Assembly (NCBI GenBank): GCA_015178975.1 | Contig: WHVD01000264.1 | Span: 21,117 to 85,116, forward strand | From: Hysterangium stoloniferum | Taxonomy: Eukaryota; Basidiomycota; Agaricomycetes; Hysterangiales; Hysterangiaceae | Direction of reading: 5' to 3' | Length of the DNA stretch: 64,000 bases | Shown: positions 1-64,000 of the stretch, one piece after another | Numbering within the stretch: position 1 is the stretch's first letter | Layout of the letters: each line of letters begins with the position of its first letter | Notes under the pieces: generated by a model | What the model was told of the DNA's origin: nothing | The model's input: only the letters and a program-made list of their open reading frames with translations | Database searches by the model: none | Translations under genes and position numbers: made by a program

Positions 1-2
1 CA

Positions 3-705
3 GCAACACTCCTCGTTTGGTTAGGAATCGCCCACAGCTACCATGGGCATCATTCGCTGAAAGGATCTCACAATATCAAGGTCCACTGATGGTGTAAGTT
101 CAAAACACTATGGTCTTGTATAGTGTGTATTGAATGTAAAGGATGTTAGGGATAGGCTCACCGACTTCGATTTTGATGTGGAAATCGCGGACCGGGGAGA
201 GATCTGCACAGCATTGGAAATGATGAAACCAATGTGTACAGCCTCTCCTCCGATGCCAGTCTCACATATGACGGGGAGACCGAAACGCGAGTGCAATGGT
301 TATATTAATCTAATCGAATGACTCCCTGTCCCGTAACAATTAATATTCAAAATGAGTACTTGGAGGAGACATTCGCTTCCAGGCCACGCCTTGAAACATT
401 GACTAGGGCGTGCACTCTCAGACGCAAATATATGTTCTGCCACAACATCATCCTCATCCCCCCGTTACCAACCCTCAACCAATCCATCCAGTCAGAATCC
501 TTTGGCGGTTTCAAAATGCCTGATTTAAGGAGCATGTGTTTCATCCAAGAGGACCTGGAACAAAACCAATGTTCATTTGGCCGTCTGAAATCACAAGTGA
601 ACACCATGTATGGTTGGCTGGACACCTCTTCAGTCCTCAAAATGATGAAAATATGGGTTTGTCCCATAAACAATTAGCCCACATTCTCAGCTCATTGTTG
701 AGATG
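3..705 (+). repeat. Direct duplication, copy 1 (partial fold-back unit)
   Basis: This stretch is a diverged direct copy of 12029-12770. It shares the opening motif AACACTCCTCGTTTGGTTAG and the later motif CAAGAGGACCTGGAACA. From about 318 on it matches the left arm and loop of the fold-back unit at 12364-12970, but the right arm is missing and similarity stops near 705. Short open frames here follow the repeat and differ between copies, so I call no gene. Confidence 0.75.
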
Positions 706-1592
706 TCCGGAAGAAAACTGTCGCCAACGAGGTGGTTTCTTCTGGAAAGAAAATTTCCTAGTCCATATGTGGATCCACAAAATGGACCTGTTACCCTGTC
801 AGTCAATGGAGGGTATTGAACAGCGAGAGGCTGACGTACTACATTCGGCGCGCTTGCTCTTAGAAGAGGACGCAGGTTTCTACTTGTGTTGGGAAGACCA
901 TTTTATTACTCTAATGTTCACGCTATTATAGGGTGCTGATTATCCTTTAATAAACCCTGTTTTAGCATCTGCAGGACACAAAATAACAATGTAATTGGAG
1001 ATCACCATGCGGTGACGTGGCAAACCTAAACCAAAACACCGTGCTTACTGAGAAGAGATTGGATCTCCCTTTCTCCCCAGTGTAGAACCAACTATTATGC
1101 CCACAAACATCCGAAAGTCATTTTCCACCTGTGGCCACCTAATTAAGTGACTCCTATGACAGATCATCCACATGAGTATTGCATTTAATCAGTGTCTCCG
1201 ATGAAACATCGCTATTGTTCCGCGTCCTATGAAATGCCGGAGGCTTATTAGATGATTGATTTGGGTACCTGATCATTCTAAGGTGGTCTGGATGTTGAGG
1301 AAGTACATTCGACATCAATTGGTCTACGTCATACCCCCTAACTATTGTGCCATCCTCATTTAACAGCACCACTCCTATTTACTAACAACAAGAATTACTG
1401 TGGATCAAAGAAGGGCTCTCCCAATATGGATGCATATGCCAATTACGTCCAAGCTGACTTTCGTTCCCAAATAACTCGCTGTTCCATGTTGGGGGACACG
1501 ACGGGATAAAGCCACGAACGATTCAAAATAGAAAATATTCTTCCAATGTGACGGGACTGACAAGGTCCTAGAATCAAGAAATGTTCTGTATA
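706..1592. other. No gene seen
   Basis: The composition is normal and CpG is present. There is no open frame with a recognisable domain and no clear repeat. It ends at the TA target of the pogo element. Confidence 0.5.
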
Positions 1593-2006
1593 CAGTCGAA
1601 CCCCTCTTAACCCATACCTCTGATAACCCATAACCCCTTATATCCCATAGTTCGAGCTGTCTACCAACTTGGTTCGCAGGAAATTGCATACCATAACCCA
1701 TAGGTCCGCAATAACCCATAACCCATACCCCTCAGAAGGCAAAACCCATACTGAATTAGATGTAGTCCCTTAATTTTATTGTCCAATAATCAACCATTGT
1801 TAGCTCATCACAATGATGCACCACTGCACCTACTGAATAGCCCCCAAGTAAACTTTTACAATTTTCTTTCCCCTCAAAAATATTAATATGACAATCCTAT
1901 TGAGCTGAGTTTGAAATATGTGTCTGTGGCTGATAGAATGTGTCGCATCTATAGTTGTTTGTTGATTGAATCTACTGAGCTTTTATTATCCATATCCAAG
2001 GATAGT

Positions 2007-2360
2007 ATGGCTCCTAGACCACTTGAAATTCTTAAGAAAGGGCTTGCTAAATTTACAGAAACAATCAAGACTCGCAAGAAGGAACTTGGTGCAAAGCTAG
2101 CTAGGGCAGAAACCATTTCGTCATCAGATGGGCACTGGTTGGACAATGAAGCAAACACTATTGATGAGCAATGTGTTCTTGACACCTTGGAGTCCGCCTC
2201 AGACTATGAGCGAGGGCTTGAATGCTTGGATGAAAATGGAAAGGCAATTGTGAGGAAGCTGAGGGAGTGGGCTGGTGACTTGGTGAAGGTTGCAGGAAAC
2301 AAACAGAAATGTACAACTTTTTTAATGCCTGAGAAAAGCAAATTACTAATAACTCTGTGA
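2007..2360 (+). pseudogene. N-terminal frame of the pogo element
   Basis: An open frame lies just upstream of the transposase, inside the same terminal repeats. I take ATG 2007 as the start because residues from there look coding (MAPRPLEILKKG, then DYERGLECLDENGKAI); the frame stays open further upstream. It is charged, with a Lys/Arg-rich helix-like stretch and an acidic middle, and shows no domain I can name. It ends at TGA 2358-2360 in a different frame from the helix-turn-helix part that follows. An unrecognised intron or a frameshift probably joined it to the transposase as its N-terminus, but it could also be a small separate protein. Confidence 0.5.
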
Positions 2361-4147
2361 AGATTCCATATACGAGAAAGGACCTAAAGCACCTAAGAAG
2401 AAATCTGATAAGCCAAGTCACTGCTTGTACTTTTACAAAGAAAGAAAATGCTACATTGGCTCAGCGCATAGAAATCCTTGATTGGCACCACAAAAATGGC
2501 CAAAACCAATCAAAGACGGCTCAGCATTTCAATCCAATCTACCCAAACCTTAAGATCAAACAGCCATTAGTCTCAGCATGGATCAAAGAAGAAGCAAAAT
2601 GGCGTGAGCTTTGGGAACAGGCAAACCACCAAAGTGACTGGATGATGAAACGAGCTCGACAGACTGAGCATCCAGAGGTTTCTGAAATGATGTATTTATG
2701 GCTTTTGAAGGCCATGGGTGATGAAATTCTGCTTACTGGGGAAGTCCTTTGCCAGAAATAGAACCAGTTTGCAGACTTGGTGGGTATTCCCGAAGATGAG
2801 AGACTGACATTGAGCAATGGTTGGTTGGCATGTTTCAAGGACAGGAATGGCTTGAAGGAGATGAAGAGACATGGGGAAGCCGCATCAGCACATGCTGACA
2901 CTGTGGAGAGGGAGTGAAAACAGATTCAAGAGCTTATTATAAAGTACAAATATGAGCGTCGTGATATCTTTAACATGGATGAAACAGGTCTTGTTTATGG
3001 GTACATACCTATTTCCTTATTTCTACCTCCATATCTGACTCCAATGCATAGACCTGTACCAGACAGAGGCCTGTCAGATCATAAACAATCAGGAGTCAAA
3101 AGCAAAAAGCTCAGGTTGACATACACATTCACAACAAATGCCGACGGGTCTGAGAAACTCCCAGCTTTCATCATTGGGAAAGCAGCACAGCCACGAGCTT
3201 TCAACAAGAAGACCAGAATCCAATTGGGGTTTTACTACCGAAATAATGCAAAAGCTTGGATGACTGCACAACTCTATCAAGACTGGATTCAGCAGTGGGA
3301 TCATGAACTTGGAGACAAAAATCGAAAAATACTTCTTCTTCAAGATAACTTTTCTGGCCACATTGTTCCTACCAACCTTCAAAACATCCGAGTTGAAAAC
3401 TTCAAGCCAAACCTCACTGCACATGTCCAACCAAACGACCAAGGTATCATCAGATGCTTCAAAGCCCACTACCATACCAGGTTCATTCAACAGGCTGTTG
3501 ATCGTTACGACGAAGGTATAACACCGGCTCAAATCTATGACATCAATCAGTTGCAAGCAATGCGGATAGCAGATGCTTCTTGGCATGATGTTGACACAAT
3601 GACCATTCGCAATTGCTGGCGCAAAGCAGGAATCTTACCTGAAATAAATCCCACTTTGTCTCACCCTTTAATTCCAATTACTTCACTCCTCAATGATCCT
3701 TCCTCCGAGTCCCAAATGTATCCAGTTGCCCACACTGAAAAGCAAGTTGAGGCTGCACTCGATGATTTGGTTGCTACAGGGGCACTCCAGATGAAGAATC
3801 GAATGGATGTTGAATCTCTTCTCAACCCAGCTGGTGAATCTCATGCCTTGATGGAGGCATCGGACAAGGAAATCTATCAGTCTGTTATTGATTCAATTGT
3901 GGCACACGAGAACATCGAGATAAATGGTGGAGACGATGTTGATGAGGATATACCCATTGAACCTCATCCCACCCAGTGTGATGTTCTCAAGGCAGTATCC
4001 ACCATCAACAGGTACATTGATGACAGGAATGACCCCATCACACGCAAATTCGAAGCAATTCTGGGCTCATTCAAATGGCAGCTCCGCCTCGAAGCAACGA
4101 CAAGTCTGAAAGAAACTGTTATAACTGACTTCTTTCAGAAATCATAG
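2357..4147 (+). pseudogene. pogo/Tigger transposase (CENP-B HTH plus DDE domain), two in-frame stops
   Basis: The protein would bind the terminal repeats and cut and paste the element in the nucleus. A first helix-turn-helix (ATLAQRIEILDWHHKNG, about 2450-2600) is followed by a CENP-B-type DNA-binding half (LSNGWLACFKDRNGLKEMKR, about 2810-2870). The DDE domain then shows MDETG (first Asp, codon 2978), LLLQDN (second Asp) and PNDQGIIR (third Asp). The last two lie 31 residues apart (DD30D), usual for this family. One reading frame runs throughout but is broken by TAG at 2759 and TGA at 2915-2917, the latter where a CGA Arg codon would fit, consistent with CpG decay. All catalytic residues remain. 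Confidence 0.9.
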
Positions 4148-4345
4148 ATGGATCACACACCTTAGTCTACACTTGTTGCAGTAACGTAGTTTAACATAAT
4201 TCTATAATCCTTTCGAAGATTTTTTACAAATTTTCCACCATTTTTGAGACTATTGTTAGCATACCTCTCCAAACCCATAACCCCTCATAACCCATACCTT
4301 GGGCCATCCACCGAGGGGGTATGGGTTAAGAGGGGTTCGACTGTA

Positions 4346-6126
4346 TTCATTTTTCGTTGATTGTGGCTGATACCCTGTGAAATGTTCCGCATATCTCTGG
4401 CACTCCCGCATGTGACAGCTTGATCCGTCTCGTTTATTTTGACTAACACTCCGATTGTTGGATTTCGAGCATCATCCAAGCTCATGTTCCTTTGTTCCCG
4501 TTCCCTATTGTCCCATTATCCCCCATTTTATACTCTTACATTGTCTTCCCCATATAGCATTCTATTGTTCCTAGGGTTTATACATAGCTACATGCGAATA
4601 TAGCTCCCTGCGCAATTGCGAGGGTCTTCTGCTACCCGAGTACGTGATAGAGACGTGCGTATTTCAACACCGATTTATGCTAGGTTCTAGCGTTAGCAAG
4701 TTGGGAGGAGTAATTATTTGCGAATGTGGCTCCTGCTAAAATATATTATAGCTATGCATGCACAAGTTGTTACATCGGTAATCGCCCCCATTTCTCCTTT
4801 CACTTATCATATTTGGCAACTATTACGAGTAAATACTGAGTAGCGTAGTTTCCATGTGTGTACGCCATCCGTTTTCCTTCTCTGAGATACAGAGGTGCAT
4901 CGGAAATTCTAGTTCTTTTCTTCGTGATTCTTGTCACACTCGAGATTTGATTTCAACAGTTCTTATTTCGCCCGAAATTAGGACGACGATAAACATGAGG
5001 TAGGAATTCAATCAACACCATGCATAGCGGAATACATTTGACATACCTGTCTCGATGAAAGCGGTGGTCGTAGGTTGAGCCGGGACTTCAAGCACGGGTT
5101 CAGTAAGATCCCAGTACGTGACCGCTGTAATGTACCACAAGAATCGAAATCGCGCAAAAGAAACGGGGCAAGCTGACTATCGCTCAACCGGGACACTAGT
5201 AGGTCATGATAGCTTTAGTGTTAATCAGGTGCATTAGCCCAAGGAATGTCCCTATGAGGGTGGAAGATGGCGTCTAAAGGTGAAAAGAGTTCCGTCATCC
5301 TTCATATACGCTCACTCATGTAATACCATCGACGCGTGGACCAACACCCTTACCTCAGCCCCAGCAACCCAGTCGCTTTCCCTGACAATCAAGAGGGTAG
5401 GGTGTTAGCTTACCAGCGCTATTCTTCCTGCTCATAATCGAACAATTAATCTTCATACTCCGTTTAGACAGTATGATAAGATACCACCCCACTACTCACA
5501 GCGACACCAGCACCGCCATCTCAACCACTCGATATACTCATTCTATCAATATCATGCTCTCACACGTCATATCAGTTTCTTACTTATTCGAGTATGACTA
5601 CACCTTCCTGTGGAGTCTATCCCTGTTAAGTCTGCGTCGATTCCACCTCGTACGATTCTGCATGCTATTTGCTCATGCTCATGCGCCGATCCTGCCTGTT
5701 TTGACTGTTCAGACCACAATGATTGTGCTAGCTCCCCCTTTGTCCGCCAGCTTAATTGGTGGGTCTCCGAAGCTGATGGGGGCAATCAGTTCTCGACAAA
5801 GCATTCTCCAGTCTGCCGTTGTCCTATTAGAACTATAACAGAATATAACTCAGTCATCTCAGGATAGTGAATTTAACTAAGGTGTTGTCTATCTGGTTAT
5901 AACTACTTTGTGAATGAAAGAATAGTGGAACAAAAGAAAGAAATCACCCACTACCTACACATCCAAACAAGGTTACACATTTATGTCATTGGTCTCATCT
6001 ATTGTCCTTCTCCTTTGGGTTCTGCCATGAGTCTGCATAAGACCCTAATTCTAACACTCCTCCTGGCTAAGCAGGCTCATTGCATAACCTAAGCTGGATG
6101 CACTGTCTCTCATGCACAATTTGTGG
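4346..6126. other. No gene seen; contains one arm of a 130-bp inverted repeat
   Basis: CpG-normal DNA with only short open frames and no recognisable domain. Positions about 4675-4800 are inverted relative to about 9650-9780 (shared words include GCTATGCATGC and ATATATTATAGCTATG). From about 5900 CpG becomes scarce, where old repeats begin. Confidence 0.45.
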
Positions 6127-6129
6127 GAG

Positions 6130-6924
6130 TTGTTTCATTATGAAGATCCGTTCCCTGAAACTTCAATCTTCCATAACTTCCAGATACAACTTCCATCCAT
6201 GGAACATTTCCAGTTTCCAGACTTCTGAACTTCACCCTTGTTCCATATTTCACAACTTGTCCATTGATGTTACGACTCATTCCTGGATACTTCAATTTTC
6301 CATAATCATCTGACTTTCCACCCCAAGTCTCCGATCTGACTTCCCACCTCAATATCTGATCCAGACTTCTGACTATGGAACATTTCTAGTTCCTGGATTT
6401 CCGAACCTCATCCTTGTTCTGTATTTGGTAACTGACAGGTTAACAGTTATTCATTCACTTGTTTATTGTCTTTGTTGTATTCCTGTTTCAGAATCTTCAT
6501 CCTAATCTGTCTTATTATACTTCTAGATTTGTAGTACAATTCTTGGAACATCTATATAGTCTTCCCTAGTCATGTACTTACTCTTTAGTTTTAATCTCAA
6601 ATTAGTTTGTATCTCTTCTGTCCTTCTGTATGCTTAGTTTCTGGAACTCTCTGGACTCCAGGCATCTGGAACTCCTGGAACTCTGAGCATCCATAAACAT
6701 TCCATCATATATTAATCCTCTGAAATATGGACATCCAAGTGAGTGCATGAGGGTGCAGCATATAAGCTGAAGCCAAGTCCATCTGTACTCTGGTAATATT
6801 CCGATACTCCCACTACTAATCCCCGGAAACTCCCAGACTAATTCTCCGAAACTCTGAGGACATACTTCTGGGAAGTGTCCATAATATCCATCAGAAATTA
6901 TTCCCTGAGATCTGGAACTTAACA
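6130..6924 (+). repeat. LTR, family D, degenerate
   Basis: It aligns by eye with the well-bounded D LTR at 15250-15875: both start near a GATCCGTTCC or GACCCGTTCC motif, carry tandem ACTTCC-type words, and end in CTTAACA. It holds the shared core (CATATAAGCTGAAGCCAAGTCC, given in part: CTGAAGCCAAGTCC near 6765). I could not find a matching target duplication, so the boundaries are approximate. It lies directly beside a copia RNase H fragment. Confidence 0.6.
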
Positions 6925-7143
6925 TTCATGAACATATTGGCAAGATTTGCTATGGAGGCAATGTGATGCACATCAATATCTCCATCCACTACATGCTCAC
7001 AAATATAATGATAGTGAATATCAATGTGCTTGAGTGGTGCTTAGTATTCTTCATTAAAGAGACCACACCTGTGTTATCATTCCATAGAATAGCTGGTTTG
7101 GGCTGGGGGTAACCTATTTTGAATTTGCTTCATAGTTCGTGTT
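6925..7143 (-). pseudogene. Ty1/copia RNase H fragment
   Basis: Read on the minus strand this gives copia RNase H signatures split over two frames: ILWNDNTGVVSLMKNTKHHS, then KHIDIHYHYICEHV and DGDIDVHHIASIANLANMF. In intact copia polyproteins this is the C-terminal domain that degrades the RNA strand of the RNA-DNA hybrid. The frame shifts once and has stops. A D LTR bounds it at one end and a B LTR at the other, so it is a relic cut by later insertions. Confidence 0.8.
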
Positions 7144-8155
7144 TGTTACGACCATGTCACAACCTGACGGTCCCCGAGGATATTGCCACCTATCGATGTT
7201 TCAAGTTATCACTCAAGTCATCGCATTGGAAACCATCGGTTACCCGATGCTGACATATGCTTTCACGACGATCAAACTCCATTTATACCCCTGTCAAAAT
7301 ATACTCATACTATCTGGTTATGCTCTGATACATCCCTTTTTTATTATGATGATCTGTTCTACTCTATGTTTCACATATGCCTATATATACTTGTAACCCT
7401 CGGACTATTTCCTTGTCTGTCACGAATCAAATTTTACTCAATAAAGTTGAATAATCAATCGAAGAATATTCAACAATATCGAATAAAGATGCCTCATTCG
7501 ATGAAGTATTAATTTGTCCTGTTGATAAAGTGTGAGGCAAAGATAGGACACAGAGGCTCACGAATAAATAAGTCAAAGAAGGACTCAAAAAAGTTTGATG
7601 ATTATGTAATACAGTAATAATATAATATAATACAGGTTTTCTGACTGACTTCCTTCATTCCTATCATTGTCCTTATATACTATATATCATTTACCTATGA
7701 TGATAATATGATATCAAAGTGAAATCATCAATGACATCAACCTGAGACAAGTCGAAGATATTTGAGATTGTCGAAGATATTGTTGAAGAATAGTCGAGTC
7801 GGAAGTTGAGTTGGAAATTGAGTCGGAAAGTTGAAGGAATGTCGAAGAAATGTCGAAGAAATATTAAATTGAATATTATTGAAATTTGAGTTTGTACGTT
7901 CGTGACATTGTCTCGTAATCCCACTCTCGGTTATTTCATGGCTTCCAAACTAATGGTAACCTTCCTGTTCCTAGTCAAGCTTATTTGTCAATACTGTTTT
8001 CTGCTCTTCTCCTAGTTAGTATTTTCTAGACACTGAATACTTGTATATGAACCCGCTGTAGTTGTAGCTACTAGGCAATCAGAATATCGACTCAGAATAC
8101 CCTCTTACATCTCTAGAAGTCCTACATATATTAAGTATCCCACTATCTGCCTTCG
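7144..8155 (+). repeat. LTR, family B, truncated and split by an H LTR
   Basis: It starts TGTTACGACCATGTCACAAC, the inverse of the end of the B LTRs at 32506-33075 and 56607-57350. It runs to about 8155, where a G LTR cuts it off. The motif CTAGGCAATCAGAATATCGA near 8070, about 35 nt after TATATGAA, matches the predicted transcript start of the family. An H LTR is inserted at 7418-7907. Confidence 0.75.
7418..7907 (-). mobile_element. Solo LTR, family H
   Basis: Starts TGTCACGAATC and ends GTTCGTGACA on the plus strand, with TTGTC on both sides (7413-7417 and 7908-7912). The minus orientation is chosen because there TATATAAGG is followed about 30 nt later by AGTCAGAAAAC, the predicted transcript start. 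It sits inside the B LTR. Confidence 0.9.
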
Positions 8156-9041
8156 TGTTGAAATCTGAAAGCCTGGGGAATCACAGTGCGAGGACTCTCA
8201 CATACTTGGAGCGAATGCCACTAAGAGATGAGCGGGTAGAGGTATAAACCAGTGATATAACTAGGTTTCCAGATGAGACTCTACTCTCATCTGGATGTAA
8301 CTATAGGAGGATGGTCACACTTTATTGAATATACAAAATTTTACTGAATAATCCTCATATTTTCCAAGTGAGACTATTCCTTCTGGCCATAACAACTTAT
8401 TCTATGAGTTTATATTTAATTACCTGAAATTTCATCTTTAAAATATCCATGCCTTTTTAAAATACACACAAATGACATAGTTACACAAGATTATTTGGGT
8501 TAACCTAGATCGTTTGGGTTAACCTAGATCATTTGGGTTAAACAAGATTATTTGGGTTATGACTTAATCTTTGGGTTATGATGTATTCTCTTGTATACAA
8601 GCAAACTTTCAAATATATTTCATATAATTTAAATTTAGTTGGTTTAGAGAGTTAACCAGAACTATCTGGGGTACCAATCCCCATTGTGCAATTTATTCCA
8701 AAAAAATAATTTACAGATGATTGTTTGACTAAATTTTGTCAGATATAGGATAAATATTAATCTTTTTGCATTCTTCAGAGTGATACCTAATCAACTGAAT
8801 TTGATTAAATATTAATTTTACAACAAACAATATAAATATATATACTTTAGTGGATAAATAATTTTAAAGTTTTGGGTTATCCTCCATATACTATGACACA
8901 TGGTCTGTGCACTGGTCTGTGCTGTGAATGTGTGTCCACAACATGGAACTATGTAAGTGAACACTAAACTAAATATAACTAATCACATGCGTGAACCGGT
9001 AAAGAAATATGCAGTCACAAGACACATCAGGAGTTACAACA
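8156..9041. repeat. LTR-like repeat, family G, split by a MITE
   Basis: Its two parts match the bounded G repeat at 33349-33665, including GGTCTGTGCACTGGTCTGTG and AACACTAAACTAAATATA. It starts TGTTGAAATC and ends TTACAACA. No matching target duplication was found for this copy. A 580-bp insertion lies at 8306-8885. Confidence 0.7.
8306..8885. mobile_element. MITE-like insertion, short inverted ends GGAGGAT
   Basis: Comparison with the uninterrupted G repeat at 33349 shows a 580-bp insertion. It starts GGAGGAT, ends ATCCTCC, and is flanked by ATA on both sides (8303-8305, 8886-8888). The inside is AT-rich and non-coding, with tandem TTTGGGTTAACCTAGAT words at about 8495-8580. A 3-bp duplication would fit a PIF/Harbinger-like origin, but the ATA target is not the usual TWA, so I leave the superfamily open. 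Confidence 0.65.
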
Positions 9042-9053
9042 TTTAAGGTGGCA

Positions 9054-9250
9054 CTAAAATACACTGGAGGCACCCCAAGGTTTTTGGAGTTGGAGAACCT
9101 TCCAAAAATCCTACTATTTGGCCAAATTTTCTAGGAATTCTTTGAACTGATAAATGGTTTGAAAATTTCAAGTATTAGTAGGATTTTCCAAAGTGGAAAA
9201 TCATATCTGAAAACTTTAAATATTTGTATCAAAAAACTCCCACCTTTTTT
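9054..9250. repeat. Half copy of a palindromic MITE
   Basis: It starts CACTGGAGGCACCCCAAGG and follows the left arm of the full fold-back element at 34099-34465. Similarity stops at the centre of that palindrome, so the right arm is missing. Confidence 0.7.
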
Positions 9251-10890
9251 GAGACATTACCCTTGCTAATGTACTTGATCCACAACAAAGCAGAGCAATC
9301 ATGATCTTCTAGTGCCCGGTTTGAGAGATAATTGGCTTTCCCCTTTTGTTTTGCGGGGTTTCGATTCTTGTTGCGGCGGTTGCGTATTGGTGATTTACTG
9401 AAGCCGTACTTGAAAGGTTAGGTCAACTCACGACCCCCGCTTACGTTGAGATATTTATATGAAATGTAGTCCGCTATGTATACTGTTAATTGGATTTTCT
9501 ACCTCATATTTATCGTTGTTTTACTTTCAACTTTGACATAGGGACTGTTGAAATCAAAGCCCAAGGATACCAAAAAAAAGGAATACAATTTTCGATGTAC
9601 CCCTCTCTCATAGAAGGCAAACGGATACGTAGATGCATAGAAGCTATATGGGGTAATTCAAAGGACAAAGGGGGGTGATTACCGATGCAGCAATTTGGGC
9701 ATGCATGCATAGCTATAATATATTTTAGAAGAGCAATATTCGCAAATAATCACTCCTGCCAACTCGCTAATGTTGGAACCTGGAATATATCGCAATGTTA
9801 GGAACTATAGGGAGGACTGAACTATAGTCCGAAAGCGCTTCCGATCCACCCCGACTCGTATCAATAGGATACGCCTGAACCGGAGTTAGAACAGACTGCT
9901 ACCAGGTGAGGATAACACAACAATTGGGGACATGACGGAGAGCAATTGACGCTTCGTGAATAACGTTGAAATATTACTGCCTCCCCATCCAGATCACCTA
10001 GGAATGACCGAGTACCAATCAATCGCCTAGTAAGCCTCAGGCGTTGTTTAGGACGCGGAGAAATAGCGACCTTTCGTCGGAGATAATGAATAAATGCAAA
10101 GATTAGATATAATGTGATATGCATCATCTGTAGAAGCTAATAACTCAAGCAACCTCACTTTGAAAATCCCTTTTGGATGTTTGTGTGGATAATAGTTCGT
10201 TGCCAGCCGTGGTAGAAAGCTAGATTCAATCTCTTCTCACCATTCACGAGGTTTTTATTTTGAGAAGGTGAGGGTATTCATGTCAATATATGGTGATAGC
10301 CGGCGATAACATTACTTTGCGTCCTATGCCAAAACCAAGTTTATTCATGAATAATCAACATGGTATTATAGCTTGAACGTTAAGATGATATACTAGTCTT
10401 CTCAGCACATGTACGACCCTGTGTATTGCTCTGAAAGCGAGCGCGCCGAACGTAGCATGTCGGCCTCTCGGTTTTCAATAAGCTCCAGGATTGTCAACAG
10501 TTGGAGATATACTCCTGAGAGCACCATCCGGAGAGATTAGAGTCATTGAAGTGGTCTTTAAAGGCCGACACTTCCTCAATATAACTGTGTCTGAGGTGAT
10601 TAGAGAGTGAATTAAGGTGTAGAGAATGACGAGAACGGCGAAAACATGGTGTGTATGTCGGCTAATAAGAGGAAGTTTTATGCCCAGAATAATTATAACG
10701 GGGAGGGAGGGGGCTCTTGTAACCGACGAGTAGAATCAGGATTGATTGGAGAACAGGAAAGCATGATGTAACAAGGTTTGATGGTAAGGCAGCCCTTCTC
10801 ATCGTTAGGTACATTGAGATCTATACATTATTATGGTTAAGCTAGTAACTCCCAGTGATGGCGATCATCATAAAGAAACAAAAATGACAA
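9251..10890. other. No gene seen; contains one arm of a 130-bp inverted repeat
   Basis: CpG-normal DNA with short open frames only. Positions about 9650-9780 are the inverted partner of about 4675-4800. The two arms lie symmetrically around the block of old LTRs at 6-9 kb. Confidence 0.45.
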
Positions 10891-11165
10891 CATGCGGCGA
10901 TCAGTGGAAAGGCGGATTTTTTGAAATCGATGGTGCGACTGTCAGGTGAACCATTAGCAATGAGGGGGGCACTGTGGCGCTGAGAAGCATTTTATACGTA
11001 TTGATTGAGAATAAATTGATACATGGCCATTGTTTCAGACTCTCGGATGTATTGGTCCCTTCGCGTTCGACTGGTGATTTTGGATTTAGTAATATGTTCG
11101 GCTGCACTGGTTTCTACCCCCCAAAACGACTCTGTGGTGATCGGGAGATGACTTACTACTGTAAA
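10891..11165 (+). repeat. Inverted duplication, left copy
   Basis: It is the inverse of about 12985-13265. Both contain CATGCGGCGATC, the motif for AGACTCTCGGATGTATTGG (degenerate in the partner) and TAAGTCATCTCCC or its complement. The pair flanks 11.2-13.0 kb. Confidence 0.75.
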
Positions 11166-11781
11166 GGCATTTAACACAAACAAACCTTTTGAATGTTTGG
11201 ATGCCATACGAGTTTTATGTCATTTTACATAAATGCATCGACCGAATGCATCGACGTCGAAGATAATTTCATGATGAATAATGAACAAAGCTTGAAATTT
11301 GATTCGTTGGTGACTAAGAGAGAGGTGGTTGTTTTGAGCACTTTGCCACATCGATTCCAAGTGCTTCTAAAGTCGTAGCGACTCGCTTAACGCGATTTAG
11401 GCTAGCAAGCGGTGATCCGCTTCTAAGACTTTCCCCCCATCTGTGAACACAACCACCAATGTCCATTCACACGAATAGCGAATCTCAGTGCGTCGACATA
11501 CTTTTGCCTTCAAGTCGTTTACTTATTTTTCGCCTTAGTGATAATTATCTAGAGGCAGACGTTGATCCTTGTCAAGTACCCAGGACATTCAGCACTCCGA
11601 ATGTCGAAAGGTAAGGCACCGACCTCGAATATTGTTAGTATATATCGACAGCTACAATCTCGGTGTTAGTGCGGTCACCCAAGGATCCCCGACAGACAGT
11701 GGAGACAGGGCTCTGACCGCCGCCGAAAAGCCTATCAGCCCCCTGAATCTGTAGGTTCGTTCAGCATCGTCTGTCCTTATA
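11166..11781. other. No gene seen
   Basis: CpG-normal sequence with small open frames and no domain or repeat that I can recognise. Confidence 0.4.
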
Positions 11782-11956
11782 TTGAACCATGTATTCCATT
11801 CCCTTCAAAGATTTGACAGTGGTGCATTGGATGGCCGTCACGAGACGAAACTTAACTCGCCTCGCCTCTCAACGACTATTCGCCCACGCTTTTTTCTCGG
11901 TGAGGATTCTGACAGTGATGAGAGCCCGGCCCAACCTTCAGTCAGACGCAAGAAAG
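11782..11956 (+). other. Possible host exon fragment with 5' splice site
   Basis: An open frame reads through a low-complexity acidic and basic stretch (LGEDSDSDESPAQPSVRRKK) and runs straight into GTGAGTG, a good fungal 5' splice site. Such disordered segments are common in nuclear proteins but say nothing specific. No matching downstream exon could be found, because the repeat at 12029 follows. It could be a gene fragment or chance. Confidence 0.25.
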
Positions 11957-12028
11957 TGAGTGTTTATAGGTATGATATACACGAAAACTCAGTTCAATTT
12001 CCCTAGATTCTCCTCAAAGGACTCCCAC

Positions 12029-12770
12029 CAACACTCCTCGTTTGGTTAGGAATCGCCCACAGTTACCATGGGCATCACTCGTTGAAAGGATTTCACATTG
12101 TCGAGATCCACAGGTAATGTAAGTTCGAAACACTATGGTATTGTATAGTGCGTCTTGAATGTAAAAGATATTAGGGATAATCTCGCCGACTAATTTTGAT
12201 GTGGAAATCGCGGACTGGGGAGAGATCTGCACTACATTGGAAATCATGAAATCGATGTATACAGCCTCTCCTTCCAATTCCAGTCTCACATATGACGGGG
12301 GAGGCCGAAACGGGAGTGCAATGGTTATATTAATCTAATTGACTGACTTCCTTTTTTGTTGGCGTGCTAGAACTCCCCGTCTGATAACACATGCTATTCA
12401 AAATGAGTACCTGGAGGAGAATATCGCTTCCAGGCCCCGCGTTGAACCATTGACTAGGGGGAGGGAGCTGAGTGCACTCTCAGACGCAAATATATGGTCC
12501 ACAACATCATCCTCATTCCACCTTCCACCTCAACCGATCCATCCAGTCAGAACCCTTCGGCGGTGTCAAAATGCCGCATTTGAGATGCATGCGTTTCATC
12601 CAAGAGGACCTGGAACACTACCAATGTTCATTTGGCCATCTCAAATCACACCTGAATAACATGTATCACTGGTTGGCTGAACACCTTTTCACTCATCAAA
12701 ATGATGGAAATATAGGTTTGTCCCATAAAGAATTAGCCCATATTTTCAAGTCATTGTTGAAACAGCCAAA
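12029..12770 (+). repeat. Direct duplication, copy 2
   Basis: A diverged direct copy of 3-705 (see there), about 12 kb away. The fold-back unit at 12364-12970 overlaps its second half. Confidence 0.75.
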
Positions 12771-12970
12771 GGATTCTGACCGGATGGATCGGTTGGGGGT
12801 TGGTGCAGGGGCAAATGAAGAGGATATTGAGGCAGAACATATATCTGCGTCTGAGAGTGTGCCCAGCTCCCTCACCCCAGTCAATAGTTCAACGCGGGGT
12901 CTGTAAGTGATGTTCTCTCTCAGGTACTCATTTTGAATAGCATTTGTTATCGGATGGGGAGTTCTAGCAC
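12364..12970. repeat. Fold-back (palindromic) unit
   Basis: The left arm (about 12364-12569) and right arm (about 12765-12970) are inverted copies. GTGCTAGAACTCCCCGTC faces GGGGAGTTCTAGCAC, and AACCGATCCATCC faces GGATGGATCGGTT. A loop of about 195 bp lies between. The open frames on both strands here are by-products of the palindrome. No target duplication was found. Confidence 0.8.
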
Positions 12971-12984
12971 ATCAAATCCCGTTA

Positions 12985-13265
12985 CAGTAATAAGTCATCT
13001 CCCAACCACCACAGAGTCGCTTTCGGGGTAGAAACCAGTGCGGCGGAGCATATTACTAAATCCAAAATCAGCAGTCGAACGCGAGGGGACAAATACATCT
13101 GAGAGTCTAAAACTATGACCATGTCTCAAGGGTGTGTTTTATTCTCAATAGCTACGTATAAAATGCCTCTCAACGCCGCAGTTGCCCCCCTCATTGCCAA
13201 TGCTTCACCTGAGAGTCCCACCATCGAGTTCCAAAAATTCGCCTTTCCACCGATCGCCGCATGTT
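12985..13265 (-). repeat. Inverted duplication, right copy
   Basis: Inverse of 10891-11165, with about 80 to 85 percent identity judged by eye. It ends at GATCGCCGCATGTT. Confidence 0.75.
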
Positions 13266-13289
13266 AAAATTTTTGTTTCTTTGCGATGA

Positions 13290-13411
13290 TCGCCGGGACT
13301 TACTAGCTTGGCCATAATATTGGTGAAACATTGTTTGCTCATTCATATCTGTGTCCATGTCTGAGCTCTTGCACTTGTAGTGCTTCACATCCACCTCCCT
13401 TTCTTATTCTA
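13290..13411 (-). repeat. LTR start with polypurine tract, family J
   Basis: On the minus strand a purine run (AATAAGAAAGGGAGGTGGA) leads into TGTGAAGCACTACAAGTGC. The same purine-run plus TGTGA junction occurs at 14850 and 40400, which fits the 3' LTR start of one retroelement family. A small hairpin (GCACT...AGTGC) follows in all three. Confidence 0.5.
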
Positions 13412-14049
13412 ATATTCCTGTCTTCTCTTCCTCTTTTAGAACAGTTCTTAACACTTGTGTGCTGTGCCCTTGCCAACTGTAAAGTGTCCTGATTTCAGGC
13501 AGGCAAAGACTTAGTTGTATCTTCAGACCTGAGGATAGGTCCAATGGTTGAGGGGTGCAAAGTATTGAATCCAGATGGAAGTTAGACCAAAATCAAAGTC
13601 AATATTCAAACTTATTTGTAGCTACTGTATATTACATCATGATATTTATATTGAGAGTTAGCATTGTTCTACAGATAGAGCAGATAGGTAGAAGTAAATG
13701 AGAACAAATATAAGACATTAAGTATGAACAAAGGGTCTAGAATGGGATAAGGTTGCAAGAGTCAGAAGGATTGATTTGTAATATAATTCATTAGTCAGAG
13801 GGCTTACAAGACTGGAAACAAAGGGGATGATAACCAAGGGTTCCAATCATCATGGAAACAGGGTTGATGTACAGTGGCTTCCAAAACTGTCCCAATGTTT
13901 TGGTAATTCTCAATAAATGCTTTATAACCTACCAAATAAATTTTCTAAAATAGTGAAATTATTCTCACATATACCTTAGCATACTAGTTTTGATATACCC
14001 AAACACCACATAATATAGATGGATATTGGTGTCACAGTGAACCTTTTAG
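13412..14049. other. No gene seen, CpG-poor
   Basis: Decayed AT-rich sequence without coding signals. CpG is nearly absent from here on, in contrast to the preceding 4 kb. Confidence 0.4.
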
Positions 14050-14392
14050 TGTCCTGCAAGTTGTGACTGGGGTAACATCTTGAACAACTTTCAACTTGAA
14101 CTTGCAACCACTATCCAGCTTTGTACTGTATAGTCGAAGCTCGAGTTACCATGAGTTTCTACTTGTATCTTACATTACTCATATCTCCTCCTTCCTCTTA
14201 ACTCATTACTCAGTTGACCACACTCTGGAATCATACTGTAAGGTTGATTCCATTCCTCCTTAGTCGCTTTAGTTATCCTATGGTTACATAGCCCGACTAA
14301 ACTTACTCTACTTCATATATTGTACTTCAATAGTCAATTTATTATCATGTTGTACCTAGATGGTCAGAACTTCCATGACTCTTCACACTGAC
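14050..14392 (+). repeat. LTR-like repeat, family F, copy 1
   Basis: Starts TGTCCTGCAAGTTGTGACTG and ends near CATGACTCTTCACAC. It matches the repeat at 16320-17090 in the same orientation, 2.3 kb downstream. The two could be the LTRs of one element, but no target duplication supports this. Confidence 0.5.
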
Positions 14393-15249
14393 CAAGGTGC
14401 AACAGATCCCACAGCCATTGAGCCTGAGGATGGCAAGCTGACAGGTCTATTGTGAGCTGGAAAGACAAGGTGTCTTTTCAAGAGGGACACTATGACTGTT
14501 ATGTCTTGGAGAGCTGCTGTGCATCAGGATGGAGTTCCTGTAAGGACAATCAGACTGTGGGGAGAGCTGGATAGTATGGATTATCATTTGAGGGAGTGGG
14601 AATGGTCACTGCAGGTCCCTCATGCTTGAAGGAGTGTTTTGGATTTGGCAAAGTGAGGGATTGCAAGCACATTGCAATAGATGGGGACCATCAATGTGGG
14701 CAATGGTCCAAGGCTGCCATGTAACTACCATATATCAAGAAACCAAGTACTCATACATTTTCAATGAGTCAACCATCACCTATTCAGATAGACAGAAAGT
14801 TATACAGTCAAAAGAACAGCACCATGAAAAATTAACAACCTATTAGAATGAAAAATGGAGGTGGATGTGATGCACTAAAAGTGCGAGCTCAGACAGACAC
14901 AGCTACATCCAAGCAGGATAAAGATTCACTGGAGTTTGACTATGGACCAACAGTGGTACACAGCATGTATCTAATGTGTTATACTCTGGGCTGGGGACCT
15001 TATTAATCTGCTCAAGAAGCTTTCACCAGACTCAGATGTTCCACAACCCCACTTTATTGGCATTACCATGAGGTTGCAGCCACCACCCATGGAGAATCAG
15101 TCACCATTGGCCTCCTCATCCCACTTGATAATGCTGCCTTCATCTCGACCTCCCCTTATTGCTCAGCTTATTGCAACCCCAGCTGAACAAATCAAGCCTA
15201 TTGTTTGAACAAGACAAAAAGCTTATGGACATTGGGTCTCCACCATATG
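14393..15249 (+). pseudogene. Unrecognised retroelement-like coding relic, part 1
   Basis: Lies between the two F repeats and is broken by many stops. Short stretches look coding, but no retroelement motif is certain. A J-type junction (purine run plus TGTGATGCACTAAAAGTGC) lies at 14850-14885. The segment continues after the D LTR at 15876, because the two sides read on across that insertion. Confidence 0.35.
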
Positions 15250-15875
15250 TGTTACGACCCGTTCCCGGATGTTTCAATATCCGACTTCCGGTCTCCCATT
15301 CCCGACTTCCGGTCTCCCATTCCCGACTTCCGGTCTCCCATTCCCGACTTCCGATCTCCCACTTTCGATATCCGATATCCGACTACGGAACATCATAGTT
15401 ACCGTATCATCCGCGTTCTTCGTTTGTTCCGCATTTGGTAATTTGTCCGTTGACAAGTATTCACTCGTTTGTTGTTGTATTCCCGTCTCGGAATATTGTC
15501 TTCCTAATATGTCTTATTGTATTTCCGTTTTAAGAACACTTCCGTTTCCGTCTTATTATGGTCTCAGTTTGTAGTACAATAACGAGTAGACTTATATTAG
15601 TTTCCGCGAATTTGTACTTTACTTTAGATCTGATATTGACTTAGTTTCTTATTCCTCCTCCCGTCTTTCTGTACGCTCGATATTCGGAACTCTTCGGAAC
15701 TCTGAATATCCATATCTTCCGTCGTTAGTTCACTTCCGAAATTAAGGACACTGAGCGTTTGCGTAGAGGCGCAGCACATAAGCTGAAGCCGACGTCCTGA
15801 CCCTATCCACAAGTTTCCGACTTCCCGGTGACTTCCCGATAGTTCCGGAATAAGTTCCCGACACGGCACTTAACA
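15250..15875 (+). mobile_element. Solo LTR, family D
   Basis: Starts TGTTACGACCCGTTCC, ends CGGCACTTAACA, and has ATATG on both sides (15245-15249 and 15876-15880). Near its start the 17-bp word ACTTCCGGTCTCCCATT-like unit is repeated about four times (15288-15362). It carries the shared core (CTGAAGCCGACGTCC near 15780). CpG is frequent here while the surroundings are CpG-poor, so this is a younger insertion. Confidence 0.93.
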
Positions 15876-15880
15876 ATATG

Positions 15881-16077
15881 CAGGATTGACGAATTGTCAT
15901 AAAGCCATCACAGTGCAGACCTGGAGGACATCATATCATCATTTCAGAGTAAATGTGTGAACTGGGCTCAAGCCATCCTACAACTAGGAGGTTCCTTCCA
16001 AGAAGCCTGGAGAGGAGTTCCCAACATCCTTCAGAACTTCATCTGACATAGCTCTTTGAACTGGGGGGCACTGTGAG
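15881..16077 (+). pseudogene. Unrecognised coding relic, part 2
   Basis: One frame reads LEDIISSFQSKCVNWAQAIL and QEAWRGVPNILQNF with few interruptions, then ends before GGGGGGCACTGTGAGAGG. That purine run plus TGTGA looks like a polypurine tract and LTR start. The protein family is not recognised; a retroelement open frame is the likeliest explanation from context. Confidence 0.35.
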
Positions 16078-16319
16078 AGGCACCCCATATTATATTTCAT
16101 ATATTTTTCCTTATTTTTCTAATATTTTTTGACTACATAAATCTTCATTTATATGTATTTACACTAGTTCAAAGATCTATGTATGCCTGTGGGTACATAG
16201 ACTCTTATGGGTGCATACTTACATATATCATTGTCTTATGTACACTAGTGGGTATACATAACTAGAAACTCAGACACTTTTACCCCATAACCACAACTTG
16301 CCCAAGTCACCAATTGAAG

Positions 16320-17090
16320 TGTCCTGCAAGCTGTGATTGGGGTATCATCTCAGCCATCCTAAATGGCTACTAGCTATATCTCATCTTCACTCTGTGCCTC
16401 ATACTTACCATCAAAGCCCAGCACTCTCTACTCAAACTCACTCATTGCTGCTTTCACCTTCTCATGCTTTTCTATTTCCTTTGGAAATTACTCTTACTCA
16501 TTTCTATTTCATTGGATTTGTTTAATCTGAATTGTACTGAAAGGGTCAATTCCATTTATTACAATAATTACCTCCAGTGAAAGGCTGTTGTTATCAGCCT
16601 CACTCAGTCAACACGGACAGGACTAAGTTTTCTTTATTTTAATAGCAGTATGATACAAGATGAATGTGAGGTTCCCTAGAGAAGAGTGGGAAGGGATTTC
16701 ATGGTCAAAAAGATTCCCCTCTTATCACTGTGGAGTGTATACTTATATATCTGCTTGGAACAATAAGATTGTGGTAACAAAAGGTGCCTGAAGACAAGGC
16801 AGATGTGGCGGGAAAAGGAGAACAAAGGTTGATGGAAGAACAATGGTCAAGGGTGATTGAGTGGCGATGCAAGGAATGCTTGATTAGTCGAACAAAGGGA
16901 GTGGTTGGGAATGGTGGCATATGTGGTAAGGTGGCCAGGCTTACATCCAGCTTCCTTCTAGTTGCTTAAGATGATTATTCCCATTTTCTACTTATATTGT
17001 ACTTCAATATTCAATATAACATTATTGTTTCTAGAAGGTCAATATTCTTCATATATCAAACAGTCAGACCTTTCATGACTCTTCACAACA
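16320..17090 (+). repeat. LTR-like repeat, family F, copy 2
   Basis: Starts TGTCCTGCAAGCTGTGATTG and ends GACTCTTCACAACA. Compared with copy 1 it holds an extra block at about 16616-16970 that has no coding content. Confidence 0.5.
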
Positions 17091-17892
17091 GTATTTTGCT
17101 ATCCTTTGCACAACTTTGCCATCATTTGCTACTACAGAACATTTATTGTTTATGCTTGTCTTGTATTCCATGTCACATAGTATAAATTCCTGCCATGTAT
17201 ACTACTCTCTAGCTCAAATATTGGCAAAGAATATCTGAATCCCTCTACTCTTATCTTAGAATATTGTGATAATACTTTCAATACTCAGAAGTATTTGCTT
17301 GTCTGGCCAACTCCTTAAACTAGCCCTTACCCAGACTTCAACTTGCTTCTCTTTAACCCTTAGCCCTGGGCCCCTGATTTACAACTGAATGGTAATTTAC
17401 ATCTTATTACATACTACTTGCTTGCTTTGGAGGATATCTGAAAACTATTAAGTATACCAAATTCTAATACACTCTAAAGGTCATTTAAACATCTGGGATG
17501 TGATTCAAACATAATTTGGTTTTGAAAAAACTTTATGAATGTTTAAAACTTATTGGTACATATATTATGAAACAAATCATCTTTCAAGAGCTGAATAGAT
17601 TATGAAAGAGTTTAGTAGATTAAAAAGCATATCCTTTTAAATGGTCCATTTCATGCATATATATGTCATTGACATCTCTGGATACATACATATGTATTAC
17701 ATCAGAATGGGTCTGTCAATCTGAACAGATTTCTACTTGATTTAACATACCCAGAATATATAGGTGCTTTCATTTAATAAAGAAAGTCATAGGATGAAAA
17801 TCTCCAATGATATCTCACATATTTTACTGGGAAATAACTACAGTTTAGCATTTAAAAAACAAATTACCAACAAAAGTATTAGCAAGTATTTA
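17091..17892. other. No gene seen, AT-rich
   Basis: AT-rich, CpG-poor sequence with no repeat that I can match inside the window. Confidence 0.4.
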
Positions 17893-19590
17893 CAGTGAGG
17901 GACAAAACCCTTCCAATGATTTTTAGTTGTGCAAAGATCCCTGAATAACTCAAGAACCACTATAGATACAGACCTGAAATTTGGGGGTTGGTTAGGTCTA
18001 TATGTTATCTATATACCCTTAAAATATTATGACATAAGCATTAGTATTTCCCACACTATAAACAAAACACCAATAAAATCACATTGGAAGGGTTTTGTCC
18101 CTGGTATAAAAAGAACACAAATCAAACAATCTAGTACTTGGTATAGCCTCTCTTGGCCTTCAAAACAGCCTCAACCCTTCCAGGAATACTCTCTATCAAG
18201 TTCTGACAAGTAGAGGCAGGGATATTCTCCCACTCTGTCTGAACCCTCTCCTACAACTCATGAATACTCTTGGGTGCCACTTCATACTCTCCCAACCTCC
18301 TTTTGAGGTAATACCAGAGGTGTTCAATTGGATTAAGGTCAGCAGACTGAGGTGGCCATACCATGACCATAAATCCATTGTCTTTGAACCAATTAATGGC
18401 CTTTGTGCTCTTGTGTTTGGTATCATTGTCCTGCTGAAAGACCACATCTTCTGTGTTCTTGCTATAATACTCCACAGTTGCTTGAAGTTCATCTTCCAAA
18501 ATCCTACCATAAAGGTCAGCATCCATTCTCCCATTAATCTTGGTGGAATATCCTGGGCCTTCCCACAACATACAGCTCCACAACATCAGATTTCCTCTCC
18601 CAAACCTGACCGTGCCCTTGACCAGCCAACCACTGAGCCCCTCTCCTGCCCTTTTCCACAACATACAGCTCCACAACATCAGATTTCCTCTCCCAAACCT
18701 GACCGTGCCCTTGACCAGCCAACCACTGAGTCCCTCTCCTGCCCTTTTCCACATCTAATTCCTCCCATATGACCCCAAACAATTGATTTTTGTCTCATCT
18801 GACCAAACAACCCTCTTCCAATCATCCACAGTCCAGTCCTTGTGTGCCAGAGTAAAGTCCATCCTTGCCTTCCTATACCTCTTATTGAGTAAAGGCCTTT
18901 TTCTCTTCACCATAGCCCTCATTTCAGCCTTCTTGAATGCCCTATGAACAGTTCTAACTGAAATAGACTCTCCAGTCATATCTTGAATGGTTTGGTGACC
19001 TCAGTGGCATTTTCAGCCTTTTGAGAAGTGATTTGTTGAATAGAATAATGAATATCTGAGGAGGAAAGCTTGCATAAACAGCCACCAGATGAGTTGGCAA
19101 GTGATGAGCAATGGGTAGAATGAATTCTGGATATAGTGGACAGATCTTGGCCAGTGATGTCAGAGATCTGAGGAGCAGACTTGCCCTTATTGAGAAAAGT
19201 GAGAATATTGGCTAAGCTGAGGAGGAGTAAGAGCCTTCATGGTGTAGAATTTTGAGCTATGGGGATGTTTTTGGATTGGAAAGTAAACAGATGTATATAT
19301 ATATAATTTTGACAGGTCAGATGATTTTTATTTGCACTTATTTGCATATAAACAATATGGTTATATGTTAATCATGTGACAGGGACAAAACCCTTCCAAT
19401 GCAGTTTAATTAGTATTTTATTTATAGTGCGGGAAATACTGATGCTTATGTAATAATACTTTAAGGGTAAATAGACAATATATAGACCTAACCACTCCCC
19501 AAATCTTAGGTCTGTAGCTACAGTGGTTCTTGAGTTATTCAAGAATCTTTGCACAACTAGAAATCATTGGAAGGGTTTTGTCCCTCACTG
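17893..19590 (-). mobile_element. Tc1-like transposon with long terminal repeats
   Basis: Both ends read CAGTGAGGGACAAAACCCTT inward and are flanked by TA (17891-17892, 19591-19592). The terminal inverted repeats run for about 210 bp with scattered differences. Within each, the end motif CAAAACCCTTCCAAT recurs in inverse form about 200 bp in, so each end carries an outer and an inner motif as in IR/DR-type Tc1 elements. The transposase inside is dead. Confidence 0.93.
18131..19240 (-). pseudogene. Tc1-like transposase (DD34E), several lesions
   Basis: The minus strand encodes a helix-turn-helix start (LTPPQLS then ILTFLNKGKSAPQISDITG) and a DDE domain. The catalytic triad is VVWSDETKIN, VFQQDND and DLNPIEHLW, with 34 residues between the last two acidic residues (DD34E). 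The C-terminus is LIESIPGRVEAVLKAKRGYT. Lesions: frameshifts near 19212 and near 18976, an in-frame TAG at 18755-18757, a TAG where Trp is expected near 18253, and an in-frame 93-bp tandem duplication (18568-18753) that repeats a 31-residue block. The first frameshift assumes the start at 19238-19240. Confidence 0.9.
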
Positions 19591-19701
19591 TACATAACTT
19601 GGAAAACCATATACAATAGGTTCTATTAACTGAGTCTGAAGTGTTTAGGATATAATATGGAGAATTGTTTTGCATGGTTGGTGGTTAACAATATAATAGT
19701 C

Positions 19702-20894
19702 TGTTAAGGGTGCATACACGGAGGGTTTCCAGAGAAACCCACAGGAAATCTGGTAGGACTTGGCTTCAGCTTATTGGCTGCACCCTTACGAGATTGTGTT
19801 GTCCAATTTCAAACAGGTGGACAGGAAACCCAGGGAGTCCAGGTGGAGTTCGTGGGTTGAGGGGTCGTAGATCGGAGGTTGTGGGTCGAGAGGTTGGGGA
19901 GTCAAGGTAAATAAGTCGGAGGTTAAGAGATGCATCGGAGCCCGTGGGCTCCAACTAGCGAGAGTGGTGTAATTCAGAGAGGAGTTTAGAGTGGAAATGT
20001 ACTAGATTACTGGGGAGAATCTAAGCTGATTTTCTGACTGGATTGTATGTACAACATCTGCCAGACTATATAGACTGTGGAATGAATAACATACCAAATC
20101 CAGTAATAATGAAACGAAACTAGCAAAACATAAAATGGGATAAGTAAACACCAAATTTGGTGTTAGGAATGGGATGGAACGGAGCAGAGTCCGAATTGTG
20201 ACAAATCATAAACCATAACAGGAAATGGAGTGGGAGTGGAGTCCGAATCTGTTGAGGAACAAAGACACCGCATATATGGATATATGGATCAGGGTCGACT
20301 GTTACCAGGATCAAGCGAACAATGGTAACAAAGGTACAAAAATAGCACACCCCTTGTTGTGCCACTATTCCCCTTTGTTCCCATGTCTCACCTCTGTGCC
20401 ACTCACCTACCCATTGTTCGTCTTTCATATATATATCATGCAGATACCATAGTTTTACCTCAGTCCGTTGTACTATCATACGAGACTGAGGTAAGCTAAT
20501 CTTTTCCCATATTGACTGACTATTATATTAATCACACATGTATTAGATATATTCTAGGTACTTAGTTAGTCCGTTGTACTATCATACGAGACTGAGATAT
20601 ATTCTAGGGATTTATTTTCAACAGAATCATGACAGGTCAATTGACTAAAATGGGAACAGGGCTCAGTTAGAGGGATGACAGGTTGTCTGAGTGGGGTCTG
20701 GTGACTGATGCGTGGGACGAGGTTGGACATAGACAGGGACGGAGTCTGGTGCATATTCTGGTGACTGATACATGACATAACAAAGTCAAACATGGACAAG
20801 TCTGACGTAAGGAGTCCAGCAGGAATTCTGGTAAACTGACAATTGGTGCATATAAGTTAGTGCCCAGAGTCTGGCGAGAATTCCAGTCGTAACA
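19702..20894 (-). mobile_element. Solo LTR, family A, split by an E LTR
   Basis: Starts TGTTAAGGGTGCATACAC, ends CCAGTCGTAACA, and has TAGTC on both sides (19697-19701, 20895-20899). It is the inverse of the LTR of the gypsy element at 61718. It carries the shared core (GGACTTGGCTTCAGCTTAT at 19757). Without the E insertion it is about 820 bp. Confidence 0.95.
20250..20623. mobile_element. Solo LTR, family E
   Basis: A 374-bp insertion starting TGTTGAGGAACA and ending TTTTCAACA, with GAATC on both sides (20245-20249, 20624-20628), placed inside the A LTR. The block TCCGTTGTACTATCATACGA occurs twice inside it, about 100 bp apart. Relatives lie at 41705 and perhaps 46563. Confidence 0.9.
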
Positions 20895-22210
20895 TAGTCT
20901 CAGAATAGATACTACTATTTAAAGATGAAGTTTTGTAGCAATATTGCTTTTATTAGTAAACATTTGATATTATAATGATTACAGACAGCCTCCTTTGAAA
21001 TGCCAGAGTGTTAGGACTGGAAAACCTGCTGGGCTCCAGATCCCATCCTACATGCACCCAACTTGCTATACCAAGTTACAGCTAAACTGGAAAACCCGCC
21101 AGGACCCAGACATCAAGCCTGTCTATGCCTGACCCCCTGTGTCTCATGCATCAGTCACCAGACCCTGCCAGGACCTGCACATGTCAAAGCCTGTCTATGT
21201 CTGACCCTGTTCCATGCACCAGTCACCAGGCTCTGCCCAGATAAGCCAACAGCTCTCTAATTGAGCCCTGTTCCCATTATGGTCTAATGACCTGTCATAT
21301 TTTAGACTCTGCCTCCATTCCATTCCATTCCTAACACCTAATTTGGTGTTTACTTATCTCATTTCATGATTACTTGTTTGGATCTCATTATTACCGTATT
21401 TGGTATTGCATACATTCTACAGTCTATATAAACTAGCTAATGTTGTACATATGTACAATCTGGTCAGAAAATCAACTAAGTTTTCAGACTAAGTCCTCCC
21501 CCAGTTACTTAGCATATACCCACTCCATCCCCATCTCACAATGCTATTGACCTCATCAGAGCCCACAGACTTTCTGACTGGTCTTCACTCCACCCCCATC
21601 TCTCATATCACAACACTCACTCAACCTCATCAGAGCCTGTGGGCTTCCCCATTGGTCTTTCAACCTATCAACCCCTGACCTATCATGTCACAAATCAAAT
21701 ATTCTTCAATAAAGTTGAATAATATGCTATTGATTGAACTCGAAAGCCTCGTTCAATGAAGTATATATTTGCCCTGTCGATGAAGTAAGAGGCTATTACC
21801 AGTCGTGTGAACTCATGGAAGTATTGTCGAAGAAGTTACAACAAGTTAGATTATTAATATGACACTAATTTTACAGATATTTCAACTGACTTCCCTCACT
21901 CCTTGCGTGGCCCTTTTCTGCTTTTCATTGTATCACTATGACTATATTATAATTTAATAATGAAATCATTCATGACATCGAAATGAGACATGTTGAAATG
22001 AGACATGTCGAAAGAGATTCAATGTTGTTGAATAATGTTTGGGTTTGTTGAGTCGAGTTCGATGAGTTGAAGAGTTGTCAAATATTACCTGAATGTTTGT
22101 AACAATGTTGTGACTTGTGATGGTTGTGACAGTATCCTCCCCCTGTGACCAAGCCCACGAGGTTGGAGTTTAAAAAGTTTTCATTGTCTATTTTCATCTT
22201 CAATCAATCA

Positions 22211-23041
22211 ATGTCTGACATAGAAGGTGATGATTTCAAATCAGACTCCGAATTCTTGGGTTTCGAAGATAAGGATATAGAAATCAATGCAGTTGGCAAG
22301 TGAATTTCTGGGATTTCTTGAAATTAGTTAATTAGTTATTTTTTTAGAAGAAATTCCCAAAAAATGATTAATGGATTGTGAGGAACCATTTGATAAGACA
22401 AATTGCAAAGGAATCAAGATGCAATGGGAGTTTGAGGCAAAATCAGAAAATTTGTAAGTTTTTCGATTTGTTGAATTTTGATTTAAGATAATTTGTTTTT
22501 CAGTTGCATGATGTGTTTTAATGCGAATTTTGTATGCAAGAAAACAAATGCATTGTCAAATTGTGATTGTTGCAATTGATTGCATCGGGCCTGTTATTGG
22601 ACCATAAATAGACCACCTGGAAAACCATGTCAAAGTCGAAACAAAAGTCAAAATGTGATTGAAGAATCAGATGATGAGGTCGAAAATGGTAGTCCTGGAA
22701 TTTGAAAACTCAGTCAAAGGAAGAATATTCGTCATAATGTCATGTCAAGAATGTCAAATTTTTTGAGAAGGTTGAGAAGGCTGGAGAATCGATTGGATAA
22801 TCACTTGGAACAAGAAATGAAATTGATGTGGGAAAAAATGTCAAAAATGGAGAATACAATTGAGGATTTAATTGGTGAGGTCAAAGCATTTAGGGATGAT
22901 TTTTCAGTTTTGTTGAAGAAATTGGTTGAAAGTGGGGATTTTAGTGAAGAAACTGATATAAGCATTGATAGTGGAATATTTAGGGGGGCATGGTTTGATA
23001 AGATGGCAGAATTGAGAGAAGAGGGGATTGAGGATTTATAG
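22211..23041 (+). pseudogene. Three-exon Cys-rich, coiled-coil gene of unknown function
   Basis: ATG 22211 opens an acidic N-terminus (MSDIEGDDFKSDSEFLGFED). Exon 1 would end at 22295 with a GC-AG intron (GCAAGT, 22296-22347); a GT at 22300 is the alternative but breaks the frame. Intron 2 is canonical (22454-22503, GTAAGT...TTTTTCAG). The joined frame has a Cys cluster (CMMC, then CKK, CDCCN, HRACYW), a basic linker and a coiled coil (RRLRRLENRLDNHLEQEMKL) and ends at TAG 23041. It is broken only by three TGA codons (22365, 22577, 22703), each where CGA (Arg) would fit. I do not recognise the family; the Cys pattern suggests a zinc-binding domain. Confidence 0.7.
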
Positions 23042-23084
23042 ATACTTAAAAACTTGATTTATTTAATTTTTTGGTATTTTTGAT

Positions 23085-23138
23085 TGTTTATTTGACTTTA
23101 TTGAGTAAAATTCGATTCGTGACAGTGTTTTCTGACTG
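23085..23138 (+). promoter_or_regulatory. H LTR 3' end and self-primer binding site
   Basis: The sequence ends in TTCGATTCGTGACA (23124), the LTR end in plus orientation. Three nt later TTTTCTGACTG begins. This is complementary over about 12 nt to CAGTCAGAAAAC at 24029-24040 in the H LTR, near the predicted transcript start. This is the arrangement of self-priming elements such as Tf1. Confidence 0.7.
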
Positions 23139-23244
23139 CCAACTGTTGATGAAGCATAGGACACTCTGAGCACACACCACAAATTCAATTCATTTCACAT
23201 CCCCTTCATCCATCATTCCCACAACAACATTATCTGGACTCGTC

Positions 23245-23418
23245 ATGTCAAGTGGTATTAGGACTCAATCAGCTGCAAGCAATACAATCCTAAGATTGAC
23301 TAGCGATCTGGCCATTACATCATTCAAACCTATTTCGACAATCTTCAAGAAATCCGAATCCAATTCAATTGTCAATCGAGACTTTATTGGAAAAAGAGAC
23401 ATGCTTCAATCTGGGTGA
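23245..23418 (+). pseudogene. Short open frame downstream of the H primer site (gag N-terminus?)
   Basis: ATG 23245 opens 57 codons (MSSGIRTQSAASNTILRL and onward) ending in GGGTGAGTC, which is either a stop or a 5' splice site. The position after LTR and primer site is where gag begins in Ty3-type elements. No gag motif is visible, so the name rests on position only. Confidence 0.35.
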
Positions 23419-23499
23419 GTCAAATTATTTATTTCCAAGAAGATTTACAAGAAATCAAAATCCCAGACTTTTCAATTCTTCTACCACACAATTATCTTC

Positions 23500-23700
23500 T
23501 GACTTCTTCTTTCCAACTTTCGCAGGTTACTGATTTTTGAAGATTTCTGACTTTGAAATATTTTGATTTTTGAAGATTTCAACTTTTTGACTTTTGACTT
23601 TTGAAGATTTCGAACTTTTCGAGATTTCCGATTTTCAAATATTTCTGACTATCGAAGATTTTCAACTTTTGAAAATTTCCGACTTTTTGATTTTCTTGAT
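23500..23700 (+). repeat. Degenerate TTGAAGATTTC-rich low-complexity tract
   Basis: The words GACTTTTGAAGATTT and close variants recur about eight times. The same CGAAGATATT/CTTCGACATT vocabulary appears in the H LTRs, so it probably grew from the element. Confidence 0.55.
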
Positions 23701-23782
23701 CAAATCAATATTCAAGTGAAATCTGGGACTATCAATTCAATCACAATTCGACCTCATGGGCTCAGTCATAAAAGGGGAATAC

Positions 23783-24356
23783 TGTCACGAACATACAAAC
23801 TCAATTTTCGATAATATTCAATTTAATATTTCTTCGACATTCCTTCGACTTTCTGACTCAACTTCTGACTTGACTATTCTTTGACAATATCTTCAACAAT
23901 CTCGAATATCTTCAACTTGTCTCAGTTTGACATCATTGATGATTTCACTTTGATATCATATTATCATCATAGGTAAATGATATATAGTATATGTATACTG
24001 TAAGGGCAATGATAGGAATGAAGAAAGTCAGTCAGAAAACCTGTATAATAATTATATTATTAACTGTATTATATAATCTCGAACTTTTTCCGAGTCCTCC
24101 TTTCTATAAATTATTTGTGAGCCTCTGTGTCCTATCTTTTGCCCTTATATACTATATATCATTTACCTATGATGATAATATGATGTCAAAGTGAAATCAT
24201 CAATGATGTCAAACTGAGACAAGTTGAAGATATTTGAGATTGTCGAAGATATTGTCAAAGAATAGTCGAGTTCGAAGTTGAGTCGGAATGTTGAAGGAAT
24301 ATTGAAGAAATATTAAATTGAATATTATCAAAAATTGAGTTTGTATGTTCATGACA
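23783..24356. repeat. Fold-back of two H LTR pieces, with purine tract upstream
   Basis: Preceded by AAAAGGGGAATAC (polypurine tract, plus orientation). It starts TGTCACGAACATACAAACTC and ends in the inverse. The left piece runs in plus orientation as far as about 24147, then the sequence switches to the minus-oriented copy. Confidence 0.75.
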
Positions 24357-24553
24357 TATCAACTACACCCAGACTCCCTGGGTTTTCTGTCTGCCTATTT
24401 GAAATTGGACACTACGATCTTGTGAGGGTGCAGCCTATAAGCTGAAGCCAAGTCCTACTGGAATATCTGTGGGTTTCTCTGGAAACCCTCTGCTAAACTC
24501 TCCATGCATCTTAACACAGAGCACCTGACAGTGCCATGTGAGGGTGCAACACA

Positions 24554-25097
24554 TTCTTAAGTTCCATGTCAGGACTTATTCTGGAACTATCAGGAAATAA
24601 CCAGGAACTCAGATACTTCAGGGTAGGGTCAGGACTTGGCTTCAGTTTATGTATGTACTGTGTCACTATGCAAACACTCAGATGTCCTTAATTTTAGAGA
24701 CTGATATGTGTCAGAGAGCTTACAGATATTCAGAGTTCCAAAGAGTTCTGAATATTGAGTATACAGAAAGAGAAGAGGAATAAGCTAACTAAGTTGATAT
24801 CAGAACTAAGGTGTAAGTACAATTGCATGGAAACTAATATAGATTCTCTGGCTGTTGTAATACAGATTGAGATCACACTAAGATTGGATTAGGATAGAAG
24901 TTCTGAATTGGGAACATAATAAACAAATGAATGAATACTTGTCAATGGACAAGTTACCAAATACAGAACAAGGGTGAAGTTCAGTATGTCCAGAGATTAG
25001 TTAGTTTCTGGAGATGGAGGATACATTGGGATATTGGAATATCTGAGAATGGAAGATTATATTGAAATATTGAAATATCTGGGAACAGATCATAACA
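24554..25097 (-). repeat. LTR, family D, degenerate
   Basis: Begins TTAAGTTCCATGTCAGG and ends GATCATAACA, matching the D LTR at 36424-37149. It includes the shared core (GGACTTGGCTTCAGTTTAT). No target duplication is preserved. Confidence 0.65.
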
Positions 25098-25480
25098 CAG
25101 GCCCCAGATCCTATCTAATATTTCTCTCTGCTATGTATCATGGGCAATTCATCACCTGGACTCCATTCAAATATTGTATACACCCTAGATGTTTGAAGAT
25201 CTCATGTTCCAATCTGTCCCTGAGTCTGTATGTCATGCTTTTATTTGTTTGCTTATTGTTTCCCCTTGACATGTTCCTATTCCATCTCAATCCTTATTCC
25301 TAGTATGGTCTACCCTGCATCTTGTCTTGTTCCCCCATGTTGTCTTTTTGTGTTGGTGGATTAGTAGTATAATAATCTAGGATTTGTTGTACATACAATC
25401 TAATCAGAATATCAACTTAGCATCCACCTAGCACCTACTTAGTATCCACCCTTGTCTCCACCAACATACTTTTGGACCCC
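25098..25480 (+). repeat. LTR-like fragment with conserved transcript-start motif
   Basis: Contains TTGTACATACAATCTAATCA followed by GAATATCAAC, the same block found in A, B and C LTRs at the predicted transcript start. The rest is not closely similar to the named families. Boundaries are uncertain. Confidence 0.45.
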
Positions 25481-25540
25481 TCGGGCCTCCCAACATTGTG
25501 TATTCTCAGACTCCCCAGGATATTGTATATGCGGCTGCTC

Positions 25541-25572
25541 CACCACCACCACCACCACCACCACCACCACCA
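25541..25572. repeat. CCA triplet microsatellite
   Basis: About ten CCA units in a row. It encodes a polyproline run in one frame, which I do not regard as a gene. Confidence 0.9.
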
Positions 25573-26522
25573 CCCGGCTCATTTGAACTAGAGAACCCAA
25601 AGGTTAATGGACAGACAATCAAGAACGCTCCCTTTTATACGAATCGAAGTTTGATCACAACCAAACCCTCGGATACGAGGTGGGTGCCATCTGGTCCAAC
25701 ATGTTCAAAATGTAGAAATTTAACCTAATAGTATGTCCAATACACGTTGGCTAGAATCACTGCTGGGGTGAACTGCTTTTGGTGCACCGCAAAATCTTTT
25801 CAAGGAGATGAACTTGCGTGGTTGATCCGGAGGTGATTTTCACATCCCGGGTTCTGATTTGCGCTTATAAAAATAAAATCGATTGTGTTTGCATGCGTTC
25901 GATAATTCCGGATAAGACGAACGTATATTAGTAGGCTACATGGTATTAATGCCGTGTGATGATATATGTAATTCCCGTTCTAGTTGTATACCCAAATATT
26001 GATGCATGAACATGAGCAAAAAAAGAAGTAACTCTACAAGAAAGGCTACAAAGGATTGTCCCATACGGACAAGATAGATAGATACATAATAATAGCAAAA
26101 AAGAAATGGAAATCAGATATTTCGTTAACAATGTGATGTGGAGGAAAACGTCCGTGGTGAACAAGTACCGGAAAGTATTAATTCCTGAGCGCGAAAAGGG
26201 GCGGGTATCTTGTCCGACAAGGTACAATGTAAAATGTAGAGGATATACACTGGACGGAAACTTGCAAGACCATCGTGATCGTAACCAGGATCGTCTGCAT
26301 TATTGTTGTCTCTGTTGTTGTTGAAGAAGAACGTCAGTTGCGTTGACAGAAACAAAAGGTGTGTAGAACGAACCTACAGACACGAAACTCTCACCATTGC
26401 TGTCAAGCCTAAAGGAGCGACCAACAAATTCCCATGAACTCCGCACAAAACAAAGATCTGCAGGTCATTATCGTAAGTCTGCTTCATGTTTCCGAGCGCC
26501 GGATCGTCGAACGTAATGAAGC
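25573..26522. other. No gene seen
   Basis: CpG returns to normal frequency. Only short open frames are seen, with no domain. Confidence 0.4.
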
Positions 26523-26945
26523 AAGTATTCTATGCAGTCCTTGCAAGCTTGGTAAGCGGCACTGTTCATCCGATCGGCATTCCGCGTATGAAAGTTCCGT
26601 GGTTCTTAGAAGAATGAATATTCAACAGATCGGAATCGAACCTGCCCCTTTCTGTTATAGATAGAGCTCGACAACCCGAGATCGATAAATTCGACATATG
26701 TTTGACCACTCCGCCGGGATCGAATATTACTCGGCTATAGGCACTGCTGTGGACAATTGAGTCCAAGTCGTGTGCAAGCACTTGTCATACTATCCGTGTT
26801 TTCAGATCCATACCGTTCATTTGCTGGTCGGTAAATACATGAGATTTAGCTCGGTGGAATGGTTACGTAGTCTGTGCGTCCATGAATGGGCACCTGGTGA
26901 AATTGTCACTTTACCTTTCAAAGTTTTCGGCTATCTCTTCGGTGG
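26523..26945 (+). repeat. Segmental duplication, part 1 (copy at 48309-48801)
   Basis: Starts AAGTATTCTATGCAGTCCTT and ends around CTATCTCTTCGGTGGC, matching 48309-48801 with small indels. It contains the tRNA-like segment at 26622-26720. No shared open frame is kept between the copies. Confidence 0.85.
26622..26720 (-). ncRNA. tRNA-like / SINE-like segment
   Basis: On the minus strand GGCGGAGTGGTC resembles a polymerase III A box and GCAGGTTCGATTCC a B box, spaced about 65 nt apart. The arms do not fold into a complete cloverleaf, so it is not a working tRNA. The same block occurs at about 48405-48505. Confidence 0.4.
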
Positions 26946-27160
26946 CTGTGTAGAAATATCACTGTAGCGTCCTGATTTGTAAGCCGCATCATACCCGTTT
27001 TTTTTTTTTCAAATACATTTATATACCGCATCGCATAACTAAGATACATAGCGGTTGGGAGAAAAAGTACCCTAATGGTAGGTGGGGGCGGCAGGATATG
27101 TATGTAGTTGGTTGGTATGGGCATCATGCCCGTTTAATGCAATGATGCCGGAGTAGGATC

Positions 27161-27202
27161 ACGGACAACCTGAGAGGATCACGGACAACCTGAGAGGATC
27201 AA
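27161..27202. repeat. 21-bp tandem duplication
   Basis: GATCACGGACAACCTGAGAG plus one base is present twice, end to end. Confidence 0.9.
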
Positions 27203-27270
27203 TCCAGAAGGGGTGGTAGGAATCGAAAGAAGCAGTCTCAATGTGTCAATTGGAATTATCTAGTAACAGA

Positions 27271-27695
27271 TCGAGATAAATAGCAGATGTCATCGGTTAG
27301 TGGCGTTCATGGTTACACAATACCACACGAGGCACGCCAGTTGCCTATTTGCTTCTTTGGTTGGCCTTAGCGGAATCGGCGCAGTCATCTTTCCAAAGAG
27401 GTCTCATCAGTTCGCCTGTCTCAAATTAACAGGTTGAGGTATCATGTCAGATGAGTTCCGTATAATTTTCGATATAGTTTAGTATGTCCCACTTTTATTT
27501 AATATCCCTGTTGTTCTCTTAAGCATGGCCCGGCTTCCCTCGCCGAAGCATGAGGAATGGATTGATTATGGCCTTTACTTCTCATGATCTGGGGGGCGCT
27601 TTGGGAGCAGTACTTCGAATACGGTCGAACCTCTCATAATGCCAGAGACGACCTCGGCTAAGGGTTATTATGGGATTCGAGGCGCCTACAAACCA
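27271..27695 (+). repeat. Segmental duplication, part 2 (copy at 49044-49455)
   Basis: Matches 49044-49455, including CACGAGGCACGCCAGTTGCC and TCAGTTCGCCTGTCTCAAAT. The match ends abruptly at CTACAAACCA, inside a small pogo-like MITE whose other half is found at 40005. Confidence 0.85.
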
Positions 27696-28390
27696 TCTAC
27701 TTATAAGAACGAGGATAAATTGGTGTTTTACTTTCAAAATGAGACCCCAAACGGAGGAAATGAAACCACTTGTTATTCGGATGCAAGTAGTCAACTACTT
27801 CTTGGCAGGCTTTTGTGGCTTCGTAGGTTCCGGCGGAGAGACCTTTGGGTCGGTGGGGTGGTCACCAGATGGGAGGTTGGTAATGATTCTGTTTGATATT
27901 TAGGTTCGTTTTGTTATCGCAGTCAAAAATATTTCTCATACACTTCATGTTTTCTACCCTCATGCCCGTCCCTGCACCCAGTGTTACAAAGGCGACGGAT
28001 GGTGACACGCTGAACATTGCTTGAAGGTTGATAGGAGTTTGACCTGTAACTTCAAAACACGAATTGTCAGAAGTGTTGCGTGAGCCACAATGCGCATGCA
28101 GAATCCTCCAAAGATTCATTCGAATTTCAATTGCGCGAAATAGTTGAAGGACTTGGGAGAAGAAAAGGGAGGGACACGTACCGATATTCAGGTGGTGGTG
28201 GGACACGCAGTTTGAGGTCTTTCATGGCGCATGCGGTCAAGCTAGGATGTATTTATGAGCGGTATACAATGAGGTAAGGAGAGGTATTCTTACGATACCA
28301 TAATGCCAAACGTCGAAGGAGTTGGGGAGAATTGGGTTGAAAGTGACGAACAGGGGGTTCCGCTCCTTTTTATGGCATGCTTACATGGAC
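27690..28390. repeat. Three-copy repeat, copy 1
   Basis: Matches 29990-30720 and, in part, 30820-30970. Shared words include ACTTTCAAAATGAG, TTTTGTGGCTTCGTAGGTT (diverged) and GGACACGCAGTTTGAGGTCT. The long open frames differ between copies, so there is no support for a protein. Confidence 0.75.
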
Positions 28391-29989
28391 GGGCAGGATG
28401 GTCACGATGAACGAATACTCGTGTAGTATTAAAATTACATCGTTGTGTAATAGACGCAGTAAGCGAGAGTTACAGGGCCGACGACCGGGAGCTCGCAAAG
28501 TACCGTGGATCGCATTCTTCATCGGGGGATCGGCCTGATTAGCGAGCACGGCCTAATACAATAGTGTAATTGAGGGCTGCCCTTGTCTAGACTCTGCGAC
28601 AGAGATTCGAAGCGACAACGCTGGAACTTGTAGCATCGAAATGTGCTGGAATTTCAACCAGTATCTGATCCACACCTGCAAGTGGTAAGCAGCCCATGTG
28701 CATAGTTTCAGCGGTGCCTGTTTCAATTGCAAATGCGTATGTATATACATACAAAGTATATGGGGACACTAGCGGCGCAAATCATTCGGATGTTTAATGG
28801 ATTTAGACTCGAAGGAGCATTATGTAAGCATTCGTGGTACGGCAGAGGCGACAATTTAGAAACCCCTGATATTCACGCAGATGTAATATAGTACAAGATT
28901 ATTACCACGTATCCGACTATTTTTTAAGGTATCCTGGGGCCTATGCTATGTCGTTCGATGTGAGATAAATAATCAAGTGAAATAGTCGAGTTGGGTCAAT
29001 TGAATTCCAGTAAATTCAAATCAATCCGATGCGTGAAGAAATTTGAACACCGTTGTCTTGCAAACACTAGCTATTTATTATTTGCATATTTTCATATCAT
29101 GTCACTCGGCCCCGCTGGCGGCCTTCATTGGCGCAAAGGGGGGACACCGTGGACGTGAGCAAAAAGCGTTGGGATTACTAAGCCACTGTACAAAACTACA
29201 TAGCCTAGCACGAAATATATTGGTGACTCACAAGTGTCATTACGGTGAGATTATTACCGAACGGCCAAAGTTTCAACAGCCTTGTGGGTCTATGGGGGCT
29301 ACGAAGTCAGTATGACCATGGAGCGCCGGGTAGAGTTTGCCGCAACTTGAAGCTAACCCACGCTGCAAGGAACAAAACCGCTACCGGATTTATAATGGCT
29401 CAGCTTGGCTTCTAAGTCGGATAGATGACCTCCAATATCGCCTCCAATTCACCACATATCCAGAAAATCCACTTTTCTAGCGTGATAGGGAGGGGCATTC
29501 TGGGGTGCAATCAAGGTGGGACCAACGATCACAAGACCCCGTCATACAAGCTCTTTTTTCTTTCTACATTTCGGCAGTCCCCACGGAATATGGAATTTTC
29601 GGATCCATGTTGCGATGTTGTCAAAGATAACCTCCCATTTTCCTGGGCTCTACAAGTAGTGATGCATCTGGTTGTCGGCGTTTGGGGTGCTTCCTGACGA
29701 TGTCGGTGAACGGCAGCAGGTATATTTGACATTAGTTGGAATGATCACGCCCGCATGACCCACTGGCATTCCAATTCTAAGGTTTCCTTGCATCATACTT
29801 CCCCCAGTAAATCCAGGTCGAGGGATGGTCATCTGCTTCCTTGGAATGGAGTGAACGAAGTCTCTGAATAGTTGTTAAATAAGTGATGCATTTTTCAATA
29901 TTTGGAGCGTGTCACATTCAAAATCCTCTATACAGCTTGTCAATTTGCCATGGCTATTGTAGTTAGTATATGCAAAGTTCCTACCATTG
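28391..29989. other. No gene recognised
   Basis: CpG-normal sequence. A minus-strand frame near 28550-28770 (QILVEIPAHFDATSSSVVAS) and another near 29650-29830 could be exon pieces, but I recognise no family and see no splice-consistent structure. Confidence 0.35.
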
Positions 29990-30720
29990 TACGAATGGAG
30001 TGTCTAATATCCATCTACTTAAAAAAACAAGGATAAATTGGTATTTTACTTTCAAAATGAGGCCCCAAATGGAGGCAATGAATCACCTGTTATTCGAATG
30101 CAAGATATAGTCAACTAATTCTTGACAGGCTTTTGTGGATTCGTAGGTTTCGGCGGAGAGACCTTTGGGTCAGCGGGATGGTCGCCGGATGTGAGGTTGA
30201 TGAAGATACTATTTGATATTTAAGTTCGTTTTGTTATCGCAGTCCAAGGTGTTTCTCATACACTTCATGTTTGGGCCTACCCTCATGCCCGTCACTGCTG
30301 CCACTGTCGTAAAGGCGACGGATGGTGACACGCTCAACACTGGATCCTTTGCCTGAAGGTTGATAAAAGTTCGACTTGTAACTTCAAAAGACGAATTGTC
30401 AGAGGTGTTTGCGTGAGCTATAATGCGCATGGAAAATCTTCAGAGAATGCATTCGAATTCTAAATGTGCGGAGTAGTTGAAGGATTTGGGGAGCAAAAAT
30501 GGGGGGGATACCTACCGATCGTTGGGTGGTGGTGGTGGGACACGCAGTTTGAGGTCTTTCACGGCGCGTGTGGTAAAGCTAGGATGGATTTATGAGCGGC
30601 ATACAATGAAAGGAGAGGTATTCTTACGGTACCATATAATGCCAATATCGTGGCAAAGGTCGAAGGGGTTAGGGAGAGTTAGGTTGAAAGTGACGAACAG
30701 GGGGTTTTTCCCCCCATGGA
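29990..30720. repeat. Three-copy repeat, copy 2
   Basis: Second copy of 27690-28390. A further 150-bp piece (CCATATAATGCCAATATCGT to AGCGACGAACAGGG) is repeated at 30860-30970. Confidence 0.75.
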
Positions 30721-30859
30721 CAAGTAATAATAAATTTGTAAGCGCCAAGAGGAGAACTCAGGTAAAAGCGCTAATCACACCACGACTTCCGACGATACCA
30801 TATAAGGTAGGCTTCTCTTTTGAGCCACCATAAATTTGTAAGTGCCAAGAGGGGAACTC

Positions 30860-30970
30860 AACCATATAATGCCAATATCGTGGAGAGGTCGAAGGGGTAG
30901 GGAGAGTTGGGTTGAAAGCGACGAACAGGGTTTTCCGCCCTAGTCCTCTTACATGGACGAAACAACGGAG
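30860..30970. repeat. Three-copy repeat, partial copy 3
   Basis: Carries the last 110-150 bp of the unit only. AAATTTGTAAGYGCCAAGAG stands in front of this copy (30833) as well as after copy 2 (30731). Confidence 0.7.
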
Positions 30971-32505
30971 GAATAAAAGGTACAAATGACGTCAAGCGCT
31001 GGGGAATTAATTTGCAGAGTCCAACTGTGTCCTGCCACGCACCGGCGCACGCCACCACCTTACCTTACTCACCAAATTAATTAAATAATTATATTCCCAC
31101 ACCCTCCACAGTGGTGCGTATTCCGGTCAAACTGCTCACTCTATTTTACTATGTCATTCGATACCAATCAATCACTCCAAGAATGCTATACTGATCTCGA
31201 AAAATTACCGAGAATATTATAAAATCGGGTAAATTAAAATAAAATTCCAAGATATTGAGATAAATAAGCAAGTGAAAACAATTTTTTACTTGTCATTTTC
31301 GAAATATCCTTTTTGGGACCGGGATCTGTGGTAGTAGATTTTGCCCTGATCGGGTAACTAGAATGAAAAATAGGCTTCGTCTGTTCGATTAAATTTGTCT
31401 CGTGGCACCGAATTAGAGGTCGATTGTTACCATTCGCGTATGTCCTTCCAGATCTGATAACATCAAGTGTGAAATCTCCGCTGTATGGCCCCCAGCCACT
31501 TCGTATTTGTCAAAGACGCAATAAACAATGCGCATGTCTGGCCGCCTCGATCTCAAGTTGCTTGTAATTCTATATAGTCACTTATAAATATGCATAGTCT
31601 AGCCCGATCTCATACCATTGAAATATATGTACTTTACAATCTTATTCAAAAAACTTAGAAGGATAATAAAAAACGAGAATAGGAGGGTAAGCTGCGTGGC
31701 AAGACATTACGTACGATGGCCGCGACAGTCTGCAATATGAGCCTTGAATGCTTTGGGAGGGAAATAAGCAGTAAACTCATCACAAAATTCAAGTATATCG
31801 GGCTTCGTTCTCGATCAGTGTCTAAGCTGCTGGTAGAGATAAACGATCACGGCTCGACCTGTTGACAGCGGGAGCTGAGCAACTACTTTGACTTGGGCCA
31901 ACGACTATTCTGCCGATGGGACTACTGCTCGACTGGCTTGAATGAAAATGAGTGGGGGTAGAAAAAAGGGGTGAGCATGGTGCATTTACTTCATGCTGCT
32001 GAGTGAGGGCATGGGTTCTGGTCACATGTTGAAGTTGGGAATACCAGGTGGTACCAATGCTATTGCTGGTGAGATTTGAAGGTAGCTATTAATTATACAA
32101 GTGTACCCACTGGCTACCACAAGATGACTTGCTGCATATGCAAGAGAAGATCACTTGCAGATTGTTATAAGTACCCTCTATGAAGAGGAGTGCAAGGTGG
32201 AATATGGTGATATAGAGTAGAAGACACTGGCGAGACAGCTGTAAAATATATTAGGTCATCTTGGTTGTTACATACACATCTGAAACACACCACCATCTTT
32301 ATCCTGTGTGGGATATTTGCTGCAAGGTTGGCACTCACATACTTCTCATCAATAATGACTAGGGATGATTTAGCAAATGACACACGATATATAAGCTCCA
32401 TCCAACTTACCATTTAAGCCACAATCAGAGCAGAATTCACAGGTTAGTGCAGCCATGGTCTTCACCTCTACAACTAGCAATACAGGTGACAACAATGTGC
32501 AAAAA
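30971..32505. other. No gene seen; composition changes near 31930
   Basis: CpG is normal up to about 31930 and rare afterwards. No coding signal or named repeat was found. Confidence 0.4.
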
Positions 32506-33075
32506 TGTTAAGAACTGAAAACTGACTAATGTTGGTAGGCCAACCGATCAGAAGGACTTGGCTTCAGCTTATGTGCTGCGCCCTTGCAAATAACCATTGG
32601 GTGTCCTGAAATTTCAGACGGACGAAGACTAGTCCTAATGAGTACCTCTCAGTGAGTTACTGATTGGGACCAATGGATAAGTCAAGTGTCAGGCCAAGGG
32701 GTCATGGACTGAGAGTGGGCAAGTGCACATGAAGGCGGAGGGTGGAATACTTAGTATGTGACTTCTAGAGAGGCCATGAAATAACCGAGAGTGGGATTAC
32801 AAGAAAAGGAAATAGTCTGAGGGTTACAAGTATATATAGACATATGTGAAACATAGAGTAGAACAGATCATCATAATAAAAAGGGACATATCAGAGTTTA
32901 ACCAGATAGTACAAGTATATTTTGACAGGGGCATAAATGGAGTTTGATCACTGCAAAAGCATATGTCAGCATTGGGAGTCTGACAGTTTCCGATGTGGTG
33001 ACTTGAATGCTAACTTGAAATGTCAATAGGTGGCAATAACCTCAGGGACTGTCGGGTTGTGACACGGTTGTAACA
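32506..33075 (-). mobile_element. Solo LTR, family B
   Basis: Starts TGTTAAGAACTGAAAACTG and ends ACACGGTTGTAACA, with AAAAA on both sides. It has the shared core (GGACTTGGCTTCAGCTTAT at 32552). Compared with 56607-57350 it lacks about 170 bp in the middle, including the predicted transcript-start motif. Confidence 0.85.
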
Positions 33076-33348
33076 AAAAACACTTGAATTTGATACATCA
33101 CATGTTTAGATAGGCAGGGATACGTCTGGATAAACGTCACAGCCTTGCAACATTGGACTAGATAAGCAAGTTAGAAAAAGATAAACAAAAAGTAAAGCAT
33201 AAGTACTCACTAAAGGAAGTTTCACACCTTGTCAAACTCTCAGTCAAAAAAAAACAAGGTTTTTAGAATGTTTTTGCAATGTGATGTATTCTGCAAAGAG
33301 ATCTCTTCTAATGGCTGGATCCATGGCATGAATTTGTGCACATGTAGT

Positions 33349-33665
33349 TGTTAAAGTAATCTACAAGCCTGGAGATCACAGTGTGAGAACTCTCTACACT
33401 GGGGGAGTGTAGCCACTAAGAGTCGAGCGGTGTAGGTATTAAACTGGTGATATTGCTAGGCTTCTAGATGAGGATCCTACTCCTCAGCTAGACTAACTAT
33501 ATACTACATACATGGTCTGTGCACTGGTCTGTGCATGATGGTGTGCTATAGATCTAGCAAACACTAAACTAAATATACAGTATCACATGTTATGAACCAG
33601 TCAGATCTATACAGTCACAAGACGAGATATGAGATTAGACTAATCGCATATCTCATATTCTAACA
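33349..33665. mobile_element. Solo LTR-like insertion, family G
   Basis: 317 bp starting TGTTAAAGTAATC and ending ATATTCTAACA, with GTAGT on both sides (33344-33348, 33666-33670). It has neither the shared core nor the transcript-start motif of A-D, so it belongs to another class of LTR element. Confidence 0.88.
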
Positions 33666-34098
33666 GTAGTAGCAGTGCTCAATGTGAGCTGAGAGGGTAC
33701 ATGCAGTTGGCCACCTGCACCTCTGTCTATGAAAGAAGTCAAGGACATGTAGATCTTTCTATGATACTGGTATCACTGGTGGATGGGGTGGTAGAAAAGG
33801 TGGCGGAGGTGGTCAAGTAGTCGGGGAGTTGAAATCTATGTCTCTTTATGTATCAGTTAGACAATGCTGAGTAATTTTGTGATGACACACCAATTTCTTT
33901 CAACACCTATAGATCCATGACATTCCTATGTACTGTACCCTGGATATGTGTGGAAAACATTGAGATGTTATGAAGAAAATCAGCTGGCACATAAATATGA
34001 AATGTATAGTACAATCTCACCTTTATCTCCATGATAACCTAAAGATCTCCATGGTGCTGTGAAAGAGATCCCCTCCAATGCCGTCTCAAAAGGAATCT

Positions 34099-34465
34099 CA
34101 CTGGAGACACCCCAAGGTTTTTGGAGTTGGAGAACCTTCTGAAAACCCTATGATTTGGCCAAATTCTTTAAGAGTTCTTTGAACTGATAAATTGTTTGAA
34201 AATTTTTAGTTTCAATAGGATTTTCTAAAGTGGAAAACCATATCTGAAAACTTTAATATTTGTATCAGGAAATCTGGGGAAACATCATTAGTTACAGATA
34301 CAAATTTTTAAAGTTTTCAGATATAGTTTTCCACTTTGGAAAATCCTACTCAAACTTAAAATTTTTAAACAATATATCAGTTCAAACAATTCTTAGAAAA
34401 TTTGGCCAAATATTAGGATTTTTGGAAGGTTTTCAAACTCCAAAAACCTTGGGATGCCTCCAGTG
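34099..34465. mobile_element. Palindromic MITE
   Basis: The whole 367 bp is one imperfect palindrome: CACTGGAGACACCCCAAGG at the start faces CCTTGGGATGCCTCCAGTG at the end, and the arms meet near 34282. TCT stands on both sides. Half a copy lies at 9054-9250. There is no coding capacity. Confidence 0.85.
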
Positions 34466-35091
34466 TCTGCATCCTATCTTCAACCCCCAGGAATTTCAAG
34501 TGTCAATGCAGCCATCATACTTGGGTAACTACAATCTTGAAACACATCAACTGATGAATACATATGTATGATACATGATTTCTGACTCATCAGGTCCACC
34601 ACATATAGCCTTCAGGTCAGCTATCCTCCGTTCACCAATATAGCACAGGACTCCACATACCCAACTGTCAAGTTCATTCAAGTGCAGAATGCCTCAATTT
34701 ATAGTGTGTGATCCTGCGTGAATACCCACTCCTACCCACCAGCCCCAAACATTGATATCATACCAAACACATGTGTTGTTATGACCAGAAAATCCAATGG
34801 ACTCCAGGCACTACCACACCCTATATGCACCAGTTATCAGTTAACTGGAATACCCACTGGGACCCAGATGTCAAACCTGTCCATACCCAACCTTCATTGT
34901 CTCATGTACCAGTCCCCAGAATACCTGCCAGTCTCTGACTCTGTCCCATGCATCAGTCACTGGACCCCACCCAGAAAACCTGTCAGCTCTCTAACTGAGC
35001 CCCATTCCCATTATGGTCAAATGACCTGTCACGTTTTGGACTCTGCCTCCATTCTGTTCTGTTCCTAACACCTAATTTGGTGTATAATTAT

Positions 35092-35677
35092 TGTTAAGTT
35101 GTGTGCCGGGAGGTTGGAAATCTGATGGGGTCCAAACAGAAGGATGTGGCTTCAGCTTGTGTGCTGCACCCTCACAAAGTTACTGTCAGTTGTCCTTAAA
35201 TTTCAAAACATGCAAGAACTTAACTATCGGGGATCTGAACAGTGGTTGAACTGTCAGATCCCCAGATTGGTAGAAAGCAGAGGGAGAGGGAGAAAGAGAG
35301 AATATCGGAAGTCCGAAAGAAGGGTGAAGAACTAGTAGGTAACTTAGTTGATATTCTGATTGCCCTGTAACTACTTTACAGTTTGGTATATATACAGATT
35401 TCCGGCATCTCACAGTACTAATGAGGAGACAAGGAAAGTATCTAAAGTAGAACAAGAGCATAACTAAATCAGGAAATACAACATGTATGGGTTTCCAAGA
35501 CTCGGAGAATACAAACTAGGATGAAAGGATATAACATACTCAGACATATGGGGCATACTAATTGGGACAGAAGTAAATGGCCCAAAAAGGAAATCCAGTA
35601 TCTGATGGATATCTAAGAATGAGGGGTGATGTCAAGTGGTTCAGAGGTTGTTTGGGATTCTGAGTATGGGTTGTAAC
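35092..35677 (-). mobile_element. LTR, family C, nested
   Basis: Starts TGTTAAGTTGTGTGCCGG and ends near GGGTTGTAACG. The flanks ATTAT and CTTAT fit a decayed 5-bp duplication. The A sequence resumes right after it. In minus orientation TATATATA is followed about 35 nt later by CAATCAGAATATCAAC. A second C LTR piece lies at 61344. Confidence 0.8.
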
Positions 35678-36423
35678 GCTTATCTTGTTTCATGATTACT
35701 TGTTTGGATCTCATTATTACCAGATTTGGTATTGCATACATTCTACAGTCTATATAAACTAGCTAATGTTGTACATACAATCCAGTCAGAAAATCAACTA
35801 AGTTTTCAGACTAAGTCCTCCCCCTAGTTACATAAGCACATACCCGCTCCATCTCCATCTCACAACACTATCGACCGCATTGGAGCCCATGGGCTGTCTG
35901 ACTGGTCCTTCAACCTCAACCTCCAACCTCAACCTCCAACCTATCAACTACACCCAGACTCCCCAGGTTTCCCACCTGCCTGTCTGAAATTGGATACAAC
36001 GATCTTGTGAGGGCACAGCCTATAAGCTGAAGCCAAGTCCTACCAGATTATCTGTGGGTTTCTCCAGACACTGTTAAGGGTCATGCAAAGCTCAGCAGAG
36101 GGTTTCTGGAGAAACCCATGGATAATCTGGTAAGACTTGGCTTCAGCTTATAGGCTGCACCCTCACAAGATTGTTGTGTCCAATTTCAGACAGGCAGATG
36201 GGAAACCCAGGGAGTCTGGGTGTAGTTGATAGGTTGGAGGTTGATGTTGAAGGACCAGTCGGAAAGTCCATGGGCTCCGACAAGGTCGATAGTGTTGTGA
36301 GATGGAGATGGAGCAGGTATGTGCTTATGTAACTGGGGGAGGACTTAGTCTGAAAACTTAGTTAATTTTCTGACTGGATTGTATGTACACCATTAGCTAT
36401 GTTATATAGACTGTAGAATGTAC

Positions 36424-37149
36424 TGTTAAGTGCCATGTCAGAACTTATTCCAGAACTATTGGAAAGTCACCGGGAATTCAGAAACTATCAGATAGGGGCA
36501 GGACATTGGCTTCAGCTTATGTGTTGCACCTCTACACAAATGCTCAGAAGTCCTTAATTTCAAAGGTGAGACTTATGCTGGAAGATACGGATATTCAGAG
36601 TTCCGAAGAGTTCCGAATATCGAGCATACAGAAAGATGGAAGAGGGAATAAGAAACTAAGTCATTATCAGATCTAAAGTAAAGTACAAATTCACGGAAAC
36701 TAATATAAGTCTTCTCATTATTGTACTACAAACTAAGACCACAATAAGATGGAAATGGAAGTATTCTGAAATGGGAATACAATAAGATGAATTGGGGAGA
36801 CAATATTCTGAAACGGGAATATAATAAACAAACGAGTGAATACTTGTCAACAAACGAGTGAATACTTGTCAACAAACGAGTGAATACTTGTCAACAAACG
36901 AGTGAATACTTGTCAACAAACGAGTGAATACTTGTCAACAAACGAGTGAATACTTGTCAACAAACGAGTGAATACTTGTCAACAAACGAGTGAATACTTG
37001 TCAACAAACGAGTGAATACTTGTCAACAGACAAATTACCAAATGCAGAACAAGGGAAGAATATGGAGAATACGGTAACTATGATGTTCTGTAGTTGGAAG
37101 TTGGAAGTTGGAAGTCAGATATTGAAACATCTGGGAATGGGTCATAACA
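36424..37149 (-). mobile_element. LTR, family D, nested
   Basis: Starts TGTTAAGTGCCATGTCAG and ends GGGTCATAACA; both flanks contain AATGTA. It carries an expanded 22-bp tandem array at 36827-37024 that is single copy in the D LTR at 15250. Confidence 0.88.
36827..37024. repeat. Minisatellite, 9 x 22 bp
   Basis: Nine apparently identical units of AACAAACGAGTGAATACTTG plus TC fill exactly 198 bp inside the D LTR. Units without visible changes in an otherwise decayed LTR point to recent expansion or homogenisation. Confidence 0.95.
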
Positions 37150-37950
37150 AATGTATGCAATACCAAATCCAGTAATAATGAGATCCAAACAAGTAATCAT
37201 GAAACGAGATAAGTAAACACCAAATTAGGTGTTAGGAATAGAATGGAATGGAAGTGGAGCCTGAAATGTGACAGGTCATTTGACCATAATGGGAATGGGG
37301 CTCAGTTAGAGAGCTGATGGGTTTTCTGGGTGGGGTCCAGTGACTGATGTGTGGAACAGGGTCAGAATTAGACAGGGATGATGTGCACGGGTTCTGGCAG
37401 GTATTCTGATGACTGGTACATGAGACAACAAAGGTCGGGCATGGACAGGTTTGATGTCTGGGTTCTGGCAGGTATTCCGGTTAACTGATAACTGGTGCAT
37501 ATAGGGTGTGGGTGCATATAGGGTAGTGCCTGGAGTCCGGTGGGTTTTCCAGTTGTAACAGAAACCCTCCACTAAGCTTTGCACAACCCTTAATATGTGT
37601 CATTGCCAATGTATCAATTGATGGTGTTTTGACATTCATGGTAAGTATGCTTAGAGATTTGAAGTAACTGGTTTTTGCATGCTTGGAAAGTGTTATATAT
37701 AAATAAGCATACATTACATTATTCTAATGTGTGGATAAAATGCTGTCATTTGCAGCAACATTTACTTGTGACAAAGAATGACAAATTGGCAGAATGTGAC
37801 AGTCTGCTCATATGTCAAGTCTGGGGGCTTTGTTGAGCTTTGATGCAGGAATGTGGCTAGAACACCTTCACATTGGCAAACAACCAGATCTCATGGCAGA
37901 CAAGCTGAATGGTAACAATCAACTCATTACTGCCACTGGGATACCCCCCT

Positions 37951-38955
37951 CTCCAAAAAAATTTAGGATCCTTAGTAGAGCATTATTTTATATAAACTCC
38001 AATAGTCAACCATTTAATCCTTATAAGAGTTAAAAATTGATTAGGGATCTTTTGAGGATCCTAAAGTTTATTGGATTCTAAACCCTGCAATCACATGTTA
38101 GATCCTTACAGCTGTTCCGAGTACCTAAGGTGGAGTTCAGAATTTAAAAAAAATCCTGCCACAGACAAATTGTGCCATATCTCCTGAATGAGTGGCAATT
38201 AAGGCATAATAACATTCTATGTGTATGATATTGTATGGATCTATGTATATATGTATATATTTGCCCTTATGACAGGCTATTTAATATTCAGTGACATATC
38301 ATTGCAATGGTTCCCTTTCATTCAATTCTCTCTATATTTGCACATAAGCTGGTGGAATTAATACTATGTATTGTATCTAAACATCACCTGAGTTTTAAGG
38401 CCTGATACTACCTTTTGAACAAGTTATACTACTCACTATCAAGTGTGCATACAGTAAGTGACACAACTTGTTCAAAGGGTGGTATTAAGCCTCACAGCTT
38501 GGGGTATATTCATACACAATATATAGTATTCGTCCCACCAGCTTATGTGCAAATCAAGGAAGAATTGAATGAAGGGGAGCCATTGCACTCATATTTCACT
38601 AAATATTAAATAGCATCTCATAAGGCCAACTATATACATAAATATATAGACCTATACTAAATAGTACACACTCCAAATTATTTTGTCTTAATTGGGTCCC
38701 TTTCCTGAGATACAACACAATTTGTCTGTGGGTCGAAAGCAGAATTTTTTTTTAAACTTTGAACTCCGCCTTAGGTACTCGGAACAGCTGTAACCAATTT
38801 TAACTCGGTTATGAATCTTTTAAGGATCCAAAAGTTCGTTGGATTCTAAACCCGCCAATCACACGTTGGATCCGTAACCGACTTTAAATCGGTTAAGGAT
38901 CCGCGGAGTTTATATAAAATAAGCCTCTACTAAAGATCCTAAAAATTTTTGGGAG
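37951..38955. mobile_element. 1-kb fold-back element, arms about 480 bp
   Basis: CTCCAAAAAAATTTAGGATC at the left faces GATCCTAAAAATTTTTGGGAG (diverged) at the right, and the arms stay paired until about 38428 and 38459. Only about 30 bp lie between. Small open frames inside are palindrome by-products. The right arm keeps many CpGs that read TG or CA in the left arm. No certain target duplication was found. Confidence 0.85.
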
Positions 38956-39427
38956 CAAGGGCTTTTCCCGGTGTGTGTGGCGCCGAGCGTTGGATATTTT
39001 TGGTTCTGAAAGCCGGTCAGTTTCATATACGGAGGCTACCCCGATGAAACCACTTAGTCGCGCCACTGATATATGTTTGCCGCTCTCCTAGTAACACCTA
39101 TAATAGCTGAGTCCGGCGCGCTGCGTACATGTTACGTACTTTTAAGGAAGAAGAAGACTGATAAGAAACGTCATTGAGATGCTCGCCTGTGCCGTTAACC
39201 GGTGTGTATTCATGGTTTGACAAAATCAGAGATTTATTTGCTAATTACAAGACACTATAGTACTGCGCTATCCCGTGTAAAGCATGTCTGCATACGGTCC
39301 AAACCCATCCCGCAATAGCCAATTCATCATCCAAACGAGTGTGTACACACTTGGCCAAACGACATACGCTGGTGCAGCAACTCATTGACAGCATGGAGCG
39401 CCGTCAATTCACCACCTTATCTCTGCG
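38956..39427. other. No gene seen
   Basis: CpG-normal lead-in to the acetyltransferase-like fragment; a frameshifted continuation of that gene may lie at 39370-39430. Confidence 0.35.
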
Positions 39428-39666
39428 ACGATCCCCTATGCTCTGGCCGGCCACCTCTATGCTACTTTTCAGGCCGAACTCGATCGCGGCGTCACATACC
39501 CACGAGAGCACCCAATGACCCGTCAGGGCTTCGATACCTACTTCCTTGGCAGTGATTGCTTCGTCGGTATATTACATGCCTCAGACAAGGCCCCTGCAGC
39601 GGGCGTGTCCCTTGAAGAGGCAGCGGAAGGCAAAGACTGGGAGCAGACTGTCGGAGGCGTCTACTA
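39428..39666 (+). pseudogene. GNAT N-acetyltransferase fragment, N-terminal half
   Basis: One frame reads IPYALAGHLYATFQAELDRG, VTYPREHPMTRQGFDTYFLG, SDCFVGIL and WEQTVGGVYYV. This is the N-terminal pattern of fungal GNAT acetyltransferases, which use acetyl-CoA to acetylate small molecules or proteins. In that family the acetyl-CoA-binding part follows YYVKPNYPGR; here the match ends right after YYV, so the catalytic half is absent. The upstream part appears shifted in frame. The 270 bp kept have normal CpG and GC, so it is a recent host-gene fragment rather than a transposon gene. The identification is from memory of the family pattern. Confidence 0.5.
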
Positions 39667-40004
39667 TGTTACTATCCTCGATCAATTTCCAACGTCTCCT
39701 CTGGGAAAATTACGGATAACGTAGGATGGTGAAATGACAAGAGATTGTTGCCCCCTGCATTGGCAGGTGCGAGGTGAATTTTCGAAGATAGTGCTTCACT
39801 GTTATCCCAAGATTGACAAGATCGACCTACAAGAGTCTGGTTCTCAGTGAAATGCCAAAGGCAGAGAGACAAAACGGATACTTTGCGAATGCTCACAGCA
39901 AGGCGAGACGGCCAAAGAAAAAGGGACAGCATCTGGTGGGTCTTTTTTTCATGTCCTCGATATATCCTCCAGAGATGATGAGCTTGTGGGGAAATATGGA
40001 AGCA

Positions 40005-41580
40005 GGTTGGCTTTCCCGTCATGTGTTATCGTTATGAGGTATGGTTAAGGGCTCCAAAGGTTCGACTGTACCATCACAACCGCATCAGTTATCTGGGATT
40101 AGCCCCATCCACTACGGACGAAATATTTAACAGAGAATAGTATACAGCTGACAGCCATAAAGGTTTTCGATGACTAGATTTATTGTGGCTGACTGCACTC
40201 ACAGAAACTTCAGGGACATATTACATGACAACTTCTGCACCAACACGTGCCAGAGAGCCTCAAGATTCATGCATGTGTATCAGACGACGGACGTTATGAA
40301 TTCTGAAAGTACGTGAAATGAAACCAAAATGATTCTCGAGGATTTTGTCCAAATGAGGAATGTTGTTTCACTAAGGCGATAAATTTATTAGAATAAAGAA
40401 GGGAGGTGGATGTGAGACACAAGAAGTGTGAGAGCTCAGACACAGACACAGACACGAACGAGCGAATGCAAATTTCACCAGCGCACACTACGGACCCACA
40501 ATGGTACATAACTTGTAACTACTGTGCCGAGTCACTAAATCTAACAAAATTAGTTGCAAATACTCTCTAATAGATCTGACCGTCCAGCGGAAGATCAATA
40601 GCGCCCGCTGTGTTGTCAAAATGGTTCATTCGGGCGCCGATCGCACTCTAGACTTCCTCAATTATAGATCTTGCTCAATAATAGATGGTCCTGCTAGCAC
40701 AAGCTCAGCTACCCACACTTTCGATCTATCTGTGAAGCGATAGGCGATGGTATGTATGATGCCTCTTCCTACACCCAACCAGGACCTCGGACCTCTCATT
40801 CCACCAACCAGTGACTCATGCCTACAGGATCCTTCCGTGAGTGTTGCGGTTGACCTCAGGGGACAAGTGCCGTTAAGTGCATGAAGATAGGCTATGTAAT
40901 TTTCAAGTGGCAACAATCATTAATGCTACGATAAAGGGGCAAAAGCAATATTGTGAAGCCCAAATTTCTCGCCCACGAAACCGCGACTCACCTTGAGAAG
41001 AATATCTCCACGGTATAATGGGACAATTTTTCTGTCATCCTAAGGGTCTTTCTCGGTGAATCGGATGTGTAAGGATGCTCGTTGAGTATTAAGTTATTGG
41101 CCAGTCATGACCAACGTATTAACACCTTATAGAGGTTCTCTTCCTCTAGTGTCTTAATATTTCAATGCTGCAATCGTGAAGAAGAATTCGACAACCTTTT
41201 TCAGCAGTTGAGAAAGAAATTCAGTTATGGTGTGTTTCTGTTTCAATGTTGCAGAGAAACAGCTACTGGAACTTCATTTGAAGTTGCCAATCGGCACTCC
41301 TTGTGCCACAGCACTTCGTCGTACTTCTATCCCAATTTATCTATATTTACCCCTACCTTGGTCCACAAAAATTTACCCTTTGATCCAATCACCATGGCCT
41401 GCCCATAGTCGATGAACGCTTCACAACGCACAAGCTCCACTTCGTTTGTACGGTGTGGGCATTCGTATCATGCTCCTTCCAGGCTTGAGAGGTATGAACC
41501 TTTCCTTCTTTATTCTCCTCGACGCATTTTGCTCTGTTAGAGTTTCTCCACCTTGGACTCTGACGTGAGCTCCACAACCT
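40005..41580 (+). repeat. Segmental duplication, part 3 (copy at 49456-50890)
   Basis: Starts GGTTGGCTTTCCCGTCATG and matches the sequence that in the other copy follows directly after 49455. Shared words include CCTCAAGATTCATGCATGTG and ACCAACGTATTAACACCTTA. It carries an extra 200 bp (about 40380-40582) with a J-type junction that the other copy lacks. Confidence 0.85.
40380..40582 (+). mobile_element. Insertion with family J LTR start
   Basis: Absent from the paralogue at 49850. A purine run (AATAAAGAAGGGAGGTGGA) precedes TGTGAGACACAAGAAGTGTG; the piece ends around CTAACA at 40546 plus a short tail. It is probably a retroelement remnant. Confidence 0.55.
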
Positions 41581-41704
41581 TGCACTAAATGGGGAGTGAG
41601 TAAGGACTTGTCAAGAAAAAAAAGAAGATAACTTACTTTTCCCACAGATGTTCTCCTCCCCTTCTTTCTCTGCCTTGTGAAATCAGCCTTAAAGGGAGGG
41701 TGCT

Positions 41705-42025
41705 GTTAGGACCAGAAAACCAATTGGGTCCTGGATCCTACTGAAACATAATACCTTTATTCTATTCCATGCCCCTTGTTATTCACTTTTTTCCACTTTA
41801 CTCTTTTACACCACATCAATCCCTATCATTCTGATATCACATATAAGCAGTCTTTAGTGTTGAACTCACCTCAGTCCATTGGACAATGATCTGAGACTGA
41901 GGTAAGTCAACTTACACAACAATAATAGTACAATGTTGCTGAATATGTATGTTAGACATGTATATTAGGTAGCACATAATTCAGTCTGTTATACAACTAT
42001 ATGAAACTGAGATACATATATTATG
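41705..42025. repeat. LTR-like repeat, family E
   Basis: Starts TGTTAGGACCAGAAAACC. It shares CTCAGTCC...GAGACTGAGGTAAG and AAACTGAGATA-type blocks with the E LTR at 20250-20623. The ends are uncertain. It borders the copia RNase H relic. Confidence 0.55.
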
Positions 42026-42032
42026 TTCCCTG

Positions 42033-42402
42033 CATTGTCAGCAAGGTTGTCAATAGATGGGAGGTGACATACATACTTGATGTCAGCACCTGCAATGCAT
42101 TCCCTAATGTAGTAGTACCTAGTGTCAATATACTTAACTCATGAGTTGTGTTTGGCATTTTTAGTTAGTGATACAGTGCCAGCATTGTCATTCCATAGTA
42201 TTTCTGACTGTGGCTGTGGATAACCAATCTCATCCATTACCAAGTGTATCCATAATATCTGCTTCATCACCCTAGTGAGTGCCATGTCTTCCACTTCAGT
42301 TGTCAAAAGTGCAACAGTCAGTTGATATTGAGACCCCCAAGGCTGTTGGACCTCCTGCCTGTATGAAAACAGGCCCAGAGCATGAGCAATGAGTATCATG
42401 GT
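42033..42402 (-). pseudogene. Ty1/copia RNase H domain
   Basis: The minus strand reads TVALLTTEVEDMALTRVMKQ, ILWIHLVMDEIGYPQ, ILWNDNAGTVSLTKNAKHNS, a stop, then VKYIDTRYYYIRECIAGADI and HLPSIDNLADN. This is the copia RNase H order at the C-terminus of pol. The acidic residues of TTE and NDN remain. The domain is severed from the reverse transcriptase part at 44898 by the 2.5-kb LTR element at 42403-44892. Confidence 0.88.
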
Positions 42403-42737
42403 ATTAGATTTTTTGGGTTTGCAAACAATGTAGCATGTGATTGATGGGTAATGAGGTATAGTATTACCAGTAGTAGGTACTTAAACTAGGTACTTGTACT
42501 ATACACTTCATATGTTTGCAACACATTCTTTGTACCCAAACCAAGTCAAGCATATTACAAACCCACAAAATCTAACACAAATGTATAACCTAGCTTGAAG
42601 GGCATTATCAAGCAATGCCAAGTGGGGCTGAAACCACTAGACTTGCACAGCTTTGAGTAGCCACTCGCTTTATTGTCGCCCACATCACACACTGACCTGT
42701 CCCAACACTTGTGCTATGAAGTTGACCTGAACTGCTG

Positions 42738-43015
42738 CAACACCTTGTTGAAAAGCACCACACGCTGAACCCAAACCTGTGGACACCTTTTTGAAAAGCG
42801 TCTCACACTGATCCTTAACTTGAACCCATGGACACCTCATTGAAAAGCGTCGCACATCAAACCAAACTGTCAGCCATGCCTTGTTGAACAGTGTGCACCA
42901 AACTGAATTGAATTGTTGGCTACACCTCATTGAAAAGTGTGTGCTGCATTGAACTCAAACTTGAACTTGTGTGCACCTTGTCAAAAAGCATTGCATAACT
43001 GGACTCAGACTGAAA
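42738..43015 (+). repeat. Degenerate tandem array, about six 45-50-bp units
   Basis: Each unit starts near ACACCTYRTTGAAAAGYR and ends with TGAACC...GTGG-like words. The array makes up most of the interior of the TRIM-like element. Confidence 0.7.
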
Positions 43016-43090
43016 TCATGCCAGAATCATTGACTCCGAAACTTGATGATTACAACTACACTGACTGAGCATGTTCTCTTAGTCATTTAG

Positions 43091-44669
43091 TGTTACAACC
43101 AGAAATCCTGCTGGACTCTGGGTACTAACTTACTGTTACAACCGGAATTCCCACCGGACTCTGGGCACTAACTTATATGCACCCACACCCTATATGCACC
43201 AATTGTCAGTTTACTGGAATTCCTGCCGGACTCTGTACATCAGACTTGTCCACATTCAACTCCGTTACCTCATGTATCAGTCACCGGAATACCCGCTGGA
43301 CTCCATCCCTGTCTATGTCCAACTCTGTCCCACACATCAGTCACTGGACCCTGCTCAGAAAACCCATCATCCCTCTAACTGAGCCCCATTCCCGTTTTAG
43401 TCAAATGACCTGTCACAATTCAGACTCCACTCCATTCCGTTCCATTCCTAACACCAAGTTTGGTGTTTACTTATCTCATTTTATGTTTGCTAGTTTCGTT
43501 TTCATTATTACTGGAGTTGGTATGTTATTCATTCCACAGTCTATATAGTCTGGCAGATGTTGTATATACAATCCAGTCAGAAAATCAGCTTAGATTCCCC
43601 CCAGTAATCTCAAGTACATTTTCTGCTCTAAACTCCTCTTTGAATTACACCACTCTAGCTAGTTGGAGCCCACGGGCTCCGACGCATCTATCACTCAACC
43701 CCTGACTGATCTATCTCAACTCCCTGACCTCTCGACCCACGAACCCCACCCGGACTCCCCAGGATTCCCATCTGCCCGTTTGAAATTGGACAGCACAATC
43801 TCACAAGGGTACAGCCTATAAGCTGAAGCCAAGTCCTACCAGATTTCCTGCAAGTTTCTCCAGAAACCCTCCATGTATGCACCCTTAACACTTATATGCA
43901 CCCACACCCTATATGCACCAATTGTCAGTTTACTGGAATACCCGCTGGACTCTGTACATCAGACCTGTCCATGCTTGAACCTTCATTACTTCATGTATCA
44001 GTCACCGGAATACCCACCGGACTCCATTCCTGTCTATCTCTGACCCTGTCCCATGCACCAGTCACTGGACCCCGCTTGGAAAACCCAACAGCTCTCTAAC
44101 TGAGCCCCATTCCCGTTATGGTCAAATGACCTGTCACGATTTGGACTCTGCTCCCACCCTGTTCCTGTTATGGTATTATGACCTGTCACAATTTGGACTC
44201 TGCTCCACTCTGTTCCATTCCTAACACCAAGTTTGGTGTTTATTTATCTCATTTCATATTTGCTAGTTTAGTTTTCATTATTACTGGATTTGGTATGTTA
44301 TTCATTCCACAGTCTATATAGTCTGGCAGATGTTGTATATACAATCCAGTCAGAAAATCAGCTTAGATTCCCCCCAGTAATCTCAAGTACATTTTCCACT
44401 CTAATCTCCTCTTTGAAACACACCGCTTGACCTCATCGGAGCCTGCAGGCTCTGACCCATCTATCACTCAACCTCTGACCTATTTATCTCAACTCCCTGA
44501 CCTCTCAACCCACGAACCCCTCCCAGACTCCCCAGGATTCCCGTCCACCCATTTGAAATTGGACAAGATGATCTCACGAGGGTGCAGCCTATAAGCTGAA
44601 GCCAAGTCCTACCGGCTTTCCTGCAGGTTTCTCCAGAAACCCTCCAATAAGCTCCATGCACTCTTAACA
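43091..44669 (+). mobile_element. Solo LTR, family A, holding a second A LTR
   Basis: Starts TGTTACAACCAGAAATCC, ends GCACTCTTAACA, with TTTAG on both sides (43086-43090, 44670-44674). It is interrupted after 43 bp by another A LTR. It shows TATATAG and CCAGTCAGAAAATCAGC, and the shared core near 44594. Confidence 0.94.
43134..43890 (+). mobile_element. Solo LTR, family A, nested
   Basis: Starts TGTTACAACCGGAATTCC, ends GCACCCTTAACA, flanked by CTTAC and CTTAT. It has only one copy of the roughly 60-bp ATGACCTGTCACRATTY block that is duplicated in most other A LTRs. Confidence 0.92.
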
Positions 44670-44897
44670 TTTAGTTTGAATATTTCTGTATTAAGACTAC
44701 ATTGTTCAAGAAGGGGTATTAGATTTTTTGGGTTTGTGAACAATGTAGCATGTGATTGATGGGTAACTGTGTATAGTATTACCAGTAGTAGGTACTTAAA
44801 CTAGGTACTTGTACTATACACTTCATACATTTGCAACATGTTCTTTGCACCCAAACTGAGTCAAGTGTATTACAAACCTGCAAAATCTAATACATGG

Positions 44898-45187
44898 CCC
44901 CCAGCATAATCAGCATCAACATAGCCTATTGGTGTTAGGTCCCTATATCTCCCTCCATAGGTAATTTTATAGTTGAGTGGTACCCTTGAGGTATTGGAGG
45001 ACATGTCTAAGTGTGTTCCAATGAGCACCTGGTTAGATGAAAATTTGCTCAATGTTGATATTGGATAGGATAGATCAGGGTGTGTTGTGATTTGGGCATA
45101 CATAATCAACCAGGAGTACCATCTACTCCCATCAAAACATTTGTCAGCAGGCAGTTGGAAAAGGGCCAGTTGTGAGGACATGATCAA
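44898..45187 (-). pseudogene. Ty1/copia relic: gag start fused to reverse transcriptase end
   Basis: The minus strand begins ALFQLPADKCFDGSRWYSW, the same motif as ALFQLSTDEHFDGNKWHSW-like gag start at 52475, and passes in frame into LIMYAQITTHPDLSYPISTL, GYVDADYAG, which is the C-terminal part of copia reverse transcriptase. Gag, integrase and most of the polymerase are thus deleted with the frame kept at the join. A further frameshift lies in the NTLRHVLQYLKGT stretch. The 45188-45500 region upstream resembles the leader of the copia at 52270. Confidence 0.8.
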
Positions 45188-45540
45188 GTATTGATTATAG
45201 TTAAATTGGAGCCAGCATGATTGGAAATCAAGTGGTCAAAATTGTATTTGAGTCAGGGTCAGCACAATTGATCAATGTTATGGTTGGGTAGGTGTTCAGT
45301 GCAATCATGGTCAATAGTCAGTTCAGAGTTCAGGGTTAGTGCAATCAGTTAATGTTACAATTGGGTCGGGTTTCAGTGTGATTGTGGTCAATAGTCAGTT
45401 CAAGGTTCATACATAGGTGCTTGTATATTAGTTTCTAGTAACTTGGAATGGGGCCCATAACCTATTAGAAATAATATGCCTGTCATATAAATGGGTGAAA
45501 ACTTTCATGATTAACTGGTAAGCCATAACATACCACAATC
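45188..45540 (-). repeat. Copia leader region with possible primer site
   Basis: On the minus strand AATAGGTTATGGGCCCCA is followed by a leader rich in CACTGACC-type words, as at 52268 in plus orientation. The GGGCCC-type block may be the tRNA primer site; this is an inference from position. Confidence 0.45.
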
Positions 45541-46189
45541 GACACGAATAGCATAAATTGACTGAGGTTGCTGTACTATCTTCGAGGTATTTATAAATAA
45601 AACTGCTGCCAAGTGGAAAGAAAATAGTTGTTAGACATTGCCAAGGAAAGAATTACTGCGAGATATCACCAAGAGATTTGATACAATGAGATGAGTAGGT
45701 CTTATGACTCCGAAAATCTCGGTGTTGTGAGCATGTGTTAGTCGTGATCCGTATGCCGAATACCCACGTTGAACAGAGGCACTATCAAAGTGCTGCCTGT
45801 ATCGACTGCGCATTCCCTAACTTGCCGAGAGTAATTCGGCACTCAACGTCCAGCTGAGCAAAAGGAGTCTCATGCCTTTGTTTCTCTTACGACGGCTCTG
45901 GCGATTCACAGTCTTTTAAAAATTTCATTTACTGACGTCTTCACATTATTACATACCAAATCCCCTAAGATACTTTGTAAGGGCGCCGTAATATGTGATT
46001 ATATTTACGACCTTTGACATATTTTGCGTTGAGACTCCGCTGCATCCGTAACCGGGGGTCCGGTTCTCTCTGTTCAGAGAAACACCGGACCGGACCGGAC
46101 CGAACTTTGGTATCCCCGGATACTGAAGGTGATTTGAGCATTGCTGTAGCTCCCGGGTAAATCCGGATGTTGCGCAATAAACATACGCA
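45541..46189. other. No gene seen; CpG-normal
   Basis: A short ACCGG tandem (about four units, 46085-46105) and a hairpin around it (CGGTTCTCTCTGTTCAGAGA) are the only structures noticed. Confidence 0.4.
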
Positions 46190-46275
46190 AATGACAAGTT
46201 GGTAGCTTAGGTGGTAGAGCATAAGGCCAGTTATATGAGGACACAGGTTGAATCCCCGTTCGAGTCATTTCCTTG
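46190..46275 (+). ncRNA. tRNA-like sequence (tRNA-derived SINE head or pseudogene)
   Basis: GGTAGCTTAGGTGGTAGAGC is a near-perfect A box with a D-stem (GCTT/GAGC), and AGGTTGAATCCCC about 45 nt on is a good B box with a plausible T stem. The anticodon stem is imperfect and a normal 7-bp acceptor stem in the right place is missing, so I do not call a functional tRNA. AAATGAC and GTCATTT lie outside and could pair. Confidence 0.45.
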
Positions 46276-46562
46276 CTCTGCCATCGGTACAGTTGAACAT
46301 CACTCTTACTGAAGTCATTCCATTTCAATTCTCATCATACACAGATATTGCGACAGTCCAAGACGAATGATCAACCACAAGCCACAGACCAACTACTCTT
46401 CCGGCCCCTGCGGTTTCTCTGCACTTGGCCCCACTGGCGACTTGGGTGGGGTAATTGGGACGTCGTTGCCTACAGGATCGTCACCAGGCGAACGCAGGGT
46501 CTTCCCGCGGCTAGGATTCGGCGGTGGCATGAATAAACAAGTGACTTGCCTTTAGAAAGCTC

Positions 46563-46835
46563 ACCTATTGTAAGCCTGGCGCCCCAATCTTACTCATTCC
46601 TTTTGTTCCACTCCTTTGTTCTCATTGTCCTTATGTTCCACTCCCTTGTTCCACTCCCTTTGTTCTACCACGTGATCATAGCATATAAAGCCTAGGTAGT
46701 TTTCCTTCTCTTACCTTACCGTACGCTGTAACATCCTGTATCTCGTCTCAGTTCTAGACAATACAACGTGGTCCTGTCAACTCGTGTGACCGCCAGTGAT
46801 CCCAATTGACGACGGGATTACACCTATAGTCACGG
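46563..46835 (+). repeat. Possible E-like LTR with TTCCACTCC tandem words
   Basis: TTTGTTCCACTCCCTTGTTCC-type words are repeated about four times, followed by TATAAAGCC and a CTCAGTTCTAGACAATAC stretch, similar in order to the E repeats. Ends are uncertain. Confidence 0.3.
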
Positions 46836-46979
46836 AAGTTGAACATGTCAGCTTGGACAGCACCATAAAAGTGTCCGAATGATCTAAGTTTTTCGTAAGC
46901 ACTTTATAATATCGCTATATAAGTAATTTCTTACCTCGTATCCGAGTCTACAGCTGAAAAGGTGATGTTTCGTAGATTC

Positions 46980-46999
46980 ATTGGGGGGGGAGGGGGGGG
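46980..46999. repeat. Poly-G tract
   Basis: A run of 17 G with one A. It reads as polyglycine in one frame; no gene is implied. Confidence 0.85.
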
Positions 47000-48308
47000 G
47001 TTGCTGGGGAGAGAGGGTGGGCAGAAGACCCAGCTTGATATACAGACTCGGAGCCATTCCAGATCGATTCAAAACAATAGACCAAACAATTCAAGGAAAT
47101 TAAAATTCATGCCACAACCAGATGGTGTGATACATAGTGAGGTTCGAGCGGCACTACGCTCCTTTTATATTTTTCATGCTCGAATCAGGGCAGAAAGGTG
47201 GGGGATGATCCTTGTAGCGGGCCCGCGATCACATCTCGCGAACGGTATCGGATTTGAAACTCAAAGCATCTACTCGATGAGGCCTTGTTAAACGGTCGAA
47301 GCATATCATAGCAAGGGTAGGCTAGTTGCATGCCCAAGTCGCCGGGGTTAGACGGAATTGTGGTACAGTTTAAAATATCTCTCCTGTTGGCGACCATAAT
47401 AGCAAACCACTGCAGATGGGTTAAAATACCTCCCACTTTTTATTTTTGTGGGAAACCAGGGCGTGGTTAAGTGTGTGCTCAGTCAACTTGTCCCTTACAG
47501 GATACAATCTTCAATGAAGGCATCCTTCAAGCACAGTGAGTCAATGATGATGACACGGCTGAATGACTATGCCTACCAGCTGAGTAGTTACGCATGACGT
47601 AACCAGCTGACGACCTACCAGCTGAGTGACTACGCATGTTGAGGTGACCAAGAAGAGTCTGTACTAACTCTGTGCGATAGCTTTTCTGTACCCGAGTAAG
47701 CGCCAGTGAGTGAGGAGTGTTACATAGTCATTATTTTGTTTGACAATGCAGTATGCCTAGACTTTGAAAATAAAGACGTTATTTTGGGTATTAACCCTAA
47801 CCCAATCTGAAACTTGTCCCTTCCGCTACAATACATCGAGACACTAAGATGACTACTATTACCCAGGCCCTCACTGCCAGTGTGCTGGCTGTGTCAACAA
47901 TCCTGACAGATTTGGAGGATCGTCGATCACCGATATATCTTAGTACAGCATACAGCATTTTCAACTAAAGAAGACTGTAGGCTGCACCGCCAATTCTGGG
48001 TCGTGGCAACAGTGCAAGTTGCGATGTAGCAGAAACGTAGTGTTGGAAATGATGATTAAACACCCTTCTCCTAGGGGTAGTTCACATTGATGATTTCGCC
48101 CTCACAAAGCCCACCTATAACTGTTGAAACTGGAAGGTTTAAGTTCAGTGAGAAAAAGTGATGAAGAATGCCTTACTTGATATCAATTGGAAAACCCATT
48201 TTTTTTTGGTAAATTCGGGGGGGGATTCAGTGGGGAGAGCATAATCTTAGACGTCGACTTTATATCCTACATTCGGGATCTTTACACCGTCTCATGGGTG
48301 CACACTCC
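47000..48308. other. No gene seen
   Basis: CpG-normal DNA. CCTACCAGCTGAGT is repeated at 47572 and 47614. Open frames are short and without domains. Confidence 0.4.
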
Positions 48309-48801
48309 AAGTATTCTATGCAGTCCTTGCAAGCTTGGTAAGCGGCACTGTTCATCCGATTCGGCATCCTTCGTGCTACTTCTCCATTCAAAAAAGAAGA
48401 ATGAATATTCAACAGATCGGAATCGAACCTGCCCCATTCTGTTATAGATAGAGCTCGACAACCCGAGATCGATAGATTCGACATATGTTTGACCACTCCT
48501 CCGCCTTGATCAAATATTACTCGGCTATATTGGCGCTACTGTGGACAACTAAGTCCATGTCGTGTGCAAGCACTTGTCATTCCATACTATCCGTGTTCTC
48601 AGATCCATACCGTCCATTTTCTGGTCGAAGTAAATACATGATATGTCAAGAAAAAGCTGTGCAGACCAAGGAGTGGCCAGCAGTCGTGAAAAGAATGGGC
48701 GCCTAGGCGCCAAAACGGCCAGGGGGTTAAACCGGCGATCAGGAGGTGCCTGGGGTCTGAAATTAGCACTTTACTTTCAAAGTTTTCGGCTATCTCTTCG
48801 G
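48309..48801 (+). repeat. Segmental duplication, intact arrangement, part 1
   Basis: Partner of 26523-26945. Together with the next two entries it forms the only uninterrupted copy of the unit (48309-50890). Confidence 0.85.
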
Positions 48802-49043
48802 TGCTGCATCCGAACCATTAACCGAAAATACTCCGACTTTTGAAGCTGAGTCGATCCACATACATTCGAGGCCAACAGGGCTGCTCAATTCTTAACTCAT
48901 TCATTCACTCACTTCTGAATCGAGCAGCCCAGCACTTAGATGACTTCGGCGTTTGTAAGCCGCATCATGCCGGCTGAATCTTTCACTTGGCGGCGCGGTC
49001 TCAAGGTGTTAATTGAAGTATTGGATTTGTCTATAGTCACATA

Positions 49044-50890
49044 TCGAGAGAAATTTCAGATGTCATCGGTTCGTGGCGTTTCATGGTATTCACACGAGGC
49101 ACGCCAGTTGCCTATTTGCTTCTTTGGTTGGCCTTACAGCGGAATCGGCTCAGTCACCTTTCAAAAGAGGTCTCACCAGTTCGCCTGTCTCAAATTAACA
49201 GGTTGAGGTATCACCTCAGATGAGAGTTCGGCATAAATAGTTTAGTATGTCCCACTTCTATTTAATATCCCTGTTGTTCTCTTACGCATGGCCAGGCTTC
49301 TCCCGGTCACCGAAGCATGGATTGATTATGGCCCTTCTTATGCTCCGGGAGTGCTTTTGGAATAGTACTTTGAATATATTCGAACCTCTTATGATACCAT
49401 TCGAGGGACAGCCGAGGCTATGGGTTATTATGGGATTCGAGGGGCTTACAAACCAGGTTGGCATTCCCGTCGCAGGGGTATGGTTATGAGGTATGGTTAA
49501 GGGCTCCAGAGGTTCGGCTGTACCATCACAAACGCATCAGTTATCTGGGATCAGCTGCATCCACTACGGGCGAAATGTTTAACGGAGAATAATATACAGG
49601 TGACAGCCATAAAGGTTTTCGATGATTACGTTTTATTGTGGCTGACTGCACTGACATAAACTTCAGGTACATATTACCCGACAGCTTCTACACCAACACG
49701 TGCCAGGGAGCCTCAAGATTCATGCATGTGTATCAGACGACGGACGTTATGAATTATGCGTTAGGCTGCGTGCGGCGCCGAAAGTAACGTAAAACGAAAC
49801 TACAGTGATTCTCGAGCATTTTGTCCAAATGAGGAATGCTGTTTCACTAAGGTGATTCTGAACGTCCAGCGGAAAATCAATAGCGCCTGCTGCGTTGTCA
49901 AGTGGGTCATTTCGGCGCCGATCGCACTCCAATCTTCTTCAATTATAGATCTTCCTCATCTATAGATCTTGCTCAATAATAAATGGTTCTGCTAGCACGA
50001 GCTCAGCCACCCGCACTTCGATCTGTGAAGTGATAGGCGATGCTATGTCTGATACCTCTTCCGGCGCCCGACCCGGACCTCGCACCTCTCATTCCACCAA
50101 CCAGTGACTCCGTGCCCACAGGATCCTGGCGTGAGTGCTGCGGTTGAACTCAGGCAACAAGTGCCGTAGGAGTAAATGCATGAAGATAGACTATGTAATT
50201 TTCAAGTGATAACCATCATTATTACTTCGATAAAGGGGAAAAACTATTGTGAAGCCCGAATTTCTCGCCCACGAAACCGCGACTCAACTTGAGAAGAATA
50301 TATGCATGGTATATTGGGACAATGTTCTGTTATCCTAAGGGCATTTCTCGGTGAATTGGATATGTAAGGATGCTCGTTGGGTATTAAGTTATTGGCCAGT
50401 CATGACCAACGTATTAACACCTTATAGAGGTTCGCTTCCTCTCGTGTTTCAATACTCCAATGCTGCAATCGTGAACAAGAATTCGACGACCTTTCTAGCA
50501 GTTGAGAACATTTAGTTATGGTTAGTTTCTGTTTCAATGTTACAGAGAAACAGCTACCGGAACTTCATTTGAAGCTGCCAATCGGACTGGATAAATACTA
50601 CAGTTGCTGTGGGCACTCTTTGTGCCACAGCACCTCGTCGTTCAATTCTATCCAAATTTTTCTATATTTACCCCTACCTTGGTCCACAAACATTTACCCT
50701 CTGATACAATCACTATGATTTGCCCATAGTCGATGAACACTTCACAACACACAAGCTCCACTTCGTGTGTACGGTGTGGGCATCTGTTTCATGCTCCTTC
50801 CAGGCTTGAGAGGTAGTGGAAGTCTTCCACCTGCAGCTTTGTTCCATGAACCTTTCCTTTTTTATTTTCCTAGACACCTTTTGCTCTTCT
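49044..50890 (+). repeat. Segmental duplication, intact arrangement, parts 2 and 3
   Basis: 49044-49455 pairs with 27271-27695 and 49456-50890 with 40005-41580. The join at 49455/49456 is continuous here, while the other copy is split there by 12.3 kb. No conserved reading frame was found across copies. Confidence 0.85.
49378..49520. mobile_element. Small pogo-derived MITE
   Basis: Left end TTCGAACCTCTTATGATACC and right end GGTTAAGGGCTCCAGAGGTT plus CGGCTG are inverse to each other and resemble the pogo termini at 1593 and 4343. TA lies on both sides. The interior is non-coding. Its halves reappear at 27621 and up to 40068. Confidence 0.6.
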
Positions 50891-51239
50891 CCTTTCATTT
50901 TTCCTCAACGGCATTCAACAACCATACCATAGATGATCCCGGCAAGCCCCCATCTCCAAACTCGATGTCGAACTCACAGTATATAGGATCACCTGCATGA
51001 TGTACTGGAAAGGTCTCGTCTCCGGTCAAGATAGCCAAAGTGTAGCAGGTGTAAACGCGCTAAACGAGGAATGAAAAAGGTATTCTGGATGTGGTGTTGG
51101 GGGTACTGTGTTTGTATGGTGGGTTCTCCTTTTTACGCTATCCCCCCCTTCCTTTTCTTTTTTTGTCTACACGTTGTGTGATCAAACGGCTTTTTATTTA
51201 CTTTGTTTGTAGATATGCAAAAACATTCGAAGATAGGTG
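50891..51239. other. No gene seen
   Basis: Sequence between the duplication and the SINE-like cluster, without coding signals. Confidence 0.35.
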
Positions 51240-51355
51240 GGTGGTGTGATACACAGGTTTGTGGGGTCTGCCCCAGTACCACACCCGGGAACGGGGCGCA
51301 GAGCCGGGCTTTGCGAACCTCGAAATACATTGTTGGAAACCACTAAGCCACATAA
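51240..51355 (-). ncRNA. tRNA-derived SINE-like repeat
   Basis: On the minus strand TGGCTTAGTGGTTTCCAACA is an A-box-like head, followed about 25 nt later by GAGGTTCGCAAAGCC, a B-box-like segment. A GC-rich body (CGGCTCTGCGCCCCGTTCCC) follows. The same head recurs at 51567-51612. Confidence 0.45.
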
Positions 51356-51509
51356 AGTAAACTCTGACCCAAAAGTAACTCCCCTAAGGCCAGTAGCCAA
51401 CATTGTGTGGGTCACAACTAGATATTACATAAGTAAATTTTATCCCTCTTAATGCCAAATACAAGTTATTTTTGCCACTGATTTTGGGCTTCAACTATTG
51501 GTATGTGTG

Positions 51510-51650
51510 GGGATTGAACTGATGACCAAGTGGGGGTCTTTGGAGTATCAGAGTTTACTTATGTATGTTGGAAACCACTAAGCCAATGTTGGCTTAGTGG
51601 TTTCCAAGATATGTACATTACCTTATGAGCTGGAGTTGAAGTCATGTCAC
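51510..51650. ncRNA. Two head-to-head SINE-like copies
   Basis: A minus-strand head (TGGCTTAGTGGTTTCCAACA, about 51567-51588, with AGTTCAATCCCC near 51515 as B box) faces a plus-strand head (TTGGCTTAGTGGTTTCCAAG, about 51590, with GGAGTTGAAGTCATG near 51634). They are separated by a few bases and form a short inverted repeat. Confidence 0.45.
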
Positions 51651-52479
51651 ATCAGGGCAGAGTCAGATGCAAATGTCAAAGTTGGCCAAACAGCACATTT
51701 CATTCTTGATGTACAAAATTGCTATTCGTGATCACAATGGTTCTGCAAGTTTCCATCCTGTGCATTATAATTATCCTTATCACTCACATCATGTCCCAGA
51801 CAATATATTCCAATTTCTTTCACATGCACTCCTTTCACACTTAGCTAGTAATCCCAGCTTTCTTCTAAGCCTGGAGGCATACCAATGGACCTTTAAGTAC
51901 TTAACATAATCATCATGTTTGTCCCTGCTGCCCATGTATCCTGTTTGTTAGTTCATCAAGCAATACACCATGTTGTAAATAAAGGCTAGCACATGCTCCA
52001 GATTGTGAACTGATCAGGGAAATATGATAAACTGTATATGTTTAGCAATTTATGTACATGTGATTCTAGAACAATGAAACCATTTTGTTTCTTTCCTTCC
52101 TGTGTCTCACAATTCCTAATGTTCTTTATTGCTTATAACAACCTCCAGAATGACAGGTAATATCTCAGTTGATTCTATTGTCCATGTTGACTGGGTAAGT
52201 TACATACATATTCATAGTTCTTTCATCAGACTGAATATTCTTTTCATAGCAGGGATTATATTTGTTATAGGTTATGGGCCCCAACTCAAGTTACCAAATA
52301 ACAATTGACATGAAATAAAACACTGAACCTCAACCCAAACACAGACCTTCAGTTGCACTGACATCCCTGAACCTGACTACTGACCCTATCACACTGACCT
52401 GAGCACTGACCATCACAATGAACCCAACCTCACCATAACTGACCCCTGAACATATCTATGCAACCAACATTGTTTCAGC
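51651..52479 (+). other. CpG-poor; probable copia LTR and leader
   Basis: No coding frame. TTATAGGTTATGGGCCCCA near 52270 and a CACTGACC-rich leader precede a copia gag start, so an LTR probably ends near 52268. Its start was not located. Confidence 0.4.
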
Positions 52480-52745
52480 TCTCTACTGATGAGCATTTTG
52501 ATGGCAATAAGTGGCATTCCTGGAAGGAGATCATACTGACTTCAGAAAATGTTAGAGGAGTACATAGTTATTTTGACAGGAGCATAACCAAACCCACCAC
52601 AACCAGAGCACATCACTGAGGAGGCAAGACAAGCAGCCTGGACAATGGACACTGAAACACTGACAGATGTTAATAATGTCAAAGTTTTTCATACCACTAC
52701 ACCTATAAATAGACTGCCTGAACCACAGAACTATTGGCTTCTAAA
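52480..52745 (+). pseudogene. Ty1/copia gag start (relic)
   Basis: The frame reads LFQLSTDEHFDGNKWHSWKE then ILTSENVRGVHSYFDRSI and meets a stop. The LSxDxxFDGxKWxxWK pattern is the start of copia Gag. It runs, after an internal deletion and an A LTR, into reverse transcriptase sequence at 53554. Confidence 0.7.
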
Positions 52746-53553
52746 TGTTACCACTGGAAATCCCACCGGACTCGGGGCACTAACTTATACGCACCCACAC
52801 TCTATATGCACCAATTATCAGTTCACCAGAATACCCACCAGACTCTGCATGTCAGACCTGTCCATGCTCTACCTTCATTACTTCATGTATCAGTCACCAG
52901 AATACCCACCAGACTCCATCCCTGTCTATATCTGACCCTGTCCCATGCACCAGTCACTGGACACCGCTTGGAAAACCCATCAGCTCTCTAACTGAGCCCC
53001 ATTCCTGTTAAAGTCAAATGACCTGTCACAATTTGGACTCCACTCCCGCCCCATTCCCATTATGGTTTCATGACCTGTCATGATTTGGACTCCGCTCCAT
53101 TCCATCCCGTTCCTAACACCAAGTTTGGTGTTTATTTATCTTGTTTTATGTTTGCTAGTTTAGCTTTCATTATTACTGGATTTGGTTATGTTATTCATTC
53201 CACAGTCTATATATGTAGTCTGGCAGATGTTGTACATACAATCCAGTCAGAAAATCAGATTCTCCCCAATAATCTTAGTATATTTTCCACTCTATTCTCC
53301 TCTTTGAAACACACTGCTCTTACTCATCGGAGCCCATGGGCTCTGACCCATCTATCACTCGACCCCCAACTCATCTATCTTGACTCCCCAATCTCTCAAC
53401 CCACGAACCCCACCCGGACTCCCTGGGATTCCCATCCGCCCATTTGAAATTGGACAAGATGATCTCGTGAGGGCACAGCCTATAAGCTGAAGCCAAGTCC
53501 TACCAGCTTTCCCATGGATTTCTCTGGAAACCCTCCATGTATGCAACTTAACA
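52746..53553 (+). mobile_element. Solo LTR, family A
   Basis: Starts TGTTACCACTGGAAATCC, ends GCAACTTAACA, with CTAAA on both sides (52741-52745, 53554-53558). The shared core is at 53470-53500, and the TATATATG box and CCAGTCAGAAAATCAG lie near 53210-53250. Confidence 0.95.
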
Positions 53554-53707
53554 CTAAATTCCCACACTGAGGCTATGACCCATCTCAACATTTGGGCTGA
53601 ACCCATTGTTAAAGAGCTTGCAGTAATGGAATTTCAAAATGTATAGGATATTATTGACCCTCCTGATGATATCCATTTAATCACCACATGGTGGATGTTT
53701 GCAAGTA

Positions 53708-55304
53708 CAGTAGGCAACAAAACCCTTACAGTGTTTTGCACTTTTTGAAAGACATGGCTATTCCTCCAGAAATAAATTCTGTAAATTGCTGAAAATATTA
53801 TGTAATATACTTCAACATCATACCTTCCAGAAATGCACAGCCACAAGGCACCATGTCCTTATTTGGTAAGTCCACATCACACACAAACCAATAGCTCATT
53901 GTAAGGGTTTTGTTCCATACAATTTTGAGACTATTATTACAAGAAATTAGTATTTAGTATGGCCCCCCTTTGCTCTAATCACTGCTGCAAGTCTTCTAGG
54001 CATACTCTCAATAAGCTTCTGACACTCCTCCTTTGGAATCTCTTCCCACACCTTCTGCACCCTCTCCCACAGTTCATGCACACTATTTGCAGGCTGTTCA
54101 TACTCCCCCAGCTTCTTTTTGACATGATTCCACAGATGTTCAATAGGATTCATGTCAGGAGATTGTGCAGGCCACTTGAGGACTGTAACATCATGGTCAG
54201 TGAACCATTTCTGGGCCTTTTTGCTGGTTGTTTGGGGTCATTGTCTTGTTGAAACACAATGTCAGCCACTGTTTTGTTGTAATATTTGAGGTTTTGCTGG
54301 AGTTCATCATCCAGGATCTCCACATAAAGCTCAGCATCCATCCTCCCATCAATTTTGGTTGCAAACCCAACCCCATCCCAGCCCATGCATCCCCACATCA
54401 TCAGGTTTCCTCCTCCAAACTTAACTGTTCCCTCTCCTAACCTATCATTTAACCCCTCACCCACATTTTTCCACACATTTTTCCTTCCATCTGATCCCAG
54501 CCTATTAATCTTAGTCTCATCAGACCATATGACCCTCTTCCAGTCCTCCAGGGTCCATTCCAAATGCCTTTCTGCAAACTCCAATCGAGATTTCCAATGA
54601 TGAGGTTTGAGAAGTGGCCTTTTTCTCTTTACCACAGCCCTCATGCCTATGGTTTTGAGGTGGTGACGCACTGTTTGTGAAGTAATAGGAGTGTTGATGA
54701 TGTCTATAAGTTTCTTGTTTGCCTGTGTGGCATTATCAACCTTCCCCATGCAAATTATTCTTCTAGCATAGGCAATATTGGCTGTGGTAAGCTTTGTAGG
54801 ACAGCCACCAGAGCATTTGGGGAGGTCAGGGTGATGCTCAGAGCAAATACGACTGATGGTGGCATGCTGAGATGAGTTTGGTAACATATTTGAGGTCCAG
54901 AAATGCCAGAGTCAAATAGAGTAAGAACATGTGGGTTTGGCTGGAGGAGAGCTTTTTCATTGTGAGTAGGGTGATTGTGGGATTCCAACTGGTTGCTTTC
55001 ATCTTATATACATTGAGGAAGAGTGGTCACATGACTTTGTTGAACTTTATAAACAAATTCATGTGACTAGGACCCATTTTGAACTTTAAAAATGTGTGCA
55101 ACAAAACCCTTACAATGAGCTATTGGTTTGTATGATGTGGACTTACCAAATAAGGATGTGGTGCCTTGTGGCTGTGCATTTCTGGAAGGTATGATGTTGA
55201 AGTATATTCCATAATATCTTCAGCATTTTACAGAATTTACTTCTGGAGGAATAGCCATGTCTTTCAAAAAGTACAAAACATTGTAAGGGTTTTGTTGCCT
55301 ACTG
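53708..55304 (-). mobile_element. Tc1-like transposon inserted in copia
   Basis: Both ends read CAGTAGGCAACAAAACCCTT inward, with TA on both sides (53706-53707, 55305-55306). The inverted repeats are about 210 bp long with the CAAAACCCTTACAAT motif at the outer end and its inverse near the inner end. Length is 1597 bp. Confidence 0.95.
53947..54988 (-). pseudogene. Tc1-like transposase (DD34E), two frameshifts
   Basis: ATG near 54986 (MESHNHPTHNEKALLQPNPH) starts the protein. After a frameshift near 54880 the main frame carries the helix-turn-helix region (ATISRICSEHH, then TSQTVRHHLKTIGMRAVVKR), VIWSDETKINRLGSDG with the first Asp, and VFQQDNDPK with the second. A one-base deletion near 54230 shifts the frame; the rest reads to MNPIEHLW with the Glu, 34 residues after the second Asp, and ends at 53947. 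There are no other stops, so this copy is less decayed than the one at 17893. It cuts and pastes the element at TA. Confidence 0.92.
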
Positions 55305-55437
55305 TACAATGCTGATGGAAATGTGGTTTCCTGAAAAGCATGGTTGGTTGCAAAAAGCTTGACCCAAATACCAGGGGTGGATTTTTTTGAAACCTATACA
55401 TACATCTGTAGTCAGGTACAAGTCCCTGCATATGAAC

Positions 55438-56252
55438 TGTTAGGATACGTACAGGGCGGGTCTCCGGAGAAACCCATGGAATATCCGGTAGGACTTGGCT
55501 TCAGCTTATAGGCTGCACCCTCGCTAGATCATGTTGTCCAATTTCAGACAGGTGGATGGGAATCCTGGGGAGTCCGGGTGGGGGTCGTGGGTCGTGAGTC
55601 GTAAGTCGGAGGTCGTGGGTCGTGAGTCGAGACTGGTGAGGGAGATAGATACGCTGGAGCCTGTGGGCTCCAACTAGTGCGAGCAGTTTGAATCAAGTAG
55701 GGTTTTTAGAGTGGAAAATGTATTAGATTACTGGGAATCTAAGCTAATTTTCTGACTGGATTGTATGTACAACATCTGCCAGTTTATATAGACTGTGGAG
55801 TGAATGACATACCAAATCCAGTATTGATGAAACGAAACTAACAAAACGTAAAACGGGAATAATAAACACCAAGTTTGGTGTTAGGAACAGAATGGAACGG
55901 AGTGGAGTCCGAATCATGACAAAGCATAACCCATAATGGGAAATGGAGTGGGAGTGGAGTCCTAAATCGTGACAGGTCATTTGACTAAAACGGGAATGGG
56001 GCTCAATTAGAGTGGTGATGGGATTCTGAGTGGGGTCCGGTGACTGATGCATGGGACGAAGATGGACATAGACAGAGACGGAGTCCAGGGGAAGTCCGGT
56101 GACTGATATGTGTCATAATGAGGTCGAATGTAACAAGTCTTGATGTAACGGAGTCCGGGCGGGAAATCCTATAAACAGACAATTGGTGCGTGTAGGGCAT
56201 GATGGCGTACAGGTTAGTGCCCGGAGTCCGGCGGGATTGTCCGGTCATAACA
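55438..56252 (-). mobile_element. Solo LTR, family A, in copia
   Basis: Starts TGTTAGGATACGTACAGG, ends CCGGTCATAACA, with TGAAC on both sides (55433-55437, 56253-56257). Many CpGs are kept, so it is among the younger A LTRs here. Confidence 0.95.
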
Positions 56253-56405
56253 TGAACCTTGCATAGCAGCTTTGGATATGGAGGCTTGGCAAGTGGACTA
56301 CATGTTAGATTATGTAATACCAACCATTGTTCCAACTGTTACTTAATACAGCTCTGAGTTCAGTGTGTATATAATCTAATAGGAACAGGCACTTGAGGTT
56401 ATATC

Positions 56406-57894
56406 TGTTAAGAACAAAAAACTGACTGATGTCGGTAGACCAATGGGGACGGAATGGAAGGACTTGACTTCAGCTTATGTGCTGCACCCTTGCAAGTTAC
56501 CATCGGGTGTCCTTAAATTTGGGCAGGCAAAAACTAGTCCTATTGAATTCCTCATGGTGAGTTACTGATCAGAAACCGAAGGATAAGTTGAGTGTCAGGC
56601 CGAGGGTGTTAAGAACTGAAAACTGACTAATGTCGGTAGGCCGATGGGGACCGATCAGAAGGACTTGGCTTCAGCTTATGAGCTGTGCCCTCGCAAGTAA
56701 CCATCAGGTGTCCTTAAATTCTGGATGGGTGAAGACTAGTCCTAACTAGTTCCTCACGGTGAATTGCGAATCGGGACTGAAGGATAAGTTGAGTGTCGGG
56801 CCAAGGGGGTTGGGGCCCAAGAGTGGGCAGGCAAGCACACATGAAGGTGGGGAGCGGGATACTTAGTGTAAAGTCAATGAAGATGTAAGTGGGTGTTCTG
56901 AGTCGATATTCTGATTGCCTAGTAACTACAACTACAGCAGGTTCATATACAAGTTATTGGCATCTAGAAAATACTAACTAAGGGAAGAGCGGAACCATTA
57001 TTTGACAAATAAACTTCTAGGAATGGGAAGGTTACGATAAGTTTGGAGGCCATGATTAACCGAGAGTGGGATTACGAGAAAAGGAAATAGTCCAAGGGTT
57101 ACAAGTATATATGGGCATATGTGAAACATAGAGTAGAACAGATCATCATAATAAAAAGGGATGTATCAGAGTATAACCAGATAGTACAAGTATATTTTGA
57201 TGGGGGTGTAAATGGGGTTTGGTCACCGTGAAAGCATACGTCAGTGTCAGGCAATCAATGGTTTCCAATGCAATGACTTGATTGATAACTTGAAACATCA
57301 ATAGGTGGCAATAACCTCGGGGACCATCGGGTTGTGACACGGTCATAACAGAGGGGTGAGAGACTGAGGGTGGGTGAGCACACACAGAGGTGGAGAGCAG
57401 GATACTTAGAGCAAAACTTATGAGAGATGTATATGGGTGTTGTGAGTTGATATTCCAATTGCCTAGTAGCTACATTACAGTGAGTTTATATATGAGTTAT
57501 TGGTGTCTTGAAACTTCTAACTAAGGGAAGAGTGGAAATACTATTGACAAATAAGCTTGACTAGAAACTGGAAGGTTACGATAAGATCGGGAGCCATGGT
57601 TAGCTGAGAGCAGGATTATGAGAAAAGGGAATAGTCCACAGGCTACAAGTATTTACGGGCATATGTGAAACATAGAGTAGAATGGATCATCATAATAAAA
57701 AAAGGATTCATCAAAGCATAACCAGATAGTATGAGCATAACTTGACAGGGGCATAAATGGGGTTTGATCACCATGAAGGTATATGTCAGTGTCGGGGACC
57801 GATGGTTTCTGATACAATGACTTAATTAATAACTAGGAATGTCGGTAGATGGTAGTATCCTTGGGGACCATTGGGTTGCGACACGGTCATAACA
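56406..57894 (-). repeat. LTR, family B, holding a second B LTR
   Basis: Starts TGTTAAGAACAAAAAACTG, ends GACACGGTCATAACA. It is interrupted at 56607-57350 by another B LTR and continues with matching sequence after it. The outer flanks (ATATC and AAAGA) do not match. Confidence 0.85.
56607..57350 (-). mobile_element. LTR, family B, nested, full length
   Basis: 744 bp starting TGTTAAGAACTGAAAACTG and ending GACACGGTCATAACA, with GAGGG on both sides (56602-56606, 57351-57355). This is the best reference copy of family B in the window. Confidence 0.94.
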
Positions 57895-58735
57895 AAAGAG
57901 CAAGTAGTATGATTTGGGACTGAAGATGATACTTAACTGAATCAATGGGAAGGCTGAAATGCTAAGAGTCATGGGGATAAGAGTTGCAGCTGGCTGATGA
58001 CATCTTCAAGAGTATTAGGAGGGGTTAAACACAAAGGGAGTAATCTACAAAGTCAATGTTTGAACTGAAGAACTATAGCATACATAATAGGGTTTTAATC
58101 AAAAGTATAATGGATTGTCAGAAGGCTGATCAAGGAAGTGAGAAGTCATGACAGGTCAAAGGAAGCAGGAAAAGGAACAAGGATCAAACTGAGACTACAG
58201 TAAATGTGATGAAACACAAGTATTCTAAATGTTGTGAGGTAACAATTAAAACATACTCATTGAATGGGTGACAGGAGAGTATTGGGACAGAGATGGGATG
58301 GGATGACCAAAAAGGTAATCCATGATGTCCTTCACCAGATTTTCTGTGTCAACACTTGTCACTTTCTTTAAACCAATGTTATGACTTACTTGGAACCTGT
58401 GGCTTTCCCAAAAATATACTCACTTAATCATTATAGTGCTAGGATCCATTTCTGGATAATATTAGATATCCAATGGACATTCTGACTCCTTTCCTTTGTC
58501 CTGCATTTGGTAACTGACTGACTCACAGATGATCATTTGTTTGTTTATTCTTCCTGCCCTCATTCCCTGATCTGTGCCAATCCTTGTTCCTCATTTACCT
58601 ATCTTGTTATTATATGCTTTTTTTGGAAACATGTTGAAATATGTTTAATTATGCTTTCAGATTTGTAGTACAATTATTGGAACAACTATTTAGTCTTCCA
58701 TAGTCATGTACTTACTCTCCAGTTTGTATCTTGAA
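57895..58735. other. No gene seen, CpG-poor
   Basis: AT-rich sequence without coding signals. It probably belongs to old copia sequence, given the integrase piece that follows. Confidence 0.35.
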
Positions 58736-58970
58736 TTAGTAGGTCAAGCATTTGGCTTGCATAATCAATAAATGTGATGAAGTATTTATATCCAGTATGT
58801 GATTTTGTCTGCATTTTTCCACAAATGTCTGAATATGCATGCAAGGATGGTTGTTTCTCAACTTTCAGTGGACTTTGGAATTGGTTTTTAGATTTGCTTT
58901 CCATGAAGACATGGTTCACAAGGTGAGTTATCAGTCACTTTGCTTTTTACCATTGACATTCCTTTAACCG
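58736..58970 (-). pseudogene. Ty1/copia pre-integrase / integrase fragment
   Basis: The minus strand shows SPCEPCLHGKQI (the CxxC of the pre-integrase zinc finger), a frameshift, then LHAYSDICGKMQTKSHTGYK, YFITFIDYAS. In intact copia this is L.HSDVCGPM...GY+YF.TFIDD; the second Asp of FIDD has been changed or lost. It would insert the DNA copy into the genome. Only about 75 residues remain. Confidence 0.8.
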
Positions 58971-59432
58971 TTCCTTTTTGAACCATCTTGAGGACCAATT
59001 TGGCACTGATGTGGCCTCTCTTTCAGTACAGTATTTGAGAAATTGCATTCATTCACACATTATCTTTCCTTAATTGTTTCTGTTTCAATTCACCCACCCA
59101 CCCTTCTCTCATGTTGAGGACTTTGGTATTAATCAGTTAATCAATTTATTATTTGTTGGATGGTTAATCTAAATAATAAATGAGAGCAAGAGTTGTGCTG
59201 CGAGAGAGGACCCACCCTCCTGAGTGGCAAGTCTTCCCACACATAGGGGGAGAGCTAAAGTTCCCCCCCTACCCAACCATACAGCTCTCTGCTCTTAGCA
59301 TTACACATAGACAAAGCTGGAACACCCATCACTATTCATTCACCTGGGCTATATGAAAGTGCCATGAAGGGTGTTGCACTGCCATGCAAGTGCCACAACG
59401 TGTTTCTTTTTTCAAGGTCTGTAGATACATAC

Positions 59433-59504
59433 TGTTAAGAACAAAGCCAAGTCCTTCCGATCGGTGTCAGCCTACTGACATTAGTCAGTTTTCAGTTCTT
59501 AACA
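59433..59504 (+). repeat. 72-bp remnant of a B LTR with 10-bp inverted ends
   Basis: Starts TGTTAAGAAC and ends GTTCTTAACA. Between them is the last 60 bp of a B LTR (GCCAAGTCCTTCCGATCGG then TTAGTCAGTTTTCAG). The left 10 bp are the inverse of the LTR end. No target duplication was seen. Confidence 0.7.
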
Positions 59505-59509
59505 CTAAC

Positions 59510-59775
59510 CTTGACTCATTATTTGTAAAACTCGTTTCTGACCTTCTTGGAAATTTAGTGTTTGGAGCTCTGATAGATTCCAGCTCCACACACAGTTTTG
59601 TAAATACCACCTTTGCCTTGAAACATAATCTGAAACTCCTTTCTGTACCCACAATATCTTTGCATCTGTTTGATGGCACTAGCAATACAGTGATTACCCA
59701 AGCCTGCAACATATCTATCCAGTTCCTGTGTGGAACATCCCCGATGGTTACATTTTTTGTAACACAGTTGGACTC
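59510..59775 (+). pseudogene. Retroviral-type aspartic protease fragment (Ty3/gypsy)
   Basis: The frame reads NLVFGALIDSSSTHSFVNTT, FALKHNLKLLSVPTISLHLF, DGTSNTVITQACNISIQF and TFFVTQLDS. This is the gypsy protease at the start of pol, which cleaves the Gag-Pol polyprotein. The usual active-site DSG (or DTG) reads DSS here, so the enzyme would be dead even if complete. The next expected motif (VLGHNWL) is cut away at 59776 by a B LTR. The B remnant at 59433 lies just upstream. Confidence 0.85.
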
Positions 59776-61299
59776 TGTTAAGAACAGAAAGGTGACTAAG
59801 GTTGGAAGCTGATGGAGGCCAAATGGAAGGACTTGGCTTCAGCTTATATGCTGTGCCCTTGCAAGTTACTGTCAGGTGTCCTTAAATTTTGGGTGGGCAA
59901 GAACTAGTCCTGTCATTCAATCCTCATGGTAAGTCACCAATCAGAAGCCAAAGGATAAGTTGAGGGTTGGGTCAGAGAGTCAGAGGGTCAGAGAGTCCAA
60001 TACTTAGAGTGAGACTATGAGAGTTATTTAGGGGTGTTCTGAGTTGATATTCTGATTGCTTAGTAGCTTCATTACAGTGGGTTTATATACAAGTTATCAG
60101 CATCTAGAAAATACTAACTAAGGGAAGAGCAGAAATGCCCCAATGACAAATAAACTTGACCAAGAACAGGAAGGTTGCAATAAAGTTGGAGGCTGTGAAT
60201 AACTGAGGTGATAACTACAAAAAAGGAAACAGTCCACAGTATATACAGGCATAGGTAAGACATAGAATAAATGGATCATCAAAGGATAAAGGGACATATC
60301 AGAGTATAACCAGATACATAGTATGAGCATAATTTGACAGGGACTGTAGTGGGGTTGATTGCTGTGTGGGTGTATGTCAGTGTTGGTTTTTGTTATGACT
60401 GGAATTCCCACCGGACTCCGGGCACTAACTTATACGCACCCACACCCTATATGCACCAATTGTCAGTTTACCAGAATTCCCACCAGACTCCATACATCAG
60501 ACTTGTCTACGTTCAACCTCGTTACATTGTGTATCAGTCACTGGAATACCCACTGGACTCCGTCCCTGTCTATGTCCAACCCCATCCCACGCATCAGTCA
60601 CTGGACCCCACTTGGAAAACCCGTCTTCCCTCTAACAGAGCCCCATTCCCGTTTTAGTCAAATGACCTGTCATGATTCGGACTCCGCTCCCACTCCGTTT
60701 CCCATTATGGTTTATTATTTGTCACGATTCAGACTCTGCTCTGTTCCATCCTGTTCCTAACACCAAATTTGGTGTTTACTATTCCCATTTTATGTTTTGC
60801 CAGTTTCATTTCATTATTACTGGATTTGGTATGTCATTCATTCCACAGTCTATATGGTCTGGCAGATGTTGTACATACAATCCAGTCAGAAAATCAGCTT
60901 AGATTCCTCCCAGTAATCTAATACATTTTCCACTCTAAACTCCTACTTGAATCACACCACTCACGCTAGTCAGAGCCCACAGGCTCTGGCGCATCTATCT
61001 CTCTTATCTATCTCAACTCATGACCTCTCAACCCACGACCTCTGACCTATGACCCCTTGACCCACAAACCCCACCCGGACTCCCCAGGATTCCCATCCAC
61101 CTGTCTGAAATTGGACAACACGATCTCGCAAGGGTGCAGCCTATAAGCTGAAGCCAAGTCCTACTGGATATTCTGCGGGTTTCTCCAGAAACCCGCCGTG
61201 TACGTACCCTAACAGTTTTACTGGCCAATACAAAGATGTGACAATAGCTTGAGGTGATAGTGTCATTGGTTATCTTCGGGTTGCAACATGGTCATAACA
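59776..61299 (-). mobile_element. LTR, family B, in the protease relic, holding an A LTR
   Basis: Starts TGTTAAGAACAGAAAGGTG, ends CAACATGGTCATAACA. The flanks GACTC and GTATC match at three of five positions only. B sequence resumes on both sides of the nested A LTR. Confidence 0.85.
60391..61214 (+). mobile_element. Solo LTR, family A, nested in B
   Basis: Starts TGTTATGACTGGAATTCCC, ends CGTACCCTAACA, with GTTTT on both sides (60386-60390, 61215-61219). It aligns throughout with the LTR at 61718, but many CGs have become TG or CA. Confidence 0.96.
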
Positions 61300-61343
61300 G
61301 TATCATTTGGCCGAAAACCCAAGGAGGCCAATAATCTAGATCT

Positions 61344-61717
61344 TGTTACATAAAACTTGGGAGGTTCAGGGAACTGATGGGGTCCAAATGGAAGGACTTG
61401 GCGTCAGCTTATGTGCTGCACCCTCACAAAGGTACCATTGAACGTCCTTAAATTTCAAATGTATAGGGTAATACTCAGCGATTGGAAACTGAGCTGTATG
61501 TGAACAGTCAGAAACTGAAGTGATGAATATTGAAGTCAAGGTTGAAGTTGTAAATGTAGGTTGGGTCATGAAATCGGATGGCATCAGAATGTGGAGGTCA
61601 TGCAATTGGATGGTGTCGGAATGCAGAGGTTGTGAACAGATAGTGGAGTCAGAGACTAGAGGTGTATCTACAGTGACTCAAAAAACGCTTTGCATGTTTT
61701 GTACTTCAGACTTATTC
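61344..61717 (-). repeat. LTR fragment, family C
   Basis: Starts TGTTACATAAAACTTGGGAG and shares GGGGTCCAAATGGAAGGACT plus the core with the C LTR at 35092. It is cut at 61717 by the gypsy element. Confidence 0.7.
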
Positions 61718-62179
61718 TGTTATGACCGGACAAATCCCGCCGAACTCCGGGCACTAACTCGTACGCCCCCACGCGCTACAAGCACCAATCGTCTGTTTAT
61801 AGGATTTCCCGCCCGGACTCCGTTACGTCAAGACTCGTTACGTTCGACCTCATTAAGACACATATCAGTCACCGGACTTCCCCCGGACCCCGTCTCTGTC
61901 TATGTCCGTCTTCGTCCCACGCATCAGTCACTGGAACCTGCTTAGAATCCCGTCACCGCTCTAATCGAGCCCCATTCCCGTTTTAGTCAAATGACCTGTC
62001 ACGATTTAGGACTCCGCTCCCGCTCCGTTTCCCGTTATGGGATATGCTTTGTCACGATTCGGACTCCGCTCCGTTCCGTCCTGTTCCTAACACAAATTTG
62101 GTGTTTACTATTCCCGTTTTATGTTTTGCTCGTTTCGTCTCATTATTACTGGATTCGGTATGTCATGCATTCCACGGTC

Positions 62180-62223
62180 TATATAAACTGGCAGATGTTG
62201 TACATACAATCCAGTCAGAAAAT
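62180..62223 (+). promoter_or_regulatory. TATA box and predicted transcript start
   Basis: TATATAA (62180-62186) is followed 33 nt later by AGTCAGAAAAT (62213-62223). If transcription starts there, these 11 nt are the 5' end of the RNA and pair with the primer site at 62540-62550. Confidence 0.7.
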
Positions 62224-62446
62224 TAGCTTAGATTCCCCCCAGTAATCTAATACATTTTCCTCTCTAAAACCCTACTCTTATCAGACCACTCGCACTAGTC
62301 AGAGCCCACAGGCTCCGGCGCATCTATCTCTCTTGACTATCTCAATTCACGACTCTCGACTCATGACCTACGACTCACGACCCACGAACCCCCGCCCGGA
62401 CTCCCCGGGATTCCCGTCCGCCTGTCTGAAATTGGACAACACGATC

Positions 62447-62483
62447 TAGCGAGGGCGCAGCCTATAAGCTGAAGCCAAGTCCT
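62447..62483 (+). promoter_or_regulatory. Shared LTR core
   Basis: AGGGCGCAGCCTATAAGCTG followed by AAGCCAAGTCCTAC. The same core is present, in the same orientation relative to the LTR and about 60-100 nt from its 3' end, in families A, B, C and D. It lies in the transcribed leader ahead of the primer site. Confidence 0.75.
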
Positions 62484-62495
62484 ACCGGATATTCC

Positions 62496-62517
62496 GCGGG
62501 TTTCTCCAGAAACCCGC
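62496..62517 (+). promoter_or_regulatory. 10-bp perfect hairpin in U5
   Basis: Arms GCGGGTTTCT and AGAAACCCGC around a CC turn. Most A LTRs keep GGTTTCTCCAGAAACC. In Tf1 a U5 stem is needed for self-primer cleavage; that this hairpin plays such a role is an inference. Confidence 0.65.
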
Positions 62518-62539
62518 CCTGTGTGTGTATCCTAACAGT

Positions 62540-62550
62540 ATTTTCTGACT
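62540..62550 (+). promoter_or_regulatory. Self-primer binding site
   Basis: ATTTTCTGACT begins three nt after the LTR and is exactly complementary to the predicted first 11 nt of the transcript. No match to a common tRNA 3' end is apparent. The same layout occurs in the H element at 23127-23138. Confidence 0.75.
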
Positions 62551-62573
62551 AAAACTCGCAGATTGTTTTCATT

Positions 62574-63863
62574 ATGCCACCAAGAAGAAGTACACGCGCA
62601 CAGTCATCAATACCTGGACCGTCGACTCTTCATTCCCCGTTAACTCTGTATACCAGTCAGACGCTTGCGAACCAGTCGGAACCCATGGAAGAAGCCCGCA
62701 TCGAAGAAATCCCGGAAGACCTGGACGAATCCGAGCGTGAGGACGATTCCGTGGCCCCCGACAAGGGCAAAGGTGTCGAAATCCCTCCTGAAAATCCTCC
62801 GCCTCTTCAACGACCGCACACGAGGGATCCTACTTCTGAGTTTTTAGCAGGTACTATAGATAAATTCATGACGCACCTGCTAGAAGAACGAAAAAGAAAG
62901 GAACAAGAACCTCCACGGTCAAAAGTCAATGCTCCGGAACCCTTCACAGGTTCCAACCCAAACAAACTCTCTACTTTCCTCATGCAATGTCGCTTCAATT
63001 TCCGCAATCACGCCGCTGCATTCTCCACAGACTCCCGAAAAGTCAACTATGCACTTTCATATTTGTCAGGATCCGCGTTGAAATGGTTCGAACCGGCTTT
63101 TAGCGGGATTACCGAGGAAGAGCCGCTCTGGCTTGAAAATTGGGAAGCTTTTGTTGAGGAGCTTGAAACCAACTTCGGCCCGTATGACCTGACAGGAGAA
63201 GCCGAGAATAGTCTCACAAATCTTCGTATGAAGGACACGCAGCGCATCACGGACTACATCGTCCAATTCAATAATCTTGCAGCTCGTTGTCAGTGGGCGA
63301 TCCCGCTCTCCGCCACCAATTCTACGCCGGTCTGCCGTCCCGCCTTAAAGACGAAGTCTCGAAAGGAGAAGATGGCAAGCCAAAAACCCTGTCCCGTATG
63401 CACCTCAAAGCTCAAAACGCGGACACACGTTATTGGGAACGTCGCGCGGAAGTTGCCCGCAAGACGTCCGCGGACAAAATAAACAAGTCCAAGGACAAAA
63501 ACAATAACACCAATTCGTCAACCAGCAACCAGAACTCCACGCAATCCGACAAGAAGAACGATAAAAAGTCTTCGAACAACAACAACAATAAGGACAATAA
63601 GGACAACAACAAGGGTCAACAGTCCGGCAAGCAAACCGGAAAACCCGACCTCTCAGGCAAACTCGGACCTGATGGCAAATTAACTCCACAAGAAAGACAA
63701 CGTCGTATGGACAACAACCTCTGTCTCTTGTGCGGGAAACCCGGTCATCGAGTCCCGGAATGTCCGCTGGCAAAAGCAAACTCTTCAAAGGGTCGATCAG
63801 CCAAGGCCTCCACGGAAACCCCGTCGAAGGATAAACCGGCTGCCGATTCGAAAAAAGAGTAAG
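62574..63863 (+). pseudogene. gag: Ty3/gypsy Gag, one frameshift
   Basis: Gag forms the virus-like particle and packages the RNA. ATG 62574 is the first after the LTR. An acidic N-terminus (EEIPEDLDESEREDD) leads to the retrotransposon gag domain (APEPFTGSNPNKLSTFLMQC, LSYLSGSALKWFEP, ENWEAFVEELETNFGPYD, LRMKDTQRITDYIVQFNNLA). At a GGG run (63295-63297) the frame changes, consistent with loss of one G, and continues as DPALRHQFYAGLPSRLKDEV. An Asn/Lys-rich linker (63470-63620) precedes the zinc knuckle CLLCGKPGHRVPEC (63722-63763, CX2CX4HX4C). The end is TAA at 63860-63862. The shift may be a real mutation or a sequencing error; otherwise about 430 residues, normal for the family. Confidence 0.92.
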
Positions 63864-63977
63864 CAACCCCGCGGACTCCGCGCAGGTTAGGGTTGCGTTG
63901 CCTCTCCGCACATTCAAGAGTTCACTCGCCTCAACGCATCCGCTCTTTCACATTCTGATTCATTTTTCATTAAACTT

Positions 63978-64000
63978 ATGTCTAATATGATCCCGAAATT
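63978..64000 (+). CDS. Possible start of pol, cut by the window end
   Basis: ATG 63978 opens a frame (MSNMIPK) 115 bp after the gag stop. In related elements pol follows gag at about this distance, sometimes by frameshift or readthrough. Only seven codons are visible, so this is a guess from position. Confidence 0.3.

Follow-up and report, generated by a model that had tools for sequence, protein, structure and literature searches.

A family of Ty3/Gypsy retrotransposons in the genome of Hysterangium stoloniferum, referred to here as family A, probably possesses an accessory gene with two introns that lies between pol and the 3′ LTR, reads antisense to the element and serves as its regulator, with a chimeric copy present in the window (the whole 64,000-nt stretch of DNA that was analysed). 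The antisense position of the gene is seen in a complete element, the gene is found in many copies, and its introns are kept. It is an intron-bearing, zinc-cluster-like variant of the antisense genes already known from LTR elements.

The Insertion in the Window

An earlier note on this DNA had described a 2.67-kb insertion with a perfect 5-bp target duplication, holding a three-exon gene with two introns of about 50 nt that reads plus, next to a left LTR and purine tract reading minus. All these features were recovered (Table 1). The insertion of 2,671 bp occupies window positions 21686-24356, runs from TGTCACAAATC to GTTCATGACA, has the termini TGTCAC... and ...ATGACA, and is flanked by TATCA on both sides. 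The gene model was built on 21 aligned copies from the same genome, which gave introns of 52 and 50 nt. In the window copy, intron 1 is of the GC-AG type, GT-AG being found in most copies; this donor, together with three in-frame TGA codons (one in exon 2, two in exon 3), marks the window copy as a relic.

Table 1. Features of the insertion in the window and exons of the antisense gene in the sister-family copy L044 (window positions, or positions of L044 where stated).
Feature	Positions	Strand	Remarks
Left target-site duplication TATCA	21681-21685	.	
LTR-A, 446 bp	21686-22131	minus (retroelement sense)	outer end is U5; matches LTRs of other copies
Purine tract next to 3′ LTR	22132-22143	minus	plus-strand letters GTATCCTCCCCC
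TATA-like AT-rich site GTTTAAAAAG	22168-22177	plus	~42-43 nt 5′ of ATG
Exon 1, antisense gene	22211-22295	plus	alignment of 21 copies and codon signal
Intron 1, 52 nt	22296-22347	plus	alignment of 21 copies
Exon 2, antisense gene	22348-22453	plus	in-frame TGA 22365-22367
Intron 2, 50 nt, GT-AG	22454-22503	plus	alignment of 21 copies
Exon 3, antisense gene	22504-23041	plus	Cys cluster and probable coiled coil; in-frame TGA 22577-22579 and 22703-22705; terminal TAG 23039-23041
Tail of element-B 5′ LTR	23058-23124	plus	matches L042 from 1432
Element-B internal region	23125-23782	plus	relic of Gypsy protease-RT linker at ~23231-23471; purine tract at end
LTR-B, first ~356 bp	23783-24139	plus	
Inverted LTR-B piece	24140-24356	minus	outer end is U3 start
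Right target-site duplication TATCA	24357-24361	.	perfect 5-bp match with left
L044 antisense gene, exon 1	1674-1372 (L044)		followed by intron of 53 nt
L044 antisense gene, exon 2	1318-1238 (L044)		followed by intron of 48 nt
L044 antisense gene, exon 3	1189-677 (L044)		

Family A in the Genome

The assembly that contains the window comprises 111 Mb in 554 contigs. When the gene was compared with this assembly at the DNA level, 147 candidates emerged, and all of the 40 that were scored matched at 78-100%. In 36 of these 40 more than 830 of the 861 query bases are spanned, with genome and query spans no more than 18 bases apart, indicating the presence of the two introns with their total of 102 nt. 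Around the gene copies 20 stretches of approximately 10 kb were fetched. In 16 of them the gene borders on LTR-A (the exceptions are L028, L030, L035, and L040), which is interrupted in L023 and L029, and in all but one (L028) integrase and/or RT is located on the minus strand beyond the gene. The gene is thus antisense to the retroelement, as had been proposed, and other copies of the element do carry it, a point on which the earlier note had made its reading depend: many copies were found, with pol in 19 of the 20 stretches. In some stretches, such as L036, pol is displaced by inserts.

A complete copy, G000:C431:156057-163802 (L027, L041, and L043 together), is 7,746 bp long, of which ~0.8 kb is a further repeat. 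Its order is LTR-gag-pol-antisense gene-LTR, with gag-pol on the minus and the gene on the plus strand; the two co-oriented LTRs are 94.2% identical over 431 bp, and CTCAT duplications are present at both ends. A Pfam search on the pol pieces of several family-A copies found gag, zf-CCHC, RVT_1, RNase H, and integrase. The complete copy and these pol pieces together show the direct LTRs, gag, RT-RNase H-integrase, and target duplication of a Ty3/Gypsy element, of which the window copy itself holds only the 3′ end. A search with the integrase, in which 145 of 4,254 candidates were scored, yielded 146 rows; 64 of those listed belong to family A, are 76-100% identical, and include 11 that are stop-free. 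The gene itself has an internal stop or frameshift in all 17 family-A copies with every exon present, so that none of these 17 is intact. Among the best 120 of 2,944 protein hits of the RT, a relative from Pisolithus tinctorius has 67% identity over 83% coverage; the other named relatives among those 120 come from two frogs and a catfish.

A Second Element and the Origin of the Chimera

The right part of the insertion (23058-24356) is not the other end of a family-A element but consists of pieces of a second, short LTR element, B, followed by an inverted piece of its LTR. The window copy is therefore a degenerate chimera, the 3′ end of family A joined to element B. The latter is represented elsewhere by L042, whose two LTRs are 96% identical over 356 bp and 94% over 118 bp; this copy has an internal region of ~660 bp, GAAGG on both flanks, and an insert of ~720 bp inside the left LTR. 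No gene was seen in the short element B, and its protease-RT linker fragment faces the other way from the one in family-A copies.

Template switching is the most likely origin of the chimera, which would have been integrated as one unit. This is suggested by its outer ends, U5 of LTR-A and U3 of LTR-B, which have the polarity of one ordinary minus-read cDNA. The junction of A and B found in the window is absent from all 20 fetched stretches. Assembly at the locus itself, through nested insertion with deletion and inversion, is less probable, though it deserves consideration given that fragments of element B are also found within or beside other copies of family A (L034); the perfect TATCA on either side and the polarity of the termini, which is that of one cDNA, speak against it. 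The inverted outer ends (TGTCA/TGACA) and the 210-nt foldback at the right end might suggest a DNA transposon or foldback element that has 5-bp duplications and a gene of its own, but this reading can be dismissed almost with certainty, since half A has relatives with gag-pol and direct LTRs, half B has a relative with direct LTRs and GAAGG duplications, both halves thus matching LTR elements, and the foldback results from 24140-24356 being an inverted piece of LTR-B.

Retention of the Introns

The slot of intron 1 is 40-59 nt long in all 19 copies covering it, and that of intron 2 is 50-61 nt in all 21. The intron 1 donor is GT in 16 of the 18 copies that keep it, with the acceptor AG in 18/19; for intron 2 the donor is GT in 16/21 and AT in the other five, and the acceptor is AG throughout (21/21). 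At up to three mismatches, unspliced family-A sites occur genome-wide 62 times for the intron 1 donor and 79 times for the intron 2 acceptor, and the spliced joins of exons 1-2 and 2-3 are represented by 0 and 0 sites, a spliced copy diverged by more than three mismatches being beyond the reach of this search. Being antisense in the minus-strand genomic RNA, the introns would not be removed and would be copied into new insertions, and their survival is explained by the orientation of the gene, in agreement with the absence of spliced copies. The earlier proposal that introns antisense to the element outlast reverse transcription agrees with the orientation and with these counts.

Sister and Third Families

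Among the 146 integrase rows, 82 of those listed belong to a sister Gypsy family, 64-67% identical to family A, and 80 of these 82 are stop-free. In its copy L044 (C1:274800-278000) pol ends at position 553 in a chromodomain that scores above the Pfam cut-off, and a purine tract and LTR begin at ~1852. The predicted antisense gene located between them (Table 1), at G000:C1:276473-275476 on the minus strand, is intact, with 298 aa and no stop. A search with the sister exon 3, in which 150 of 648 candidates were scored, gave 151 matches; the 150 listed are 53-100% identical. When the 82 integrase rows were paired with the 150 listed gene rows, 44 of the former had a gene 596-814 bp downstream, in every case on the opposite strand (44/44; none on the same strand). 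For the remaining 38 no gene row was found nearby, with an exon-1 donor site in the vicinity of one of them (C3). The intron 1 donor of the sister gene occurs unspliced at 30 sites, and spliced joins number 0 and 0. The sister family is the younger one and carries an intact three-exon counterpart of the antisense gene.

In a third family, represented by L045 (C2, integrase 65%), an antisense ORF with a coiled-coil-like sequence (1148-780) is situated in the same place; a Cys cluster is absent from this ORF. Comparison of the family-A and sister protein profiles revealed no significant similarity, and a common origin of the two proteins is not supported in this way. It is the shared location and architecture of the two genes, and not their sequence, that suggest a single origin.

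Coding Constraint and Origin of the Gene

Substitution rates come from a tree that comprises 20 of the 21 aligned copies, L020 with coverage below 85% being left out. Transversions per site amount to 0.144, 0.107, and 0.337 at codon positions 1, 2, and 3, compared with 0.333 in introns and 0.350 in the flanks; position 3 is the highest in each of the three exons, and the contrast between codon positions was matched in 0 of 20,000 permutations. This pattern is evidence of protein-level constraint in all three exons, and together with the many copies it rules out a chance reading frame. On internal branches the transversion values are 0.045, 0.037, and 0.128 (non-coding 0.132), and on terminal branches 0.099, 0.070, and 0.210 (non-coding 0.210).

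According to the earlier note the element had captured a host gene in antisense. A spliceosomal gene of the host could have been acquired in this way, with the copies being passengers of the capture: the multi-exon structure, the zinc-cluster-like motif, and the ordinary short introns have the look of a host gene, and capture in antisense would preserve introns. This origin nevertheless appears unlikely. No element-free copy is present among the 20 stretches, the four that lack LTR-A being truncated and three of them retaining pol; no spliced copy was detected at up to three mismatches; and no protein relative was found either with a single sequence of the family-A product (60 candidates, none at E≤1) or with a profile made from 12 of the 21 copies, several of them truncated where a frameshift occurs (no hit at E≤10 in 1,920 candidates). 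The constraint on internal branches of the element tree, as well as the gene of the sister family in the same place, argues that the gene is no passenger. With 40 of the 147 DNA candidates scored, the genome may yet contain a distant host gene, and an old capture may lie behind the present gene.

It is very improbable that the frame is a by-product and that what is conserved is an antisense RNA without coding function or the pol-LTR interval as DNA. LTR elements are known to produce antisense non-coding transcripts, according to sections of PMC7264820, and once transitions are counted, positions 1 and 2 (1.095 and 1.016) are not below introns (0.972) and flanks (1.051) and do not differ from them, position 3 being far higher (2.383). 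Transitions dominate the changes by a ratio of 3.3, an excess that base composition may drive, and for this reason the case is built on transversions and on position 3. In transversions, each exon has a three-base periodicity, with introns and flanks at the rate of position 3. Furthermore, the constraint ratio of the gene (0.37) equals that of the integrase (0.38 in 14 copies, from 0.019, 0.038, and 0.076 at positions 1-3, corresponding to 5, 10, and 20 changes), and frames are intact in the sister family, where 82 of the 150 listed exon-3 matches are stop-free.

The Predicted Product

The spacing of cysteines in the fungal Zn(2)-Cys(6) binuclear cluster is C-x2-C-x6-C-x5-12-C-x2-C-x6-8-C. The predicted family-A product has C-x2-C-x6-C-x8-C-x2-C-x6-C, and the sister exon 3 has C-x2-C-x6-C-x10-C-x2-C-x6-C in L044 and in 8/8 other rows, which were chosen as stop-free and whose frame was selected by the motif itself; both agree with that spacing, and in 200,000 shuffles of one family-A protein the Zn2Cys6 pattern did not occur once. 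In both families the cluster, which in its spacing resembles PF00172 (Zn_clus), is followed by a probable coiled coil, as indicated by the sequence and by weak matches to chains that form coiled coils, zippers included. The resemblance to PF00172 is incomplete: Zn_clus was found in two of seven sister members, the best match covering 16 of the 39 model positions with E 0.0023 and 18.5 bits (cut-off 21), and for family A it is absent from the 25 of 31 Pfam families listed. As the cut-off was not reached, the term zinc-cluster-like denotes an argument from spacing with weak profile support.

Solved structures gave only weak matches to the family-A product, coiled coils for the most part; the zipper chains from the PDB had E values of 0.3 or higher. 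A bZIP model is absent from the Pfam matches listed, and TRP28 (PF04195) is likewise missing, both from the Pfam matches at E≤10 and from the 25 of 31 families listed for family A. The second half of the Cys cluster may alternatively be read as PHD-like, with matches to two chains of bromodomain-protein 1 at E 1.5-1.8 and to SBP at E 4.2.

Relation to Known Antisense Genes

The earlier note knew of no such family. Antisense genes between pol and the 3′ LTR have, in fact, been published for the plant elements Grande, RIRE2, and Retand and for Boty of Botrytis, as stated in parts of PMC7264820 and PMC11963269, and a spliced antisense gene is known in HTLV-1, namely hbz, as stated in part of PMC10186651. 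In family A and its sister the aORF-3R kind of placement, an antisense gene between pol and the 3′ LTR, is supported by 19 of the 20 stretches, by the codon signal, and by 44 of the 82 sister integrase rows.

The Boty gene, brtn of Botrytis cinerea (Zhao et al. 2011, as cited in passages of PMC7264820, PMC8365987, and PMC4227169), also belongs to a fungal Gypsy element with gag-pol, a chromodomain, and an additional antisense gene, differing in that the host is an ascomycete; introns in brtn are not mentioned in those passages. Among the plant elements, parts of the same literature describe a Grande gene with its own promoter and TRP28 with predicted DNA binding; TRP28 antisense ORFs are reported for 97% of Retand clusters, and TRP28 is regarded as probably DNA-binding (a section of PMC11963269). 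These genes encode other protein domains, and the word "intron" is absent from the main texts of PMC7264820 and PMC11963269. The function of the plant and Boty antisense genes is given as unknown in a section of PMC7264820, as is, in part of a survey of fungal Gypsy elements (PMC2864245), that of the additional ORFs marked there. The word "antisense" does not appear in the main text of two other fungal surveys (PMC3248453, PMC3411680), and among the papers listed in a literature search, judged by title and abstract opening, none concerns an antisense gene of an element from a basidiomycete. With hbz the gene shares, in its predicted form, splicing, antisense orientation from the 3′ LTR end, and a product of a DNA-binding type, which in HTLV-1 is a zipper protein (part of PMC10186651). 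The difference is that HTLV-1 is a retrovirus and its protein a bZIP, in contrast to the zinc-cluster-like motif found here; the likeness is one of analogy, and no relatedness is claimed.

More tentatively, a spliced antisense gene for a zinc-cluster and coiled-coil protein may be a standing component of Gypsy elements in this fungal lineage, an independent counterpart of HBZ that is old and is intact in young families of high copy number. If this is true, an antisense gene would be common to families that differ in a third of their integrase residues, and its introns would record which strand served as the genome. Many copies, a measurable constraint on the protein, and an intact intron-bearing relative are combined in one genome, which makes the question of antisense genes testable, and the predicted splice junctions on the antisense strand provide a clean RNA test. 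Some predicted fungal host genes with such motifs may likewise be genes of retrotransposons.

Proposed Mode of Action and Candidate Promoter

The gene would be transcribed toward pol from a small predicted promoter located between the 3′ LTR and the ATG, and the introns of this antisense transcript would be removed by the host spliceosome. The predicted product, with its zinc-cluster-like Cys motif and probable coiled coil, would then enter the nucleus and, in the manner of HBZ in HTLV-1, bind DNA as a dimer and regulate the element. The genomic RNA would come from the other (minus) strand, where the introns stay unspliced. The promoter, splicing, and protein are predictions, and regulation of the element by the product is suggested by analogy; the proposed transcription, splicing, nuclear entry, and regulation rest on the AT-rich sites, the conservation of splice sites, the motif, and the precedents of HBZ and Grande.

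The AT-rich site of family A, at -42 to -44, is GTTTAAAA (TTTAAAA) in 6 of 16 copies and GTTTGAAA (TTTGAAA) in 10 of 16, and the majority of TTTGAAA counts against its reading as a promoter. A candidate site of this kind is present in all three families, ~42 nt before the ATG in the window, 63 nt in L044, and 62 nt in L045.

Relative age of the Gypsy families

Among the matches listed from the genome integrase search in the same assembly, 80 of the 82 integrase rows of the sister Gypsy families are stop-free, many share identical scores, and their open frames reach 1,304 codons; these families look young. Family A, carrying the antisense three-exon gene, looks old, with 11 of 64 listed integrase rows stop-free. 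Named relatives of its reverse transcriptase (RT), among 120 of 2,944 matches listed, include a fungus (67%), two frogs (64%) and a catfish (60–61%).

The third Gypsy family (L045; integrase identity 65%) has an antisense coiled-coil-like ORF that lacks the Cys cluster; 62 nt upstream of this ORF's ATG is a TATATAAA site. Adjoining sister Gypsy copies is an ORF that, judged by eye, looks like a Tc1/mariner-type transposase.

Short element B

Element B, flanked by GAAGG duplications, has LTRs of approximately 463 bp that enclose a vestige of a protease-RT linker of Gypsy type. The element is apparently TRIM-like and non-coding, and was perhaps mobilised by a related Gypsy family. Degenerate repeats spaced by about 17 nt also lie within it.

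Locations of the features (L042, two-LTR copy of element B; L044, sister-family stretch)
Feature	Location	Strand	Basis
Element B, short LTR element	window 23058-24139; L042 311-2628		
Degenerate repeats	window 23510-23703		
Antisense ORF, third family	L045 1148-780	minus	
Transposase-like ORF	L044 2611-3201; L045 3099-3201		judged by eye
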